Shown: positions 1 through 64,000 of the stretch, in pieces | How positions within the stretch are numbered: position 1 is the stretch's first letter | Layout: the number at the start of each line of letters is the position of its first letter | Assembly: GCA_024103385.1 (NCBI GenBank) | Contig: JAGFIT010000031.1 | Coordinates: 1-64,000 of the forward strand | DNA: 64,000 bases | Reading direction: 5' to 3' | Origin: Vicingus serpentipes | Lineage (GTDB): Bacteria; Bacteroidota; Bacteroidia; Flavobacteriales_E; Vicingaceae | Position numbers and translations under genes: made by a program | The notes under the pieces: generated by a model | Told to the model about the DNA's origin: nothing | Database searches by the model: none | What the model saw: the letters and a program-made list of their open reading frames with translations, nothing else

Positions 1-108
1 AATAAAGAAGATTGGCAAACTGCTTTTCAATTTTTTGAAAAAAGAATGGTAGGATTACACGATTTTTGGATAGAGTTTGGGGAAATATTTAAACAGTTAG
101 AAGAATAG
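1..108 (+). CDS. C-terminal fragment of an unidentified protein
   Basis: An open frame runs in from the left edge and encodes 35 residues before a TAG at 106-108. The visible tail is rich in aromatic and acidic residues and ends FGEIFKQLEE. No domain can be assigned from so short a piece. It converges on the next gene with only 11 bases between them, and no terminator hairpin is visible there. I cannot name it; the reading frame itself is the only evidence. Confidence 0.5.
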   Translation, partial: NKEDWQTAFQFFEKRMVGLHDFWIEFGEIFKQLEE

Positions 109-119
109 TTTTGTTCCAG

Positions 120-875
120 TTATTTAACAAATTTTAATCCAATCGACAAATCAATACGAGACAAACTTTCTCTCTGATCAGTATCAAATTTTATTTTTTG
201 GACACTTCCTCCTTGATTAACTTTTATTTCAGATAAAGCACCTTGAACCCATGAGAGAAGAAAACTAATAGCTAAATCCTCAGTTATAGCAATATCATAC
301 CCTATATCTGCGACAATTCCAAAAGTATTGCCTGTAAGAGTTAGTTTGTCAATTACGATGGCATCATTTTTATAAGCTAATTTTCCTAAGGATAAACCCA
401 TAAAAAAGTTGTTCTTTTTATTTTTAGAAAATATTCTGTTATAGAAAGTTCCACCAATAAATTGGACATTAATATCATCACGCATAACTCCATATCTTAC
501 CAATCCATTAGGGTAGGTTATAGATATATTGTCTAGGCTGTTTTCTGAATTAAAATTGCTGTATTTTACTCCAAATCCAATAGAATTTTTAATTAAATAG
601 CTAACATCAGCGCTAAATGTAGCACCAGATTTTAATTCTTCAACATATTGTTTAAATTCTCCAGGAATGTCGTCAGATAGTCTTCCAGTACTGTATCCCC
701 ATCCATAATTTACGCCTATCCGAAATCGTTTGATTTCATTATCTAAGAAAAGTTTCTTTTCTTCTTTCTTTTGAACATAATCAACGCCACTGTAATTTGA
801 AGAGTCTGATTGTGCTTTTAATGAAAAAATACTTAATGAGAATAGAGCAATTAGCGCAATAAAAGGGTTATTCAT
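120..875 (-). CDS. Secreted outer-membrane-type beta-barrel protein, unknown function
   Basis: The 251-residue product starts with a hydrophobic signal peptide (residues 1 to about 22, ending LKAQ), a common Bacteroidota cleavage context. The rest has short alternating polar/hydrophobic strands separated by glycine and asparagine turns, as in small outer-membrane barrels. The repeated pattern of G-x-x-x-Y/F segments (for example NYGWGYSTG and GIVADIGYD) fits that fold. It lies 37 bases downstream of folP on the same strand and may be co-transcribed with it. I recognise no enzymatic motif. Barrel topology is inferred from pattern alone. Confidence 0.6.
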   Translation of the reverse strand: MNNPFIALIALFSLSIFSLKAQSDSSNYSGVDYVQKKEEKKLFLDNEIKRFRIGVNYGWGYSTGRLSDDIPGEFKQYVEELKSGATFSADVSYLIKNSIGFGVKYSNFNSENSLDNISITYPNGLVRYGVMRDDINVQFIGGTFYNRIFSKNKKNNFFMGLSLGKLAYKNDAIVIDKLTLTGNTFGIVADIGYDIAITEDLAISFLLSWVQGALSEIKVNQGGSVQKIKFDTDQRESLSRIDLSIGLKFVK

Positions 876-912
876 TTTTTTATAATCAACATTTGCGAAC
901 GAAAATAATGTT

Positions 913-1773
913 TTAATCCTTTAGTTGCTTTGTTAATTGAATTATTTCTTTAGCCTCTTTGACATCGTGTACCCTTAAAATATTCGCTCCATTTTGTAGT
1001 GCAATAGTATTTAATATAGTGGTGCCGTTTAATGCTTCTTCTGGAGCAATACCCAATACTTTGTTAATCATAGATTTTCTAGAAATTCCCACTAAAATAG
1101 GTAATCCGAAAGAATTAAATTCTTCAAGATGTTTAAGTAGTTGATAGTTGTGTTCAACTGTTTTCCCAAAACCAAAACCAGGATCTAATATGATGTTATT
1201 CACTCCTAGAGCGTTCAGTTGAGTTATTTTTTCCTTAAAATAACTTTTTACTTCCTTAACAACATTCGTGTATTTTGGATTGTTTTGCATGGTTTGAGGA
1301 GTTCCTTGTATATGCATTAAAATGTAAGGGGCTTTTAGTTCTCCAACTACTTTAAACATATTATTGTCCATGGTTCCTCCAGAAATATCGTTAATTATGT
1401 CAGCACCAGCTTCAACACATGTTCGGGCAACATTACTTCTGAACGTATCTATAGAAATAATGATGTCTTTAAAGTTTGATTTGATCAATTTTACAATAGG
1501 GAGAACTCTGTCTAATTCTTCTTCTTCTGATACGTTTTCTGCTTGTGGACGAGTGGAGTGTCCACCTATGTCAATTATAGTGGCACCTTCATATTCCATG
1601 GAGTTAACTTGCTCTATGATGCTGCTTTCGTTATGGTACTTTCCTCCATCAAAGAAAGAATCAGGAGTGAGGTTTAGTATGCCCATTATGATGGGTTCGT
1701 CTAAATTTATTGTTTTCTCTTTACAATTTATAGAGTTATTTGTATCTTGCGAAGTTCCAATTGTGGATAACAT
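913..1773 (-). CDS. folP: Dihydropteroate synthase
   Basis: Joins 6-hydroxymethyl-dihydropterin pyrophosphate to p-aminobenzoate, making dihydropteroate in cytoplasmic folate synthesis. The 286-residue protein shows the family signature MGILNLTPDSFFDGG at residues 30-44, then the TIM-barrel motifs NDISGG, DPGFGFGKT and the phosphate-binding GISRKSM near the C-terminus. The first 25 or so residues are longer than usual, but no later ATG precedes the signature, so the ATG at 1773 is kept. The next gene starts divergently only 12 bases away, so its promoter must overlap the neighbour's coding sequence. The sulfonamide-target function is secure from motifs. Confidence 0.95.
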   Translation of the reverse strand: MLSTIGTSQDTNNSINCKEKTINLDEPIIMGILNLTPDSFFDGGKYHNESSIIEQVNSMEYEGATIIDIGGHSTRPQAENVSEEEELDRVLPIVKLIKSNFKDIIISIDTFRSNVARTCVEAGADIINDISGGTMDNNMFKVVGELKAPYILMHIQGTPQTMQNNPKYTNVVKEVKSYFKEKITQLNALGVNNIILDPGFGFGKTVEHNYQLLKHLEEFNSFGLPILVGISRKSMINKVLGIAPEEALNGTTILNTIALQNGANILRVHDVKEAKEIIQLTKQLKD

Positions 1774-1785
1774 ATAGTTTAATTT

Positions 1786-2340
1786 ATGAGTAATACTTCC
1801 GAAGAATATGATTCAATAATAAAGATTTGTTCTGACATTTTTACAAAAAAGATGAAAGATTATGGATCTGCATGGCGAATCTTACGCACAAGTTCTTTAA
1901 CGGATCAAATTTTTATCAAAGCTAAAAGAATTAGAAGTATAGAGGAAAAGGGAATGAGCAAAGTAGATGAGGGGGTGAAATCAGAGTACATAGGTATTGT
2001 TAATTACTGCATCATGGCCTTGGTGCAATTAGAATTAGGGTATGATGAGAACACGGAGCTTCCTTATGATGAATGTGTTGCTTTGTATGATAAGTATTTC
2101 TCTACAGCTAAAGGATTGATGGAAAATAAAAATCATGATTATGATGAGGCATGGAGAGACATGCGTTTAAGCTCATTAACAGATTTAATTTTAATGAAAT
2201 TGTTACGTACCAAACAAATTGAAGATAACAATGGAGAAACATTAATTTCGGAGGGAATTGATGCCAATTACTTAGATATGATTAACTACGCTGTTTTTGC
2301 ATTAATTAAAATTGAAGAAGGTACGTTAACCACCTGCTAA
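1786..2340 (+). CDS. DUF1599 (Nmad1-type) protein with a duplicated domain
   Basis: The 184-residue cytoplasmic protein contains the DUF1599 signature twice. One copy spans about residues 15-85 (DYGSAWRILRTSSLTDQI) and the second about 105-178 (DYDEAWRDMRLSSLTDLI). Each copy is a helical unit with a conserved Y-x-x-AWR-x-x-R-x-SSLTD core followed by an Asn-Tyr pair (IVNYC, MINYA). The family was named for association with nucleotide modification in phages, but the role of the chromosomal Bacteroidota copies is not known. It sits head to head with folP and 2 bases ahead of the DoxX gene, an arrangement I recall as common in the phylum. Confidence 0.85.
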   Translation: MSNTSEEYDSIIKICSDIFTKKMKDYGSAWRILRTSSLTDQIFIKAKRIRSIEEKGMSKVDEGVKSEYIGIVNYCIMALVQLELGYDENTELPYDECVALYDKYFSTAKGLMENKNHDYDEAWRDMRLSSLTDLILMKLLRTKQIEDNNGETLISEGIDANYLDMINYAVFALIKIEEGTLTTC

Positions 2341-2342
2341 TA

Positions 2343-3821
2343 ATGATGAAAATATTAACTTACATATCGCGCGTATTTGTAGGAGCATTATTTATTGTTT
2401 CCGGGTTAGTGAAAGCTAATGATACACTTGGGTTTAGTTACAAGCTAGAAGAGTATTTTGAGAATGGGGCATTGGCATATCGAATTAGAGACTGGTTTGG
2501 ATGGGATAGTTTTTCTTTGGAGTTTTTAATGGAAGATGCGCTGTTACTGGCTGTTGTTATGTGTGCTGCTGAAATTGTATTAGGCTTTTCACTACTTTTT
2601 GGAACTAAAATTAAATTCACAGTGCTTTCTTTGTTGGGGTTGACCGTGATGTTCTTTTTCTTAACACTGCATACTGCTACGTGTGACCCTCATGCAAGTT
2701 ATAACGAGGTAACTGTGGTAGAACAAGAATCTCCAGAACATAATCGTATGTTGGGTAGAATGGAGAATAATGATAAAGTCACTATTGTTGGGGATGAGAA
2801 TGGAAAAATAACATTTCAGGAAGAAATGCCTGTACAGTGTGTAACGGATTGTGGTTGTTTTGGTGATGCAATGAAAGGTTCATTGGGGCGTAGCTTAACT
2901 CCTTGGGAATCGTGGGCGAAAGACATGATTTTAATGTTGTTTATTATTCCAATATGGTTGTATCGAAAAAGAATAAAAATGAACACCAGAAACGAAGATA
3001 TCCTTCTTCTTTCAGGAAGTTTACTCTTTGTTTTGTTTTTATCATGGGTATTTGATTGGTATTTTCCAGCATTATTTTTTGTTGTTGGGGTTGCAGGCTA
3101 CGTGGCTATGAAAAGGTTTATTCAACCTTTAAAAATGCAATGGATGCCTATTCTTTACACAGCATTAATTTCATGTGTATTTATTTATTATACATACAAC
3201 CATTTGCCTATAAGAGATTATAGAGCTTATGCTGTAGGAAAAAGTATTCCAGAACAAATGGTGTTGCCGGATGGAGCTATTCCTGATGTGTACGAAAATT
3301 TATTTTACTACAAAAATAAAACAACGGGAGAGGTAGAGGAATTTACAGAAACCAACTACCCTTGGGATAATGATAATTATGAATTTGCTGACAGAAAAAC
3401 CAAATTGATACAGAAAGGAGATGAACCCGCCATTACCGATTTTACGATGATGGCAGACGATGGCAATGACTATGCGCAAGATTATTTAAATGAGCCTGGT
3501 TATTTGTTTGTATTAGTTGCTTATGATATTAATAAAACCAACAAAAGCGCCTTTAGTAAAATAAATACTTTTGTAGCGGAATCAAACAAGGATGGGAACT
3601 ATTTTATTGGACTAACAGCTTCGCTTTATGGTGAATTAGAAAGCTTTAGACATGAACAACAAACCATGTTTGATTTTTTTACTTGTGACGCAATAACCTT
3701 AAAAACAATAGTTAGAGCTAACCCAGGGATACTATTGTTGAAACAAGGAAAAATATTAGGTAAGTGGAATGCGAATGATTTGCCAGATTACCAGTTGGTT
3801 AAAGCAAATTATTTAAACTAA
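2343..3821 (+). CDS. DoxX/BT_3928-type membrane protein with thioredoxin-like tail
   Basis: A 492-residue inner-membrane protein. The N-terminal third is a DoxX/MauE-like bundle (ISRVFVGALFIVSGLVKAND at the start), then a loop carrying a DCGCFGDAM motif, further membrane segments around residues 195-285, and a soluble C-terminal domain of about 200 residues. That last domain ends in a thioredoxin-like element (ANPGILLLKQGKILGKW) but has no CxxC. Paired cysteines in the loop (VTDCGCFG) recall MauE-type electron transfer to partner proteins. The protein matches the family I know as BT_3928. Function is unproven; redox or methionine-sulfoxide-related roles are guesses. Confidence 0.8.
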   Translation: MMKILTYISRVFVGALFIVSGLVKANDTLGFSYKLEEYFENGALAYRIRDWFGWDSFSLEFLMEDALLLAVVMCAAEIVLGFSLLFGTKIKFTVLSLLGLTVMFFFLTLHTATCDPHASYNEVTVVEQESPEHNRMLGRMENNDKVTIVGDENGKITFQEEMPVQCVTDCGCFGDAMKGSLGRSLTPWESWAKDMILMLFIIPIWLYRKRIKMNTRNEDILLLSGSLLFVLFLSWVFDWYFPALFFVVGVAGYVAMKRFIQPLKMQWMPILYTALISCVFIYYTYNHLPIRDYRAYAVGKSIPEQMVLPDGAIPDVYENLFYYKNKTTGEVEEFTETNYPWDNDNYEFADRKTKLIQKGDEPAITDFTMMADDGNDYAQDYLNEPGYLFVLVAYDINKTNKSAFSKINTFVAESNKDGNYFIGLTASLYGELESFRHEQQTMFDFFTCDAITLKTIVRANPGILLLKQGKILGKWNANDLPDYQLVKANYLN

Positions 3822-3831
3822 AAGGTAGAAT

Positions 3832-4911
3832 TTGTTACAGTTTATAATAAAAAGAATATTGTATGGTTTTTTTGTCCTAATTGGGGTGATAACTGTTGTA
3901 TTTTTATTATTTAATGTATTGCCTGGAGACCCTGCTCGTATGTTAATGGGACAGAGAGCAGATGAAGAATCTATAAAAGTTATTCAAAAAGATTTAGGAT
4001 TAGATCAACCACTCTCCACACAGTTTGTGATGTACCTAAATGATTTATCTCCAATTTCTGTACACGACAAAATTGACTCAGATCATTATTTGTATTTGGA
4101 TGATCAAAAATATGATTATATAGAATTATTGAATTACGGAGCATCGAGTGTATTGGTAATGAAAACTCCTTATTTACGAAGGTCTTATCAAACCAAAAGA
4201 AAAGTATCTGAAATATTGATGGACTATCTACTAGAGACAGCCGTATTGGCATTAGCATCCATATTAATAGCTGCTTTTTTAGGAATTACTTTTGGAATAT
4301 TTTCTGCCTTAAAAAAGGATTCTTGGATGGATCAATCTCTTTTGTTTACATCCGTTTTAGGAATGTCAGTGCCTTCGTTTTATTCTGCAATTATTTTGTC
4401 CTGGTTATTTGGTTATGTTTTATCTGATTTAACAGGATTAAACATGACAGGAAGTTTGTTTGAGTACGATGATTTAGGAAATGGAGAGATTCTAAGATTA
4501 GATAATTTAATATTACCAGCCGTTACTTTAGGAATTCGCCCTATTTCGGCAATTATGCAATTAACCAGAAGTTCAATGTTGGACGTACTGTCTCAAGATT
4601 ACATTAGAACAGCTAGTGCTAAAGGGTTAAAATATTGGAAAGTGGTACTAAAACATGCACTTAAAAATGCATTAAACCCAGTAGTTACAGCTGTTTCTGG
4701 GATGTTTGCTAGTCTGTTGGCAGGAGCTCTTTTTGTAGAAAGTATTTTTGCTTGGAAAGGAATAGGCTGGGTATTGTATGATGCGTTGACTAAGTTTGAT
4801 TTACCAATAGTGATGGGGGGAGTTTTATTAACAGCTACGATATTTGTTATTATTAATATTTTTGTTGACATCATTTACGGAATATTAGATCCTCGGGTTA
4901 GGGTAAAATAA
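3832..4911 (+). CDS. DppB/OppB-type ABC transporter permease, orphan
   Basis: A 359-residue inner-membrane permease of the binding-protein-dependent peptide/nickel class. TM1 (RILYGFFVLIGVITVVFLLF) is followed by the family NVLPGDPARMLMG sequence. The EAA loop appears as RTASAKGLKYWKVVLKHALKNA (about 257-278) and the C-terminus reads DIIYGILDPRVR, typical for DppB. Residues 70-120 form a longer loop between TM1 and TM2 than usual. The start is TTG at 3832, preceded by AAAGGTAG. No DppC partner, ATPase or binding protein is adjacent; it lies between the DoxX gene and tpiA. Substrate unknown. Confidence 0.88.
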   Translation: MLQFIIKRILYGFFVLIGVITVVFLLFNVLPGDPARMLMGQRADEESIKVIQKDLGLDQPLSTQFVMYLNDLSPISVHDKIDSDHYLYLDDQKYDYIELLNYGASSVLVMKTPYLRRSYQTKRKVSEILMDYLLETAVLALASILIAAFLGITFGIFSALKKDSWMDQSLLFTSVLGMSVPSFYSAIILSWLFGYVLSDLTGLNMTGSLFEYDDLGNGEILRLDNLILPAVTLGIRPISAIMQLTRSSMLDVLSQDYIRTASAKGLKYWKVVLKHALKNALNPVVTAVSGMFASLLAGALFVESIFAWKGIGWVLYDALTKFDLPIVMGGVLLTATIFVIINIFVDIIYGILDPRVRVK

Positions 4912-4918
4912 ATCAAAT

Positions 4919-5671
4919 ATGAGAAAGAAAATAGTAGCTGGAAATTGGAAAATGAACAAAGTAGATGGAGAGGTAAAAACTTTTTTATCAGCTATCAAAC
5001 AACTTTCTTATCCTTCAGATGTAGATTTAGTAGTCGTTCCTCCAGCAGTATTTATTAAAGAGGTAACCAATGTTCTTGAACCAAAAAAGATTTACACGGG
5101 GGCTCAAAACTGTTCAGAATACGAAGAAGGAGCTTATACAGGTGAACTTGCAGCGAAGATGATTCGATCAGTAGGAGCTCAATATGTTATTGTTGGACAT
5201 TCTGAACGAAGAGCTTATTTTGGAGAAAAAAATGAAGTATTAGCATTGAAAATTGACCAAGCTTTAGCGAATAACTTAACGCCTATTTACTGTTGTGGAG
5301 AAAAATTAGAAGAAAGAGAGGCAGGTAATCATTTTAAAATTGTAGAAAAACAAATTGAGGAAGGATTATTTCATTTGCCAATCGAAGAAATTACTCAATG
5401 TGTTATTGCCTATGAACCAGTATGGGCCATAGGTACTGGCGTAACAGCAACACCTGAGCAAGCACAAGAGATGCATGTGTTTATTAGAAATTTGATAGTT
5501 AAAAAATACAACCAACAAATAGCTGAAAAAATTGCCATTTTATATGGTGGAAGCTGTAATCCGGACAACGCTAAAGAACTGTTTGCTAATTTGGATATAG
5601 ATGGCGGACTGATTGGAGGTGCCTCATTAAAACCAGAGGAGTTTATTGCTATAGCCAATTCTTTTTCTTAG
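4919..5671 (+). CDS. tpiA: Triosephosphate isomerase
   Basis: Interconverts dihydroxyacetone phosphate and glyceraldehyde 3-phosphate in cytoplasmic glycolysis and gluconeogenesis. At 250 residues it has the standard length. The catalytic set is visible: Asn9 and Lys11 in NWKMN, His94 in IVGHSERR and Glu166 in AYEPVWAIGTG, followed by the phosphate-binding YGGS and GGASL motifs near the C-terminus. The ATG is 7 bases after the permease stop, so the gene probably shares its transcript. A weak 6-bp hairpin follows (5678-5698) without a T tract. Confidence 0.97.
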   Translation: MRKKIVAGNWKMNKVDGEVKTFLSAIKQLSYPSDVDLVVVPPAVFIKEVTNVLEPKKIYTGAQNCSEYEEGAYTGELAAKMIRSVGAQYVIVGHSERRAYFGEKNEVLALKIDQALANNLTPIYCCGEKLEEREAGNHFKIVEKQIEEGLFHLPIEEITQCVIAYEPVWAIGTGVTATPEQAQEMHVFIRNLIVKKYNQQIAEKIAILYGGSCNPDNAKELFANLDIDGGLIGGASLKPEEFIAIANSFS

Positions 5672-5817
5672 TAGTTTGTGAAATAATTCTTTTTTCACAT
5701 CTTCTTAAAAACAATTTTATTAAAAAAAACGTTTAGTTGTAGCGACTAATATTTTCCATTATGTCGGGGTTTTTAAGATGGATTTCCGATATTTGTTGGT
5801 TAACGTTGATTCTTTTC

Positions 5818-8800
5818 ATGAGAAAGTATTTTTCATATCACCATTTGTTCACCACACTATTAGTTGTGGTGTTATTGTGTTTAGCTCCTGTAGCGAATGC
5901 ACAGTGGACGCTGGATGTTGGAGGTACTGTTAAACAACAAGAAACAAAAAAAAGATTTGAAGGAGTAACTATTACCATTAAACGAAATGGAACTACGTGG
6001 AAGACACTCACTTCACCAGCAAACGGATCGTTTGACATATCTCTTGAACCTAACGCCATTTACATGATTGAGTTTTCTAAATCTGGTTATGTAACAAAAA
6101 AGATGGAGTTTTCTACTAAAAATGTTCCAGAGGAAGATGCTAAATATGGTTTTGAATTTCCAATGGAAATGAGTTTGTTCGAAAAAAGAGAAGGATTGGA
6201 TGTCTCTATTTTAAATAAACCGATTGCTAAAGTAGCATTTGATCCTAACACTGGTTATATGGACTATGATCCTGAGTATACTAAATCCATTAAAAAGGAA
6301 TTGGAGAGAATGAATGATGAATTAGACGAGTTACTGAAGAAGCAGGAGGAACAAAGAAAAGCTAACCAAGCAGAGTATGATAAACTGATTGCTGCAGGAG
6401 ATAAAGCATTTAATGGAGAAAAATGGGCTGAAGCGGAACCTTTTTATAAAAAAGCGGCTGAAATTTTTAAAGATGAATCTTACCCTGTAGCACAATTAAA
6501 AGAAATTGAAGCCAATTTGGCCAAAAATGCGGAGGCGAATAAAAACTATCTTGCGGCTATTAAAGCAGGTGATGAAGCATTTAATAATCAAGAGTGGGAT
6601 AAGGCAATTATACAATACCAAAAGGCTTCGGGTTATAATCCAGATGAGGAATACCCTAAAAATAAAATTAAAGAAGCAAAAGATTTAATGGCGAATGAGA
6701 AAAAGGTTACGGCAGAGTATAATGCAGCAATAGCAGAGGCAGATAAGGCTTTTGGCGCAAAAAAATATGAGCAAGCAAAAGTAAATTATGAAAAGGCAGT
6801 AGCTATAAAAACGAATGAAGCGTATCCTAAAACTAAATTGGGAGAAATTGAGAAGTTATTAGGGGAACAACAAAAAATTGAAAGGGAATACAAAAATGCT
6901 ATAGCAGAAGCGGATGGATTTTTTAACGCTAATGATTATGAAAAATCGATTGATTCATATAACAAAGCACTTTCGTTAAAACCTGCAGAGGCTTATCCAA
7001 CATCAAAAATAGTAGAAGCTAAAAAATTCATAGCGGATAAAAAGAAATTGGAAGCTGATTATCAAAAGTTTATAGCTGAAGCAGATAAATTTTTTGGTGC
7101 GAAAGACTATACTGCTGCTAAAATAAACTATCAACAAGCATCAGCGATTAAAAAAGAGGAACAATATCCAAAAGAGAAATTAGCAGAGATTGAAAAAATA
7201 GAAGAAGAAACGGCTAAAAAAGAAGCAGAAGAGAAACAAAGAGAGGCTAATTATCAAGCTGCTATTACTAACGGAGATAAGGCATTTTCTGCTAAGAATT
7301 TTGAACTAGCAAAACAAGCTTATCAAACTGCAAGTGAAATTAAGAAGGAAGAACAGTATCCAAAAAACAAATTATCGGAGATAGATAAGATTTTAGCTGA
7401 TGCAGCTGCAAAAGAAGCGGAAGAGAAAGCTAAAGAAGAGCAGTATAAGCAGTTAATTGCCACAGCGGATGGGCTATTAAGTGCTAAAGATTATGATGGG
7501 GCAAAAGGGAAGTACAATGAAGCGATAAAAGTGAAAACGGAAGAACAATATCCAAAAGATAAAGTAAGAGAGATAGAAAAGATTTTAGCAGATATAGCTA
7601 ACAAAGAAGCGGAAGAAAAAGCCAAAGAAGAGCAGTATAAGCAATTGATAGCTGATGCAGATAGAATGTTGGGGAGTAAAGATTATAATGGAGCCAAGGG
7701 AAAATATATAGAAGCGACAAAAATTAAAGTGGAAGAAAAATATCCAAAAGATAAACTATTGGAGATAGAAAAGATTTTAGCCGATGCAGCAGCAAAAGAA
7801 GCGGAAGAGAAAGCCAAAGAAGAACAATATAAAAAGTTAGTTGCAGAGGCAGATGGACTGTTGAGTGCTAAAAATTATGAGGGAGCAAAAGGGAAATACA
7901 ATGAAGCGATAAAAGTAAAATCAGAAGAACAATACCCTAAGGACAAAATTTCAGAAATAGATGCGTTATTAAAGGAGTTAGCCAAACAAAAGGCAGAAGA
8001 GGAAGCAAAAGCAAAAGCAGCTGCAGAATTACAAGCAAAATATGAAGGATTAATTGCTTCTGCCGATAAGTTGTTAGGGACTAAAGATTATGAGGGAGCA
8101 ACATTAAAATACAATGAAGCAATAACTTTAAAAGAAGAAGAGCAATATCCAAAAGATAAGGTAAGAGAAATTGAAAAGATTTTAGCTGAAATAGCTAAGA
8201 AAAAGGCGGAAGAAGAAGCTGCAAAAATGGCTCAAGGAGAAAAAGAAGCAAAATATAAAGAAGCAATAACATTAGCGGATAATGCATTTTCTTCGGAAAA
8301 TTATAAGCAAGCCATATTAAAGTATAACGAGGCATTATCAGTTAAACCAGAGGAACAGTATCCAAAAGATAGAATTAAAGAGACAGAAACCATTTTAGCA
8401 GAAATTGAACGTAAAAAGCAGGAAGGGTTAAATGCTGCTAAAGCTCAAAAAGAGTTGGATGAAAAATACAATAAGTTTATTGCTTCAGGAGATCAAGATT
8501 TATCTATTAAACAATACACTCAAGCAAAATCGAATTATGAAGCTGCATTGGGCGTAAAACCAACAGAACAATATCCAAAAGATAAAATCAAAGAAATAGA
8601 AGCTGTTTTGGCGGGTATTGCTAAAACAAAAGAAGAGGAAAGTTTAGCGGCAGAAGCAGAACGTAAAAAACAAGAGTACTTTAACGCATTGATAGCTCAA
8701 GCAGATGAAGCATTTAATAATAAAAATTATGATGACGCTAAAGCAAAATATCAACAAGCTTTAGGGTTGATACCTAATTCCAGTCACCCTACTAACAGAC

Positions 8801-10896
8801 TAAAAGAAATAGAGGCTATCTTATTAAAATTAGCGAGTGAAACGAATGCAGCTGAAACGGAAAAAGCGCTGAATGAAAAATACAATGGACTAATCTCTTT
8901 GGCAGATAATGCTTTTTCAGGAAAAGATTACGCTACTGCTAAGGTGAATTATAAAGCTGCTTTAGGTGTAAAGCCAAATGAGATTTACCCTAAAAACAAA
9001 ATTGATGAAATAGATGGGTTATTGGCCAAGTTAGAAAAAGAGAAAGAAGAGATTACGGTTACCAATAATGCTCAACAACAAAAGCAAGAAAAGTATAATT
9101 CATTAGTACAACAGGGAGATATGAGTTTATCTGCCAAGAGGTATAAAGCTGCTATTGATAGCTACGAAATGGCTTTAGGCATAATGCCTAATGAAACTTA
9201 TCCGAAAGAGAAGATAACCGAAATTAATAAAATCTTAAATGAAATAGCTCTAAAAGAAAAAGAAAAAGAGAGTTTAGCATTGGCTGAACAAGCAAAAAAA
9301 GAGCAATATGAACAATTGATTTTTGAGGGAAATAGGATGTTTAAGTTCAAAAAGTATGAAGAGGCAAAATCAAAATTTTCTGAAGCTTGGGGAATTTATC
9401 CCGATGAAAAATACCCTCCTCAAAAAATAAAAGAGATAGATGAGTTATTAAATCAACCTAAAGAAGAAGAGACCATAGTTGTAAATACAAGTAGTGGTAA
9501 CAGAGCAACTATAAATGACGACAATGAAAAAGCCATTGAAGCTAAAATTGCTGAACTGTTGAAAAATAAAGATGCAGATAAAATCAAAGCTTTTGAAGAG
9601 GAGAGAAAATCATTTGAAGAAGCGGAAGAAATACGAATTACTAAATCAGTTGAAAGAACGGATTACGCACACCAAGTGCTGGCAGAAATTGAAGAAGAAT
9701 TGGTAAGACAGGCTGAGAAAGGAAATACATACCATTTAAAATATTATGAAGAGCTAAAAAAATCAAAAGCAGCAATTGAAGCATCTGAAGCAGAGCGTAT
9801 TAAAAATGCAGAAAGCAATAGAATGCTAGCTAAAAATGATTTAGCGGCTATTGAGGAAAGGATTGTTCAATTTAGAAGAGAACAAGAAAAAGTAAGTATA
9901 GAAAAAATGAGAGTGCATAACACTTTTGTTGATGGAGTCAATGAAACAGAGTTAGCAATGATAGAAAGAGGGGATGAGGTGAGAGCTCAAAACAGAGAAG
10001 GTATTGAGAAATTAGCTGAAGAAACAGAAAGAAATAGAGCAAGATCTGCTAAAAGAGCGGAAGAATTGGCATTAGATGTTGAAGAGTATAAAAAAGAATT
10101 GAGTGAGCAAGAAGAAATAAGAATTTCTGGAGCAATAGAAAGAACTGCCCAAAATCAAAAAGAGATTGATAAATACATTATTGGAATAGAAAAAAATCAA
10201 ATTAAACAAGAGCGTTATTACAAATTGGATGTTGAAGCTTTATTGGCGTTTAAAGAAAATATTGACAATATTGAAGCTCAGCGGATAGTTGAAGCGGATA
10301 GAAGAAGAATGGAAAATGATAAAATAAAAACAGCTCATCAACAGGAATTTTTAAGACAAACAAGAGAAGCTCAAAGAAAATATGAGGATGATGTTGCTAC
10401 GCTTGAGAAATATAGATCAGCAATAATTGAACAAGAAGCGGAACAACAACAAAGAGCAGATAAAAAAAGAATGCGAGAGGCAGAAGCGTTGAATAAATAC
10501 AAAGAGTCATTGAATGTTGCGCCACCATCTCAGGAAAAGAGATACAAAGAATTTCAATCAAAATTAGCGGAAGAAAGAAGGTTGAATAATCAATTAATAG
10601 GAGGATTACAAGAACTTTCTGAACAAAAAAGAATGTTAGCGAATAAGGGATTGAAAGATTTTTATATGGGAGAAAAACAATTGAGTGAGGACAAAGAGTT
10701 ATCGGATAAATATCCAGAGGGAATTACAGAAGAGACGATTGAATCAGGTAATGCTATTACGATAAAAAGAGTAAAAGTGACAGGTACGCATGTAGATGTT
10801 TATGAAAGGGTTTTCTACAAATGGGGAGGAAATTATTACTATAAAAACGGAGTAAATATTACCAGCACACTTTGGGATAAGGAGTCTATAGAATAA
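5818..10896 (+). CDS. Giant secreted scaffold: 16 TPR-like repeats plus coiled coil
   Basis: The product is 1692 residues from the ATG at 5818. I chose this start because it opens directly on a signal peptide (MRKYFSYHHL, ending VANAQ); an in-frame ATG at 5761 adds 19 residues and spoils that. After the peptide comes a carboxypeptidase-regulatory-like beta domain (about residues 30-120), then sixteen repeats of about 65 residues, each with a Y-x-x-x-I-x-x-A/G-D-x-x-F/L helix, a Y-x-x-A-K-x-x-Y helix pair and a YPKDK-I-x-EIE linker. Residues 1240-1630 are a charged coiled coil with shorter ERT/ERI-type repeats. The C-terminus is a small domain with the core KWGGNYYYKNG. Likely periplasmic or envelope-anchored. 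I do not recognise a named protein; a structural or envelope-tethering role is inferred from architecture only. Confidence 0.85.
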   Translation: MRKYFSYHHLFTTLLVVVLLCLAPVANAQWTLDVGGTVKQQETKKRFEGVTITIKRNGTTWKTLTSPANGSFDISLEPNAIYMIEFSKSGYVTKKMEFSTKNVPEEDAKYGFEFPMEMSLFEKREGLDVSILNKPIAKVAFDPNTGYMDYDPEYTKSIKKELERMNDELDELLKKQEEQRKANQAEYDKLIAAGDKAFNGEKWAEAEPFYKKAAEIFKDESYPVAQLKEIEANLAKNAEANKNYLAAIKAGDEAFNNQEWDKAIIQYQKASGYNPDEEYPKNKIKEAKDLMANEKKVTAEYNAAIAEADKAFGAKKYEQAKVNYEKAVAIKTNEAYPKTKLGEIEKLLGEQQKIEREYKNAIAEADGFFNANDYEKSIDSYNKALSLKPAEAYPTSKIVEAKKFIADKKKLEADYQKFIAEADKFFGAKDYTAAKINYQQASAIKKEEQYPKEKLAEIEKIEEETAKKEAEEKQREANYQAAITNGDKAFSAKNFELAKQAYQTASEIKKEEQYPKNKLSEIDKILADAAAKEAEEKAKEEQYKQLIATADGLLSAKDYDGAKGKYNEAIKVKTEEQYPKDKVREIEKILADIANKEAEEKAKEEQYKQLIADADRMLGSKDYNGAKGKYIEATKIKVEEKYPKDKLLEIEKILADAAAKEAEEKAKEEQYKKLVAEADGLLSAKNYEGAKGKYNEAIKVKSEEQYPKDKISEIDALLKELAKQKAEEEAKAKAAAELQAKYEGLIASADKLLGTKDYEGATLKYNEAITLKEEEQYPKDKVREIEKILAEIAKKKAEEEAAKMAQGEKEAKYKEAITLADNAFSSENYKQAILKYNEALSVKPEEQYPKDRIKETETILAEIERKKQEGLNAAKAQKELDEKYNKFIASGDQDLSIKQYTQAKSNYEAALGVKPTEQYPKDKIKEIEAVLAGIAKTKEEESLAAEAERKKQEYFNALIAQADEAFNNKNYDDAKAKYQQALGLIPNSSHPTNRLKEIEAILLKLASETNAAETEKALNEKYNGLISLADNAFSGKDYATAKVNYKAALGVKPNEIYPKNKIDEIDGLLAKLEKEKEEITVTNNAQQQKQEKYNSLVQQGDMSLSAKRYKAAIDSYEMALGIMPNETYPKEKITEINKILNEIALKEKEKESLALAEQAKKEQYEQLIFEGNRMFKFKKYEEAKSKFSEAWGIYPDEKYPPQKIKEIDELLNQPKEEETIVVNTSSGNRATINDDNEKAIEAKIAELLKNKDADKIKAFEEERKSFEEAEEIRITKSVERTDYAHQVLAEIEEELVRQAEKGNTYHLKYYEELKKSKAAIEASEAERIKNAESNRMLAKNDLAAIEERIVQFRREQEKVSIEKMRVHNTFVDGVNETELAMIERGDEVRAQNREGIEKLAEETERNRARSAKRAEELALDVEEYKKELSEQEEIRISGAIERTAQNQKEIDKYIIGIEKNQIKQERYYKLDVEALLAFKENIDNIEAQRIVEADRRRMENDKIKTAHQQEFLRQTREAQRKYEDDVATLEKYRSAIIEQEAEQQQRADKKRMREAEALNKYKESLNVAPPSQEKRYKEFQSKLAEERRLNNQLIGGLQELSEQKRMLANKGLKDFYMGEKQLSEDKELSDKYPEGITEETIESGNAITIKRVKVTGTHVDVYERVFYKWGGNYYYKNGVNITSTLWDKESIE
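6370..9460 (+). repeat. Sixteen tandem repeats of about 195 bp inside the scaffold gene
   Basis: The TPR-like units are also tandem DNA repeats. Counting the YP-K/x-x-K/x-x-x-EIE linker gives 16 copies between about 6480 and 9420, an average spacing near 195 bp. Copies six to ten (about 7350-8170) are the closest to each other: AAAGAAGCGGAAGAGAAAGC recurs at 7411 and 7795, with near-identical versions in between, at a spacing close to 192 bp. The outer copies have diverged. This suggests recent internal duplication of the middle block. Confidence 0.8.
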
Positions 10897-10906
10897 AAGA
10901 AATAGA

Positions 10907-11833
10907 TTAACTTTCGTAAAATTTATATCTAAAAATCTTTAAAAAATCTTCAGGCACTTTTGTCTCAAATGTTACTTCTTTATGAGTGGCAGGGTGTTGA
11001 AAAACTAATTTTATAGCATGTAAAGCTGTACGGCTAATAGGATTTTCATTAGATCCATATTTTTTATCACCTAAAACAGGATGCCCTATACTTTGTAAAT
11101 GAACACGAACCTGATTTTTTCGTTCAGTTTCCTGCCAGGCTTCCAACATCGTATAGAATTCATTTTTTTTGATTACCTTATAATGGGTAATCGCTTTTTT
11201 TCCGTTTTTAGGATTGGGACTAGAGTGCATTATTAATGCTTTACTTTCTACCAAAAATGAGCTAATTGTATCTTCATCTTTCTCAATGGTACCCTCTGTT
11301 ATAATTAAATATTTTCGTTGCTGTAAGGTTTTAGCCCAAGTGTCTTCTAACTCAACTTGAGCTGCTTTATTTTTAGCAAAAACCATTAATCCTGAAGCTT
11401 CCCTGTCTAAACGATGGACCACAAATAAGCGAGCAGTTGGATTTTCTTGTTGTATATGAGAGGTTAAAACTTGGTAAACAGTTTGTTTGCGTTCTTTTTT
11501 TGAACCGATAGATAAAAATCCACTTCGCTTATTGATGACAATAATGTCTTCATCTTCAAAAACAACGCTTAAGCCTTGGTAACTAATTTTTTTAAAGGGT
11601 CTATCCCAGCTTACAGAAACCTCATCACCTTTTTTTAAAGGAGTACTGTGTAGACTGGTTATTTTCCCGTTTACTGTAATTTGCTTATGCGTTAATAATG
11701 ATTTTATTTTATTACGTGTTTTATCTTTGATAGCGATAATTAAGAAAGGCAAGAGAGTAGTTTCTTCTTCATTTACTTTGAAAGTGCTTTTTCGATTTCT
11801 AAAAGCATTAGGTTTATTGAATTTCTTGCTCAT
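10907..11833 (-). CDS. RluA-family RNA pseudouridine synthase
   Basis: Isomerises specific uridines in rRNA or tRNA to pseudouridine. The 308-residue protein has an N-terminal S4-like RNA-binding domain (about residues 28-90, with the segment KSLLTHKQITVNGK) and a catalytic domain holding the family HRLDREASGLMVFAKN motif, where the Asp is the nucleophile. A second conserved stretch, RKNQVRVHLQSIGHPVLGD, follows near residue 240. It converges on the scaffold gene with a 10-base gap and diverges from mutL. The target uridine cannot be told from sequence, so I give no Rlu letter. Confidence 0.92.
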   Translation of the reverse strand: MSKKFNKPNAFRNRKSTFKVNEEETTLLPFLIIAIKDKTRNKIKSLLTHKQITVNGKITSLHSTPLKKGDEVSVSWDRPFKKISYQGLSVVFEDEDIIVINKRSGFLSIGSKKERKQTVYQVLTSHIQQENPTARLFVVHRLDREASGLMVFAKNKAAQVELEDTWAKTLQQRKYLIITEGTIEKDEDTISSFLVESKALIMHSSPNPKNGKKAITHYKVIKKNEFYTMLEAWQETERKNQVRVHLQSIGHPVLGDKKYGSNENPISRTALHAIKLVFQHPATHKEVTFETKVPEDFLKIFRYKFYES

Positions 11834-11957
11834 GTGTATTAAGATATCTTGGTAGTTGGATATTGAGCGAAATTAGTTAAAAAGCATCAACTGTTAAAAA
11901 AATAAAAAATTGATTAAATAAAATCCTCTTAAACCAAAAATACCCTTATCTTCTTAG

Positions 11958-11965
11958 TAACTTTG
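11958..11965 (+). promoter_or_regulatory. Candidate -7 promoter element for mutL
   Basis: TAACTTTG matches the Bacteroidota -7 consensus TAnnTTTG exactly and lies 26 bases before the mutL ATG. No TTG is found 17-23 bases upstream, so the -33 part is missing or degenerate. Confidence 0.4.
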
Positions 11966-11991
11966 AAAGATAAAAATCAGGGAGCTTTTTA

Positions 11992-13836
11992 ATGTCAGAT
12001 GTTATTCAATTATTACCCGACTCAGTAGCCAATCAAATTGCTGCAGGAGAAGTTGTGCAACGCCCAGCAAGCGCTGTTAAAGAGCTATTAGAGAATGCCA
12101 TTGATGCTAAAGCAGATACTATTTCTTTAGTAATTAAAGATGCTGGAAAAGCTTTAATCCAAGTGATAGATAACGGAGTTGGGATGTCTGTTACAGATGC
12201 TCGCCTTAGCTTTGAGCGGCATGCTACTTCTAAAATAAAAACAGCAGACGACTTATTTAAAATAGCCACCAAAGGATTTAGAGGAGAAGCGTTGGCATCT
12301 ATTGCAGCAATTGCTCAGGTAGAACTGAAAACAAAAAATGCACAATCAGATTTAGGAACTCAAATTATTGTAGAAGGCAGTGAAGTAAAAGAGCAAGAAC
12401 CTTGCACTTGTGCTCAGGGGACTTCTATATCTGTAAAGAATTTATTTTTTAATGTTCCTGCTCGAAGAAATTTCTTGAAATCTAATACCATCGAAACAAA
12501 ACATATTATAGAAGAGTTTCAACGAGTAGCGATGGTGCATGCTGATATTTCGTTTAGTATGTATAATAACGGTAATGAGGTTTTTAATTTACCAAAAGGA
12601 AGTTTTAGGCAACGAATAATGGGTGTTTTCGGAAAAAAATATAACCAACGTTTAGTGCCTGTTTCCGAAGCTACAGAAATTGTAAACGTTGAAGGTTTTG
12701 TGAGTAAACCTGAATTTGCAAGAAAAACCAGAGGTGAGCAGTACTTTTTTGTGAATAATCGATTTATTAAAAGTGGTTATTTGAATCATGCTGTTCAGAA
12801 TGCATTTGATCAGTTGCTGGGTAAAGATCAATTTCCTTCCTATTTTTTAAAGTTAGAAATCGATCCGTCAAAAATTGATATTAATATTCATCCCACTAAA
12901 ACAGAAATAAAGTTTGAGGATGAAAGATCGATTTATGCAATTGTAAGAACAGCGATTAAACAGGCTTTGGGAAAACATAATATAGCGCCTACACTCGATT
13001 TTGACCAAGAAACCACATTTAATACTCCGTTATTAAAAAAAACAGACACGATTAAAGCGCCTACCATTAAGGTAAATCCCAATTATAATCCTTTTGAAAG
13101 TAGTACTGAAAAAAGGAATAATCCTCCATCTTATAAAAAAGAATCTACTCAAAATTGGGAATCACTTTACAGTTCTTTTGAACGAGATACTTCTGAGATA
13201 GTTGAAAGTAAAACGCAAAAAGAAGAACAGCAAGTGATTGCTTCTGATTGGGATACTCCTCAAGAAGAAGGAGCTAAAACATTAGTGCAATTGCATAATA
13301 AATTCATCTTTACTCAATTAAAATCGGGGTTTTTAATTATAGATCAGCAGCGGGCTCATGAGCGTATCTTGTATGAGAATTTTCTTGTTAATTTAGAAAA
13401 AGGGAAAGGGAATACACAGCAATTACTGTTTCCAGAAACGATTGATTTTTCTGCTTCAGATGCAGCATTAATTATAGAAATTGAATCAGAAATTAAGAAT
13501 TTAGGATTTGATTTTGATAAAAAGGGAAAAAATGCTTTTGAAATTAATGGTATTCCTGCAGAATTAAATGGGATGAATGTATCAAAAGCTTTTGAGAATT
13601 TGTTAGAACAATTTAAATTGAACAAAAGTGAGTTGCAATTAGATGATAGAGAAAATATTGCAATATCATTATCCAGAAGTGCAAGTATTAAAGCAGGAAA
13701 GAAGTTATCTAAAGAAGAAATGAACGAATTAGTTGATCAGTTGTTCGCTTGTGAGATGCCCTATAGCTTATCTAACGGACAACCAATAACCATTACTTTA
13801 GGTATTGAAGATTTAAATAAACAGTTTAATTATTGA
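11992..13836 (+). CDS. mutL: DNA mismatch repair protein MutL
   Basis: Couples MutS mismatch recognition to strand removal. The 614-residue protein has the GHKL ATPase motifs ELLENAIDAKAD, DNGVGM and KGFRGEALASI within residues 30-110, then a variable linker (about 335-430) and a C-terminal dimerisation domain. In that domain the endonuclease motif DQHA-x2-E-x4-E reads DQQRAHERILYE, and the usual CPHGRP-type element near the end reads as YSLSNGQPITI. Key metal ligands of the nicking site therefore appear changed. Its stop overlaps the rhomboid ATG by one base (TGATG). Confidence 0.96.
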   Translation: MSDVIQLLPDSVANQIAAGEVVQRPASAVKELLENAIDAKADTISLVIKDAGKALIQVIDNGVGMSVTDARLSFERHATSKIKTADDLFKIATKGFRGEALASIAAIAQVELKTKNAQSDLGTQIIVEGSEVKEQEPCTCAQGTSISVKNLFFNVPARRNFLKSNTIETKHIIEEFQRVAMVHADISFSMYNNGNEVFNLPKGSFRQRIMGVFGKKYNQRLVPVSEATEIVNVEGFVSKPEFARKTRGEQYFFVNNRFIKSGYLNHAVQNAFDQLLGKDQFPSYFLKLEIDPSKIDINIHPTKTEIKFEDERSIYAIVRTAIKQALGKHNIAPTLDFDQETTFNTPLLKKTDTIKAPTIKVNPNYNPFESSTEKRNNPPSYKKESTQNWESLYSSFERDTSEIVESKTQKEEQQVIASDWDTPQEEGAKTLVQLHNKFIFTQLKSGFLIIDQQRAHERILYENFLVNLEKGKGNTQQLLFPETIDFSASDAALIIEIESEIKNLGFDFDKKGKNAFEINGIPAELNGMNVSKAFENLLEQFKLNKSELQLDDRENIAISLSRSASIKAGKKLSKEEMNELVDQLFACEMPYSLSNGQPITITLGIEDLNKQFNY

Positions 13837-14564
13837 TGTTTGATTTTAGAAACATACCACCCGTAGTAAAGAATATACTAATTATCAATGGGTTATTCTT
13901 TTTGGCTACAGCATTATTAGAAAACCAAGGGATAAATCTATCGGGTTACTTGGGTTTGCATTATTGGAAATCTGATGCGTTTAAGCCACATCAATTGGTT
14001 ACCTACATGTTTATGCATGGAGGTTTTACTCATATTCTTTTTAATATGTTTGCGGTATGGATGTTTGGGAAAATATTGGAGCAAGTATGGGGGCCGAAAC
14101 GATTTTTAATTTTTTACATGGTAACGGGAATAGGCGCGGGTGTTATCCAATTGTTAGTTGCTCATTTTAGATTAATGCCTTTATTAGCAGAATTACCTCA
14201 AGAAGACATTAATACCATATTGAATGAAGGATATGATTTATTGCAGTCAGGAAAGAATTGGGTTGGGGTAGCAGGAAATATAAATGCTTTAATTAATGGA
14301 ACTACGGTAGGTGCTTCAGGAGCTGTTTTTGGGGTTTTACTAGCATTTGGGATGCTGTTTCCTAATACGGAATTGATGCTATTGTTCCCTCCCATACCAA
14401 TTAAAGCAAAGTGGTTTGTGTTGGGATATGGCGCTATTGAATTGTACTCAGGGTTTGCAAATAACCCGAATGATAATGTAGCTCATTTTGCTCATTTAGG
14501 GGGAATGCTGTTTGGTTTTATCTTAATTCAATATTGGAAAAAAGACAGAGGGAGTTTTTATTAA
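13836..14564 (+). CDS. Rhomboid-family intramembrane serine protease
   Basis: A 242-residue inner-membrane protein with about six membrane segments. Rhomboid hallmarks are visible: the HGGFTHILFNMFAVWMFG segment carrying the L1 His and Asn, the catalytic serine in GASGAVFG (about residue 155), and the catalytic histidine in HFAHLGGMLFGF near the C-terminus. The ATG at 13836 overlaps the mutL stop; a TTG one codon upstream is possible but less likely. A longer loop of about 30 residues separates TM4 from the catalytic serine helix. Substrate unknown. A second rhomboid follows, so this looks like a paralogous pair. Confidence 0.93.
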   Translation: MFDFRNIPPVVKNILIINGLFFLATALLENQGINLSGYLGLHYWKSDAFKPHQLVTYMFMHGGFTHILFNMFAVWMFGKILEQVWGPKRFLIFYMVTGIGAGVIQLLVAHFRLMPLLAELPQEDINTILNEGYDLLQSGKNWVGVAGNINALINGTTVGASGAVFGVLLAFGMLFPNTELMLLFPPIPIKAKWFVLGYGAIELYSGFANNPNDNVAHFAHLGGMLFGFILIQYWKKDRGSFY

Positions 14565-14574
14565 TGAAAATAAC

Positions 14575-14666
14575 TGTCATACCGAGCGGAGTCGAGGTAT
14601 CTTTGTAATTAATTACTAAAAATTTAAAAGATTCCTCTGTTCCATTTCATTCCAATCGGAATGACA
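14575..14666. repeat. REP-like element with GTCAT/ATGAC ends
   Basis: The 92-bp stretch between the two rhomboid genes starts TGTCATACCGAGCGGAGTCG and ends AATCGGAATGACA, so its ends are inverted (TGTCATxCCGA against TCGGxATGACA). GAGGTATCT and AGATTCCTC inside also pair imperfectly. I recognise this as the dispersed Bacteroidota repeat of the kind GTCATTCCGAGCGGAGTCGA; copy number in this genome cannot be seen from the window. It lies wholly between genes. Confidence 0.65.
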
Positions 14667-14693
14667 TAAAAGAAAAAAAGAGAATGATTTAGC

Positions 14694-15581
14694 ATGACTA
14701 ACCCATTTATAAACGACATAAAAAACCAGTACAAAAATGGTTCAGCGTTAATTAAATTGATATTTATTAATATAGCTGTTTTCATTGCTTTACATCTATT
14801 GAGCTTGTTGCTGTGGTTATTAGCTATTAGCGGAGGCACTCAATTAATTGTGAGTTGGTTTGCACTTCCTGCAGATGTCTTAGCGCTTGCATTTCAGCCA
14901 TGGTCAATTATTTCTTACATGTTTTTACATGAAGGGTTAATGCACCTTCTTTTTAATATGCTAGTGTTGTATTTTGGAGGTCAAATCTTTTTAAACTTTT
15001 TGAGTGAAAAAAAGTTAGTAGTGGTTTATTTATTAGGGGGAATAGCTGGAGGTTTTCTTTTTGTTTTATCATATAATATATTTCCGGTATTCCAAGTTGA
15101 TATACCCCTATTAGGAGCATCAGCATCTGTTTTGGCTGTGCTGGTTGCTGTAGCTACTTATGTTCCTGATTTTGTTGTACGGTTCATGTTTTTGGGTAAT
15201 ATTAAGCTAAAATATATTGCAATTGGATACTTTGTTTTTAGTTTGATTAGTATACCAAAAGGTAATTCAGGAGGACACATTGCTCATTTAGGAGGTGCAT
15301 TGTTTGGTTTTATTTATATCCAACAATTAAAAAAGGGAAATGATTTTGCGTTGGGTTTTAGTCGGTTTTTAGATTATCTGAAGTCCGTATTTTTAACTCG
15401 AAAAAAGATGAAGGTGGTTTATAAGAACCCAGGAAAAACAAAATCGAATTACGAATACAATGAACAAAAAGTAGCTAATCAACAAAAAGTGGATGCCATT
15501 TTAGATAAAATTGCCAAATCAGGGTACGACAGCCTAACTGCTGAAGAGAAGGCTATTTTGTTTGATGCGAGTAAAAAATAA
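14694..15581 (+). CDS. Second rhomboid-family protease with a cytoplasmic tail
   Basis: A 295-residue paralogue of the upstream rhomboid. Conserved features are HEGLMHLLFNMLVLYFGGQ, the catalytic-serine motif as GASASVLA (GxSx rather than GASG), and the histidine helix GHIAHLGGALFGFIYI. After the last membrane segment (about residue 215) comes an 80-residue basic/polar tail ending in a helix with SLTAEEKAILFDAS, which the first copy lacks. REP-like elements lie on both sides. Catalytic Ser and His are retained, so activity is likely; substrates unknown. Confidence 0.9.
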   Translation: MTNPFINDIKNQYKNGSALIKLIFINIAVFIALHLLSLLLWLLAISGGTQLIVSWFALPADVLALAFQPWSIISYMFLHEGLMHLLFNMLVLYFGGQIFLNFLSEKKLVVVYLLGGIAGGFLFVLSYNIFPVFQVDIPLLGASASVLAVLVAVATYVPDFVVRFMFLGNIKLKYIAIGYFVFSLISIPKGNSGGHIAHLGGALFGFIYIQQLKKGNDFALGFSRFLDYLKSVFLTRKKMKVVYKNPGKTKSNYEYNEQKVANQQKVDAILDKIAKSGYDSLTAEEKAILFDASKK

Positions 15582-15589
15582 TCTTATTT

Positions 15590-15671
15590 GTCATCCTGAA
15601 CTTGTTTCAGGATCTGTTTATTTTGCATGGGTACAGATTCCGATCCCGATAACTATCGGGATCGGAATGAC
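15590..15671. repeat. REP-like element with two hairpins, between convergent genes
   Basis: The ends read GTCAT and ATGAC. The left hairpin pairs ATCCTGAA with TTCAGGAT. The right hairpin (starting near 15649) is a perfect 12-bp inverted repeat, CCGATCCCGATA and TATCGGGATCGG, around AC. The sequence type, GTCATCCTGAACTTGTTTCA, is a well-known dispersed Bacteroidota repeat and differs from the copy at 14575. It fills the gap between rhomboid and uvrB and could act as a two-way transcription stop, although no T tract follows. Confidence 0.65.
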
Positions 15672-15673
15672 GT

Positions 15674-17680
15674 TTATTTTAATAGCTTTTCTAACTCCAT
15701 CATTTCATCACGTAAACGAGCAGCTTCCATAAAATCCTCTTCTTTCGAAGCTTTTTTCATTTTCCGTTGAGTTTCTTCCAATAATTTTTGAAGTTGTTCC
15801 TTGTTCATGTATTGAACCACAGGGTCTGCAGCAATATTTGGTTGTTCTTGATAGGCTTCTATATCATATGCATCGTCAATAACTTTACTTTGCCCTAAAA
15901 TGTGTGTTTTAGATTTATTTAATGCTTTTGGGAAAATACCATGTTCCGTGTTGTAACTAATTTGTTTTTCTCTTCGTCTATTGGTTTCATCAATGGTCTT
16001 TTGCATGGATTTAGTTACTTTGTCGGCATACATAATGACTAATCCATTGATGTTTCTAGCTGCTCTTCCTGCTGTTTGAGTTAACGATCGTTCAGATCTT
16101 AAGAAACCTTCTTTATCTGCATCTAATATCGCAACTAGAGAAACTTCAGGTAAATCTAACCCTTCTCTCAATAAATTAACTCCAATTAAAACGTCAAACT
16201 TCCCTAAACGTAAATCACGTAATATTTCAACACGATCTAACGTATCTACTTCAGAGTGAATGTATCTACACCGTAAACCCGCATTATCGAAATACTTATC
16301 CAGTTCTTCAGCCATTCTTTTGGTTAATGTAGTGACCAAAACACGCTCATCTTTTTCTGCCCTAATTGTAATTTCTTCCATTAAATCGTCAATTTGATTT
16401 AAACTCGGGCGAATTTCTATTTGAGGCTCTAGTAATCCTGTAGGACGAATGACTTGTTCAACAACAATACCTTCAGATTGTTCTAATTCATAATCTGCTG
16501 GTGTAGCACTTAAATAAATCACTTGATTAATTAGAGAAGAAAATTCTTCAAACTTTAAAGGACGGTTATCCATGGCGGAAGGTAACCGGAATCCGTATTC
16601 TACCAAATTTTGTTTTCTAGATCGGTCACCACCATACATAGCTCCAATTTGAGAAACGGTTACATGGCTTTCATCTACGACTAACAAAAAATCTTTAGGA
16701 AAATAATCTAACAAACAGAATGGGCGTGATCCCGGATCTCTTCTATCGAAATAACGAGAATAATTTTCTATTCCAGAGCAATAACCTAGTTCACGCATCA
16801 TTTCTAAATCGTAAGTTACTCTATCTTCTAACCTTTTTGCTTCTAGGTGTTTTCCAATTTCTTGATAGTATTCTACTTGCTTTACCAGGTCATCTTGAAT
16901 TTCATGAATAGCTCCTTGCAGACTTTCTTTAGTGGTATTGAAAATATTAGCGGGGTATATGTTAAGATACTTAAATTCTTCTAAAACATTCCCATTTATT
17001 GGATCAAACGATTCGATTTCTTCAATTTCGTCTCCGAAAAAATAAACACGGTAAGCAATTTCTGCATAAGCAGGATAAATATCTACCGTATCTCCTTTTA
17101 CCCTAAAGTTACCTCGTTGAAAATCACTTTCAGTTCTGGAGTAAAGGCTTTGAACCAATTGTAATAAAAATTGATTTCTACTAATGACATACCCTTTTTT
17201 AATTTTAATGATATTTTCTTTAAAATCTTCAGGGTTACCAATTCCATAAATACACGAGACAGAAGCAATTACTAATACGTCCTGCCTTCCAGAGAGTAAG
17301 GAAGTGGTAGTACTTAAGCGTAATTTTTCTATCTCATCATTAATGGACATGTCTTTTTCAATATAAGTATCTGTAACAGGAAGGTATGCCTCGGGTTGGT
17401 AATAATCGTAGTAGGACACAAAATATTCGACAGCGTTGTTAGGAAAGAATTGTTTAAATTCCCCATACAATTGAGCAGCTAAGGTTTTATTATGACTTAA
17501 AATTAAAGTAGGACGCTGAATTTTTTCTATCACATTAGCGATAGTAAAAGTTTTTCCAGACCCAGTAACGCCTAATAAAGTTTGTGCTTTTGTTCCTGAA
17601 TTAATTCCTTCAACTAGTTGTTTGATAGCTTCAGGCTGGTCGCCAGTGGGTTGAAAATCGGATACAATTTGAAATGCCAT
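15674..17680 (-). CDS. uvrB: Excinuclease ABC subunit B
   Basis: The DNA-damage verification helicase of nucleotide excision repair. At 668 residues it has the standard length. Walker A is GVTGSGKTF near residue 37, the beta-hairpin region YYDYYQPEAYLP lies near residue 92, and helicase motifs DESHVT, LSATPADYE and the QTAGRAARN motif follow. The C-terminal UVR domain (residues about 630-665) is present for UvrC contact. The gene lies 23 bases after the PopT-family gene on the same strand, so it may be the last gene of that leftward run. Confidence 0.97.
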   Translation of the reverse strand: MAFQIVSDFQPTGDQPEAIKQLVEGINSGTKAQTLLGVTGSGKTFTIANVIEKIQRPTLILSHNKTLAAQLYGEFKQFFPNNAVEYFVSYYDYYQPEAYLPVTDTYIEKDMSINDEIEKLRLSTTTSLLSGRQDVLVIASVSCIYGIGNPEDFKENIIKIKKGYVISRNQFLLQLVQSLYSRTESDFQRGNFRVKGDTVDIYPAYAEIAYRVYFFGDEIEEIESFDPINGNVLEEFKYLNIYPANIFNTTKESLQGAIHEIQDDLVKQVEYYQEIGKHLEAKRLEDRVTYDLEMMRELGYCSGIENYSRYFDRRDPGSRPFCLLDYFPKDFLLVVDESHVTVSQIGAMYGGDRSRKQNLVEYGFRLPSAMDNRPLKFEEFSSLINQVIYLSATPADYELEQSEGIVVEQVIRPTGLLEPQIEIRPSLNQIDDLMEEITIRAEKDERVLVTTLTKRMAEELDKYFDNAGLRCRYIHSEVDTLDRVEILRDLRLGKFDVLIGVNLLREGLDLPEVSLVAILDADKEGFLRSERSLTQTAGRAARNINGLVIMYADKVTKSMQKTIDETNRRREKQISYNTEHGIFPKALNKSKTHILGQSKVIDDAYDIEAYQEQPNIAADPVVQYMNKEQLQKLLEETQRKMKKASKEEDFMEAARLRDEMMELEKLLK

Positions 17681-17703
17681 GTTGTGAAATTACTGAAATA
17701 CAG

Positions 17704-18618
17704 TTATTTTTTCACAGCGATTTTTTCTAAAATAAGAATTAACCCCAAACCAACAAACAACATCACAATGGACAGTACTAATTTAGGGTCTCCCTCAAAA
17801 TGGGTGGGTAAAATATTTTCTTGAATAAAAGGAACAGTTTCTCCGTGAGAATTAATTCTTGTTGATAAGGTGAATTTCCATGGCCATATCTTATTGAGAG
17901 AGCCTACTAAAAACCCTGTAAGTAATGCAATAGTGATGTCGTGGTATTTTTTAAACATCCAATTTAAAAGCTTTGAAAAGGAAAGTAAACCCGTTAAGCA
18001 ACCAATAGCAAAAACAGCAATTGTGGCTAGCTTAAAGTCTTTTATAGCGCCTAATATGGTTTCATAACTACCTAACAATAAAAGGATAAAACTTCCTGAA
18101 ATACCAGGTAATATCATGGCGCAAATTGCAATGGCTCCTGATAAAAAGATAAACCATAAGGCATTTGGATTTTGCATTGGAGGCAAAATGGTAACGTAAT
18201 AAGCGATAATAGTTCCTATAAGGATACCAATCACTTCTTTTACATTCCATTGTTTTATTTTTTTTCCCACCAAATAAATACTAGCGATGATGAGTCCAAA
18301 AAAGAACGACCATAATAAAATAGAATGAAATTCTAATAAGTAGGTGATAAGTTTAGCAAAGGAAGCTATGCTAATAAGTATCCCTAAAAAAAGGGCAGTA
18401 ATAAAATTACCATTAATGTGTTGCCAAAAAGAAGTTATTCCTTCAGTTTTTATTTTTTTTAACGCTGTAAGGTTTATAGAGCTAATGGTCTCCAATAATT
18501 CTTCATAAATCCCTGATATAAAAGCAATGGTGCCTCCAGAAACTCCAGGAACAACATCGGCAGCACCCATTGCTACCCCTTTAAGGGCTAAAATAATATA
18601 GTCTTTTATTGATCTCAT
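17704..18618 (-). CDS. DUF368 family (PopT-type) undecaprenyl-phosphate translocase
   Basis: A 304-residue protein with about eight to ten membrane segments. The DUF368 signature MGAADVVPGVSGGTIAFISG is at residues 17-36, and a second, related ILPGISGSFILLLLGSY element occurs near residue 168, giving the inverted-repeat look of this family. DUF368 (PopT) proteins recycle undecaprenyl phosphate across the inner membrane, as shown in work on Vibrio and Staphylococcus. That role would feed both peptidoglycan and the polysaccharide locus at the right end. The gene starts 3 bases after the rhodanese stop. Confidence 0.88.
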   Translation of the reverse strand: MRSIKDYIILALKGVAMGAADVVPGVSGGTIAFISGIYEELLETISSINLTALKKIKTEGITSFWQHINGNFITALFLGILISIASFAKLITYLLEFHSILLWSFFFGLIIASIYLVGKKIKQWNVKEVIGILIGTIIAYYVTILPPMQNPNALWFIFLSGAIAICAMILPGISGSFILLLLGSYETILGAIKDFKLATIAVFAIGCLTGLLSFSKLLNWMFKKYHDITIALLTGFLVGSLNKIWPWKFTLSTRINSHGETVPFIQENILPTHFEGDPKLVLSIVMLFVGLGLILILEKIAVKK

Positions 18619-18621
18619 GAA

Positions 18622-18915
18622 TTACATTTCTTCAAGGTAAGATGTTACTCCTCCTTGTAAAGAATAAACATTATTTAAACCTAACTTTCGTTTTACGGTA
18701 TGAAGTATGGCAGCAGATTTTTTCCCAGTATTACAGCAAAAAATAACGGGTTTATTTTTACTGATTTTTTCTAGTGAAGAAAAAACTTCATCTAGAGGAA
18801 TGTTGATGCCTCCAATATTAAAGTCTTCAAATTCATAATCTTCTCGAACATCAATTAATTGAAAATCATCCTTATTGCTTATCTTTTCCTTTAAATCTTT
18901 AGGAGTAATAATCAT
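18622..18915 (-). CDS. Single-domain rhodanese-like sulfurtransferase
   Basis: A 97-residue cytoplasmic protein equal to one rhodanese domain. It begins with the usual TPKDLKEKI and IDVREDYEFE segments and carries the active-site loop as FCCNTGKKSAA, where Cys61 is the likely persulfide carrier and Cys60 sits beside it. Small rhodaneses of this kind deliver sulfane sulfur or detoxify cyanide and sulfide. It sits between the ComA-like gene and the PopT gene, 3 bases from each, so co-transcription is nearly certain. The physiological acceptor is unknown. Confidence 0.88.
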   Translation of the reverse strand: MIITPKDLKEKISNKDDFQLIDVREDYEFEDFNIGGINIPLDEVFSSLEKISKNKPVIFCCNTGKKSAAILHTVKRKLGLNNVYSLQGGVTSYLEEM

Positions 18916-18918
18916 TGC

Positions 18919-19701
18919 TTATTTGAATTTTGAAATTAATTCTTCAGGTAAGTTATCAAAGAAAGTATCACCTCTTAATCCTAGTCTTAAACATTCTAAA
19001 GGAATTACCTCGTTGTATGATATGTTACCAAGGTTAACGTTAGCACCAAATTGTTTAATAAACCACACTTGCTGCGCTTTTTTAGGAGCTTCCCAAAGTA
19101 TATTTTCTACTTTAACATTAGAAATAATTTTGTTGACTAGAGCTACGTGAGCTGTTCCGTTAGGTCTGTATATCCCTACGGTTCCACTTTCTCTGGCTTC
19201 AGCAATTACTTTCCATGAACCCGCCTCTAACTCGTTTTGCATCATAGATATCCACTTGGATGAACTGATGAATATTCCTTCTTCTTTAGAGCCCACTTCG
19301 GATAGAACAGTATAATTCTTAGCCAGTTTTGAAATATAGTTGCATTTTTCTTCAGGAGGAAGGACTATCGAACCATCAGAAACCTCACACGTTTCCATAT
19401 TGTATTTGTCAAGCAGTCTGCAGTAATCATCAAACATTCCACGAACAATAAAAGCTTCAAAGAGTGTTCCTCCAAAATAGGTTTTTATACCAGCTTCTTT
19501 ATAAAGGAATAATTTCTTTTTAAGGTCTTTGGTTACATAAGATGTTCCAAAACCAAACTTCACCAAGTCTGTAAGGTGAGCTGAAGAATCGATAAAGTTT
19601 TCTGTCTGTCTCCAGCTTAAACCTTTGTCCATCATCATTGTTAATCCTTTCTCACGGGGTTTTTCGTCCCGTTTAGGGATGTGTGATAATTCAAAATTCA
19701 T
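18919..19701 (-). CDS. Phosphosulfolactate synthase family protein (ComA-like)
   Basis: ComA adds sulfite to phosphoenolpyruvate to make (2R)-phospho-3-sulfolactate. The 260-residue product has the length and TIM-barrel pattern of the family: REKGLTMMMDKGLS near the start, LVKFGFGTSYV, GIKTYFGGTLFEAF, CEVSDGSI and an ARESGTVGIY segment near residue 168. In methanogens this begins coenzyme M synthesis; Bacteroidota do not make that cofactor, so the product here may instead feed sulfolactate or cysteate, for example for sulfonolipids. That last step is inference. The gene lies 2 bases after the TPR gene and 3 before the rhodanese. Confidence 0.82.
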   Translation of the reverse strand: MNFELSHIPKRDEKPREKGLTMMMDKGLSWRQTENFIDSSAHLTDLVKFGFGTSYVTKDLKKKLFLYKEAGIKTYFGGTLFEAFIVRGMFDDYCRLLDKYNMETCEVSDGSIVLPPEEKCNYISKLAKNYTVLSEVGSKEEGIFISSSKWISMMQNELEAGSWKVIAEARESGTVGIYRPNGTAHVALVNKIISNVKVENILWEAPKKAQQVWFIKQFGANVNLGNISYNEVIPLECLRLGLRGDTFFDNLPEELISKFK

Positions 19702-19703
19702 GA

Positions 19704-21134
19704 CTAGTGGTTAAAATTTTCTATTAATTCTATTATTTTAGAGTGGTTGAGAAGATTAGGGTAATAATCTGTAAGTTCACTAATGATAAAATCAAGATCC
19801 TCAACACTATTATTGGTTAAAATAATGATTAGATTTTGGATAGCTTCGTTTTCTTTCCCACTTTTCAACAAATATGCAACTAATCTTGCATATATCAAGT
19901 AATTATCGGGCTGATTTTCTAACCCTTCATATAAATAAAGGATTCCTTTTTCTAAACTTTCGTATTCAGAAGATACTTCAGCTATATCTATCCAAATATT
20001 TTCGTTCTCTTCATCTAAGTCAACTACCTTGAGATATGCAATTAGTGCTTCACCAACTAATCCCATTTTAGCCAATATATCACCGTAGATATACCAATAT
20101 TCAGAATTGTTATCTTCTAGTTCAATCGCTTTTTTGATGTAAAATACAGCAGCCTCATTTTTATTTTCTCCTTCATTAATAACAGCAGAACCTGCCCATG
20201 CATCTGCATAAAATGGATCTAATTTGGTTGCTTTTTGGTAGTTGTAAAATGCTTTTTGGTGTTCCTCTAATTTCTCATAACATTCCCCAATGTAGTAATA
20301 CGTAGTAGAATCAGGGTCTTCATAATTAAAGGTTTCGCGATAAGTTTTAATTGCTTCTTTATATTTTTCAAGGTGAGTTAATGCATTCGCTTTGTTAAAG
20401 TAAGCAGAAGCAAAATCTTCTTTAATAGCAATACTGAAGTCGTAAGCATCAATTGCTTTTTCATACAATTCTGCCCTAGTGTAAGCAATTCCTAAGTTGT
20501 ACCATGCTGAAAAGTTATAAGGGTAATCATCAACAAATTTTTCAAAAAAAGAAATACTTCCTTTCTTATCATCTTTAAGGTTGTAGCAAAAAGCTAATTC
20601 GTAGAGCACAGTTTCATTTTCAGGATTTTCCAATAATAATTTTTTAATAATCTGAATGGCTTTGTCGAACTGACCTAAATTTTCATATTCAAAAGCGATA
20701 TTAATTTTAATGTTTACTTTTTCAGAATGTTCAGTAGTTAATTTTAGTGCTTTGTAATAATTTTCAATGGCTTTATTGTGCGCTCTTAATTGACTATGAA
20801 TATTCGCTTTTATTAAAAAAATATCTTGATTAAAAGGCTCTAGCTTTTCTATGGTGTTAAGAATTTCTAATGCCTTGTTAGGTTTATGAATCGTTGCTAA
20901 TAATTGTGCTTTTTTTAATTTTAGAGAGGTGGAGGTAGGGTGTTGATTTAATGAAATTTTAATGGCTTCTTCAGCCTTTTCTGGTTGGCTATTCTCTAAA
21001 TAATAATCGATAACATCTTCATATTCTGTCACATCAAAAAAATATTGTTCGTTTAGCTCCAACATTTTTTCAAATCGACTTAATGAAGCTTCATGTTCAT
21101 TATCATCGTTGTATGCATCAAAATCTTCTTCCAT
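19704..21134 (-). CDS. Tetratricopeptide-repeat protein
   Basis: A 476-residue soluble protein with no signal peptide, built almost entirely of TPR helix pairs (about eleven units between residues 35 and 460). Clear units include AWYNLGIAYTRAELYEKAID and YYYIGECYEKLEEHQKAFYN, with the small-large-small residue pattern of TPRs. The N-terminus is acidic (MEEDFDAYNDDNEHE). It is the first gene of the leftward ComA-rhodanese-PopT run and probably serves as a cytoplasmic adaptor. I recall this combination in other Flavobacteriia, but the partner is unknown. Confidence 0.88.
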   Translation of the reverse strand: MEEDFDAYNDDNEHEASLSRFEKMLELNEQYFFDVTEYEDVIDYYLENSQPEKAEEAIKISLNQHPTSTSLKLKKAQLLATIHKPNKALEILNTIEKLEPFNQDIFLIKANIHSQLRAHNKAIENYYKALKLTTEHSEKVNIKINIAFEYENLGQFDKAIQIIKKLLLENPENETVLYELAFCYNLKDDKKGSISFFEKFVDDYPYNFSAWYNLGIAYTRAELYEKAIDAYDFSIAIKEDFASAYFNKANALTHLEKYKEAIKTYRETFNYEDPDSTTYYYIGECYEKLEEHQKAFYNYQKATKLDPFYADAWAGSAVINEGENKNEAAVFYIKKAIELEDNNSEYWYIYGDILAKMGLVGEALIAYLKVVDLDEENENIWIDIAEVSSEYESLEKGILYLYEGLENQPDNYLIYARLVAYLLKSGKENEAIQNLIIILTNNSVEDLDFIISELTDYYPNLLNHSKIIELIENFNH

Positions 21135-21276
21135 AGGCTCCTATGTAAAGTTACTAGTTTATGAGTGTAGATAGCATTTTTAAATCTTTGTTTTCAACAA
21201 AAAAATTAACAATAACTTTTCATTACTGTATAATATTTTGGTTTTTACATCAAATTTTATTGTACAATTTTATGTT

Positions 21277-21284
21277 TAAATTTG
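21277..21284 (+). promoter_or_regulatory. Candidate -7 promoter element for the mutase gene
   Basis: TAAATTTG matches TAnnTTTG and sits 20 bases before the ATG at 21305. A TTG lies 14 bases upstream (21260-21262), which is closer than the usual 17-23. Confidence 0.4.
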
Positions 21285-21304
21285 TCTCACAAAATTAGGG
21301 TACA

Positions 21305-22693
21305 ATGACATTAATTAAATCAATTTCAGGGATTAGAGGGACGATAGGAGGAAGGCCAGATGAAGGATTAACACCTATAGATATTGTTAAATTTACTTCT
21401 GCGTTTGGAACATGGATTAAAGCAAGAAATAAAAATAAAGCAATTAAAATAGTGATAGGACGAGATGCTCGTATTTCTGGAGAAATGGTACAGCATTTAG
21501 TTGTAGGTTCTTTGCAAGGCTTAGGAATTGATGTAGTTGATTTAGATTATAGTACAACACCTACTGTTGAGGTTGCTGTTCCTATGGAAAACGCTCAAGC
21601 GGGCATTATTTTAACAGCTAGTCATAATCCAAAGCAATGGAATGCCTTAAAACTCTTAAATGAGAAAGGTGAATTTATATCTGAAACAGATGGGGCTGAA
21701 GTTTTAGCAATAGCTGAGCAAAGTGCTTTCAATTATGCAGAAGTGGATGATTTAGGTGTTTATAACCAATCGTCAGCTTATTTAGAAAAACACATAGAAG
21801 CTATTTTATCTTTACCATTGGTTGATGTTAATGCAATTAAAAGCAAGAATTTTAAAGTAGCTATTGATTGTGTGAACTCTACAGGAGGGATATTTATTCC
21901 TGTTTTATTAAAAGCATTAGGAGTGAAAAATATCATTGAATTGTATTGTAATCCAAATGGAGACTTTCCTCATAATCCTGAACCATTACCAGAAAACTTA
22001 ACCGAAATAGCTACGCAAATAAAGGAGCAAGGAGCAGATGTTGGTTTTGTTGTAGATCCTGATGTTGATCGATTAGCGATTGTATGTGAGAATGGAGAAA
22101 TGTTTGGAGAAGAATACACGTTGGTTGCTGTTGCGGATTACATTTTAAAAAACACAAAGGGAAACACCGTTTCTAATTTATCTTCAACTCGAGCATTAAG
22201 AGACGTTACAGAGAAAAATGGGGGAGAATATTTTGCTGCAGCCGTAGGAGAGGTGAATGTGGTAAATAAAATGAAAGAAGTGAAAGCAGTGATAGGGGGA
22301 GAAGGAAATGGAGGAGTAATTTATCCTGATGCTCATTATGGTAGAGATGCATTGGTTGGTATTGCTTTGTTTTTATCACATCTGGCAAAATCAGAAGAAA
22401 AGAATTGTTCAGCATTAAGAGCAAGTTATCCTAACTATTATATTTCTAAAAACAAGATAGAATTAACCCCTCAGATAGATGTTGATGCCATCTTAGTTCA
22501 AATGGAAGAAAAGTATAGAAATGAAGATGTGAGCACCATAGATGGAGTTAAAATAAACTTTGCATCAGAATGGGTTCACCTCAGAAAATCGAATACGGAG
22601 CCAATTATTCGAATATATTCAGAAAGTCAATCTAAAGAAAAAGCCGATGAATTAGCGAATAGAATTATTGAAGAGATTAAGGAGTTGATATAG
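21305..22693 (+). CDS. glmM: Phosphoglucosamine mutase family protein
   Basis: Converts glucosamine 6-phosphate to glucosamine 1-phosphate for UDP-GlcNAc, hence peptidoglycan and lipid A. The 462-residue protein has all alpha-phosphohexomutase landmarks: the phosphoserine in TASHNP (Ser106), the metal-binding DPDVDR (Asp251, Asp253, Asp255), the sugar-specificity GEGNGGVI loop and the C-terminal phosphate loop RKSNTEPIIRIY. The GEGNGG loop is typical of Bacteroidota members annotated GlmM; phosphoglucomutase or phosphomannomutase activity cannot be excluded. A heptamer repeat array begins 4 bases after the stop. Confidence 0.88.
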   Translation: MTLIKSISGIRGTIGGRPDEGLTPIDIVKFTSAFGTWIKARNKNKAIKIVIGRDARISGEMVQHLVVGSLQGLGIDVVDLDYSTTPTVEVAVPMENAQAGIILTASHNPKQWNALKLLNEKGEFISETDGAEVLAIAEQSAFNYAEVDDLGVYNQSSAYLEKHIEAILSLPLVDVNAIKSKNFKVAIDCVNSTGGIFIPVLLKALGVKNIIELYCNPNGDFPHNPEPLPENLTEIATQIKEQGADVGFVVDPDVDRLAIVCENGEMFGEEYTLVAVADYILKNTKGNTVSNLSSTRALRDVTEKNGGEYFAAAVGEVNVVNKMKEVKAVIGGEGNGGVIYPDAHYGRDALVGIALFLSHLAKSEEKNCSALRASYPNYYISKNKIELTPQIDVDAILVQMEEKYRNEDVSTIDGVKINFASEWVHLRKSNTEPIIRIYSESQSKEKADELANRIIEEIKELI

Positions 22694-22696
22694 ATG

Positions 22697-22766
22697 CTGG
22701 TTACTGGTTACTGGTTACTGGTTGCTGGTTGCTGGTTATTGGTTACTGGTTGCTTGTTGCCGGTTT
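22697..22766 (+). repeat. Ten tandem heptamers (CTGGTTR), left arm
   Basis: Ten consecutive 7-bp units fill the space between glmM and the four-helix-bundle gene. Six read CTGGTTA or CTGGTTG in the first six positions, followed by TTGGTTA, CTGGTTG, CTTGTTG and CCGGTTT, so decay increases toward the gene. Four reverse-complement units lie on the far side of that gene. Confidence 0.9.
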
Positions 22767-22792
22767 TGGATTGGGAGATGAAATTATAAAAG

Positions 22793-23155
22793 ATGAAAAG
22801 TTATAGAGATTTAGAAATATATCAAGAAGCTTATCAATTAGCAATTGAGGTTCATCATATGAGTTTAACTTTGCCTAATCATGAATTGTATGAACAAGGC
22901 AGTCAAGTAAGAAGATCAAGTAAGAGCGTGAAAGATAATATTGTAGAAGGGTATGGTAGGAAAAAATATAAAAATGATTTTACCAGGTTTTTAGTTTATG
23001 CTCAGGCATCTTGTGATGAAACTATTTCTCAAATCAGTATGATTAATGATTTATATTTTCCAGAAAACCCATTAATAAAATTGATGAGTGATTACGATAT
23101 TCTTGGGAAAAAGATTAATAAGTTTATACAATATGTTGAGGAAAAATGGAAATAA
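22793..23155 (+). CDS. Four-helix-bundle protein (S23/23S intervening-sequence protein family)
   Basis: The 120-residue protein is a typical member of the four-helix-bundle family first seen in intervening sequences of 23S rRNA genes (TIGR02436 type). It begins with the family YRDLEIYQEAYQLA helix, followed by ELYEQGSQVRRSSKSVKDNI and the NIVEGYGR motif, and ends with a YDILGKKINKFIQYVEEKW helix. Biochemical role unknown; the related Avd protein serves diversity-generating retroelements. Here no reverse transcriptase or rRNA is near. The gene is enclosed by inverted heptamer arrays and stands between glmM and a cysteine desulfurase, which suggests insertion as a unit. Confidence 0.88.
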   Translation: MKSYRDLEIYQEAYQLAIEVHHMSLTLPNHELYEQGSQVRRSSKSVKDNIVEGYGRKKYKNDFTRFLVYAQASCDETISQISMINDLYFPENPLIKLMSDYDILGKKINKFIQYVEEKWK

Positions 23156-23156
23156 A

Positions 23157-23184
23157 ACTAGCAACTAGCAACTAGCAACCAGTA
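23157..23184 (-). repeat. Four inverted heptamers (ACTAGCA/ACCAGTA), right arm
   Basis: Three ACTAGCA units and one ACCAGTA begin one base after the four-helix-bundle stop and end 2 bases before the cysteine desulfurase ATG. Their reverse complement reads TACTGGT then TGCTAGT three times, the same heptamer family as the left array but inverted. In RNA the arms can pair with occasional G-U pairs. Confidence 0.88.
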
Positions 23185-23186
23185 AT

Positions 23187-24326
23187 ATGAAAGTTTATTT
23201 AGACAATGCAGCCACTACTCCAATGGATAAGGAGGTAATAGATGCCATGTTACCAATCATGGAAAATAACTTTGGTAACCCATCCTCTGTCCATTCCTTT
23301 GGTAGAAGTAGTAGAGCTATCATAGAAAAATCGAGAAAACAAGTAGCTACTTATATCAATGCCGCTCCTGGAGAAATATTTTTCACTAGTGGAGGAACTG
23401 AGGCTGACAATATGGTGTTGAGAGGTGCAGTAAATGATTTAGGTGTAACTCATATTATAACATCTTCTGCGGAACACCATGCAGTAATTGATACTGCAGA
23501 AATTTTAGAAAAACAAGGACGAGTTAAGCTGAGCTTGGTAAAACATGATGAAAAAGGATATGTAAATATTATTCATTTAAAAGAATTACTGGAAGAGAAT
23601 AAAGGTGATAAAATATTGGTTTCTTTAATGCATGCCAATAATGAGATAGGAAACAAACTTCCACTAAAAAAAGTTGCTACTTTATGTAAAGAGTATGGGG
23701 CTTTTTTCCACTCTGATACTGTGCAAACAATGGGGCATTATACTTTTGATGTTAGAGATTTAGGAATTGATTTTATTACCTGTGCTGCACATAAGTTCCA
23801 TGGACCAAAAGGAATAGGCTTTTTGTTTGTTAATCAAGATGTACAACTAAAACCAATAATAACAGGAGGAGCTCAAGAAAGAAATGTGAGGGCTGGAACA
23901 GAGAATATAATAGGAATAGTAGGTTTAACTAAAGCGATGGAAATAGCCTATCGTGATTTAGAGCAACATCAAAAACACATTCAGAACCTTAAAACATATA
24001 TGATTGACCAGTTGGAAAAAACTATTCCTGGTGTAGGTTTTAATGGAGACCCTAAAGGAGATAGCTTGTATACGGTTTTAAACGTGAATTTTCCTAATAG
24101 CGATATGGATGAAATGCTATTGTATAATTTTGATATTGATGGGGTTGCTGTTTCAGGAGGAAGCGCATGTTCTTCGGGAAGTACTGTAGCTTCTCATGTT
24201 TTAAAAACAATAGGGGCGGATATGAGTAAACCATCCCTAAGATTTTCTTTTAGTAAATACAATACTAAGGAAGAAATTGATTATACATTAGAGGTAGTTA
24301 AAAATCTTTTTACTGCTGTTGCTTAA
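23187..24326 (+). CDS. Cysteine desulfurase (NifS/IscS type)
   Basis: A PLP enzyme that takes sulfur from cysteine for Fe-S clusters and other thio-cofactors. The 379-residue protein starts MKVYLDNAATTPMD, carries the PLP lysine in AHKFHGPKG (Lys203) and the persulfide cysteine in the short-loop GSACSSGS (Cys328), which marks the NifS/IscS class rather than SufS. The ATG lies 2 bases after the right heptamer array, so folding of that repeat could mask initiation. No IscU, ferredoxin or IscR gene is adjacent. Which sulfur pathway it serves is not decided by the window. Confidence 0.93.
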   Translation: MKVYLDNAATTPMDKEVIDAMLPIMENNFGNPSSVHSFGRSSRAIIEKSRKQVATYINAAPGEIFFTSGGTEADNMVLRGAVNDLGVTHIITSSAEHHAVIDTAEILEKQGRVKLSLVKHDEKGYVNIIHLKELLEENKGDKILVSLMHANNEIGNKLPLKKVATLCKEYGAFFHSDTVQTMGHYTFDVRDLGIDFITCAAHKFHGPKGIGFLFVNQDVQLKPIITGGAQERNVRAGTENIIGIVGLTKAMEIAYRDLEQHQKHIQNLKTYMIDQLEKTIPGVGFNGDPKGDSLYTVLNVNFPNSDMDEMLLYNFDIDGVAVSGGSACSSGSTVASHVLKTIGADMSKPSLRFSFSKYNTKEEIDYTLEVVKNLFTAVA

Positions 24327-24335
24327 ATTTTATTT

Positions 24336-25097
24336 ATGAAAATAACTTTTCTTGGAACTGGAACATCTCAAGGGATACCTGTTATTGCATGTTCCTGTGG
24401 TGTATGTGTCTCTGAGAATAAAAAAGATAAAAGATTAAGAACCTCTATAATGGTAGAGGATAAAGGTAAGGTAATAGTTGTAGATACGGGACCAGACTTC
24501 AGGCAGCAAATGTTGAGAGAAAATGTAAAACAATTAGATGCTGTTGTTTTTACACATGAGCATAAAGATCATATTGCAGGATTAGATGATGTAAGAGCTT
24601 TTAATTACAAGCAAAAAAGAGATATGGATATTTATGCTACTCCCGAAGTTCAAACAGCATTAATCAGGGAGTTTCATTATGCATTTACTGAGTATAAGTA
24701 CCCAGGAGTTCCTCAATTAGAATTACACACTATTGGTGATGAGTTGTTTAATATAGGGGGTGTAGTAATACAGCCAATTAATGTCTGGCATCATAAAATG
24801 CCAGTAAAAGCCTATCGTTTTGGAAATTTCACTTACATTACAGATGCTAATCAAATAGAGGAGAGGGAATTAGAAAAAATAAAAGGAAGCGAAATACTTG
24901 TCATTAATGCGCTAAGAAAGGAAAGTCATATTTCTCATTTTACTTTAGATGAAGCGATAGCTGTAATAGAGAAAATTAAACCTAAAAAAGCATATTTAAT
25001 ACACATTAGTCATCTCTTAGGTTATCATGATGAGGTAGAAAAGAAACTTCCTGCTTTTGTTAAAATTGCCTACGATGGGCTTTGTATAAAAATGTAG
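24336..25097 (+). CDS. MBL-fold metallohydrolase, PhnP-like
   Basis: A 253-residue member of the metallo-beta-lactamase fold. Metal ligands are visible in FTHEHKDHIAG (about residues 75-85), the mid-protein Asp in ITDANQIE and the late His in HISHLLGYHDE. The N-terminus reads FLGTGTSQGIP followed by two cysteines in ACSCGVC, the PhnP-type arrangement that may bind a structural metal. PhnP is a cyclic phosphodiesterase; without phosphonate genes nearby, the substrate here is open. It starts 9 bases after the desulfurase and is followed by a strong terminator. Confidence 0.87.
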   Translation: MKITFLGTGTSQGIPVIACSCGVCVSENKKDKRLRTSIMVEDKGKVIVVDTGPDFRQQMLRENVKQLDAVVFTHEHKDHIAGLDDVRAFNYKQKRDMDIYATPEVQTALIREFHYAFTEYKYPGVPQLELHTIGDELFNIGGVVIQPINVWHHKMPVKAYRFGNFTYITDANQIEERELEKIKGSEILVINALRKESHISHFTLDEAIAVIEKIKPKKAYLIHISHLLGYHDEVEKKLPAFVKIAYDGLCIKM

Positions 25098-25112
25098 AAA
25101 AGTAACAACAAT

Positions 25113-25147
25113 AAAAAAAGCTCCTTTTTTATAAAGGAGCTTTTTTT
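25113..25147. terminator. Bidirectional intrinsic terminator
   Basis: An 8-bp stem GCTCCTTT/AAAGGAGC with a 5-base loop is flanked by seven A on the left and seven T on the right, so it terminates in both directions. It lies between the convergent MBL hydrolase and T9SS genes. Confidence 0.92.
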
Positions 25148-25166
25148 ATTTACTAGAGTAGTCGTC

Positions 25167-28100
25167 TTAGTGTGTCACGATAAATTTAGCAACGCTTCTA
25201 TTGTTTCCAGATTCTACAGAAAGAATATAGGTGCCAATACTTAAAGAACTAGCATCAAATCTTTCATTGTGTTCTCCTTTAGATAAAGGACCAAAATCAA
25301 CAGTTTTAACTAATTTTCCTGTGAGGTTGTATATGTTTGCAATAGTTTTAGCATTGTCTTTTAAGTTAAAAGAAATGTTACCTACATTGTTTAAAGGATT
25401 AGGATAAACATTTAAATTGGAAACAAACTTATCATTCTTCGTTACTAATTCTTTATAAGGGTCATTAATACCAGTAGTAAATGTAGAAGAGGTATAGAAG
25501 CCTTTCCCATGAGTTCCTAAATAATACATTCCTGATAAATAGTTGCCATCAGAATCAGTTAAATTATATTTTGATTCTTGTCTTACTTCGAAAACAGGAA
25601 CATGAGCTAAACCATTGTTTTCTTGATTCCATTGCACAGCTCCAGCAGGACCGAATGCATTGTCAGATCCAAATACTCCCCATTCGGTACCAATAATTAC
25701 CTTATTATTATCGATAAAATCTATTTCAGCATCGTATACAGGCATTCTTGGTAAATAGCCAGCTCCTGGGCTAGCAGGACCTTGTATAGAAGTAAAAGTT
25801 CCTGTTCCTAAAGCATCTGTTGATCGGTAAACATAATTAGTGTTTCCATAATTCCCTAAAGTAACAACTAAATTATTTCCATTATTAGGGTCAACAGCAA
25901 TACCAGTAATAGCTCTTCCTGGCCATGTTTCTATTCTTGTACAAGTAGTTACATGTGAAGGTGATCGATAATCTAACTTTATAGAATCATTAGCAATATA
26001 AGTACTATCAATTACAGAGTATCCTCCTCCAGCAGAAAGATTGTCAATACGGTAAAGACTACCTCCGCTAGCTCCAACAAATAAAGTATTTCCATCAGGA
26101 GAAAATTGCATTACCTGAGCACTACCACTAAATGCATTAGGCTTAGAAGTATCGCCAGCAATTTTAATCCAATCAATGATAGGAGCACCTAGGTTAGATG
26201 CTTGTCGGGTAAGGTATACAGCTCCAGATATACCCCCAAATGCCATTTTGTGTTGAATGTAATCAGGCCACATTAATGTAGTATTTGTATCTACGGGTAT
26301 TGTATCTGAAGGATTGTAGTATATAGTAGATCCATTACTTAAACTTGTATAAGGATACCATTGACCTGGGTATAGAGTGTCAGTTCCGTTAAATTTAATT
26401 TCAATAGAGTCTGAAGTTAACACTGAAGGGCTATCAGAGGATTCCCAATATTGAATAGTCGTATTAAAGCTACTGCATGAGTTATTAGAACAATTAGCTA
26501 GAGTACTTAGTTCACCATCATAAAATGTAGCAGCACCACCACCACCAAGAAGTGTACGGTATAATTTTCCATATTGAGAAGTGGTGTAAGCAATACCTCC
26601 AGCTAAACTAGAAAATTCCACGGTAAATCCATCACCACCCGTTACTTCTACAGCATTTAAAGGTCCAGGTGTTCCTAAATCTCCAAAACCTACCAGTTGA
26701 CAACCATTATCTTGAGATCCTCCAAGTACCCAGCCCAATTCATTGTGAGCAACACTGAAGAAGGTGGTAACATTATAACCTAAATTCTTTTCTGCCCAAT
26801 TAGTTCCTCCATTGGTAGACTTAAAAACACCTCCATCAGTACCAATATATACTGTATTTGCATCTTTCCAGAAAATGGTGTGTTTATCAGCATGCATGTA
26901 ATATGGAGCCCCTAATGGTTCGGATAAATGAGCTGTTTTAGTCCAGTCACCACCTATAGGAGAGGAATTAGGGATGATATTAAGCTCATACAATTGAACA
27001 CCACCAATAATACATCTATTTTTATTAGATGGATCTACAGCGATGCAAGCATCATAAACACCTTGTCCATTTCCTGTTCCTCCATTTTGTAAAAAAGGAT
27101 CAATAGATTTAGCACCACCAGGGATTACCTTTTCAAATACAGGAAGATTACTTCCATCAAAAGATTTGGAAAGGTATACACCTTCTAACTCATCACTACC
27201 TCCATTACTTTTTGAAGTTAATAGGTAGATATAGTTAGGATCAGTTGGAGCAATTGCTGCAGATATTCTATTTGTTCCTGAGAAAATTGTTTCAGTAAAA
27301 GAATTGTCAGCATCACTAAAAGAGTGATAAACTTTATTGTTAAAACATACCACCATAGAACCATTACTGGCAATGTCTATGTCGTTAACAGTTGCAACTT
27401 GCTTGAGTGTCGGAAACACTATATATATAGGATTAAACCATCCAGCAGTAGTAGTAGGATATACTCCAGCTGTTGGATCAGCATATAACATACCATCTGC
27501 GGTACCAATATATAATCGTTCTCCTTTAGCAGCAATGGCATTAACAATGTTTAATGCTGTTTCTGATCCATTGTTATTAGGGACAGTTCCAGTATTAACT
27601 AATACGGGTACAGCAGTTTGAGTTGAAGGGATGTATTCATAGACGCCATTACCTGTAAAACCAGGGGTGCCTTTAGAGGTGCCGTTAATAGTCTCAAAAG
27701 AACAACCAGTACCAAAAAATATTCTTCCTGTAGATGTTTGCGTGATACATGAAATAGCTAAGTTATCTGCCATCTCCGCAACAGGACTCCATGTACCTCC
27801 TCCATTAGTTGAAACAAATAATCCTCCAGCAATACTTCCTGCATATACAATATTAGGATTATCCTTGTCAACCAAAATAGCTCGAGTTCTTCCACCAACA
27901 TTATCAGGTCCTTTTTGCTCCCAAGTCATGTTCAATGCCTTGTTGCTTATTTTATTTAAAGCAAACACTTCTTGTTTTGCTTTATTATAAGCATCCATAT
28001 CGATTTCTCCAGTAATTTGATTTGCTCTCAATGAGTGTATGTATTCTGCATAACCAGCAAAACCTTTAGATAATTCTTCATCTGCACTTCGAGGAGTATA

Positions 28101-28199
28101 AATTGCTTCATTGTTTATTTTTTGAAGTTTAATCATTAAACCTCCAGTAGCAGCAATTCCAACTGCAACGCATCCAAAAATAATAGTTTTAATATTCAT
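25167..28199 (-). CDS. T9SS type A sorting-domain protein with BNR/sortilin-like repeats
   Basis: The 1010-residue secreted protein has an N-terminal membrane/signal segment (IIFGCVAVGIAATGGLMI, residues 6-23). A beta-propeller-like region follows, with BNR motifs such as LFVSTNGGGTWSPV (about 125) and VFKSTNGGTNWAEKN (about 465). The final 80 residues form a T9SS type A domain: LNVYPNPLNN, the LTGKLVKTV strand and a last SLSIGTYILSVESG segment. It should cross the outer membrane through the type IX system and be attached to the surface or released. Such sortilin-like propellers often bind proteins or glycans; the ligand is unknown. Confidence 0.9.
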   Translation of the reverse strand: MNIKTIIFGCVAVGIAATGGLMIKLQKINNEAIYTPRSADEELSKGFAGYAEYIHSLRANQITGEIDMDAYNKAKQEVFALNKISNKALNMTWEQKGPDNVGGRTRAILVDKDNPNIVYAGSIAGGLFVSTNGGGTWSPVAEMADNLAISCITQTSTGRIFFGTGCSFETINGTSKGTPGFTGNGVYEYIPSTQTAVPVLVNTGTVPNNNGSETALNIVNAIAAKGERLYIGTADGMLYADPTAGVYPTTTAGWFNPIYIVFPTLKQVATVNDIDIASNGSMVVCFNNKVYHSFSDADNSFTETIFSGTNRISAAIAPTDPNYIYLLTSKSNGGSDELEGVYLSKSFDGSNLPVFEKVIPGGAKSIDPFLQNGGTGNGQGVYDACIAVDPSNKNRCIIGGVQLYELNIIPNSSPIGGDWTKTAHLSEPLGAPYYMHADKHTIFWKDANTVYIGTDGGVFKSTNGGTNWAEKNLGYNVTTFFSVAHNELGWVLGGSQDNGCQLVGFGDLGTPGPLNAVEVTGGDGFTVEFSSLAGGIAYTTSQYGKLYRTLLGGGGAATFYDGELSTLANCSNNSCSSFNTTIQYWESSDSPSVLTSDSIEIKFNGTDTLYPGQWYPYTSLSNGSTIYYNPSDTIPVDTNTTLMWPDYIQHKMAFGGISGAVYLTRQASNLGAPIIDWIKIAGDTSKPNAFSGSAQVMQFSPDGNTLFVGASGGSLYRIDNLSAGGGYSVIDSTYIANDSIKLDYRSPSHVTTCTRIETWPGRAITGIAVDPNNGNNLVVTLGNYGNTNYVYRSTDALGTGTFTSIQGPASPGAGYLPRMPVYDAEIDFIDNNKVIIGTEWGVFGSDNAFGPAGAVQWNQENNGLAHVPVFEVRQESKYNLTDSDGNYLSGMYYLGTHGKGFYTSSTFTTGINDPYKELVTKNDKFVSNLNVYPNPLNNVGNISFNLKDNAKTIANIYNLTGKLVKTVDFGPLSKGEHNERFDASSLSIGTYILSVESGNNRSVAKFIVTH

Positions 28200-28370
28200 T
28201 TATTAACAGTTTAGTTGTTCTTTTTAAAACGAGACTAGCAAGATACGAAAATATCTTAATAAATAACGCCAGTTTAGCTTGTAAATTTATAAAATATTAA
28301 ATTAACCCAAAGAAATAAAATTATAATATTTCACATTAAAATAGGAAAGCTAAATCAGTATTTTTTGGGA

Positions 28371-29261
28371 TTAAAAAAGATGTTTCTCTGCATGGTAGGA
28401 GGAGCGTACTAATGGACCGCTTTCAACAAATCTAAATCCCATTTTTAAACCTATTTCTTTAAACTTATCAAATTGTTCAGGTTTGATAAAATTAACTACA
28501 GATAAATGTTTTGGTGTTGGTTGCAAATATTGTCCTAGAGTTAAAATATCGCACCCTGCATTAACTAAATCCTGCATGGTTTCAATAACTTCTTCTTCTG
28601 TTTCACCTAAACCTAGCATAACACCCGATTTTGTTTTCATTCCACTTTCCTTTAGTCGTTGGATAACCTCTAAACTTCTATCATATTTTGCTTGTATTCT
28701 AACCTCTTTAGTTAGTCTTCTTACTGTTTCTAGGTTATGAGATACAATCTCAGGGGCAACATCAATGATGCGTTGTAAATTATCCCATTCTCCTTTAAAA
28801 TCAGGAATTAATGTTTCTAAGGTAGTCTGAGGGCTTTCTTCTCTAACAGCTTTTACTGTTTCTGCCCAAATAATAGATCCTCCATCTTTTAGATCATCTC
28901 TGTCTACAGATGTAATTACGCAATGTTTAACATTCATTAATTTTACAGAATTTGCTACCCTCTTTGGTTCTTCAGTATCTGCTGGTAAAGGTCGACCTGT
29001 TTTTACAGCACAAAACCCACATGATCGGGTACAAATATTTCCTAAAATCATAAATGTAGCAGTTCCTGCTCCCCAGCATTCGCCCATATTTGGACAATTT
29101 CCACTTTCACAAATGGTATGGAGTTTATGCTCGCTTACTATTTGTCTTACATTGACATATTCTTTCCCTGTAGGTAATTTAACTTTTAACCATTTGGGTT
29201 TCTTTGTAAACTTTTTTTCTGCTGTCTGATTTTCCAATTTATTCTGTTTTTTTAGAGCCAA
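28371..29261 (-). CDS. lipA: Lipoyl synthase
   Basis: A radical-SAM enzyme that inserts two sulfurs into protein-bound octanoate. The 296-residue protein has both cluster motifs: the auxiliary cluster [12 protein letters not shown] (about 51-62) and the SAM-cluster CTRSCGFC (about 77-84). The C-terminal RSSYHAEK, which supplies the conserved serine ligand, is present. No ATG lies before the motifs. TTG at 29261 overlaps the upstream gene by 23 bases; a second TTG at 29237, one base behind the upstream TAA, gives 288 residues and may be the true start. Confidence 0.96.
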
Positions 29262-29985
29262 AAGAAATAGCTACATATAAGTTATAAAAGAGTGGACTAT
29301 TTAAATTATTTGCCATTATTGGAATTTTTTGAAAATAAATATCCAATGTTCCCCCTACCTCAATAGCATTAATTTTACTAGCTTGTTTTGCAGATTCAAA
29401 ATTTAATCCGGCTTTAACCAATACACCAGGATAAATTTTTCCTCCAAAAAAACCTCTGAACATAGAGGCTTTTCCAATTATATCACTTTGCTGATGCTTG
29501 TTAGGGTCGTATTTTTCAATTGTACTACCCAAAATTCCTGTGATTTCATCTTCATGAACAACTTCCAGGTAAACAGGTTTAGCATACCCCAAAGAGAGCC
29601 CGATATTTAACACATACCCGATAGCAATACCTCTTACACTCTGTTTACTAATAAAAGTATTTTGTATTCCTGTACTTGCTCTAAGAATAATTAATGAATT
29701 TAGTTTTCCATATTTATATCCATTAGAGTTATCAAAAATAGAACTGAAACTATTAATTTCTTTAGGGTGTTTCATGCCGACAAGTTCGCCTTCGTATGTT
29801 TTTCTGGTAAACCCGGAAGTGTATTGTCCGTACCTATAATTTATACCCCAACCTCTTGTGTGGATAATTAAACCATAAGTGGATTCTCTTTTATAAATGG
29901 TTCTAGCTTCTTCAAAAACGGTTTCTTGCCCCATTGTTGTTGAAGTGATGGCGAGTAAGATAAATATAGAAAGTATTTTTTTCAT
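29239..29985 (-). CDS. Conserved outer-membrane-type protein upstream of lipA
   Basis: The product is 248 residues from the ATG at 29985, chosen because it opens on a signal peptide ([20 protein letters not shown]); an earlier in-frame ATG at 30069 would run through the promoter and into the OsmC start. The mature part has beta-strand-like alternation with glycine turns ([35 protein letters not shown]), suggesting a small outer-membrane barrel. No catalytic motif is recognised. It overlaps or abuts lipA and should share its transcript. A role linked to lipoate is not implied by sequence. Confidence 0.75.
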
Positions 29986-29993
29986 ACCTAGAA

Positions 29994-30001
29994 CAAAGGT
30001 A
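29994..30001 (-). promoter_or_regulatory. Candidate -7 element for the barrel-lipA unit
   Basis: On the minus strand this reads TACCTTTG, an exact TAnnTTTG match, only 8 bases before the ATG at 29985. The leader would be very short. No -33 TTG at the expected distance. Confidence 0.4.
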
Positions 30002-30049
30002 ATAATAAATAAAATGTAATCTTTACGTTTTATTAATGGATTATTAATT

Positions 30050-30454
30050 ATGGCTACATCAAAAATCACCTATTTAGGGAACTTAAGAACATTAGCTGTT
30101 CATTTAAAATCGGGTAATGAAATCATTACGGATGCTCCAACTGATAATAATGGGAGGGGAGAAGCATTTTCTCCAACAGATTTAGTAGCAACAGCTTTAG
30201 GGAGTTGTATGTTGACTATTATAGGTATCGTAGCTCAAGAAAAAAACATTCAGTTGGGAGAAATTTCTGTGTCAATTACCAAAGTAATGCAATCTGATCC
30301 ACGAAAGATTAGTGAGATTCATGTTGATTTTGAGTTTGATGAAACCAATTATTCTGATAAAGAAAAATCAATTATAAAAAAAGCAGCAGAAACGTGTCCT
30401 GTTGCTTTGAGTATTTGTAGGGATATTAAGCAGGTGTTAAGTTTTAATTTCTAA
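30050..30454 (+). CDS. OsmC-family peroxiredoxin-like protein
   Basis: A 134-residue cytoplasmic protein of the OsmC/Ohr fold. The two redox cysteines are visible as the first Cys in ALGSCMLTIIGIVA (about residue 53) and the second in ETCPVALSICRDI (about 114). These reduce organic hydroperoxides with a thiol partner. The gene starts 64 bases from the divergent barrel gene and its last 18 bases overlap the convergent ytxJ. With a bacilliredoxin next door, low-molecular-weight thiol redox chemistry is a likely common theme, although the reductant is not known. Confidence 0.9.
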   Translation: MATSKITYLGNLRTLAVHLKSGNEIITDAPTDNNGRGEAFSPTDLVATALGSCMLTIIGIVAQEKNIQLGEISVSITKVMQSDPRKISEIHVDFEFDETNYSDKEKSIIKKAAETCPVALSICRDIKQVLSFNF

Positions 30455-30781
30455 TGCTTGATGTAGGTGTTTCACAGAAATACTTAAATGTGAAGCATGG
30501 TAAATACATTTTCCGTTTTTAATCAGTAACAATTGCGGAGATTCGTGCTGAACATTAAATTTTTCTGCAATGAGGTTGGAAAGTGCTCGGTGTTGAATTA
30601 AATCCAAATAATAGATAGGTAGTTCTTCTTTAAAATTCCATTTTACGGAAAGTCGAGATTTTGAAACAGCACTAATGGAGCAGCGAGTACTGTGTTTAAA
30701 AATAACAATACCATTGTTTTTGAAAGATGCCTCAACAGCACTATTAAGTACTGTTTCAGTATTCATTTCAATCCAAGTCAT
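30437..30781 (-). CDS. ytxJ: Monothiol bacilliredoxin YtxJ-like protein
   Basis: A 114-residue thioredoxin-fold protein with a single active cysteine in FKHSTRCSISA (about residue 34), the TCxS-like motif of YtxJ/BrxC. Members of this family remove bacillithiol from proteins in Bacillus; several Bacteroidota carry the bacillithiol genes as well. The product is cytoplasmic, with no signal peptide. It overlaps the OsmC gene tail to tail by 18 bases and lies 6 bases after the tiny lipoprotein gene at 30788, so both are likely on one transcript. Confidence 0.9.
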   Translation of the reverse strand: MTWIEMNTETVLNSAVEASFKNNGIVIFKHSTRCSISAVSKSRLSVKWNFKEELPIYYLDLIQHRALSNLIAEKFNVQHESPQLLLIKNGKCIYHASHLSISVKHLHQALEIKT

Positions 30782-30787
30782 TAAAAC

Positions 30788-30913
30788 TTATGCAGGAAGT
30801 TGTTTGTTATTTTCTACCTTTCCGTAGGCAGGACAAGTTCCATGGCTTTTACAAGATGAATATAATGTAGCCATTAAAAACAAAGCGACAGCAACAGTGA
30901 TGATTTTTTTCAT
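30788..30913 (-). CDS. Tiny lipoprotein, 41 residues
   Basis: A short gene easily missed by length cut-offs. The ATG at 30913 opens on a signal segment (MKKIITVAVALFLMATLYSS) ending in a lipobox-like SSC with Cys21. The mature peptide would be only about 21 residues: CKSHGTCPAYGKVENN and a short tail. A good TTG-N19-TAAATTTG promoter lies 27 bases upstream and the stop is 6 bases before ytxJ. The CPAYG motif recurs, as I recall, in small Bacteroidota lipoproteins. Function unknown. Promoter, lipobox and operon position support it as real. Confidence 0.72.
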   Translation of the reverse strand: MKKIITVAVALFLMATLYSSCKSHGTCPAYGKVENNKQLPA

Positions 30914-30939
30914 GTATAGTTATTTATTGTAAAAGCCTA

Positions 30940-30969
30940 CAAATTTAGAGAATAATACTTATTATTCAA
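30940..30969 (-). promoter_or_regulatory. Promoter for the tiny lipoprotein and ytxJ
   Basis: On the minus strand TTG (30969-30967), a 19-base spacer and TAAATTTG (30947-30940) match the Bacteroidota sigma-A consensus TTG-N17-23-TAnnTTTG. The leader to the ATG at 30913 would be about 20 bases. This is the best promoter match in the window. Confidence 0.65.
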
Positions 30970-31029
30970 TTAAATTTATCAACATTCACCCGTTAAGTTA
31001 AATTATTTAATAAAGATAATGTCATTAAT

Positions 31030-31037
31030 TACTTTTG
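31030..31037 (+). promoter_or_regulatory. Candidate -7 promoter element for ung
   Basis: TACTTTTG matches TAnnTTTG and lies 21 bases before the ATG at 31059. It overlaps the alternative TTG start at 31035, which argues against that start. Confidence 0.4.
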
Positions 31038-31058
31038 TTGACTAAAAGTAGAGAAAAA

Positions 31059-31772
31059 ATGTTGGATAAAAAAATTAACCCGGTAATTAATGAGGAGTGG
31101 AAAGGAATCCTAAAAAAGGAATTTAACAGCAATTATTTTTTAGAATTGAAACAATTTTTACTGAAAGAAAAGTTTTCAAATACGGTGTTTCCTCCTTCAA
31201 AATTTATTTTTAATGCATTTAATTCTACTCCTTTTAGCGAGGTTAAGGTTGTCTTATTAGGTCAAGATCCTTACCATTCTTTTGAGGTTATCAATAATGT
31301 TTCTATACCTCATGCTCATGGTTTATGTTTTTCTATTCCAAGGGAAGCAAAAAAAATACCTCCCTCTTTACAAAATATTTATAAAGAAATACACAATGAT
31401 TTAGGATTACCTATAGCTAATCATGGTGATTTAAGTACTTGGGCAAAACAGGGTGTATTAATGTTGAATGCTACTTTAACAGTTAGAAAACATGAAGCCG
31501 GTTCACATCAAAAGAAAGGTTGGGAGCAATTTACAGATGCGGCTATTCAACAATTATCAGAACAAAAAGAAGGATTAGTTTTTTTATTGTGGGGAAGATT
31601 TGCTCAAAACAAAGAAAGCTTGATAGATAGCAATAAACATTTTATTTTGAAAGCTGCACATCCATCTCCTTTTTCCGCGCATAACGGATTTTTTGGATGC
31701 CAGCATTTTTCAAAAACTAATGAGATTTTAAAAAGAAAAGGATTAAAAGAAATTGATTGGGAAATCAAATAA
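31059..31772 (+). CDS. ung: Uracil-DNA glycosylase, family 1
   Basis: Removes uracil from DNA to begin base excision repair. The 237-residue protein has the catalytic water-activating motif GQDPYH (Asp70, His73 from this start), then LLWGRFAQNK and the DNA-intercalating loop HPSPFSAHNGFFGC. The loop reads HPSPFS rather than the usual HPSPLS. The ATG at 31059 is preferred over TTG at 31035 because a -7 promoter motif covers the latter. It is a stand-alone gene between the divergent lipoprotein gene and the barrel gene that follows. Confidence 0.96.
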   Translation: MLDKKINPVINEEWKGILKKEFNSNYFLELKQFLLKEKFSNTVFPPSKFIFNAFNSTPFSEVKVVLLGQDPYHSFEVINNVSIPHAHGLCFSIPREAKKIPPSLQNIYKEIHNDLGLPIANHGDLSTWAKQGVLMLNATLTVRKHEAGSHQKKGWEQFTDAAIQQLSEQKEGLVFLLWGRFAQNKESLIDSNKHFILKAAHPSPFSAHNGFFGCQHFSKTNEILKRKGLKEIDWEIK

Positions 31773-31800
31773 ATGAACTATTTTGACGTAAATTAATGGT

Positions 31801-33534
31801 TTGAAGAAAAGCCTATTCATATTATGTTTATTACTGCTATCTATTTTTTTTAAAATTGCAGCTCAACAAATTACTTTATCTGTTAGTTTTAATGATACTT
31901 TACTAAAGCCATCCAAATTAGTAACTTACAATAAAACTCCATCTTTGTTATCACTTAAAAATGAATTGAATGGAATTTTTAAGCAACTTAATAATGCATC
32001 TTATTTAACAGCAACTACAGATAGTATTGTTGTAAACTCTTCTCACTACAGTGTTTTTATTCATTTAGGAAAAACATACCAATGGGCAAGGTTAACCAAC
32101 TCAAATGTTGATGAAGAAGTGTTGAGTAAACTGGGTTTTAGGGATAAATTATATAATTCTAAACCCTTTAGTCAAAGGCAAATATTGTCTCTTTATCAAA
32201 AAATCATTACGCATTATGAAAATCATGGATACCCTTTTGCCTCTATTCGTTTGGATAGTGTCCAAATTAATGCAAATGAGTTGACGGCAAAACTTTATTT
32301 AGAAAAAAATCAATTATATAAAATAGATAGCGTCATTATTTATGGTAATGCGACTATTTCTGATCAATATATTAAAAATTACATCAAAATAAAAGATGGA
32401 GATGTTTATAACGAAGCTGTAATCAAATCAGTGAAAACAAGAATAAAGGAACTTCCATTTGTTTCGGAAAATGAACCGTGGAAAATGTTATTTGTGAATG
32501 AAAAATCAAAACTCATTTTAAATTTGGGAAAGAAAAAAGCCAGTAGATTTAACGGTATTTTAGGATTGCTGCCAGATGATGTAACAGGTAAATTAAGACT
32601 AACAGGAGACGTGAAGTTAAACTTGTTGAATTCATTCAAAAAAGGAGAGCAAATTGATTTTAATTGGCGAGCAATACAGAAAAACACACAGGATTTAAAG
32701 CTAAATGTGGTTTACCCTTTTTTGTTGAGCTCTCCTTTTGGACTAGATTATAATTTTAAACTTTATAAAAAAGACACGACTTTCATTGATGTGGAGAATA
32801 AAATAGGTGTCCGATATATTTTGAGGGGAAATAATTATTTCAAAGTATTTTTCCATAATAAAACATCCAATCTTTTGTCTCAAAGTGGGTTTAGCAACTT
32901 AACAGTATTACCTTCTTATGCAGATGTAAGTTCTCAGTTGTATGGAATAACAATTTATAATACGAAACTAGATTACGTTTTAAACCCAAGAAAAGGTTAT
33001 AGTATTGATCTTACAGGATCATTAGGGAATAAAAGAATTAGAAAAAATCCTCAAATTGATGATCGACTGTATGAAAATTTGAACTTGAAGACTACCTTGT
33101 ATAATACTAGTATAGATTTAGCCTATTACGTTCCAATTAGAAAACGAAGTGTTATTAAGTTAGGTTCTCAAAACGGATACACTTTTAATGAAAATTTATT
33201 TGATAATGAACTGTTAAGAATAGGAGGTTTGCACACACTAAGGGGATTTGATGAAGAATCCATCTTTGCCTCTTTGTATAGTATTGCAACTATAGAGTAT
33301 CGTTTTATTTTAGAGCAAAATTCTTTCTTATACCTATTTTTTGATGGTGCTTATTACGAAAGTAATAAGGTGGTAGAATTTATTGCAGACAGACCTTATG
33401 GTTTTGGTACAGGAATGAGTTTTGAAACAAGGGCAGGTATATTTTCAATTAGTTATGCTGTAGGCAAACAATTTGATAATCCTATATTCTTCAGATCAGC
33501 AAAAATTCACTTTGGTTTCATTAACTACTTTTAA
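31801..33534 (+). CDS. BamA/TamA-family outer-membrane protein
   Basis: A 577-residue outer-membrane protein with a signal peptide (MKKSLFILCLLLLSIFFKIA) and start codon TTG at 31801. A POTRA-like domain with the IDSVIIYGNATISDQYI strand and helix spans about 160-250. The C-terminal half is a 16-strand-type barrel with the conserved LLRIGGLHTLRGFDEESI segment (the R-G-F of the BamA-family loop 6 motif) and a final strand IHFGFINYF ending in Phe. The length suits a TamA-like or surface-antigen member rather than BamA itself, which has more POTRA domains. Probably assembles or exports other envelope proteins. Confidence 0.88.
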   Translation: MKKSLFILCLLLLSIFFKIAAQQITLSVSFNDTLLKPSKLVTYNKTPSLLSLKNELNGIFKQLNNASYLTATTDSIVVNSSHYSVFIHLGKTYQWARLTNSNVDEEVLSKLGFRDKLYNSKPFSQRQILSLYQKIITHYENHGYPFASIRLDSVQINANELTAKLYLEKNQLYKIDSVIIYGNATISDQYIKNYIKIKDGDVYNEAVIKSVKTRIKELPFVSENEPWKMLFVNEKSKLILNLGKKKASRFNGILGLLPDDVTGKLRLTGDVKLNLLNSFKKGEQIDFNWRAIQKNTQDLKLNVVYPFLLSSPFGLDYNFKLYKKDTTFIDVENKIGVRYILRGNNYFKVFFHNKTSNLLSQSGFSNLTVLPSYADVSSQLYGITIYNTKLDYVLNPRKGYSIDLTGSLGNKRIRKNPQIDDRLYENLNLKTTLYNTSIDLAYYVPIRKRSVIKLGSQNGYTFNENLFDNELLRIGGLHTLRGFDEESIFASLYSIATIEYRFILEQNSFLYLFFDGAYYESNKVVEFIADRPYGFGTGMSFETRAGIFSISYAVGKQFDNPIFFRSAKIHFGFINYF

Positions 33535-33548
33535 AGTATTTAAATAGT

Positions 33549-33556
33549 TATCTTTG
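33549..33556 (+). promoter_or_regulatory. Candidate -7 promoter element for the oxygenase-exporter pair
   Basis: TATCTTTG is an exact TAnnTTTG match, 43 bases before the ATG at 33600 and just after the barrel gene. No TTG at the usual -33 distance. Confidence 0.42.
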
Positions 33557-33599
33557 TTCTCTTTTTTACAGAAAAGAAGAAATGTAATTTAATTATAAA

Positions 33600-34421
33600 A
33601 TGAAAGAGATAATTAATCCGATTTATTTGACTGATGCTAAAATTGAAGAACTAAAAAATGAGTTTTCAAATGCGAAACCATGTAATTATGTAGTTCTTCC
33701 AAATTTTTTAAAAGAAGAATTTGCCACTGTTTTATATGAGAATTTCCCAAAATTAGATACTCTAAATGTAAAGCGAAAAAGTATCAATGAGAATAAATCA
33801 GAGGATTATCATTTTGAACGATTTCATCCAAGTTTTTCAGAAGTAAAAGGGGCTTTAGCTTCGTCAGAGTTCATTAAAATTGTTGAAACGATTACCGGAA
33901 TCAAAGATTTAACTACTTCAAATGATGCTTTAGGAGCAGGTGTTCATCAAGGTGGAAACGGAAGTTATGTAGATGTACATATTGATTCTAATTTTAATCC
34001 AATGGAAAATTTATGGCGAAGATTAAATTTATTGATTTATTTGAATAAAAACTGGAAACCAGAGTATGGAGGCGATTTAGAGTTATGGGATCAAAAGATG
34101 ACTAAGTGCGAACAAACAGTTCCTTGTGATTGGAATAGGGCGGTTATCTTTTTAACCGATGAAACAACTCCCCACGGATACGGTAAAATAAGTGTTCCAG
34201 AAGGAGAAACTCGAAAATCTTTTTATACCTATTATTCTACTCCAACAGAAAAAGGTTTTAAGTATGTGGATTCACATTTTAAGACCCGACCTGAAGATAA
34301 TTTCACAAAAAAAATACTGACATCAATTAAGGAACCTTTGAAATTGAATATTAAACGAATATTGAAAAAAGTAGGGATTACCTCTTTAGATTTTCAAGAT
34401 AAGAACAAGAAGAAATTTTAA
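33600..34421 (+). CDS. 2-Oxoglutarate/Fe(II)-dependent oxygenase, prolyl-hydroxylase-like
   Basis: A 273-residue cytoplasmic protein. The double-stranded beta-helix carries the iron ligands as H-x-D in YVDVHIDSN (about residue 125) and a distal His in TTPHGYGKI (about 197), with the 2OG-binding Arg in RKSFYTYY ten or so residues further on. A GGDLELWD segment lies between. This layout is that of prolyl 4-hydroxylase-type enzymes. The substrate may be a protein or a small molecule; the stop overlaps the start of an MsbA-like exporter by one base, so the two are translationally coupled. Confidence 0.87.
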   Translation: MKEIINPIYLTDAKIEELKNEFSNAKPCNYVVLPNFLKEEFATVLYENFPKLDTLNVKRKSINENKSEDYHFERFHPSFSEVKGALASSEFIKIVETITGIKDLTTSNDALGAGVHQGGNGSYVDVHIDSNFNPMENLWRRLNLLIYLNKNWKPEYGGDLELWDQKMTKCEQTVPCDWNRAVIFLTDETTPHGYGKISVPEGETRKSFYTYYSTPTEKGFKYVDSHFKTRPEDNFTKKILTSIKEPLKLNIKRILKKVGITSLDFQDKNKKKF

Positions 34422-36184
34422 TGAAAGAAAAGAAACAAAGATTCTCTAAAGAAGCTACTAAAAAGGCAATGCGTGTATTTCGGTTTATTAAACCGTTTCG
34501 AATCGCTTTTGCTTTTGGTATGTTGGTTTTGGTTTTATCAAGTGCTATTACGATGGCTTTTCCTAAGTTTTTAGGAGATTTAATTGATTCGGTAAATTCT
34601 GCAGATGAAAATGCAGTGAATAATATTACCCTCTTATTAGTAGGTATCTTCTTGAGTATTGCTATTTTGTCATTTTTTAGAGTTTATCTTTTTGGTTATG
34701 TTACGCATAAAGCTTTAGCATTATTAAGGTTGACAACGTACAAACACTTAATATCTTCTCCAATGGGCTATTTTTCGCAAAAAAGAGTGGGGGAGTTGAG
34801 TAGTAGGATTACTTCGGATATTGCTTTACTGCAAGAAACATTTACAGTTACTATTGCAGAATTTATTCGTCAGTTCATCACGATTCCTTTAGGTTTATTT
34901 TTTCTATTGTTTATTTCTTTTCGATTAACTGTTTTTATGATAGCAGTTATCCCCGTAGTGGCTATTATTGGAATATTCTTCGGGAAATTTATTAAAAAAC
35001 TTTCTAAGGAAGCTCAAGATGATATTGCAGAATCGAATACAGTAGTGGATGAAACATTGCATGGTATAGCAAGCGTAAAATCTTATGCCAATGAATTTTT
35101 CGAAATACTACGTTACAAAAAAAGTATTGATAGTTCAGTAGCTACCTCCATTAAAAGAGCAAAATGGCGAGGTTTATTTATTGGATTAATCATGTTTGCA
35201 TCAGGGTCAGCTATTATTTCCATTATTTGGTATGGTTTGCATATGGTGCAGGTAGGAGAAATTACGATTGGAGGATTATTGCAATTTGCTATTTATTCAG
35301 CTATACTGGGAGTTTCTTTTGGTGGAACGGCTGATTTATTTTCTCAATTGCAAAAGTCGATTGGTGCAACAGAAAATTTGATGAATATCTTAGAAGAAAC
35401 CACCGAAGAGGTTGCCTTAGAAGCATCAGAAAAAATAGAGATAGAAGGAAATTTGTCATTTAAAAATGTTTCCTTTTCTTATCCTTCTAGAAGAGATATA
35501 GAAGTATTAAAAGATATTTCCTTTGAGGTAAAAAAAGGAAAACAACTGGCTTTTGTTGGACCTTCTGGAGCGGGTAAATCTACTATAGCAGGTTTAATTT
35601 TTCGGTTTTATAATCCTGAAAATGGAATGATATCAGTTGACGGAAAAAATATAGTTGATTATCAATTGTCACAAATTAGGAACCAAATGGCACTAGTGCC
35701 ACAAGAAGTAATGCTCTTTGGAGGTTCTATTAAAGAAAACATTGAATACGGTAAACCAGGAGCTACTGATAAAGAAATATTCGAGGCGGCAAAAAAAGCT
35801 AATGCGTTAGAGTTTATTGAAAGTTTTCCTGATAAATTTGAAACTTTGGTAGGAGATAGGGGCATACAACTTTCTGGAGGGCAAAAACAACGAATAGCAA
35901 TAGCTAGAGCCATTTTAAAGAACCCAGCAATATTAGTCTTGGACGAAGCAACTAGTGCTTTAGATTCAGAAAGTGAACGTTTGGTTCAGGAGGCCTTAGA
36001 TCGTTTGATGGAAGGAAGAACTTCTATTGTAATTGCCCATCGTTTATCTACCATTAAAAATGCTGATAATATCATTGTATTGGACAAAGGTAGAATTAAA
36101 GAATCTGGTACTCATGCAGATTTAATTCAGCTAGAAAATGGAATTTATAAGAATCTAAGTACATTGCAGTTAACTGCTGTTTAG
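34421..36184 (+). CDS. MsbA-like ABC exporter (fused membrane and ATPase domains)
   Basis: A 587-residue half-transporter. Six membrane helices span about residues 25-305, followed by a nucleotide-binding domain with Walker A GPSGAGKST, signature LSGGQKQR, Walker B ILVLDEATSALD and switch His in IVIAHRLST. This fold exports lipids, lipid-linked sugars or peptides as a homodimer. The ATG overlaps the stop of the oxygenase gene. It converges on the SulP gene with a 3-base gap. The substrate is not determined by sequence; lipid A or peptide export are the usual options. Confidence 0.92.
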   Translation: MKEKKQRFSKEATKKAMRVFRFIKPFRIAFAFGMLVLVLSSAITMAFPKFLGDLIDSVNSADENAVNNITLLLVGIFLSIAILSFFRVYLFGYVTHKALALLRLTTYKHLISSPMGYFSQKRVGELSSRITSDIALLQETFTVTIAEFIRQFITIPLGLFFLLFISFRLTVFMIAVIPVVAIIGIFFGKFIKKLSKEAQDDIAESNTVVDETLHGIASVKSYANEFFEILRYKKSIDSSVATSIKRAKWRGLFIGLIMFASGSAIISIIWYGLHMVQVGEITIGGLLQFAIYSAILGVSFGGTADLFSQLQKSIGATENLMNILEETTEEVALEASEKIEIEGNLSFKNVSFSYPSRRDIEVLKDISFEVKKGKQLAFVGPSGAGKSTIAGLIFRFYNPENGMISVDGKNIVDYQLSQIRNQMALVPQEVMLFGGSIKENIEYGKPGATDKEIFEAAKKANALEFIESFPDKFETLVGDRGIQLSGGQKQRIAIARAILKNPAILVLDEATSALDSESERLVQEALDRLMEGRTSIVIAHRLSTIKNADNIIVLDKGRIKESGTHADLIQLENGIYKNLSTLQLTAV

Positions 36185-36187
36185 CCG

Positions 36188-37801
36188 CTATACTTCACTA
36201 TCCATTAAATCTGTAGCTACATGATACCTAGGGTCATCAATAGAGGAAGTAATTACTTCTTCAAACCTAGGGTTTGCTTTTAGCATCAACATTTTACATT
36301 CAGGACTAAGGTGAGTTAATTTTACTTCTTTACCTATATCAAGGTACTTGTTAGCTATATTTCTTAAAGCTTCGATGCCAGAATGATCACTTACTCTCGA
36401 TTCAATAAAATCGATTTCTATTTTTTGAGGATCGTTTTTAGGGTCAAATTTTGAACTAAAAGCTTGCACAGACCCAAAAAACAATGGACCCCAAATTTCA
36501 TATACTTTCGTTCCGTCTTCTTTAATGGATTTTCTAGCACGTATCATGGTAGCACTTTTCCATGCAAAAACCAGTGCAGAAATAATAACTCCTGCAATTA
36601 CTGCAATGGCTAAATCTTGCCAAACAGTAATGGCAGAAACAGCTATTAAAACAATAGCATCAGAAAGAGGTATTTTATTGATAATCCTAAAACTACTCCA
36701 AGCAAATGTACCAATAACGACCATAAACATTACACCGACTAAGGCAGCTAAAGGAATTTGTTCAATTAATGGAGCGCCAAACAACACAAAACATAATAAA
36801 GCAATCGCTGCAACAACACCTGATAAACGACCTCTTCCTCCAGAATCAACATTAATTAGTGATTGTCCAATCATGGCACAACCACCCATACCACCAAAAA
36901 GTCCGTTTAAAATGTTAGCACTTCCTTGAGCAACACATTCTCTGTTTCCACTACCTCTGGTTTCTGTAATATCATCTACTAGGTTCAGAGTCATTAATGA
37001 TTCAATTAATCCTACAGCAGCTAATAAAAATGCAGTTGAAATAATTAAATTCCAATGCCCATTTAGGGTGTCAAATAATCCAAATATTTGAGACTGAAAA
37101 CTAGGTAAAGAGCCTTCTAGTCCATCACCACCACTATCACGAATAAATGAACCAACAGTATTTATTTTAATGTTTCCAAAGATGGTAATACAGGCAACAA
37201 TAATTATTGCGGTTAAGGCTGCAGGTATCTTCTTGGTGAGCTTTGGTAATCCAAACATAATGCCCATGGTTAATAAAACTAAGCCAATCATTATGTACAA
37301 TTCATTGCCTTGTAGCCACTGAATATTACCTTCAACTCTTTCTTTAAAAAGCCCCAATTGAGAAACAAAAATGACAATGGCTAATCCATTTACAAATCCC
37401 ATCATAACTGGGTGGGGAATTAATCTAACAAATTTTCCTAAGCGAAATACACCAGCTAAAATTTGTATAGCACCTACAAATAGTAATGTAATAAAAAGCC
37501 ATTGTAACCCTAAATTTTCGATAGGGTTGGCTAATGATAATCCAACTTCGTTTCCTTGCTGAATCATATGTACCATCACAACTGCCATGGCTCCTGTAGC
37601 TCCAGAAATCATACCTGGTCTACCTCCAAAAAGAGAAGTGATTAACCCCATCATGAAAGCTCCATACAATCCAACTAATGGGTCGATTCCAGCAACAAAA
37701 GCAAAAGCAACTGCTTCTGGGACTAATGCTAAAGCAACAGTTAAGCCAGATAAAATATCATTTTTTGGATTCTGAGTAAAGTTGCGTATGGTTTTCTTCA
37801 T
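36188..37801 (-). CDS. SulP-family anion transporter with STAS domain
   Basis: A 537-residue inner-membrane transporter. The N-terminus carries the SulP core GLTVALALVPEAVAFAFVAG, with about 12 membrane segments through residue 410. A cytoplasmic STAS domain follows (about 425-520), with the ESRVSDHSGIEAL segment at its nucleotide-site loop. Members carry sulfate, bicarbonate or other anions; the MGGCAMIGQSLINVDSGG segment is the usual substrate-site region. A TATCTTTG element 26 bases upstream is a possible promoter. I cannot tell sulfate from bicarbonate; no carbonic anhydrase gene is adjacent. Confidence 0.92.
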   Translation of the reverse strand: MKKTIRNFTQNPKNDILSGLTVALALVPEAVAFAFVAGIDPLVGLYGAFMMGLITSLFGGRPGMISGATGAMAVVMVHMIQQGNEVGLSLANPIENLGLQWLFITLLFVGAIQILAGVFRLGKFVRLIPHPVMMGFVNGLAIVIFVSQLGLFKERVEGNIQWLQGNELYIMIGLVLLTMGIMFGLPKLTKKIPAALTAIIIVACITIFGNIKINTVGSFIRDSGGDGLEGSLPSFQSQIFGLFDTLNGHWNLIISTAFLLAAVGLIESLMTLNLVDDITETRGSGNRECVAQGSANILNGLFGGMGGCAMIGQSLINVDSGGRGRLSGVVAAIALLCFVLFGAPLIEQIPLAALVGVMFMVVIGTFAWSSFRIINKIPLSDAIVLIAVSAITVWQDLAIAVIAGVIISALVFAWKSATMIRARKSIKEDGTKVYEIWGPLFFGSVQAFSSKFDPKNDPQKIEIDFIESRVSDHSGIEALRNIANKYLDIGKEVKLTHLSPECKMLMLKANPRFEEVITSSIDDPRYHVATDLMDSEV

Positions 37802-37826
37802 TGCCTATTTAATATTAAAAAAGCGG

Positions 37827-37834
37827 CAAAGATA
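37827..37834 (-). promoter_or_regulatory. Candidate -7 promoter element for the SulP gene
   Basis: On the minus strand this reads TATCTTTG, an exact TAnnTTTG match about 26 bases before the ATG at 37801. No clear -33 element. Confidence 0.4.
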
Positions 37835-37889
37835 GTGTTTTAGATTAACTAGAAAGAATCCTTTTAAGTGAGATAATCTGCTTGCTGCG

Positions 37890-39428
37890 TTATATGTCTT
37901 TATTAACAGTTTTTTTGAGTTCAAAGATGTCTGTTCTTCTATCTTTTAGGTTTCTTACACTACCAAACTGATTTAATTCTCGGAGTAAATCAATATCCAC
38001 ATCAGCAATTAATATCATTTCTGTATTTGTTGTGGCTTCTGCTTTAATTCCATTGGCTGGAAAAGAAAAATCACAAGGCGTAAAAACCATAGATTGAGCA
38101 AACTGTATATCCATGTTATGAACCTTAGGAAGATTACCTACACTCCCTGCAATTGCTACATAGCATTCATTCTCGATGGCTCTTGCTTGAGCGCAATGAC
38201 GAACTCTTGAATAACCATTTTGTGTGTCAGTCAAGAAAGGAATAAACAAGATATCCATACCTTCGTCTGCTAACAATCTACTTAATTCTGGAAATTCAGA
38301 GTCATAACAGACAAGTACGCCAATTTTACCACAATCAGTATCAAATGTTTTGATGTTTTTTCCTCCTTGCATTCCCCATACTTTTGCTTCATCTGGAGTA
38401 ACATGGAGTTTTTCGTATCTTTCGGTGCTGCCATCCCTTTTACATAAATACCCTACATTATAGAGCAAATCATCTTTTATTTCGGGCATACTACCTGTAA
38501 TAACATTAATGTTATAAGAAATTGCGAGTTCAGAAAATTTCTGAACAATTTCAGGAGTATATTTTGCCAATTCTCTTATTGCTTCTGACTCAGGAAGATG
38601 GTTATTGTCTGCCATTAAAGGCGCATTGAAAAATTCTGGAAATAATGCAAAATCTGACCGGTAAGCAGAAACGGCATCGATAAAATACTCCGCTTGTTGC
38701 ATTAACTCGGTTAAGTCCTTATATAGCCTCATTTGCCATTGTATCAAACCTAAACGAACTATTTTTTTCTTAGTTGTGGCTTTCTTGGTTTGCTTTGTAT
38801 AATAGATATTGTCCCATTCTAACAATACAGCAAATTCATTGGAAGCTTCGTCTCCTTCTAGATATCCTTTTAAAATTTTTGAAGGATGAAAATCATTCGA
38901 TATTTGAAAATTTAAAACGGGGTCATGGATCTCTTTACGTTTTACTTTTTCAATATACTCTTTTGGTGATAAGGTCTCTGAATATTTATGGTAATTCGGG
39001 ATTCTTCCTCCAAATGCAATTCCTCGTAAATTTAATTTTTCAGCTAATTCTTTTCTATAATCATATAGCCTACGACCTAAACGTAACCCTCTATATTCTG
39101 ATTTGATAAAAACGTCTATTCCATATAAAACATCTCCATCGGTTTTATGGGTATCAAAAGTATAATCTCCTGTAATTTCTTTGTAGGTATGATGCTCGTC
39201 AAATCCATCATAATCAACAACTATAGATAAGGCACATCCTGCTAATTCATTATTAACTTTAATAACAACTTGCCCTTCGGGGAACTTATCAATTAATGAT
39301 TTGATATGCGATTCTTTCCAGTACGAATTAGGCATATTGGAGTAAGCTTCAATCATTGTGTCTTTCAACTCTTTATAATCCTCTAGTGTTAAAAAATGAA
39401 GTTCAATATTTTCTATGTTTTTTATCAT
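37890..39428 (-). CDS. GNAT acetyltransferase fused to a nitrilase-fold hydrolase
   Basis: A 512-residue two-domain enzyme. Residues 1-200 are a GNAT fold with the acetyl-CoA loop EYRGLRLGRRLYDYR. Residues 222-505 are a carbon-nitrogen hydrolase with the Glu-Lys-Cys triad visible: Glu265 in LFPEFF, Lys340 in ERYEKLH and Cys374 in VLVCYDSEFPE. I know this fusion as common in Bacteroidota and some Proteobacteria, but its substrate is not established. Acylation followed by amide hydrolysis of one small molecule is a natural guess. It is cytoplasmic and separated from the gene upstream by a terminator. Confidence 0.92.
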   Translation of the reverse strand: MIKNIENIELHFLTLEDYKELKDTMIEAYSNMPNSYWKESHIKSLIDKFPEGQVVIKVNNELAGCALSIVVDYDGFDEHHTYKEITGDYTFDTHKTDGDVLYGIDVFIKSEYRGLRLGRRLYDYRKELAEKLNLRGIAFGGRIPNYHKYSETLSPKEYIEKVKRKEIHDPVLNFQISNDFHPSKILKGYLEGDEASNEFAVLLEWDNIYYTKQTKKATTKKKIVRLGLIQWQMRLYKDLTELMQQAEYFIDAVSAYRSDFALFPEFFNAPLMADNNHLPESEAIRELAKYTPEIVQKFSELAISYNINVITGSMPEIKDDLLYNVGYLCKRDGSTERYEKLHVTPDEAKVWGMQGGKNIKTFDTDCGKIGVLVCYDSEFPELSRLLADEGMDILFIPFLTDTQNGYSRVRHCAQARAIENECYVAIAGSVGNLPKVHNMDIQFAQSMVFTPCDFSFPANGIKAEATTNTEMILIADVDIDLLRELNQFGSVRNLKDRRTDIFELKKTVNKDI

Positions 39429-39462
39429 TGATTTTGTTTAATAATTGGTAATAACTTATTCA

Positions 39463-39496
39463 AAAAAAGAGACTTTAGTACTAAAGTCTCTTTTTT
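39463..39496. terminator. Perfectly palindromic terminator
   Basis: A 34-base perfect palindrome, A6-GAGACTTTAGT/ACTAAAGTCTC-T6, lies 22 bases past the stop of the Cys/Lys-rich gene on its strand and ahead of the GNAT-nitrilase gene. The A and T tracts let it work in either direction; its main use is probably to end the small gene. Confidence 0.88.
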
Positions 39497-39517
39497 ATTA
39501 GATAGGTAATTGTTGGG

Positions 39518-39763
39518 TTATTTTTCGTTGGTTTCTTTTTTAGCACATTCCTTTTTCCCTTTCTTGCAGCAGGATTTTTTTTCTCCTCCTTTTTTGCACG
39601 ATGTTTTATTCTTTTTACATTCTTTAGACTTGTGGTTGCAGTCTTTCTTGTCACATTTTCCTTCACAAAAAGCGATATTTTCTGGAGAAGTAATCAAATT
39701 TGATGAGGCATAACTGCTTGTCATAAATCCAACAAAAGCAATTATTAATAATATGTTTTTCAT
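39518..39763 (-). CDS. Small secreted Cys/Lys-rich protein
   Basis: An 81-residue product with a signal peptide (about residues 1-20, ending SSYA). The mature 60 residues hold eight cysteines and about 19 lysines in a KKxC-like pattern (GKCDKKDCNHKSKECKK and CCKKGKKEC) with little hydrophobic content. This composition suggests a metal-binding or polyanion-binding periplasmic peptide, or a disulfide-rich one, but I recognise no family. It has its own terminator downstream and no close partner, so it is likely a single-gene unit. Low complexity means that homology could mislead. Confidence 0.7.
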   Translation of the reverse strand: MKNILLIIAFVGFMTSSYASSNLITSPENIAFCEGKCDKKDCNHKSKECKKNKTSCKKGGEKKSCCKKGKKECAKKETNEK

Positions 39764-39817
39764 AATGATGAAGTTTGAATTATTTAGGAAATGAAAGGTA
39801 CTACTTTTTTTTGTTTA

Positions 39818-40474
39818 TTAAAATTCCGCAATAGAAGATATTCCGCCTTTCACTTTATCACCTAGCTTAACCCTTAGTTTTACATCTAAAGGAAGCAATA
39901 AATCTACTCTCGAACCAAATTTAATAAATCCACACTCATGCGTCTGTTTTACAGAAAAATCTTCTTTACCAAAAAATACTATTCTTCGAGCTAGAGCACC
40001 AGCAATTTGCCGAAACAGTACACTTCTTCCTTTGTTGTCTTCTACCACAATAGTAGTTCGTTCATTTTCTGTAGATGACTTAGGGTGCCAAGCTACTAGA
40101 TACAATCCAGGGTGATATTTAAAATATTTTATTTTTCCAGAAATGGGATACCTGTTTAAGTGGACGTTAATGGGAGACATAAATACAGATACTTGTAATC
40201 TTTTTTGGTTAAAATATTCGGTTTCTTCAACTTCTTCAATTACTACCACTTTTCCATCTGCAGGAGAGATAACTATTCCATCTTTTTGTGAAAACTTTCT
40301 ACTAGGACTCCTAAAAAATTGAAGGATTACAACTAATAAAAACAAGGAGATAATGTACCCTGTAATTAGCACCATTGAATAATCTCCTAGGAAGTAGTGA
40401 GTAGTTCCATTAAGCAATGCTATAAAAACTAGTGTAATAATTAATGAAGGAATTCCTTCTTTATGAAATGTCAT
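39818..40474 (-). CDS. psd: Phosphatidylserine decarboxylase family protein, short type
   Basis: Makes phosphatidylethanolamine. The 218-residue protein is the short, phylum-typical form: membrane segments at residues 10-50, the core SPADGKVVVIEE, an HLNRYPISG segment and the C-terminal self-cleavage site as FGSRVDLLLP, where the Gly-Ser bond would break to form the pyruvoyl group. The motif is FGSR rather than the LGST of the long enzymes. It follows cdsA by 33 bases in the same direction, so two successive steps of phospholipid synthesis are together; pssA is not in the window. Confidence 0.9.
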   Translation of the reverse strand: MTFHKEGIPSLIITLVFIALLNGTTHYFLGDYSMVLITGYIISLFLLVVILQFFRSPSRKFSQKDGIVISPADGKVVVIEEVEETEYFNQKRLQVSVFMSPINVHLNRYPISGKIKYFKYHPGLYLVAWHPKSSTENERTTIVVEDNKGRSVLFRQIAGALARRIVFFGKEDFSVKQTHECGFIKFGSRVDLLLPLDVKLRVKLGDKVKGGISSIAEF

Positions 40475-40507
40475 AAAATAATTTATTGAGCGGTAAAAAT
40501 AATAATT

Positions 40508-41326
40508 CTATTGAATCAATTGTAAATAACAGTAAACAAATGGAGCGGCAATTAAAAGGCCATCAAATCGATCTAAAATACCACCATGTCCAGGTAAGAG
40601 TTTTCCAGAATCTTTAATACCTAAACTTCTTTTTAACATGGATTCCACTAAATCACCTATACCACCAAACACAACAATAATGATACTTACTATTACCCAT
40701 TCGGTGATGTTAATATTGGTATAGTATTGAGCAATTAATATAGATAAAGCTATAGATAATATGGCACCACCAATACTTCCTTCCCATGTCTTTTTTGGAG
40801 AAATGCGTTCAAATAATTTATGCTTACCCAAAAACTTTCCAGCTAAATAAGCGCCTGTATCGTTAGCCCAAAGAAGAATAAAAAAACCGATGATTAACTG
40901 ATAACTAAACTGTGAACTAAAAATAGGATTATTATAATATCCTAAATGGTAGAGCATCGCAAAAGGAATAACTACATATAGTATCCCGAGTAGGGTGTAA
41001 GCAATGTTTAAAAAAGGATGCTCTTTTTTACGGAACAGTTCAATGATGAATGTAAAAAACAACATTGAAACAGGAATAAGTATCCATTTAAAGTTTATAT
41101 TGTTTTGGGCAGCAGTAATCAGTGTGCCCATTAATATTAAGGCAGTTATTCCTCCCCAATAATTAATCGGCTGAATGTGGTTGCTTTTTTTTACCAAATT
41201 GTAAAATTCATCTACTCCTAAAAGAATAATGATTAGAAATAGGAGAGCACTAGAATAAGGACCATAATAAATAGCAGCGACAATGCTTATAACAAATAAA
41301 AAGCCTGTTATTGTTCTGGTTAACAT
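40508..41326 (-). CDS. cdsA: Phosphatidate cytidylyltransferase
   Basis: Forms CDP-diacylglycerol, the precursor of all phospholipids. A 272-residue inner-membrane protein with about eight membrane segments and the family signature KKTWEGSIGG followed by GDLVESMLKRSLGIKDSG and LPGHGGILDRFDGL at the C-terminus. Two conserved Asp residues there bind metal. It begins 1 base from the DUF2007 gene stop and lies in a block with ftsH and rsfS. No unusual features. Confidence 0.95.
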   Translation of the reverse strand: MLTRTITGFLFVISIVAAIYYGPYSSALLFLIIILLGVDEFYNLVKKSNHIQPINYWGGITALILMGTLITAAQNNINFKWILIPVSMLFFTFIIELFRKKEHPFLNIAYTLLGILYVVIPFAMLYHLGYYNNPIFSSQFSYQLIIGFFILLWANDTGAYLAGKFLGKHKLFERISPKKTWEGSIGGAILSIALSILIAQYYTNINITEWVIVSIIIVVFGGIGDLVESMLKRSLGIKDSGKLLPGHGGILDRFDGLLIAAPFVYCYLQLIQ

Positions 41327-41327
41327 T

Positions 41328-41546
41328 TTAAAGTTGGTGTTTTGAAATTAGATGTTTCGCCTTAATTGCATCTTTATTATTTACATGCAAAGAAATTAAT
41401 TCTGTTGCGCCATTTATCAAATTTAGATGCATCGAATCTTGTTTGTTGACAATAACAGCATCAATTTGATTGTCTTCTAAAACAGCTTTGACAATTTCCA
41501 CATTATTTAGGTTAGAGCTATTATATACAATTGTCCAGTTGCTCAC
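41328..41546 (-). CDS. DUF2007 (putative signal-transducing) small protein
   Basis: A 72-residue cytoplasmic protein of the DUF2007 type: TIVYNSSNLNNVEIVKAVLE at the start, a central IDAVIVNKQD strand and a C-terminal DAIKAKHLISKHQ helix, giving a ferredoxin-like alpha/beta fold. Its start overlaps the ftsH stop by one base and cdsA follows at once, so it is in the middle of a fixed operon. Its role is unknown. Confidence 0.85.
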   Translation of the reverse strand: MSNWTIVYNSSNLNNVEIVKAVLEDNQIDAVIVNKQDSMHLNLINGATELISLHVNNKDAIKAKHLISKHQL

Positions 41547-43618
41547 TACACTTTTTTTTCAGGTTCAGTGGTTGGTATTTCTGTGTCGTTATTTTTTGTA
41601 GTGTTTTCTATAGAATCTATTTTTTTATTCTTTTTCTCCTCTTTTTCAACAATTCCAGTTTTTTTAGAACTTTTCTTTTCTTCTTTTAACTCTTCTTCGA
41701 ATTTACTTTTTCCAAAAATCAATTCTAAATCATCTCTAAAAATCACTTCTTTTTCTAATAATTTATTGGCTAATAAAGTTAATTTGTCTTTGTTTTCAGA
41801 TAAAATTTGAAGTGTTCTTTCATAAGCCTTATCAACCATTGATTTTACCTCTTGGTCAATTAATTCAGCTGTTTTTTCACTATAAGGTTTTGAGAAAGAA
41901 TAGTCACTTTGACCAGAAGAATCGTAAAAGCTTATATTTCCAATTTTATCACTTAATCCGTATATAGAAACCATAGCATAAGCTTGTTTGGTTATTTTTT
42001 CTAAATCGCTCAATGCTCCTGTAGATATTTTTCCAAAAATGAGTTCTTCTGCGGCTCTACCTCCTAATGCTGCACACATTTCATCTAGCAATTGTTCTGT
42101 AGTGGTTATTTGTCGCTCTTCAGGCAAATACCATGCGGCACCCAGTGATCTTCCTCTAGGAATAATGGTTACTTTAACTAAAGGGGAAGCATATTTTACT
42201 AACCAACTTACTGCTGCATGCCCTGCTTCATGATAAGCAATTGCTTTTCGTTCATGGTCAGAAATAATTTTATTTTTCTTTTCTAAACCACCAATAATAC
42301 GATCAACAGCATCTAAAAAATCTTGTCTTTCTACTTTCTTTTTGTTGTTTCTAGCAGCAATTAAGGCCGCTTCGTTACATATATTAGCAATATCAGCTCC
42401 CGAGAATCCAGGGGTTTGTTTCGCTAAAAATTTAACATCAACGGACTTGTCAATTTTAATAGGTTTTAAGTGAACGTTAAAAATTTCTTCCCTTTCGTTC
42501 ACTTCTGGTAAATCAACATGAATTTGTCTGTCAAATCTTCCAGGTCTTATTAATGCTCTATCCAGCACATCTGCTCTATTAGTCGCTGCTAAAACAATTA
42601 CTCCAGTGTTGGTTCCAAAACCATCCATTTCGGTTAGTAATTGATTCAAGGTGTTTTCTCTTTCGTCATTACCTCCTTGCATGGCACCTTTCCCTCTAGC
42701 ACGACCTATTGCATCAATTTCATCAATAAAAATAATAGATGGAGCTTTGTCTTTTGCTTGCTTAAATAAATCCCTTACACGTGATGCTCCTACTCCTACA
42801 AACATTTCAACAAAATCAGACCCTGATAATGAAAAGAAAGGTACTTTAGCTTCTCCAGCTACAGCTCTTGCTAATAATGTTTTTCCTGTTCCGGGAGGGC
42901 CAACCAATAAGGCTCCTCTTGGAATTTTAGCTCCTAAATTGGTGTATTTTTGAGGTTTCTTTAAGAAGTCAACAATTTCTTGAACTTCTTCTTTTGCTCC
43001 TTCTAAACCAGCAACATCCTCAAAGGTAGTTTTAGTAGCATTTTCTTTGTCAAACAGTTGAGCTTTAGATTTGCCTATGCTAAATAGTTGACCAGGACCA
43101 CCGCCACCAGCACCCCCAGACATTCTTCTCATTAAAAACATCCATATCACAACAATAATGATAATAGGCAAAAGAAATCCGAGTAACCCTCCTAACCAAT
43201 CTTCTTCCGTTACTGTTTTGTATTGGAGATTGTTTTCTTTAGCATACCTTTTTAAATCTTCACTAAATGAATCTTGAGACAAAAATTCAAAGGTATAGTG
43301 AGGGCCTCTATTAACGGTATTAGACATAAAGGGCTTGTTTATTTTCTTTTGATGTTGTTCCGTTTTTGCAGCTTCGGGAGTTAAGGTTACTCGAGCAATA
43401 TTTTTGTTCTTTACAACAGTAACTTCTAGCACTTCATTGTTGAGTACTAATGCTTCAAACTCTGCTTGCGTGATTGTTGAAGAACCACCATTCCAATTAA
43501 AAAGATTTAACGAAATTAACACTACTCCAATAATTGCGTATATCCAATAGAAATTATTAGGTTTTTTAGATCCACCACCTAATGAAAATTTATTTTTTGA
43601 TTTATTCTGTTTGTCCAT
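41546..43618 (-). CDS. ftsH: ATP-dependent zinc metalloprotease FtsH
   Basis: Membrane-anchored AAA+ protease for quality control of membrane proteins. The 690-residue product has two membrane helices (about 22-40 and 148-163) around a periplasmic domain, Walker A GPPGTGKT at 240-247, FIDEIDAIG Walker B, the arginine-finger region RPGRFDRQI and the zinc motif HEAGH at 463-467. The tail past residue 635 is strongly charged (Lys/Glu) and probably disordered. In this class the linker after TM2 is glycine-rich (GGAGGGGPG), as seen here. Upstream rsfS starts the operon. Confidence 0.97.
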
Positions 43619-43633
43619 TTACTACTTTAATGT

Positions 43634-44008
43634 TTAAGCTTCTTTAATTTTTGAAATTTCGGCATCTGCCCACAATCCTTCTAGGTTGTAAAATTCTCTA
43701 ACTTTTTCTTGAAAAATATGTACCACCACATTCACGTAATCTAACAAAACCCATTCAGAACTTCCAAACCCTTCAGAATGCCATGGTTTTTCCTGTAAAG
43801 TGTTGTGGATTTCTTTTTCTACTGACCCTGCTAATGCACCAACGTGTGTGCTAGATGTTCCTGAACATATTATAAAATATTCACAAACTGCATTTTCTAT
43901 TCCCCTAAGATCGATACAAACTATATTTTCACCTTTTGTTTCTTGTAATCCTTTTATCGCTGTATCTAAAAGCACTTGAGATTCTTTTAGCTTTTTTATT
44001 TTACCCAT
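43634..44008 (-). CDS. rsfS: Ribosomal silencing factor RsfS
   Basis: Binds ribosomal protein uL14 and blocks subunit joining when nutrients are scarce. At 124 residues it has the usual length, with the family segments ICSGTSSTHVGALAGSVEKE and EWVLLDYVNVVVHIFQEKVR followed by FYNLEGLW. It lies 15 bases ahead of ftsH. A minus-strand TTACTTTG (44040-44033), one mismatch from TAnnTTTG, is 25 bases upstream and may serve as its promoter. It diverges from birA. Confidence 0.95.
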   Translation of the reverse strand: MGKIKKLKESQVLLDTAIKGLQETKGENIVCIDLRGIENAVCEYFIICSGTSSTHVGALAGSVEKEIHNTLQEKPWHSEGFGSSEWVLLDYVNVVVHIFQEKVREFYNLEGLWADAEISKIKEA

Positions 44009-44109
44009 TCACTATTAATCGTTTAATACTTGCAAAGTAACGAAATATACTTGACGTATATAAAATAAATAATCATTTCAATAAACTTTTTTATCCCTGT
44101 TAGTTTCAA

Positions 44110-44117
44110 TATTTTTG
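44110..44117 (+). promoter_or_regulatory. Candidate -7 promoter element for birA
   Basis: TATTTTTG matches TAnnTTTG and ends 5 bases before the birA ATG, so transcription would start at or next to the start codon. It may therefore indicate a leaderless message, or be a chance match in AT-rich DNA. Confidence 0.3.
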
Positions 44118-44122
44118 GAATT

Positions 44123-44872
44123 ATGTATGAAACACTTTTTTTTGGGAAGGAAAAGATTAATCTTGAAAAAGTAGACTCTACCAATACTTACCTTAAACAA
44201 TTACTAGCAGATAGTAAAGATTTGATAGAAGGATTGGTAGTTATTACACAACAACAAGAATTAGGTAGAGGGCAAAGAGGTAATTATTGGCAAAGTGAAC
44301 CTAATAAAAACATCACTTTTTCTTTATTAATAAGACCTAAAATAAGTGTCTCAGATCAATTTATGATTTCTAAAACAATTAGTTTAGGGGTAGTAGATTT
44401 CTTAATTGCTGAAGGGATTAAAAATGTTACGATTAAATGGCCCAATGATATCTATATTGAGAACACGAAAATAGCAGGAATTTTAATAGAAAATGTATTA
44501 AAAGGAAGTAGTATAGACGCAGTTATTGTAGGTGTAGGATTAAATGTAAATCAGCTTTGGTTTGCTAATCTGCCCAATGCCACTTCATTGAGATTAATCA
44601 ATGGAGTTGAATTTGATTTAGAAGAAACATTAAATAAATTGTTGTTTTTTATAGAAAAACGCTATTTGATATTGAAAAAATTGAATTTTTTTAGTTTAGA
44701 TAAGGATTATATAAAACATTTATTTCGAATTAATGAACTCCATAATTATGAAATTAGTAATGGTATTGTTCAAGGCGAGATTGTTGGGGTAAGTCAATCA
44801 GGTAAACTTCAAATCAATATCAATGGTGTTGTTCAAGAGTTTGATTTGAAAGAAGTGAAAATGATTATTTAA
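44123..44872 (+). CDS. birA: Biotin--[acetyl-CoA-carboxylase] ligase
   Basis: Attaches biotin to the carboxylase carrier protein. The 249-residue enzyme begins with the ligase domain and has no N-terminal DNA-binding helix-turn-helix, so it cannot be a BirA-type repressor. It has the conserved STNTYLK, the biotin-adenylate loop ELGRGQRGNYW and KWPNDIYI motifs and a small SH3-like C-terminal domain. It converges on the SRPBCC gene with a 5-base gap. Confidence 0.95.
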   Translation: MYETLFFGKEKINLEKVDSTNTYLKQLLADSKDLIEGLVVITQQQELGRGQRGNYWQSEPNKNITFSLLIRPKISVSDQFMISKTISLGVVDFLIAEGIKNVTIKWPNDIYIENTKIAGILIENVLKGSSIDAVIVGVGLNVNQLWFANLPNATSLRLINGVEFDLEETLNKLLFFIEKRYLILKKLNFFSLDKDYIKHLFRINELHNYEISNGIVQGEIVGVSQSGKLQININGVVQEFDLKEVKMII

Positions 44873-44877
44873 TAGTT

Positions 44878-45285
44878 CTAACTTATTTTTACGTTGTTTA
44901 CTTGACTTACAAAATCATTAAAAAAATTAGTCAACGGTTTTTCTAGCATCATCTTCATAAAAGGATTGATGCTACTTCCTTCAAAAATTAAATAAACTTC
45001 CGTTTGATTTTCGTTTACTTCTGAAAGATAAATGTTTAGTGTAAATTTAATGGGAGATTTTCCATGGGAATCTAAATAGATAAGAGTGTTTGGGGTAGTG
45101 GCTACTCGTTTTAAACCAATGTCACTTAATCCTTTAATTTTACAGGTACAAGAATCCTCGGTAGCGTCCCAGTTTTCAATTTTATCTTCAGGAAATAACT
45201 TTCTATAATTGTTTAAATTGGATAGAAACTGGAAAACAAGAGCAGCATTTTTATCAACTATTTGACGATTAGATTCGATAATCAT
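44878..45285 (-). CDS. SRPBCC (START-like) lipid-binding-fold protein
   Basis: A 135-residue cytoplasmic protein with the START/SRPBCC pattern: an N-terminal strand (MIIESNRQIVDKNAALVFQF), a helix-linked beta sheet through residue 105 and a long C-terminal helix (PFMKMMLEKPLTNFFNDF). The fold makes a hydrophobic pocket for lipids or polyketides. The ATG overlaps the pyrE stop by four bases (ATGA), so it is coupled to pyrE. Ligand unknown. I recall the pyrE-SRPBCC pairing in other Flavobacteriia. Confidence 0.82.
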   Translation of the reverse strand: MIIESNRQIVDKNAALVFQFLSNLNNYRKLFPEDKIENWDATEDSCTCKIKGLSDIGLKRVATTPNTLIYLDSHGKSPIKFTLNIYLSEVNENQTEVYLIFEGSSINPFMKMMLEKPLTNFFNDFVSQVNNVKIS

Positions 45286-45947
45286 GAGTTTTCTAGCTTT
45301 TCATTAGTTGGAGACCATTTCTCAGGATTGGCTCTCCACTCAGTCAATGATTTCACATTTAATTCAGAAATATGATGTGATTTTACAGCAACCTCTAATA
45401 AGATATGATAATCACTTAAAGTGATAAGTTTACATTTTTTTTCTTTAAAATTTTTCTTAGCTAACTCAAAGTCATAGGTGAAAATAGCTACCATTCCCAA
45501 CACATTACAGTTGTTTTCTCTTAAAGCATCTACTGCTTTTAAGCTACTTCCTCCAGTAGAAATTAAATCTTCAATAACAACTACATTTTGTCCTTCAAAG
45601 ATATCCCCTTCAATTAGGTTTTTCATTCCATGGCCTTTTGAAGATGAACGAATGTAAGCAAATGGTAATCCTAAAGCTTCGGCAACTAAAGCACCATGAG
45701 CAATCCCACCAGTAGCAACACCAGCAATAACTTCAGCATTAGGGAAGTGTTCGTGAATGGCGCTAACAAATTGCTGACGAATGTGTGTTCTAACAGGAGG
45801 GTAGGATAATGATTTTCTATTGTCGCAATAAATAGGTGAACTCCATCCTGATGCCCAATTAAAAGGGGTTGTGGGATTCAATTTAATAGCTTTAATTTGT
45901 AATAGCGATTCTGCTATCTTTTTTGCGGACTCTTCATTAAATATCAT
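45282..45947 (-). CDS. pyrE: Orotate phosphoribosyltransferase
   Basis: Joins orotate to PRPP in pyrimidine synthesis. The product is 221 residues from ATG 45947 (MIFNEESAKK); an in-frame codon at 45974 lies inside the neighbour's coding region and is less likely. Visible motifs are FNWASGWSSPIYCDNRK for orotate, VATGGIAHGALVA, and the PRPP loop VVVIEDLISTGGSS. The divergent NUDIX gene begins only 7 bases away, so the promoters must overlap coding DNA on both sides. Confidence 0.95.
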   Translation of the reverse strand: MIFNEESAKKIAESLLQIKAIKLNPTTPFNWASGWSSPIYCDNRKSLSYPPVRTHIRQQFVSAIHEHFPNAEVIAGVATGGIAHGALVAEALGLPFAYIRSSSKGHGMKNLIEGDIFEGQNVVVIEDLISTGGSSLKAVDALRENNCNVLGMVAIFTYDFELAKKNFKEKKCKLITLSDYHILLEVAVKSHHISELNVKSLTEWRANPEKWSPTNEKLENS

Positions 45948-45954
45948 GCAACAA

Positions 45955-46569
45955 ATGTATAAAGTTTTTCTCAACGATAAAGGGTTTTACTTTACGAATA
46001 ATAAAGAATTTATTAAGAGCTTATCTAACTGCTTAGTAATTAATTTCTTTTCAAAATCACTAATTGATGATTTATATCGACTGCTAAAAAAAGATAGTAA
46101 AATAGAACATATATTGTTTAACGTTAAAGATACAGAGGGAGCTTTTATAGCCTTTCAACATCATTTTAAATCTATTAAGGCAGCAGGTGGCTGGGTAAGA
46201 AACATCCAAAATAAAACATTATTTATTCATCGTTTAGGAAAATGGGACTTGCCTAAAGGAAAAATAGAAGAAGGGGAAAAAAAAGAGGCTGCTGCTATCA
46301 GAGAGGTTGAAGAAGAGTGTGGTATTAAGGGGTTAAAAATCATAAAACAACTCCTAGATACTTTTCATTTGTATGAATTAGGTGAGAAAGTTATTTTAAA
46401 ACAAACTTTTTGGTACGAAATGATTACTAATTTTGATGGAGATTTGATTCCTCAAATAGAAGAGAATATTACCGAAGCTGTTTGGTTTTCAAACAATGAA
46501 ATTCATCAAAAGGCATTAACCAACACTTATGCTTCTATTAAAGAATTGATAACCCTTAATGTCGATTAA
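45955..46569 (+). CDS. NUDIX hydrolase
   Basis: A 204-residue protein. The NUDIX box is complete as GKIEEGEKKEAAAIREVEEE and the following CGI, matching G-x5-E-x7-REVEEECGI at about residues 96-118. The N-terminal 70 residues form a separate small domain with no recognised motif (LINFFSKSLIDDLYRLLKK-like helices). It hydrolyses a nucleoside diphosphate linked to another group; the substrate cannot be named. I prefer ATG 45955 because the ATG at 45946 would share bases with the pyrE start codon. The 3' end overlaps the next convergent gene by 14 bases. Confidence 0.88.
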   Translation: MYKVFLNDKGFYFTNNKEFIKSLSNCLVINFFSKSLIDDLYRLLKKDSKIEHILFNVKDTEGAFIAFQHHFKSIKAAGGWVRNIQNKTLFIHRLGKWDLPKGKIEEGEKKEAAAIREVEEECGIKGLKIIKQLLDTFHLYELGEKVILKQTFWYEMITNFDGDLIPQIEENITEAVWFSNNEIHQKALTNTYASIKELITLNVD

Positions 46570-48022
46570 TTAAATCGTAAAAGTCTTTTTCAATATTGTC
46601 TTCTGTAGCTCTTTCCGCAGTTCCTCCAGGTCTTCCAGCAGGAGCCTTTATAACAATACCTTTTTTATCTACTAAAATATAGCTAGGAAAGGTTTTTACT
46701 TGATATTTTTCGGTAAGGTTTTTGTCGTTGCCTACGTGTAAGAAAGTCCATTCGTAGTTGGGGTTCTCATTAAGAAATTTTGTTAGCTTAGAAAAGTCGT
46801 TATCAGCACAAATACTAATAAATTCAATTTTTCCTTGATATTTTTTATACATCGTGTGCATCACTTTCATTTCCTTTAAAGCAGGAATACTCCATGTGGT
46901 GAAGAAATTAATATAAAGGTGTTTTCCTTCAAAACTGTTAGAGTTAATTAATTCTTCTTTACCATTTTTTAAAGCGAAAGAGGGAGCTTTACTTCCTTCA
47001 CCAAACTTTTTCAGCGTTATTTTTTTAATAATGTTTTTAGCAATTATTTTTTGTTCAGGGTATTTTGAGCTAATTGCTATTTCGTTGAGTAGTTGAAGTA
47101 TGTGTTCATTATTAAAGTACTTGCCTCCGTAAACCTCTTGCAACCCGTTTAACAGAAAAAGATTTTTAAATTCATCATCAGTTAAAAAAGGATATTTACC
47201 CAAAATTTCTGAAAGTTTTGGGTAGCTAGGATCATCATTAATAGTGGTACTAATATCAAATCCTTTTACTTTTTGTAGTGTTAATTTTTTAAATTCTCCC
47301 TTGAAAAAAGCTTTAAAAAAAAGCATGTACTCAGGGTTGTCATAAACTACAGGTTGTTTGTCAAGATATTTTAGATAGATGTTGGCTTTGGTATCTTGAC
47401 TATTTTTTCCGGAAGTATATACATTGTAAGAAACATCAAGACTATTAAACATAGAAGCAATGGAGTAGGTAATATAGCTTTTAATAAAAGCAGAGGAGGA
47501 GTTTTCAACTTTTTTTAACATTTCTTTCTCAAAAGCTTCAATTTTAGGTTCTATCTCTCTATTTCTCTTTTCGAAAAGAGATTTATTTTCTTCAATAAAG
47601 TCATCGTAATGCTGATTGAATTTTTTGACCTGTTGATTTAACTCGTTAGGAACAGGGAAATTAAATTTTAATGAAAGTAGCTTGTCGTATATTCTTCCTT
47701 TGTTAAAAGCCTCATCATAACTTAAATTAATGTGATACACTTTTCCAGGTTCTGCAAAGAACCAAGTTGTTTTATCCTCAATTTTTATCATTACTTTTTT
47801 TATGGTATTGGCGTCAAATTGAAATTGAAAATTACCATCGGACTGGATGTTGGTAAACCCAATTTTTTCCTGTGTTTGAGTAATGTAATCAGTATAAGTG
47901 TATATGGAAATTTCTTTCCCATTAAACGAGCTTACTTTTCCCTTAATTACAGTATTACTGGCATTTATGAAAGAAACTATAAATAATAAGATGATATGGA
48001 ATAGAAAAGCGCGTTTTATCAT
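46556..48022 (-). CDS. TlpA-like thioredoxin-fold protein lacking the CxxC motif
   Basis: A 488-residue secreted protein. After a signal peptide (residues 1-22) comes a beta-rich domain of the type found in Bacteroidota DUF4369 proteins (about 25-115), a helical middle, and a C-terminal thioredoxin fold from about residue 340. The active-site position reads FTTWSIPALKEM, where redox TlpA proteins have WCxPC, so both cysteines are replaced. Cis-Pro equivalent is kept in VKTFPSYILVDKKG. It should therefore bind or chaperone rather than reduce. It precedes coaD in the opposite sense of the NUDIX gene. Confidence 0.85.
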   Translation of the reverse strand: MIKRAFLFHIILLFIVSFINASNTVIKGKVSSFNGKEISIYTYTDYITQTQEKIGFTNIQSDGNFQFQFDANTIKKVMIKIEDKTTWFFAEPGKVYHINLSYDEAFNKGRIYDKLLSLKFNFPVPNELNQQVKKFNQHYDDFIEENKSLFEKRNREIEPKIEAFEKEMLKKVENSSSAFIKSYITYSIASMFNSLDVSYNVYTSGKNSQDTKANIYLKYLDKQPVVYDNPEYMLFFKAFFKGEFKKLTLQKVKGFDISTTINDDPSYPKLSEILGKYPFLTDDEFKNLFLLNGLQEVYGGKYFNNEHILQLLNEIAISSKYPEQKIIAKNIIKKITLKKFGEGSKAPSFALKNGKEELINSNSFEGKHLYINFFTTWSIPALKEMKVMHTMYKKYQGKIEFISICADNDFSKLTKFLNENPNYEWTFLHVGNDKNLTEKYQVKTFPSYILVDKKGIVIKAPAGRPGGTAERATEDNIEKDFYDLINRH

Positions 48023-48031
48023 TGAAGCAAC

Positions 48032-48499
48032 TTATTTTAGAAGATTTTGTTGAATGGCTGATGGTACAAACTGACTTGCATCACCTCCATTGATAATTAT
48101 ATCACGTACAATTGTTGAATTTATTGCAGCAAGTTCAGGAGAGGTTAATAAATAAATGGTTTCTATTTGTTTATCAAGCGATTTATTCATTTGCCCGATA
48201 GGAGCTTCGTAACTGTAATCAGCACTACTTCTTAGGCCTCTTAGAATATAATCAGCTTTCATTTTTTTACAAAAATCAACAGTCAATCCATTATATTGAG
48301 CTACCTCTATTTTTTCGTTATCTGCAAATGTCGCTTTAATCCATTGGATACGTTCTTCTATAGTAAAAAGATATTTCTTAGCAGTATTGGTGCCTATGCC
48401 TATTATAATCTTATCAAATAAAGAAGTTCCTCTTTTGATGATATCTTCATGTCCTTTTGTGATGGGGTCAAAAGAGCCGGGAAATACTGCAATTTTCAT
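48032..48499 (-). CDS. coaD: Pantetheine-phosphate adenylyltransferase
   Basis: Fourth step of coenzyme A synthesis, making dephospho-CoA. At 155 residues the length is standard. The nucleotidyltransferase motif GSFDPITKGHEDII is at residues 8-21 and the ATP-binding region includes RGLRSSADYSYE and the C-terminal NSTIVRDII motif. The gene lies 35 bases after the DUF6268-like gene and 9 before the thioredoxin-like gene, in one leftward run. Confidence 0.96.
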   Translation of the reverse strand: MKIAVFPGSFDPITKGHEDIIKRGTSLFDKIIIGIGTNTAKKYLFTIEERIQWIKATFADNEKIEVAQYNGLTVDFCKKMKADYILRGLRSSADYSYEAPIGQMNKSLDKQIETIYLLTSPELAAINSTIVRDIIINGGDASQFVPSAIQQNLLK

Positions 48500-48534
48500 A
48501 GCTAAATCAATTTATTGTAAAATTAATTAAATAA

Positions 48535-49425
48535 TTAGTTAAGATGGTATCTGTATATTAATCTAACCTTAAAAACAAGACCATCTTTAAAAGTAGGGTT
48601 CAATACAGTTCTGTTATCACCAAAACGGAAAGCAGAAATTCCTAAATCTGCTTTATCATTGTCATCATATGCTTTATAGCTTCTGCCAATGGAATAACCA
48701 GTTTTGGTTTGAATTAAAATGCTTTTTTTTATGTTGAATTGGAGGTATCCGAAAATTTCATTTGTTTTCTTTACCACATAGGTATTGTGGTTTTCCATGT
48801 TGTAGCTCCTTACAAAGGCAGTAAAGTTAGTGCCTATATTTAACCAATTTGCTAGCTTGTAGTTTACATTTGCCCAAATGGGGAGTGTAAAATTAGCTTC
48901 CAACTTTTTATTTGGGCTATTGTAATAAAAACCGAGTAACGGAACGAAAAAAGGGCCAAATAATTCGTTGTTGTAATACATACCAACGTTATATTTTAAA
49001 TTCTCTTTTTGGGTATACTTCATCAATAATAATGCTCCTAATTGGAAATCTTTAGTAGCAAATTCTTTGAAATTAGATGATATTTTAGGGAGCAATAAGT
49101 AGGTTCCTGACCATTTTTTCGAATGGTTACGATTATATCCTATTTTGAGATTAATTGTGGAAAAGGTTTCATAATCACTTTGTGGGTGTAACCTAGTTTT
49201 TATTTGCTCTAAATATAAACCTGTTAAAATTGCAGAACTATCATTTAACTGTATGGGTAATGTGATATCTGCTCCATATTCAACAATATTACTTTTACCC
49301 AAAATACTATCAAAATTATTATCTGGTGTTGATGCATAATGAAACCGAGCTAAATCAATATAATTCTGAGCTTCACTTCCAAAAGATAGGCTAATAAAAA
49401 TAAATAAAGCAGTAATTTTTTTCAT
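48535..49425 (-). CDS. DUF6268-type outer-membrane protein
   Basis: The product is 296 residues from ATG 49425, chosen because a signal peptide (MKKITALFIFISLSFGSEAQ) starts there; an earlier start at 49488 lies within the phosphoesterase gene. The mature region has repeated short strands with aromatic residues (INLKIGYNRNHSKKWSG; GPFFVPLLGFYYNSPNKK) and ends RLIYRYHLN, consistent with a small outer-membrane barrel. I recall this family as DUF6268, without known function. The start is 5 bases from the preceding stop, so both are co-transcribed. Confidence 0.78.
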   Translation of the reverse strand: MKKITALFIFISLSFGSEAQNYIDLARFHYASTPDNNFDSILGKSNIVEYGADITLPIQLNDSSAILTGLYLEQIKTRLHPQSDYETFSTINLKIGYNRNHSKKWSGTYLLLPKISSNFKEFATKDFQLGALLLMKYTQKENLKYNVGMYYNNELFGPFFVPLLGFYYNSPNKKLEANFTLPIWANVNYKLANWLNIGTNFTAFVRSYNMENHNTYVVKKTNEIFGYLQFNIKKSILIQTKTGYSIGRSYKAYDDNDKADLGISAFRFGDNRTVLNPTFKDGLVFKVRLIYRYHLN

Positions 49426-49429
49426 CACA

Positions 49430-50671
49430 TTAACAAAGTTCAAATACAGTAATTTCAGGCAAGATACCAACTCTTCCAGGATAACCAATAAAACCTAAAC
49501 CCCTATTCACGTAAATTTGCTGATCTTCTTTTTCATAGTGTCCTGCCCAGTATTTATAGAGGTATTTTGAAGGGCTCCATTTAAAACCTGGAATTTCAAT
49601 ACCAAATTGCATTCCATGTGTATGACCCGAAAACGTTACAGCAATGTCTTTGTGCTCAGGTAGTACTTTTGCTTCCCAATGGGAAGGATCGTGACTGAGT
49701 AGTAGTTTTACATCCTCTGGCAAACAACCTTCTTTGGCTTTAGAAATATCTCCATATTTTTGAAAACGGGCTTCACTTCCCCAATTTTCAACCCCCACAA
49801 TTGCCAATCGGTCATTATTTTTTTGAATGATATGACTTTCGTTTAACAATAACTTCCATCCCAATTGCTGATGTACTTTTTTCATTAATTCATAATTGTG
49901 TTTTTTACCTTCCAAATCATCTTTTTGGTAAAAATAATCGCCATAATCATGATTACCCAAAATGGAATATACTCCTAAAGGTGCTGTTAGTTGTTTTAAG
50001 GTATCTATAAAAGGAATAACTTCTTCAGTTATTTCATTGACCAAATCGCCTGTAAAAAAGATAATATCAGGCTGTTGTTGCTCAATAATATTTACCACCT
50101 TTTTTAAAGGTTCATTGGTAAGAAAACTTCCTGAATGGATGTCTGAAATTTGTACAATTTTTAATCCTTTAAAAGATGAAGGAAGGCTAGGGATTTTTAA
50201 TGATTGATTTCTTATTTTGAAATCGAAAGCACTCTTAATTATGCCATACATTAGCGTTCCAAAAGGAATAATGGAGGCAACAATGGCTGATTTTTTTAAA
50301 AACTGCCTTCTGCTAGGAACGAATTCTTTCGTTTTTTGAAAAAATAATTTTCTTTTTAGAAACAATAGCAAACTTTTTAAATCGTGAAGTAGAATAAAAA
50401 TCGAACCTATAATTTTGGAGAGAATAATAATAAGCACGATTCCAAATAAATAAATTCTAGCAAATTTTGGAGGAACTTGCTTTGAGGTGAAATACGAGGC
50501 AATAAAAAATAGAAAAATAATGGTAGCAATAGTGTATATCCAGTAACTAATTTTGATGGTTAACCTAAACTGAGGTCTTAATCTTTCAATAAACTTATTT
50601 AAAGCCCTATAGTAATAAATATCTATAGGTAAAATAATGAGAATTCCTGCTATTATAAAATATAAAGACAT
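49430..50671 (-). CDS. Membrane-anchored metallophosphoesterase
   Basis: A 413-residue protein. Residues 1-125 carry about four membrane segments and a basic stretch; RRQFLKKSAIVASIIPFG (about 120-140) resembles a twin-arginine-type start of the catalytic part. The phosphoesterase motifs follow in order: DIHSG, GDLVN, GNHDYGD and GHTHGMQFG. Related YkoQ/YaeI-type enzymes hydrolyse phosphodiesters at the membrane surface, including UDP-sugar-lipid compounds. It lies 13 bases after the O-antigen ligase gene and may belong to the same transcript as the polysaccharide locus. Substrate unproven. Confidence 0.88.
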   Translation of the reverse strand: MSLYFIIAGILIILPIDIYYYRALNKFIERLRPQFRLTIKISYWIYTIATIIFLFFIASYFTSKQVPPKFARIYLFGIVLIIILSKIIGSIFILLHDLKSLLLFLKRKLFFQKTKEFVPSRRQFLKKSAIVASIIPFGTLMYGIIKSAFDFKIRNQSLKIPSLPSSFKGLKIVQISDIHSGSFLTNEPLKKVVNIIEQQQPDIIFFTGDLVNEITEEVIPFIDTLKQLTAPLGVYSILGNHDYGDYFYQKDDLEGKKHNYELMKKVHQQLGWKLLLNESHIIQKNNDRLAIVGVENWGSEARFQKYGDISKAKEGCLPEDVKLLLSHDPSHWEAKVLPEHKDIAVTFSGHTHGMQFGIEIPGFKWSPSKYLYKYWAGHYEKEDQQIYVNRGLGFIGYPGRVGILPEITVFELC

Positions 50672-50684
50672 TGAAACTTAGGGG

Positions 50685-51899
50685 TTAATTCAATTGCTTT
50701 TTGTTAGAGAAATAGGCCGAAAAAAATAATGCATTGAAAAATGCATAAAAAATAACTCCAGCTTGACGTTCTAATATGGATTCAGTTAACGCGTTTAGTA
50801 AAATCAATAAAAGAAAAAAGACGTAGACATAATGTTTTTGTTTGAAAGACCAAATTAAAGGGCTGATTAATATTAAGATTAAAGTAATCCCACCACCTAT
50901 AAGACCTAAAGCAATAGAAGTTTGTAAAAATTGGTTGTGCGGGTTTAGTCTTTTCTCTGCAAGTATTGTAAGATTCTGCTGAAGGTATTCTTCTACAAGC
51001 ACATCTTTTACATCTCCAGTACCATAACCTAATAGAGGCTTTTCTTTAATAAGTTTGATAGCTGCGTTCCACGCATAAATTCGAACTCCTGTGGTAGATT
51101 CTTCAGACGTTTTTTTGGAAGTTAATTCAGAGAAGAACTCATTCACTCTTACATGAAAAGAGTAAGAGTATTGATAGGTAATGGATAACCCTGAAATTAT
51201 AATTAACAAGGCGATAAAACTCTTATAGTAATTTTTATGTTTTATAGTTCCAAACGTAATAGCAAACAATTGAGTAAATAACATGGATATGATACCTAAT
51301 TTAGAAGAGAGTAGAATTATTAGAATAGATAAAAACACATTAAGACTAATTGTTTGTAATGAGTTTAGGTTAAACTGTTCATTGGGTTTGAAATAAAAAT
51401 AATAAACAATGATTAAAGCTAAATTCAAATACATTGAAAAATAACTAGGGTGGTGAAAGATGGATAGTTTAGAATAGAAGAGTTCTGATTCTTCCTTTGT
51501 AATCATAAATTGAAAAACAGCATCTCCTAAGCAGATTACACTAGAGAGAATAACCCCAAATAGAAACCATTTTAATATGATTGGTAGTTTATCTTTCATA
51601 TTAATTCGGGATATATAGAATGTTATAGGAAAAATTAACAAAGAAAATTTAGTTTCTAAATCCAAAAACGCAAGATGTAGGTTAGCACTGTTTAATAAAC
51701 CTATCACGTAAGCTATGTATATAACAGTAAAAAGCAGTATGGTCTTCTTATTTTCTTTAAATGAATAGTTCCCATTGATGAGAGTAGTGATAAAAAAAAT
51801 ACCCGCTACAGGAGGAATTATTTTTTGATGAAAAGGCAGTACAAAGCTGAGTGCTAGTAATGAAAAATAATTGATGTTATGTAGCGTTTTAGAATTCAT
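50685..51899 (-). CDS. O-antigen ligase/polymerase-like membrane protein
   Basis: A 404-residue protein with 10-12 membrane segments. The large periplasmic loop between about residues 225 and 310 contains the WaaL/Wzy-family NPHNQFLQTSIALGLIG motif and GYGTGDVKDVLV. Proteins of this type polymerise lipid-linked repeats (Wzy) or transfer the glycan to lipid A or a protein (WaaL); sequence does not tell them apart. It is the last polysaccharide gene in the leftward run, and its start overlaps the gene before it by 11 bases. Confidence 0.85.
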   Translation of the reverse strand: MNSKTLHNINYFSLLALSFVLPFHQKIIPPVAGIFFITTLINGNYSFKENKKTILLFTVIYIAYVIGLLNSANLHLAFLDLETKFSLLIFPITFYISRINMKDKLPIILKWFLFGVILSSVICLGDAVFQFMITKEESELFYSKLSIFHHPSYFSMYLNLALIIVYYFYFKPNEQFNLNSLQTISLNVFLSILIILLSSKLGIISMLFTQLFAITFGTIKHKNYYKSFIALLIIISGLSITYQYSYSFHVRVNEFFSELTSKKTSEESTTGVRIYAWNAAIKLIKEKPLLGYGTGDVKDVLVEEYLQQNLTILAEKRLNPHNQFLQTSIALGLIGGGITLILILISPLIWSFKQKHYVYVFFLLLILLNALTESILERQAGVIFYAFFNALFFSAYFSNKKQLN

Positions 51900-53355
51900 T
51901 TGATAGTCTTTTATCTCTAACTATATATTTTTTAATGAATATTTCTAAAATTACGACTAAAACGATAAACCCAAAAAATGAATTATAAGTAGATTGGTCG
52001 CCAGAATAGATAAAAAGTGGGGTAAAGGATAATGGGATTGATAATAGTAGAAGGTTAATTAATTCATGTTTTCTATGAAGAAATAGGTAATAGAGTAAAA
52101 ATAGCATAACATATCCTAATAATGGAAAGGGGAGCGTAGAAATCAAAATTCTATTAATACGTTTTAAAATTATTGAAAAGTACCAAAGAGGATCATTGGA
52201 AATATCGCTCAACACTTTTTCTTTCATTATCTCTTCATACTCATCAATTTCATCAAATTTTTTGTAGTATATTTTGTCTTCATCATAATATTCATCAAGG
52301 TGCAGTTTTCCAGAATATTTTAAGTCTAGGTTATATTTAGATTTAAGAATAGGAATAGCGTATTTATAAGCAACCCTATCGTTCCATTGATAACCATATT
52401 TATTGTCGAAATCACCTAACCCACAGAAAATAGGATGCCATAATTTATGACGTTTAATTTTTCCTCCATCATAGGTATGCCCACCGTTTTCTTTAACGAT
52501 ATTATATGCTTCAGCGAATTTTGAATCAAAATAACTACTGATATATTGTTTGCTAGCATAAAAACTACCCACAAGTAATAAAATATAAATGGGTTTTTGG
52601 ATGATTTTTAGAGATTTACTAATAAAGTATATGAATAGGGCAGAAACCAGTATGATTGATAGTTCGCCTCTTATTTCTGAAAAAACACCTATTAACAATC
52701 CACTAAAAGCAGGGGAAATGATTGCCCACGACTTAATTTTTTCATTAAAAATTAGTTTGATGTTGAGAGCGATAACTAACAACAACACAGATCCAAGTAA
52801 ACCAAAGATATTTTCATTATCAAAAATCTCATACCAGAAAAAAGGAGTTAGATTTATGGTGAAAACTAGTAGAAGTCCAAGTAACGTTTGTTCAATAGAA
52901 TGGAAAGAGATAAAACAAAAAATTAAACTCAATGTAAAACTCAAGAAATTAAAAAGTTTTACAGAAGGATTTTTAGGGCTACCTCTAATTATTGAATTGG
53001 GCAAGTACGCAAAAATTCTTGCATTCTCGCCTAACCTACTCCAGTGTTGATATTCCATAATTAAATTTTCTCCTCTTTCTTTTATTAAAGAATCAGCAGC
53101 AGCTTTCGAATAAGTTAGATTGGTATCTAAAGTAGAAAGAGGGAAAAGGTTTTTGTAATAATGAAAATAGGCAAAATGTTGACCTTTGTCGTGAGAAAAC
53201 CCAGAGGCATCTAACCTTCTTTGAATATTAGTTATAGCAACATTTTCAGATATTAAATAGAGTACAGCGTTTAATAATATGATTACTCCAATTATGAGGT
53301 ATTTAAATTGGTTTCTAGATAAAGATTGAATGAATGATTTAATTTTATTCAACAA
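51889..53355 (-). CDS. Multi-spanning membrane protein, GT-C-like candidate
   Basis: The product is about 488 residues from TTG 53355, which lies one base behind the upstream stop; an earlier TTG at 53388 would give 499 residues and overlap the GT2 gene by 32 bases. About ten membrane segments flank a hydrophilic domain (about residues 275-395) with acidic clusters and the segment HTYDGGKIKRHKLWHP. No named motif is seen. Its tight coupling to a polyprenyl-phosphate-sugar synthase-type GT2 suggests that it is the GT-C enzyme that uses that lipid-linked sugar in the periplasm. That is inference. Confidence 0.7.
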   Translation of the reverse strand: MLNKIKSFIQSLSRNQFKYLIIGVIILLNAVLYLISENVAITNIQRRLDASGFSHDKGQHFAYFHYYKNLFPLSTLDTNLTYSKAAADSLIKERGENLIMEYQHWSRLGENARIFAYLPNSIIRGSPKNPSVKLFNFLSFTLSLIFCFISFHSIEQTLLGLLLVFTINLTPFFWYEIFDNENIFGLLGSVLLLVIALNIKLIFNEKIKSWAIISPAFSGLLIGVFSEIRGELSIILVSALFIYFISKSLKIIQKPIYILLLVGSFYASKQYISSYFDSKFAEAYNIVKENGGHTYDGGKIKRHKLWHPIFCGLGDFDNKYGYQWNDRVAYKYAIPILKSKYNLDLKYSGKLHLDEYYDEDKIYYKKFDEIDEYEEIMKEKVLSDISNDPLWYFSIILKRINRILISTLPFPLLGYVMLFLLYYLFLHRKHELINLLLLSIPLSFTPLFIYSGDQSTYNSFFGFIVLVVILEIFIKKYIVRDKRLSNEF

Positions 53356-53356
53356 T

Positions 53357-54328
53357 TTATTTTGTATTTTTTTTTGATAAAGATTCAATAATATAAATTG
53401 GTCTTTGCCTTATTTCATTTAGACTTTTACCAAAATAAATGGAAAGAATTCCTATTAACAAAAATATAATAGTGAAGCATACACTTTGAAATATGATTAA
53501 TGTGGTATAACCACTAGGTGGAGTTTCTCCAAAGAAAAATATAAACAAACTATAAACAGAAATACTAGTGGTAAAAAAGATGAAAAAGAGGGAAATAAAA
53601 AGGGCTATTCTTAAGGGCTTATTAGAGAAGGTGAAGATGGCGATAAAACTGAGTTTAATTAAATTACTTAAAGAATAACTTGATTTACCATCTGCTCTAG
53701 CTGGAGCTTCAAAAGGAATCGATGTTTTTGTGAATCCGATAGTTTGGATGTAACCTCTTAAAAACCTATTATGTTCTCTAAAATTATTTTTTAATAAGTC
53801 TGCTACTCTTCTTGAAATGAGGAAGAAATCTGAAGAATTTTTTTCAAATGAATATTCGGATAATGTATTTAAAAGCTTATAAAAAAACTTAGAAAACATA
53901 TTTTTAACCATTCCATTGTCCATTCTTTTAATTCTTGTTGTGTTTACAATTTCGTAGCCATTATTATACTCCTGAATCATAGCTGGAATTAATTTAGGAG
54001 GGTGTTGTAGGTCAGCATCTAAACAAACAACAGCTTCATTTTTTGAAGAATCAATTCCTGCAATCATAGCAGCTTCATGTCCAAAATTTCTGGAAAAATT
54101 AATAGTAATGAATTCAAATTTTGAGAATTGATTGTCTTCTACTATAGATTGAATTACAGACAGACTATTGTCTTTACTGCCATCATTAACAAATACAATT
54201 TCAAAAGAAACATCATGAATACCCGATAAAACAGTGTATAATTCACGCCATAAATTGTTTAATGACGCTTCTTCATTAAATACAGAAACAACAACACTCA
54301 GACTATTCAATTTATTTTTTAGCATCAT
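53357..54328 (-). CDS. GT2 glycosyltransferase, polyprenyl-phosphate-sugar synthase type
   Basis: A 323-residue GtrB/ArnC-like protein. The catalytic domain opens SLSVVVSVFNEEASLNNLW, has the metal-binding CLDADLQHPP (DxD) and an ARADGKSSYSL segment before the membrane part. Two C-terminal membrane helices (about 230-310) match GtrB-type enzymes, which load glucose or another sugar on polyprenyl phosphate on the inner membrane. The start is a tandem ATG. It overlaps or abuts the downstream multi-spanning gene and starts 14 bases after the next GT2. Confidence 0.88.
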   Translation of the reverse strand: MMLKNKLNSLSVVVSVFNEEASLNNLWRELYTVLSGIHDVSFEIVFVNDGSKDNSLSVIQSIVEDNQFSKFEFITINFSRNFGHEAAMIAGIDSSKNEAVVCLDADLQHPPKLIPAMIQEYNNGYEIVNTTRIKRMDNGMVKNMFSKFFYKLLNTLSEYSFEKNSSDFFLISRRVADLLKNNFREHNRFLRGYIQTIGFTKTSIPFEAPARADGKSSYSLSNLIKLSFIAIFTFSNKPLRIALFISLFFIFFTTSISVYSLFIFFFGETPPSGYTTLIIFQSVCFTIIFLLIGILSIYFGKSLNEIRQRPIYIIESLSKKNTK

Positions 54329-54342
54329 TTTTATAAAAAATA

Positions 54343-55359
54343 TTATCTTGACAATTGGGTATTTCTTTTATTAGGAAATCGATTAAATAATGTAAAATCA
54401 AAAATGCCTTTTAAATAACCTAATCCATAACTAAAGTGAAGTATGAAAAAGGTAAAACTAGTTAAAAACAATGTTTTTTTCTTTTTAACTAGTTTAAAAG
54501 AAAAGATTAAACTCATTAATAAATAAAGTACAATAACCGAGACGAAAAGAATAAAGAAGAAAATATGTATAAAAGAAGTTATCATCCCTATAAAAATAAA
54601 CAAAACAAAAAATAGAGGGACTATTTGTCTTATTGTAGTAATTGTTTGGTGTTTTTTGTTAACGAACATTTTCCAATAACCATACTGGTAATACTGTTTA
54701 AATAGTTTGGAAAAAGATGATCTTACATAGTACTTAGATTTTATCTTGTTCGATAGATAAATTTTAAATCCATTTTTTATTAATCGATAATTAAATTCAT
54801 CATCTTGATTTCTAACTAACTCTTCATCAAAATAACCAATTTGCTCAAACACTTCTTTTTTATATGCCCCAAATGCAACAGTATCTACATATCCATTTTT
54901 GTTGCCAGTTCTAAAATGAGCATTACCTACGCCAAAAGGAGAAGCCATAGCGATTCCTATTATTTCTGCAGTTTTGTTTTCATAAAAATTTTCGATAACA
55001 CCACCAGTACATCCAATCTTTTCTTCTGAGAATAATAATGTTATATTTTCGCTTATAAAGTTGGGGTCAATTTCAGCATGTGCGCCTAAAATAATTTTAA
55101 CATCATCTTGAGAAGCTTTTAATCCTAAATTTAATGCATAAGGGGTCGTTTGTTCATGGTTGTCAATTAGATGTATGTTTTTATTTTGATGTACCAGCGT
55201 TTTTATAATGTTTCGTGTTTGATCATCACTCAAGCCATCGCAGACATATATAGCTATAAGTTCTTTTGGGTAATTGGAATTTAAAATAGAGTCAATACAT
55301 TTTTTAATGTATTTTTCTTCATTTCTACATGGGATTATTATGGATACTGTTTTATTCAA
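54343..55359 (-). CDS. GT2 glycosyltransferase, ExoA-like, membrane-attached
   Basis: A 338-residue GT-A enzyme starting at TTG 55359 (TVSIIIPCRNEEKYI follows directly). Key parts are the nucleotide-sugar site CDGLSDDQT, the GAHAEIDPNFI segment in place of the usual DxD, and the catalytic-loop QDDEFNYRLIKNG. Three hydrophobic C-terminal segments (about 240-325) place it on the membrane. Similar enzymes such as ExoA build succinoglycan-like repeats. It overlaps the preceding gene by 8 bases. Sugar and linkage unknown. Confidence 0.87.
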   Translation of the reverse strand: MNKTVSIIIPCRNEEKYIKKCIDSILNSNYPKELIAIYVCDGLSDDQTRNIIKTLVHQNKNIHLIDNHEQTTPYALNLGLKASQDDVKIILGAHAEIDPNFISENITLLFSEEKIGCTGGVIENFYENKTAEIIGIAMASPFGVGNAHFRTGNKNGYVDTVAFGAYKKEVFEQIGYFDEELVRNQDDEFNYRLIKNGFKIYLSNKIKSKYYVRSSFSKLFKQYYQYGYWKMFVNKKHQTITTIRQIVPLFFVLFIFIGMITSFIHIFFFILFVSVIVLYLLMSLIFSFKLVKKKKTLFLTSFTFFILHFSYGLGYLKGIFDFTLFNRFPNKRNTQLSR

Positions 55360-56464
55360 TTAACGAGGAATAAAAATTAAGTAATTTGTTCTCTTCGATG
55401 CTCCAATTGTATTTTTCTTTGACGAGTTTTTTTCCGTTTCTACCCATAATGCTAGCCAATTCAGGATTATTGAGGATATATTCTATCGCCTCTTTAATTT
55501 CTTTAGGATTCAAGGGGTTCACGCAAATCCCACATTCATTGTTTTCAATAATACTCTTCCATAAAGGAAAGTTAGAAGCAATAATCGGCAATCCAGCAGC
55601 CATGTACTCAAACATTTTCACGGGTAAAGCCTCTATGTAATTGATAACAGGATGAAGGGTAACAAGTCCTAACTTAGATTTAGCGTACACTTCTTTTACT
55701 TCTTTTCTGTTTATAAATCCTAGTTCTTCTACCTTTCGCCATCCTTTTAATTGACAAACTTCTTCTCTTAAACCATTTTCAAGAAAATCACCTGCAATAA
55801 GTAATTTTAAATCTAACGATTCAATGCTATTGACAATTTCTTTAATTCCTCTAATTTTAGTAATACCACCGACATAACAAATAATGTTTTCTTTTTTAGT
55901 GTTATAATCAATATTTAATAATAACTCATTAAGAATAGGAAAGTTATTAATGCTGATAGTATTTTTATTAACCCTCAAAAAACGTTCTTTTATATGAGGG
56001 GTAGCTGTTATTATACCATCTAATTTTGAAGCTATTTTGTTTTCGAAGTATTCAACAAATATTGATAGAGGATATTTGATAATAGGATTTATATAAGGTT
56101 TTGAAAGTATTTGACGAGGTAAATCTTCATGTACATCATAAATTACTTTTTTTCCTTTTCTTTTAAGTTTTTTTGCAATACGTAATATTTCAGGGTCATG
56201 AAAATGATAGATGTCGGCATCAACCTCCATTGCTTTTTTGTATAGTTGATTTACTGCTTTAGTAAAACGTTGTCTTCTATTTTTATAAGTTACAGGAACA
56301 CCAATAATTTTCACATCATTAATGAAATCGTTATTACCATTAATAACCAATAGGGTAACATCGTATTTTTTGGCTAAAGAGGAACATTCTTTATGGAATA
56401 TCCGAACATCAGTTGTTTGATGAACTGATGTTAAATGGCAAATATGTATTTTTTTATTGGGCAC
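55352..56464 (-). CDS. GT4-type glycosyltransferase
   Basis: A 370-residue GT-B enzyme of the GT4 class, starting at GTG 56464. The N-terminal Rossmann domain begins HICHLTSVHQTTDVRIF. The C-terminal donor domain has ICYVGGITKIRGIKEIV and the acidic-pocket segment MFEYMAAGLPIIASNFPLW, which includes the nucleotide-sugar-binding E-x7-E-like region. A retaining mechanism is expected. It overlaps the flippase by 11 bases. Acceptor and donor unknown. A short spacing to the ExoA-like gene implies that the two act on the same repeat unit. Confidence 0.88.
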   Translation of the reverse strand: MPNKKIHICHLTSVHQTTDVRIFHKECSSLAKKYDVTLLVINGNNDFINDVKIIGVPVTYKNRRQRFTKAVNQLYKKAMEVDADIYHFHDPEILRIAKKLKRKGKKVIYDVHEDLPRQILSKPYINPIIKYPLSIFVEYFENKIASKLDGIITATPHIKERFLRVNKNTISINNFPILNELLLNIDYNTKKENIICYVGGITKIRGIKEIVNSIESLDLKLLIAGDFLENGLREEVCQLKGWRKVEELGFINRKEVKEVYAKSKLGLVTLHPVINYIEALPVKMFEYMAAGLPIIASNFPLWKSIIENNECGICVNPLNPKEIKEAIEYILNNPELASIMGRNGKKLVKEKYNWSIEENKLLNFYSSLIE

Positions 56465-57731
56465 TATTTAGCAATTGATTGTCATGTTGTTTAGCTACAA
56501 AAAGGATTAAAGTATAGTAAATAGTATAAGCAAGCAAATCCATAAGAACATATATCCTTAAAAATTTTTCCAATGAATAATTATTTAGAAAAAAGAGCAT
56601 ACAGATGATGACGAAATAAAAAAACTGCCAGATACTGCTCATTTTTATTTTTTCAAGAGATATAAACACAGAGCTAAGAGGAGATACGATGAATTTAATG
56701 GCATAAGCAAATACTAAAATTTTAGATATTTCTCCTGAGTATCCCCATTCAGAACCAAAAGCAAATTCAAATAACGGGTTCCCAAAAAGTATAATGATGA
56801 TGATGCCTAAAACACTTATTATAGATAAACTCAAGCTTGTTTTTACAATAAGAGGCAATACAAACTGGTTATAATTCCTGTTTTCAGCAATTTTTTGTAG
56901 TAATACTTGGGAAATGGTAATAGAAATTAAAGCAATAGGTAAGGCCAACATCTGTCTACTTAAATCTACATAACCAGTAATTTCTTGAGAATAAAACTTA
57001 TTTATAATAATAATGGGAAGAAACAAACCAATAGTGTTTAGTAGAGAGGGTAGGGCACTATATATGGGGAAGTTATTGTATTTTTTTAATATTTTTTTAA
57101 TATTTTTTAAATTGAACGTCAGTCTTAATTCAGTTTTTTGAGATTGTTTTAAACCTATTAGAAAATTGGACAAGTCACCTATAATGGTTCCTATGATTAA
57201 ACCTTTTCCTATTGTTGTTAATCCTAAACCTAATTGAATAGTCCCTTCAGCTAATCTTCTTACCACTTTATTAACGGAAGATTTTTTAAATTCTTTTTTT
57301 CTTATTAACCAATTATTCAAAGCTCTATATGAAGAGATGAGAAAGATACTTAGAGGTACAAAATAAATCCAAGTATTCATTTCAGGAGGAAAATCAAAAT
57401 AGTTGATAATGTAATTTCCTGATAAAAGAAAGGTAATTAGTAGTAGACTATTGAAAACAAAACTAAACAAGATAGCTCCCAATGCTAAGTGATTGGCTTC
57501 TTCATCTTCTTTTGGTAACACAACAGTTGTTTCATATTTTCCTGCAGCTACTACTACTATGATGCTAAAAACACTTGAATAAATGGCCAACACCCCAAAA
57601 TCCTCTGGGGTATATATTCTTCTTAAAAATGGTTGTAAAGCAATAGGAATAAGTTGGGCAACAGCCGTCCCAGAAATTAGGGTAAGTGTGTTTTTCAGTA
57701 ATTCTGATTTATTTAATAGCTTTTTTAACAT
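56454..57731 (-). CDS. Wzx-like polysaccharide flippase, copy 1
   Basis: A 425-residue MOP-superfamily protein with 12-14 membrane segments. The N-terminal pattern LTLISGTAVAQLIPIALQPF followed by RRIYTPEDFGVLAIYSS is the usual Wzx start. No soluble domain is present. It would translocate undecaprenyl-linked oligosaccharides across the inner membrane. A second flippase gene lies just upstream (57816-59081), and the 84 bases between them carry a double hairpin. Having two flippases in one locus is unusual; either each has a different substrate or one is not a glycan flippase. Confidence 0.88.
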   Translation of the reverse strand: MLKKLLNKSELLKNTLTLISGTAVAQLIPIALQPFLRRIYTPEDFGVLAIYSSVFSIIVVVAAGKYETTVVLPKEDEEANHLALGAILFSFVFNSLLLITFLLSGNYIINYFDFPPEMNTWIYFVPLSIFLISSYRALNNWLIRKKEFKKSSVNKVVRRLAEGTIQLGLGLTTIGKGLIIGTIIGDLSNFLIGLKQSQKTELRLTFNLKNIKKILKKYNNFPIYSALPSLLNTIGLFLPIIIINKFYSQEITGYVDLSRQMLALPIALISITISQVLLQKIAENRNYNQFVLPLIVKTSLSLSIISVLGIIIIILFGNPLFEFAFGSEWGYSGEISKILVFAYAIKFIVSPLSSVFISLEKIKMSSIWQFFYFVIICMLFFLNNYSLEKFLRIYVLMDLLAYTIYYTLILFVAKQHDNQLLNSAQ

Positions 57732-57750
57732 TATTGTAAAGGTGGTTGTA

Positions 57751-57804
57751 AATAAATTAAGATTAACCTTGATAGTCTTAATTTATTCAACATCAAATGT
57801 TGAA
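57751..57804. other. Double hairpin between two flippase genes
   Basis: Two perfect inverted repeats lie back to back in an 84-base gap. The first pairs AATAAATTAAGA (57751-57762) with TCTTAATTTATT (57776-57787) around a 13-base loop. The second pairs TTCAACAT (57786-57793) with ATGTTGAA (57797-57804) around CAA. They share two bases. No T tract follows, so neither is a typical terminator. Possible uses are processing, attenuation or protein binding. Confidence 0.6.
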
Positions 57805-57815
57805 ATCAAAAGACC

Positions 57816-59081
57816 TTAAATATGTAAGTTACAATATTTTCGAGCAAATAATTTAATGAAAATCATTTGAGCAATGTAAGAAAGAGCAGTACCTATAGCA
57901 GCTCCATATAATCCAATCCATTGGATAAAAATAAAGTTTCCAATGACGTTAACTACAAATAGGATTAAAAAAAGTAATGATTGTATATGAGGTAATTTCA
58001 TTTGGTTAAACATCATTGTTAGAGGTAAATAACCTGATGATAAAACAATAGCAGCCACCAAAATAGCATATAGAATCCAATAAGTCATAAAATAGTCTTT
58101 AATACCAAGAACAAATAATCCAAAGGGATAAAGGACTATTGTGAGTAGTGCAAGACCTCCAATGATTTTATAAAAAGAGATAATATTTTTCTTTAACAAA
58201 ATATTGAATTGCTTAGAAACATTTTTCATTACAGAAGCTTTTGTAATGATAGGGTTGATATTGTTTCTAAATACAACCGGTATTTGAAGAATTCCTTCTG
58301 CAATTGCTAATACAAAACTATAAATTCCAACATTTTGATCGGTTGTGAAATAGCCTAACATAATGACATCCACACGCGTATTAATATCTAATAATAAGTT
58401 TCCAATAAAAGCGTTTCGTCCAAAGTTAAAATGTTCTTTAATGAAAGATAATGAAGACGAATTGAATTTGAATGTGAAAAATTTTGAAGTGTAGATAATT
58501 AAGATTAGGAAAAGTATTAATTCAGGAATTGCAAATATAGTTGTGATTAATGAGGAGTCATCTACGAAAAAGATTAAACAACATAATGTGGTAAACATCA
58601 AGAAGAATCTTAAAAAAGTAAAGAGCGCAAATGATTTCATTCTTCTTACTCCATTAATATAAGCTAATAATACTTTGTTTAGAGAAAAGAACACAATACC
58701 CCATAGACAGGAATACAAACCTTGATTAACATCTTTACTATCAAAAAAAGAGGCAACAAGATTCGTAAAAGGATAACATGAAAGGGTAATTATTGTAGCA
58801 GTAATTAAAACTAAAACTAATGAAGAGGTCATTACTTCATCTACTTTTTCTTTATTTTTAAAAAATCTAGGAATGTATTGTTGCACAGACAAATGAATAC
58901 CAAAGGCAGCAATTTGTGCTATAATAATATATACCGCATATGATTGATTGAAAACACCTAAAACATCCTCTCCGTAGTAGTGAATAATTATAGTATTAAT
59001 TAAGATGTACAATGCACCACTAATTCCTACAGAAAATAGATTAAACAACGAATCAATTGAAAATTTACTTTTATTTATCAT
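57816..59081 (-). CDS. Wzx-like polysaccharide flippase, copy 2
   Basis: A 421-residue multi-spanning protein of the oligosaccharide-flippase (MOP) family with about 12-14 membrane segments. The core shows the HYYGEDVLGVFNQSYAVYII and the late GLYGAAIGTALSYIAQ motifs of these transporters. It diverges clearly from the other flippase in the locus, with no shared long motifs visible. The ATG overlaps the upstream stop by 4 bases (ATGA). Its stop is 12 bases from the hairpin pair that separates the two copies. Substrate unknown. Confidence 0.87.
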   Translation of the reverse strand: MINKSKFSIDSLFNLFSVGISGALYILINTIIIHYYGEDVLGVFNQSYAVYIIIAQIAAFGIHLSVQQYIPRFFKNKEKVDEVMTSSLVLVLITATIITLSCYPFTNLVASFFDSKDVNQGLYSCLWGIVFFSLNKVLLAYINGVRRMKSFALFTFLRFFLMFTTLCCLIFFVDDSSLITTIFAIPELILFLILIIYTSKFFTFKFNSSSLSFIKEHFNFGRNAFIGNLLLDINTRVDVIMLGYFTTDQNVGIYSFVLAIAEGILQIPVVFRNNINPIITKASVMKNVSKQFNILLKKNIISFYKIIGGLALLTIVLYPFGLFVLGIKDYFMTYWILYAILVAAIVLSSGYLPLTMMFNQMKLPHIQSLLFLILFVVNVIGNFIFIQWIGLYGAAIGTALSYIAQMIFIKLFARKYCNLHI

Positions 59082-60124
59082 TGTTTATCTTCTTTAATTT
59101 TAAAGAGCTGATAGGTAGAATAATTTTGCTCGATTAAATCACATTCCTCTTCTAAGAACGAATGAAATTCATCAAAATATTTATTGTAAGGTTCGTAGGT
59201 ATAAATATAACCAACATTCATAGAGTCTGTCAGAAACCTTTTTACTTCTTGGTTATTTCTGTTTTTAAACAAAGGGTATTGCCCATTATTATCAAAAATT
59301 AAATCGTCACCAGACCAATAATAAAGTGCATTTACATTAGTATAATAATAAATTGATGGGAGGTTATTGGTCATTATTCTTTTTTCATTTTTAAGATGAT
59401 TTTCTTTAATGAAATCAAATATTTTTAGTTGAGAATATTTTGGATAATCCAGATAAAATTTGGAATTGTGTTTGTAATCTGGCAAGTGGCTATTAATAAT
59501 TGCCATTTTTAATGCTTTTAATGAAGATGTTTTACTTTGTTTCCATTTTATCTTAGTGCCATTATTTATACCTGAATATTTTTGATTTGTTAGGTGTTCT
59601 TTGTAGAAGGAATCGTTGAATTTTAATAAAAAAATTTCCTTACTAAAGTAGAAGATAGAAATGAATAATAAGAAATAAGGGACACTTTTTGTGTAGCTTT
59701 TTAAAGTAGAGGAGTGGGTTAAGCTCCATATAGAATAAAATAGGTAAACAGTCGATACTGGAAAAATCGTCAATGAATACCTAGGGTTAAAGAACCCTTT
59801 AATGCCAATTAATGCCAAAATAGTTAGGTATAAAAATAAAAAGGCTTTTTCCCATTGTTTTTGTTTTTTGTAATTCAATACATCCTTAATAAGAAAAGGG
59901 ATAATTAGTAAATTTAAAACTCCAAAATGTTTCATTCGAAAAAATTGCCCTAAAAAACCATTAAAGATTAATTTATCGGTAGTCTCAATTTCTCGGTGAA
60001 CCATATTGATATCAGCGTCTACAATTTCTCTTGTAAGAATGGTATATATAATTTCGCTTATTACTATAAAAATAATAGTAACGATGCTGAGGGTTAATAT
60101 TGGTTTCTTGCTTATTGAAATCAT
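59078..60124 (-). CDS. Membrane protein with soluble C-terminal domain, possible GT-C second half
   Basis: The product is 348 residues from ATG 60124, which shares a base with the upstream stop (TGATG). Four or five membrane segments fill about residues 8-180, including the NPRYSLTIFPVSTVYLFYS segment that resembles the last helices of ArnT/GT-C enzymes. A soluble domain of about 160 residues follows, with DYPKYSQLKIFDFI and YYWSGDDLIFDNNGQYP. It has no N-terminal catalytic acidic motif of its own, whereas the gene just upstream does, so the pair may work as one enzyme. That proposal is inference. Confidence 0.65.
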   Translation of the reverse strand: MISISKKPILTLSIVTIIFIVISEIIYTILTREIVDADINMVHREIETTDKLIFNGFLGQFFRMKHFGVLNLLIIPFLIKDVLNYKKQKQWEKAFLFLYLTILALIGIKGFFNPRYSLTIFPVSTVYLFYSIWSLTHSSTLKSYTKSVPYFLLFISIFYFSKEIFLLKFNDSFYKEHLTNQKYSGINNGTKIKWKQSKTSSLKALKMAIINSHLPDYKHNSKFYLDYPKYSQLKIFDFIKENHLKNEKRIMTNNLPSIYYYTNVNALYYWSGDDLIFDNNGQYPLFKNRNNQEVKRFLTDSMNVGYIYTYEPYNKYFDEFHSFLEEECDLIEQNYSTYQLFKIKEDKQ

Positions 60125-61212
60125 CAATAAAAATCTATCTCTTTAAAAATCCAGCCTGTTCCATGTACTATATCAATTATATAATGAATTTCACCAAAGA
60201 GTAAAACTAAAACTGTGTAGAGTAATAAAAATTTACTTTTATATATCCAATCTTTTTGAATGTAAAGGAATAGTCCAGCACCAATAATAACAGAAATAAT
60301 GACCCCTAATGAATGAGTGAAACCTGAGGTTCCAGCAAAAAAAGAAAGTAAAACTAGTAACTTAAGGTTAGGGTTGTTAATTTGTTGTAAAGTAAAAAGA
60401 AAAGAAAGGCTGAAAAAGAACATTCTGTAAGAATCAATATGAAAATAAGAAATAGAAGTCAAATATCCTTTTGCTAAACATAAAACACATACAATTGAAA
60501 AAGCATAAACAACATTCATGTACCTCTTTGTCCAATAATAAATAATTAGAAGTAGAAGAATGCCATAAAAGAGTGTTAGACTTTTAAAATAGAGGTCGTA
60601 TCCAAAAAAGAATAAATCGTCTACCATTTTTTCTAAAGTAACTTGCAGTGGAAATGACCAGCCATGTAAACCTACATAATAGAAACCTGTTTTAGGGTAA
60701 TATCTATGAGCAACGTATTCTATTGCTTTGTCATGAAAGATGTAATCTCCTTGAGTCATATATTCTAAAACATCATGTCCAGGTATTTGAGTTAATAAAA
60801 TATTTTTTACTCCAAATACCATCACTATTAATAATATCCCTATAAGGACATTATTAGTATCATAAAAATAGTTTTTCAACCCTTTTTTTAGTTGAAAAAT
60901 AGTCAGACCGTTAACGAATAACGATTTTACAATTTGTAAAAAGATGGAAATAGCTTTAAGATTTACAAATATTAAGGAAACAAAAAACAATAAAATAATA
61001 GAGAGGTATATGGAAGAAGTAAGACTTGGAATAATTAATAATAGATAATATATTACCAATGAAGCTAATGCAGGTCCAAGACCTAAAGCATAAAGGAAAT
61101 TTACTTTGTTATTTTCTGGATCTGTTGATAATCGAGTAATCACAGAAAAAGATGCCAACCCACCGATTCCAATAAAAAAGAGAATTTTGCATATGAGTAG
61201 GAGGAATACCAT
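60124..61212 (-). CDS. Membrane protein, possible GT-C first half
   Basis: A 362-residue protein with about nine to ten membrane segments and no soluble domain. A periplasmic loop (about 145-190) reads IPGHDVLEYMTQGDYIFHDK and contains the acidic Asp/Glu pattern seen in the first loop of GT-C glycosyltransferases. The protein ends at residue 362 with GWIFKEIDFY, about where GT-C enzymes continue with further helices and a soluble domain, both of which the next gene supplies. I do not recognise a named family. The stop codon shares a base with the next ATG, so the two are translationally coupled. Confidence 0.65.
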   Translation of the reverse strand: MVFLLLICKILFFIGIGGLASFSVITRLSTDPENNKVNFLYALGLGPALASLVIYYLLLIIPSLTSSIYLSIILLFFVSLIFVNLKAISIFLQIVKSLFVNGLTIFQLKKGLKNYFYDTNNVLIGILLIVMVFGVKNILLTQIPGHDVLEYMTQGDYIFHDKAIEYVAHRYYPKTGFYYVGLHGWSFPLQVTLEKMVDDLFFFGYDLYFKSLTLFYGILLLLIIYYWTKRYMNVVYAFSIVCVLCLAKGYLTSISYFHIDSYRMFFFSLSFLFTLQQINNPNLKLLVLLSFFAGTSGFTHSLGVIISVIIGAGLFLYIQKDWIYKSKFLLLYTVLVLLFGEIHYIIDIVHGTGWIFKEIDFY

Positions 61213-61217
61213 AGCAG

Positions 61218-63233
61218 TTATCCTTTTTTTCTATAAAGTTTGGGAATGTTATTAATGGTTTTAATGGCATATTCAGGGTCAACACCTATTGTTTTACAAT
61301 ACCATAAAAAAGATTCAATTCTTGCTCTATTTTCAATATTTACTAATTCTAGTGCTTTTTCTCGAGTAATAGTTCCTTCTCTGATTTGATTACTTCTAAA
61401 GGTATCAAACTCAGAAAAACCAGCAACGGTATAATAGATATAGTTGTAAAAAGCTGCTGTTCCATCACCTATACGCCATGTAGTAGTAGTATCATTAGAA
61501 ATTTCCCAGTTGTAACCATTAAAAAGAGTATCTTCTACTGTTTTTTCATCCCATTCTAAATAATCAAACATGTTTAGATAGTTTTTTGGTAAAAAGTAGT
61601 AAGAGAAAAAAGCGTGAATAGTATCTCTCATACTGGAATTTAGATACTTGGTATTCATAATATACTCTCTACCATAAAAGGAAATCATTTTTGCTTTATC
61701 TTTTCCAGATAATGAAAAGGTGTGTTTGGTACCAAATTTTGGTTTGATACCGCAAAAACCACTTTTAAAATTGGTTGTTTCTAACATGTTTTCACATAAA
61801 ACAACAAGGGGTGTATTGTATCTTTTTTGTAGGTAATTTGCCCAATAAAAATATTGTTTATCGCCAGCCATAAACAAGGGTATTGTTCCTAAGTTTGGTC
61901 TCTTAAGCCATGCCAATACGTTTTTCTTAATATTTAATCTTTTTTGTGTAATGTCTGCAGATATTAAAATATGTTCAACACCCAATTTTCCACACATTCT
62001 TGCCTGATTTCTTCTTGCTAAATCAGTAACCATTCCCCAATCATAAGTATATGCAATGGGATTCATCCCTAATTCTTCTTTCATCACATGTAAACCATAG
62101 CAACTATCTCTACCGCCACTCAAGGTTACAATGCAATCAGGCTTTCCATCATTCTTTTTATACTTAGTAACCTCTTTTTTTAAGTGCTCATAACCAATAA
62201 AAGTTAACTTTTGATAACTATTACAATAGTTACATTCCCCTTTAAGATTATATTCAATGAAAGGGAATGTTTCAGGTAGCAAACATTTTGAGCAACGTTT
62301 TAATTGACTAATCTCATCCAAATTATTCTCAAATAATAGGCTATAATAATCTTCTCTTTTTAATTTTGAAACCTTGATTTCTTTTGGAATACTTGGAGAA
62401 AAATCTGTAATAGTAAAACTGTCTTTTTTTAACTCGACTACTTTTTCAGAATGAAAATCGAATTTTTCAAATTTAGCGGTGGCATCATCAATTACATACA
62501 ATTGATTAATTCCAGCCCAAATTATTTCATCTAAACTGAATTTTGATGAAAACTTATTTTGTATAATTAAATCTTCTAATATTAGTTTTTCAGAACTAAA
62601 AATTAAAGCGTTTCCATTTTTTTCAGCTAGACAATATAAGGATCCATTGTTTGAAGCTAAAAATGTATTTGCATACATGGAGTGATATCCTGCAGTAGAA
62701 ACTGTACCTTCAATTTTCTCGAAAACAGTAGAAAAATCTTTCTGGGGTAGGTTGGAATCTTCTAGCTGGTGAGATAAGCTGCCAAATAACCATTCGGTAT
62801 CAACGTCATTTTCTTGTTTGAAAAGTTTTGTTTCTTTCCATAAGTTATCAATATTGCAAATAATCCCATTATGAACGCCTGTGTAGTTATTTTTTATTAC
62901 AGGTTGATTATTGTTATTATTACTTTGGTCTCCATTAGTTACTAACCTAGTGTGACCAATTAAAGAGAAAGGTTGAATTGTTTTTTTTGAGAAGCAATAA
63001 CTTAATGTTGAATCTAATAATTCATTGTATTTAGTTTCTTTAATAAGTTTACTAGCAGGTAAAGCATTTTTAAAAACTTCTATAGATTTACGATTATTGT
63101 TTTTAATAACAATTCCCGATGATTCCTTCCCTCTAAGTTCAGATAGTTTAAAAAGACTATTTGTGATAGATTTAATCTCCTTAGCAGTTAAAGAAGATTG
63201 ATCTCCAACAATTACTCCAAATATTCCGCACAT
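61218..63233 (-). CDS. Class II glutamine amidotransferase fused to a WbuX/WbpG-like sugar amidotransferase
   Basis: A 671-residue cytoplasmic enzyme with two modules. Residues 1-290 form an N-terminal-nucleophile glutaminase: Cys2 is exposed after Met removal (MCGIFGVI), GHTRLVTNGD is at 93-102 and VHNGII at 120-125. A zinc-ribbon-like hinge follows, with Cys314, Cys317, Cys334 and Cys337. The rest is an N-type ATP-pyrophosphatase with the PP-loop SGGRDS at 372-377, as in WbpG/WbuX/PseA enzymes. Those normally receive ammonia from separate HisH/HisF-like partners. Here the ammonia source appears fused. Likely product: an amidated or acetamidino sugar nucleotide for the locus. Confidence 0.86.
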   Translation of the reverse strand: MCGIFGVIVGDQSSLTAKEIKSITNSLFKLSELRGKESSGIVIKNNNRKSIEVFKNALPASKLIKETKYNELLDSTLSYCFSKKTIQPFSLIGHTRLVTNGDQSNNNNNQPVIKNNYTGVHNGIICNIDNLWKETKLFKQENDVDTEWLFGSLSHQLEDSNLPQKDFSTVFEKIEGTVSTAGYHSMYANTFLASNNGSLYCLAEKNGNALIFSSEKLILEDLIIQNKFSSKFSLDEIIWAGINQLYVIDDATAKFEKFDFHSEKVVELKKDSFTITDFSPSIPKEIKVSKLKREDYYSLLFENNLDEISQLKRCSKCLLPETFPFIEYNLKGECNYCNSYQKLTFIGYEHLKKEVTKYKKNDGKPDCIVTLSGGRDSCYGLHVMKEELGMNPIAYTYDWGMVTDLARRNQARMCGKLGVEHILISADITQKRLNIKKNVLAWLKRPNLGTIPLFMAGDKQYFYWANYLQKRYNTPLVVLCENMLETTNFKSGFCGIKPKFGTKHTFSLSGKDKAKMISFYGREYIMNTKYLNSSMRDTIHAFFSYYFLPKNYLNMFDYLEWDEKTVEDTLFNGYNWEISNDTTTTWRIGDGTAAFYNYIYYTVAGFSEFDTFRSNQIREGTITREKALELVNIENRARIESFLWYCKTIGVDPEYAIKTINNIPKLYRKKG

Positions 63234-63241
63234 AATTTTTC

Positions 63242-64000
63242 TTATTTATAAAGCCTTTCATTGTCTTGAATGTCCATCCACATCGCAAAAATAAATGCTT
63301 GTAATGAACTGATGGATAAAAACATAAAAGCGAATAATGGTTCATTATTTACAACTGTAGCTGTAATTATTGCTTTAATAATTTTGTATAGGTAGGGTAG
63401 TGTAGCTAAACCTAATATAAATGATATGTTGTAAAAAAGGAACAATGGGTGAAAGTCTCGAATAAAATACTTTATCCATAAACGTTTGAAGAAACCTTTT
63501 ATAAGTAATATTGAGATAAGAGGAATAACTTTGAAAATTTTCATTTTAGATTGTTCTCCAACTTTGTAAATAGGTTTTATTTCAAGCTCTTTAATAGTAC
63601 AATGATTAATATTTAGTTTTACTAACGTGTCATTTGGCATTCCATAGCTTTTGTAAATGTCATGGATTTTTATTTTTCTTAATGCGCTTAAAGATATTGC
63701 AGTATAACCTGTTTGAGTGTCAGAAATTCTCCAATAACCAGAAGCCATTTTGGTTAACATCGATAAAACAGAATTGCCAAATAACCTTGTTTTAGGAATA
63801 ACATATTTTGCACTAGGGTGAATCAATCTGTTTCCCTTTACATAATCCACATCGTTTTTAATTACAGGCAAACATATTCCTTTTAATTCTGCAGGATCCA
63901 TTTGTCCATCTCCTGCCATTACAGCCGTACAATCAATTTCATGATCTTTACACCATTTATAACCTCTTGCAATAGCAGCTCCAACACCACCGTTTTCTGT
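63242..64000 (-). CDS. GT2 glycosyltransferase, dolichyl-phosphate-mannose-synthase-like, partial
   Basis: The 5' end lies beyond the right edge. The 252 visible residues begin within the catalytic domain (TENGGVGAAIARGYKW), followed by the metal-binding MAGDGQMDP (about residues 28-36 of the visible part). The DTQTGYTAIS and KIHDIYKSYGMP regions follow, typical of DPM1-like GT2 enzymes. Two hydrophobic segments (about 160-240) anchor it to the membrane. It lies 8 bases ahead of the amidotransferase gene, so it is upstream in the same transcript. Sugar unknown; a polyprenyl-phosphate or lipid acceptor is likely. Confidence 0.87.
   Translation of the reverse strand, partial: TENGGVGAAIARGYKWCKDHEIDCTAVMAGDGQMDPAELKGICLPVIKNDVDYVKGNRLIHPSAKYVIPKTRLFGNSVLSMLTKMASGYWRISDTQTGYTAISLSALRKIKIHDIYKSYGMPNDTLVKLNINHCTIKELEIKPIYKVGEQSKMKIFKVIPLISILLIKGFFKRLWIKYFIRDFHPLFLFYNISFILGLATLPYLYKIIKAIITATVVNNEPLFAFMFLSISSLQAFIFAMWMDIQDNERLYK

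Follow-up and report, generated by a model that had tools for sequence, protein, structure and literature searches.

Inverted heptamer arrays around a four-helix-bundle gene: a possible minimal mobile element of wide distribution and a possible origin of unexplained 7-letter genome repeats

A small gene enclosed by two heptamer arrays was found between two host genes of the same strand in the window, that is, the whole 64,000-nucleotide stretch of Vicingus serpentipes DNA that was analysed. The upstream host gene (21305 to 22693, + strand) was assigned as a glmM-type phosphohexomutase by resemblance only, its translation holding a TASHNP motif, and it ends with the stop codon TAG at 22691 to 22693. 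The left arm (22697 to 22766, + strand) starts 3 nt past this stop and consists of the units CTGGTTA (three times), CTGGTTG (twice), CTGGTTA, TTGGTTA, CTGGTTG, CTTGTTG and CCGGTTT. An earlier sequence-only reading had counted ten CTGGTTR heptamers here; all ten units are indeed in register, but only 7 are perfect, and the decay of the array toward the gene that it described was borne out by this unit-by-unit reading. Tandem Repeats Finder (TRF) reported the left array with period 7 and 7.9 copies (91%). A leader with GGGAG ahead of the start codon (22767 to 22792, + strand) is followed by the intact four-helix-bundle gene of PF05635/TIGR02436, encoding 120 aa (22793 to 23155, + strand; stop TAA at 23153 to 23155), which was recognised by profile matches and predicted structure. 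The right arm (23156 to 23186, − strand; read from the sequence and by TRF) begins 1 base past that stop and holds the four inverted units expected from the first reading (CTGGTT and three CTAGTT), which on the + strand run AACTAGC three times, AACCAGT and a partial AAT. The last full unit reaches 23183 and the partial one 23186, directly abutting the ATG of the downstream host gene, a cysteine desulfurase of the NifS/IscS type identified from its sequence (23187 to 24326, + strand), so that the gap of 2 bases previously placed before this ATG does not exist. The left-to-right inverted similarity of the two arms scored 40 against a median of 18 for a null of 7833 mismatched flank pairs from other copies (p = 0.0014). 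The exact doublet CTGGTTRCTGGTTR was present in the 3.1-Mb genome at the window locus and at one place on contig 19, and nowhere else. Elsewhere in the window, positions 7347 to 7934 carry an apparently coding tandem repeat with a period of 192 bp and 3.1 copies.

The window protein matched PF05635 (9 × 10−26) and TIGR02436 (6 × 10−27) above the curated cut-off and carries the conserved RR..S...N..EG core. Its predicted structure comprises four helices (pLDDT 96.7) and resembles 2GSC (XCC0516), which we take to be a pentamer, with a TM score of about 0.9; the likeness to the Avd chains 4DWL/8UB7 is remote (TM 0.63 to 0.75, E 0.3 to 0.7). The calculated pI of 6.8 is not basic, so that binding of DNA by the protein is only presumed. 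No catalytic motif or domain was recognised in the protein, PF05635 being the sole profile match, and the neighbouring ORFs together with the profile search agreed with the earlier statement that the unit contains no transposase. Among orthologous family genes in relatives, dN/dS was 0.03 to 0.16, indicating that the protein is functional and under purifying selection. Although structures of PF05635 members have been solved since 2006, we know of no function for the family.

The genome to which the window belongs contains ten TIGR02436 genes, and congener genomes contain from 1 to 16. Inverted flank repeats were detected at p ≤ 0.05 in 51 of 77 testable copies from this genome and 20 relatives, a count that leaves out a conserved arm-less ortholog family used as an internal control, in which none of 11 copies had them. 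This ortholog, of ~170 aa, occupies a single position upstream of an IspD-like gene in nearly all congeners (L016, L034 to L037, L053, L061, L067, L079, L084 and L087), and is a candidate domesticated copy. In a set covering the phylum Bacteroidota, 16 of 30 loci had inverted flank repeats. A wide scan with a fragment of XCC0516 as the query and one genome per species returned 80 loci. These span about 20 phyla, among them candidate-phyla bacteria and the archaeal Methanophagales, and inverted flank repeats were present in 58 of the 79 testable loci at p < 0.05 and in 41 at p < 0.01. One further search used as its query a family-like composite (its start taken from L020), not a natural protein; its matches are real records, but the identities obtained with this query are not meaningful. 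Armed copies were also found on plasmids of Nostoc, Calothrix, Pseudanabaena, Anabaena and Gemmatirosa, with arm motifs that include GGGAGTA, GGGAACA, GGTGACA, GGGTGTA and GGCAGGA. On the Pseudanabaena and Anabaena plasmids (L164 and L166), the armed gene lies between cas6 and cas4, a placement that may explain why the family has been reported as a cas-locus gene (PMC3936711). At another locus (L019), a direct repeat of several tens of bases, holding arm sequence and leader, occurs about 4 times upstream of the gene. Thus, as the sequence-only reading would lead one to expect of a mobile unit, most TIGR02436 genes elsewhere carry inverted heptamer flanks. The unit is not peculiar to the window locus; the same anatomy is widespread, and the heptamer sequence changes at nearly every locus.

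Common rules of period, polarity and placement emerged from these loci. The arms have a period of 7, sometimes 8 (dominant in 84 and 34 elements, respectively), with a lag-7 self-match of z = 12.7, 5.6 and 22 in three data sets. In 118 of 124 elements, reading inward gives a G-rich strand. At unique sites in Bacteroidota, the gene lies in sense between codirectional genes in 45 of 47 cases (p = 9 × 10−18 against random placement and orientation) and never antisense; counting every copy, the figure is 84 of 86. Outside Bacteroidota the rule is weaker, with 40 sense (++), 20 mixed and 5 antisense (−−) placements among 65. Insertion sites include sdhA/sdhB, sufB/sufC, fadB/fadA and moaE/moaC (genes named by sequence resemblance), several operon sites are occupied by different protein subfamilies, and in Xanthomonas the gene lies between apparent accB and accC, the right arm stopping at the accC start. 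On two cyanobacterial plasmids the gene is antisense within a codirectional pair, between ribonucleotide reductase subunits with intact arms in L162 and between toxin-secretion ABC transporter genes in L168.

We then compared arms and proteins across loci. Arm similarity between different sites climbed with protein identity (pairs of at least 50% identity versus pairs below 40%, p = 9 × 10−12, the pairs not being independent). The closest relative found of the window protein, about 49 to 50% identical and from another genus (L338), lies between a predicted ABC ATPase gene and a glycosyltransferase gene and is flanked by CTAGTTT/CTGGTTT arms; among the elements compared, it was also the best match for the arms of the window copy (score 36, mean 16.7). 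As far as sequence comparison goes, these data showed that arms and gene travel together and that the operon site held by related units varies from genome to genome. Between same-site orthologs, co-evolution of the two arms was not detected in 6 diverged pairs (27 within elements against 20 across them, overall p = 0.16).

The mobility proposed in the sequence-only reading was consistent with the empty sites, and so withstood the second refuting condition set there, presence of the unit at the same place in all relatives. In congeners, glmM and the desulfurase gene adjoin each other or are parted by short spacers, the unit being absent, and other insertion sites are likewise empty in at least one relative; where sdhA/sdhB and fadB/fadA lack the unit, the gap often measures no more than about 5 to 15 nt. 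Comparison of filled and empty sites showed the unit to be an insertion in the gap that separates an operon gene's stop codon from the start codon of its downstream neighbour. No target-site duplication was definable, because the host intergenic sequences are too short and too diverged. Two gene-less sites (L094 and L127) hold inverted heptamer arrays or hairpins, and a third (L121) retains the left arm that accompanies a gene copy in another species (L049) and looks like the scar of a deletion. At sufB/sufC in several congeners (L108 to L112), a different small gene, YHS-like, is present instead of the four-helix-bundle gene. Three otherwise empty operon sites (L095, L126 and L120) contain another intergenic repeat, of the type GTCATCCTGAG...TCGAAGG.

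The genome of the window has no dispersed CTGGTTR arrays, and the question of whether arrays spread in trans therefore rests on the xanthomonads. In this family, the arms of XCC0516 orthologs have the motif GGGAATC, which is also a published, unexplained Xanthomonas repeat that forms 70 inverted pairs in X. campestris (PMC4692102). Across 79 xanthomonad-family genomes, which like the pairs in these tests are phylogenetically non-independent, 1490 GGGAATC doublets were counted in the 35 gene-positive genomes and 41 in the 44 gene-negative ones, and at least 4 doublets were present in 18 of the 35 versus 3 of the 44 (Fisher's test, 9 × 10−6). Among gene-positive genomes with known arms, arms of the GGGAATC/GGGATTC type predicted GGGAATC doublets (p = 5 × 10−4), these class A arm motifs having been assigned once the GGGAATC counts had been seen. 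For class B, the arms of eight genomes gave GGARYGA as the predicted motif, which was fixed ahead of the search. The counts in these eight genomes, which include the arms themselves, were 0, 268, 11, 20, 2, 4, 9 and 56, compared with at most 2 in the other gene-positive genomes with known arms (enrichment p = 5 × 10−5). Two class B genomes showed no spread, G189 having no match and the two matches of G217 being its own arms; gene-negative G195 and G227 also hold GGARYGA arrays, and some gene-positive genomes contain arrays of a motif unlike the arms examined. All 12 gene-less array pairs examined are convergent, have the same polarity, lie 22 to 104 nt apart and are situated near ORF ends. A single MITE family was considered for these pairs and rejected, as the inner 22 to 104 nt are for the most part unrelated to one another and contain no remnant of a gene. 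Many gene-less GGGAATC pairs (L292 to L303) share AAAGC/GCTTT-like motifs just inside the arms, and such motifs are likewise present in the gene-bearing Xanthomonas unit. From the motif matching, we infer that the protein promotes the spread of its arrays.

We consider that the unit at 22697 to 23186 belongs to a class of ~0.4- to 0.5-kb mobile elements that is very widespread and whose arrays are copied with the aid of the protein, and assign this reading a probability of about 0.6. We infer the following route of movement. The gene would have no promoter of its own and would be expressed from the host operon, and the arrays would work at the level of DNA, as ends of the element or as recognition sites, and not through RNA. 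The four-helix-bundle protein, an oligomer, would bind the G-rich array strand, probably in single-stranded form and with a register of 7 nt, and would help the arrays to be copied into new intergenic sites; as no catalytic domain was recognised in the protein, host or third-party enzymes are invoked for the copying. Later, the arrays would lengthen, shrink and diverge through slippage, which would give each locus its own heptamer.

An explanation at the level of RNA is the strongest competitor, though we think it improbable. On this account the unit is an operon intervening sequence whose arms pair in the polycistronic transcript, selection on the stem keeping them complementary; RNase III could trim the unit out of the transcript, or the stem would join the upstream stop to the downstream start, protecting the host genes. 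Complementarity of the arms in RNA, as first described, was confirmed by folding, which gave a stem of ~30 bp (z = −4.2 versus shuffles). Sense-only placement within Bacteroidota operons and the abutment of the arms on stop and start codons also fit such a role, as does the related intervening sequence of Coxiella 23S rRNA, whose 28-bp terminal stem is cut by RNase III in vitro (PMC4990558). A stem maintained in mRNA, however, is at odds with the arm mismatches, among which G-U-compatible ones are not in excess (122 compatible versus 168 incompatible in 134 elements, and 47:47 in the clade of the window). This absence of a G-U bias means that neither selection on an mRNA stem nor the masking of the desulfurase start codon, which the sequence-only reading had suggested, is supported, though RNase III may still trim the transcript. 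The antisense plasmid copy with intact arms (L162) and the scattering of xanthomonad arrays as short gene-less pairs also speak against an RNA role.

Less probable still, and in our view unlikely, is that the gene tends to land in or beside intergenic arrays that are themselves ordinary heptamer microsatellites prone to slippage, or a mobile repeat independent of it. Heptamers are the most abundant among the longer simple repeats in many bacteria (PMC4679880, PMC4692102), and the length and sequence of the arrays are highly variable, as this account would have it; it does not, however, accommodate arms that are inverted, paired and polar about the gene in about 20 phyla, an arm motif that tracks the protein lineage across sites, or dispersed motifs equal to that in the arms of the gene carried by the same genome. 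Strong purifying selection and the orthologous copies kept at one site in several species would suit a gene that is resident and does not move, the protein binding its flanking repeats to autoregulate the operon, but the empty sites, the many sites in unrelated operons, the range of 1 to 16 copies in one genus and an arm-less conserved ortholog that shows what a settled copy looks like make this the least probable explanation.

Among known systems, the 23S rRNA intervening sequences that carry the same ORF come nearest to the unit. In Coxiella and Leptospira, the S23p/IVP ORF of these sequences belongs to PF05635, like the window gene; their size is similar to that of the unit, at 428 nt in Coxiella, their terminal inverted repeats can pair into a stem, and the sporadic distribution of these sequences has been read as horizontal transfer (PMC4990558). 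The window unit differs in lying between protein-coding operon genes and not in rRNA, and its arms are tandem heptamers that differ by locus and bear no sign of selection for RNA pairing. No Rfam match was found at 20000 to 26000 of the window, and a 23S rRNA context for arm-less copies was discarded, as 20 such loci gave no Rfam match. REPtrons, in which a TnpA-REP (RAYT) gene is flanked by short repeats and motif-matched gene-less copies occur genome-wide (PMC8266576), resemble the present elements in having a repeat-flanked gene and a protein under purifying selection, and in xanthomonads also in the matching gene-less copies; the genome of the window holds just one further CTGGTTR doublet. 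In contrast to REPtrons, the protein here is a four-helix bundle with no HuH/tyrosine transposase domain, the repeats are 7- to 8-nt tandem arrays and not GTAG-tagged palindromes, and Bacteroidota genomes hold many diverse copies of the gene. Avd of the diversity-generating retroelements has the same fold as the window protein, and its relation to the PF05635 family has been noted (PMC10053308), but no reverse transcriptase is present among the ORFs neighbouring the unit; the sole match in the genome (RVT_1) is a 330-aa ORF on contig 76 (L339). Compared with insertion sequences and MITEs, the unit has no transposase and its terminal repeats are not fixed, the arms differing at each locus. The known heptamer repeats GGGAATC (Xanthomonas), GGGGA(C/T)T (Nostoc), TAACTGA (Beggiatoaceae) and the cyanobacterial STRRs have the same unit length as the arms and share with them an intergenic position and occurrence as inverted pairs (PMC4692102). 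The papers on these repeats describe the repeats alone, and no link to a PF05635 gene was found in them; likewise, a search of freely available papers found nothing joining PF05635 to heptamer arrays.

Taken together, the data suggest that this gene family and its arrays form a minimal mobile element of wide distribution, from which 7-letter genome repeats that lack an explanation may derive. A broader reading, to which we give slightly less than even odds and which we offer tentatively, is that PF05635 proteins are trans-acting mobility factors that lack a classical catalytic domain and spread their own arrays in a 7-nt register, and that scattered bacterial heptamers, such as Xanthomonas GGGAATC and the cyanobacterial STRRs, are their footprints and non-autonomous copies. 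If true, this would constitute a new class of mobile element. The function of PF05635 and the over-representation of heptamers, both unexplained, are brought under one testable hypothesis, the basis of the link being the inverted arrays in about 20 phyla and the tendency of dispersed motifs to match the arms in the one family tested. The finding is indicative of a mobile element of very small size, able to settle in operons with little apparent damage.
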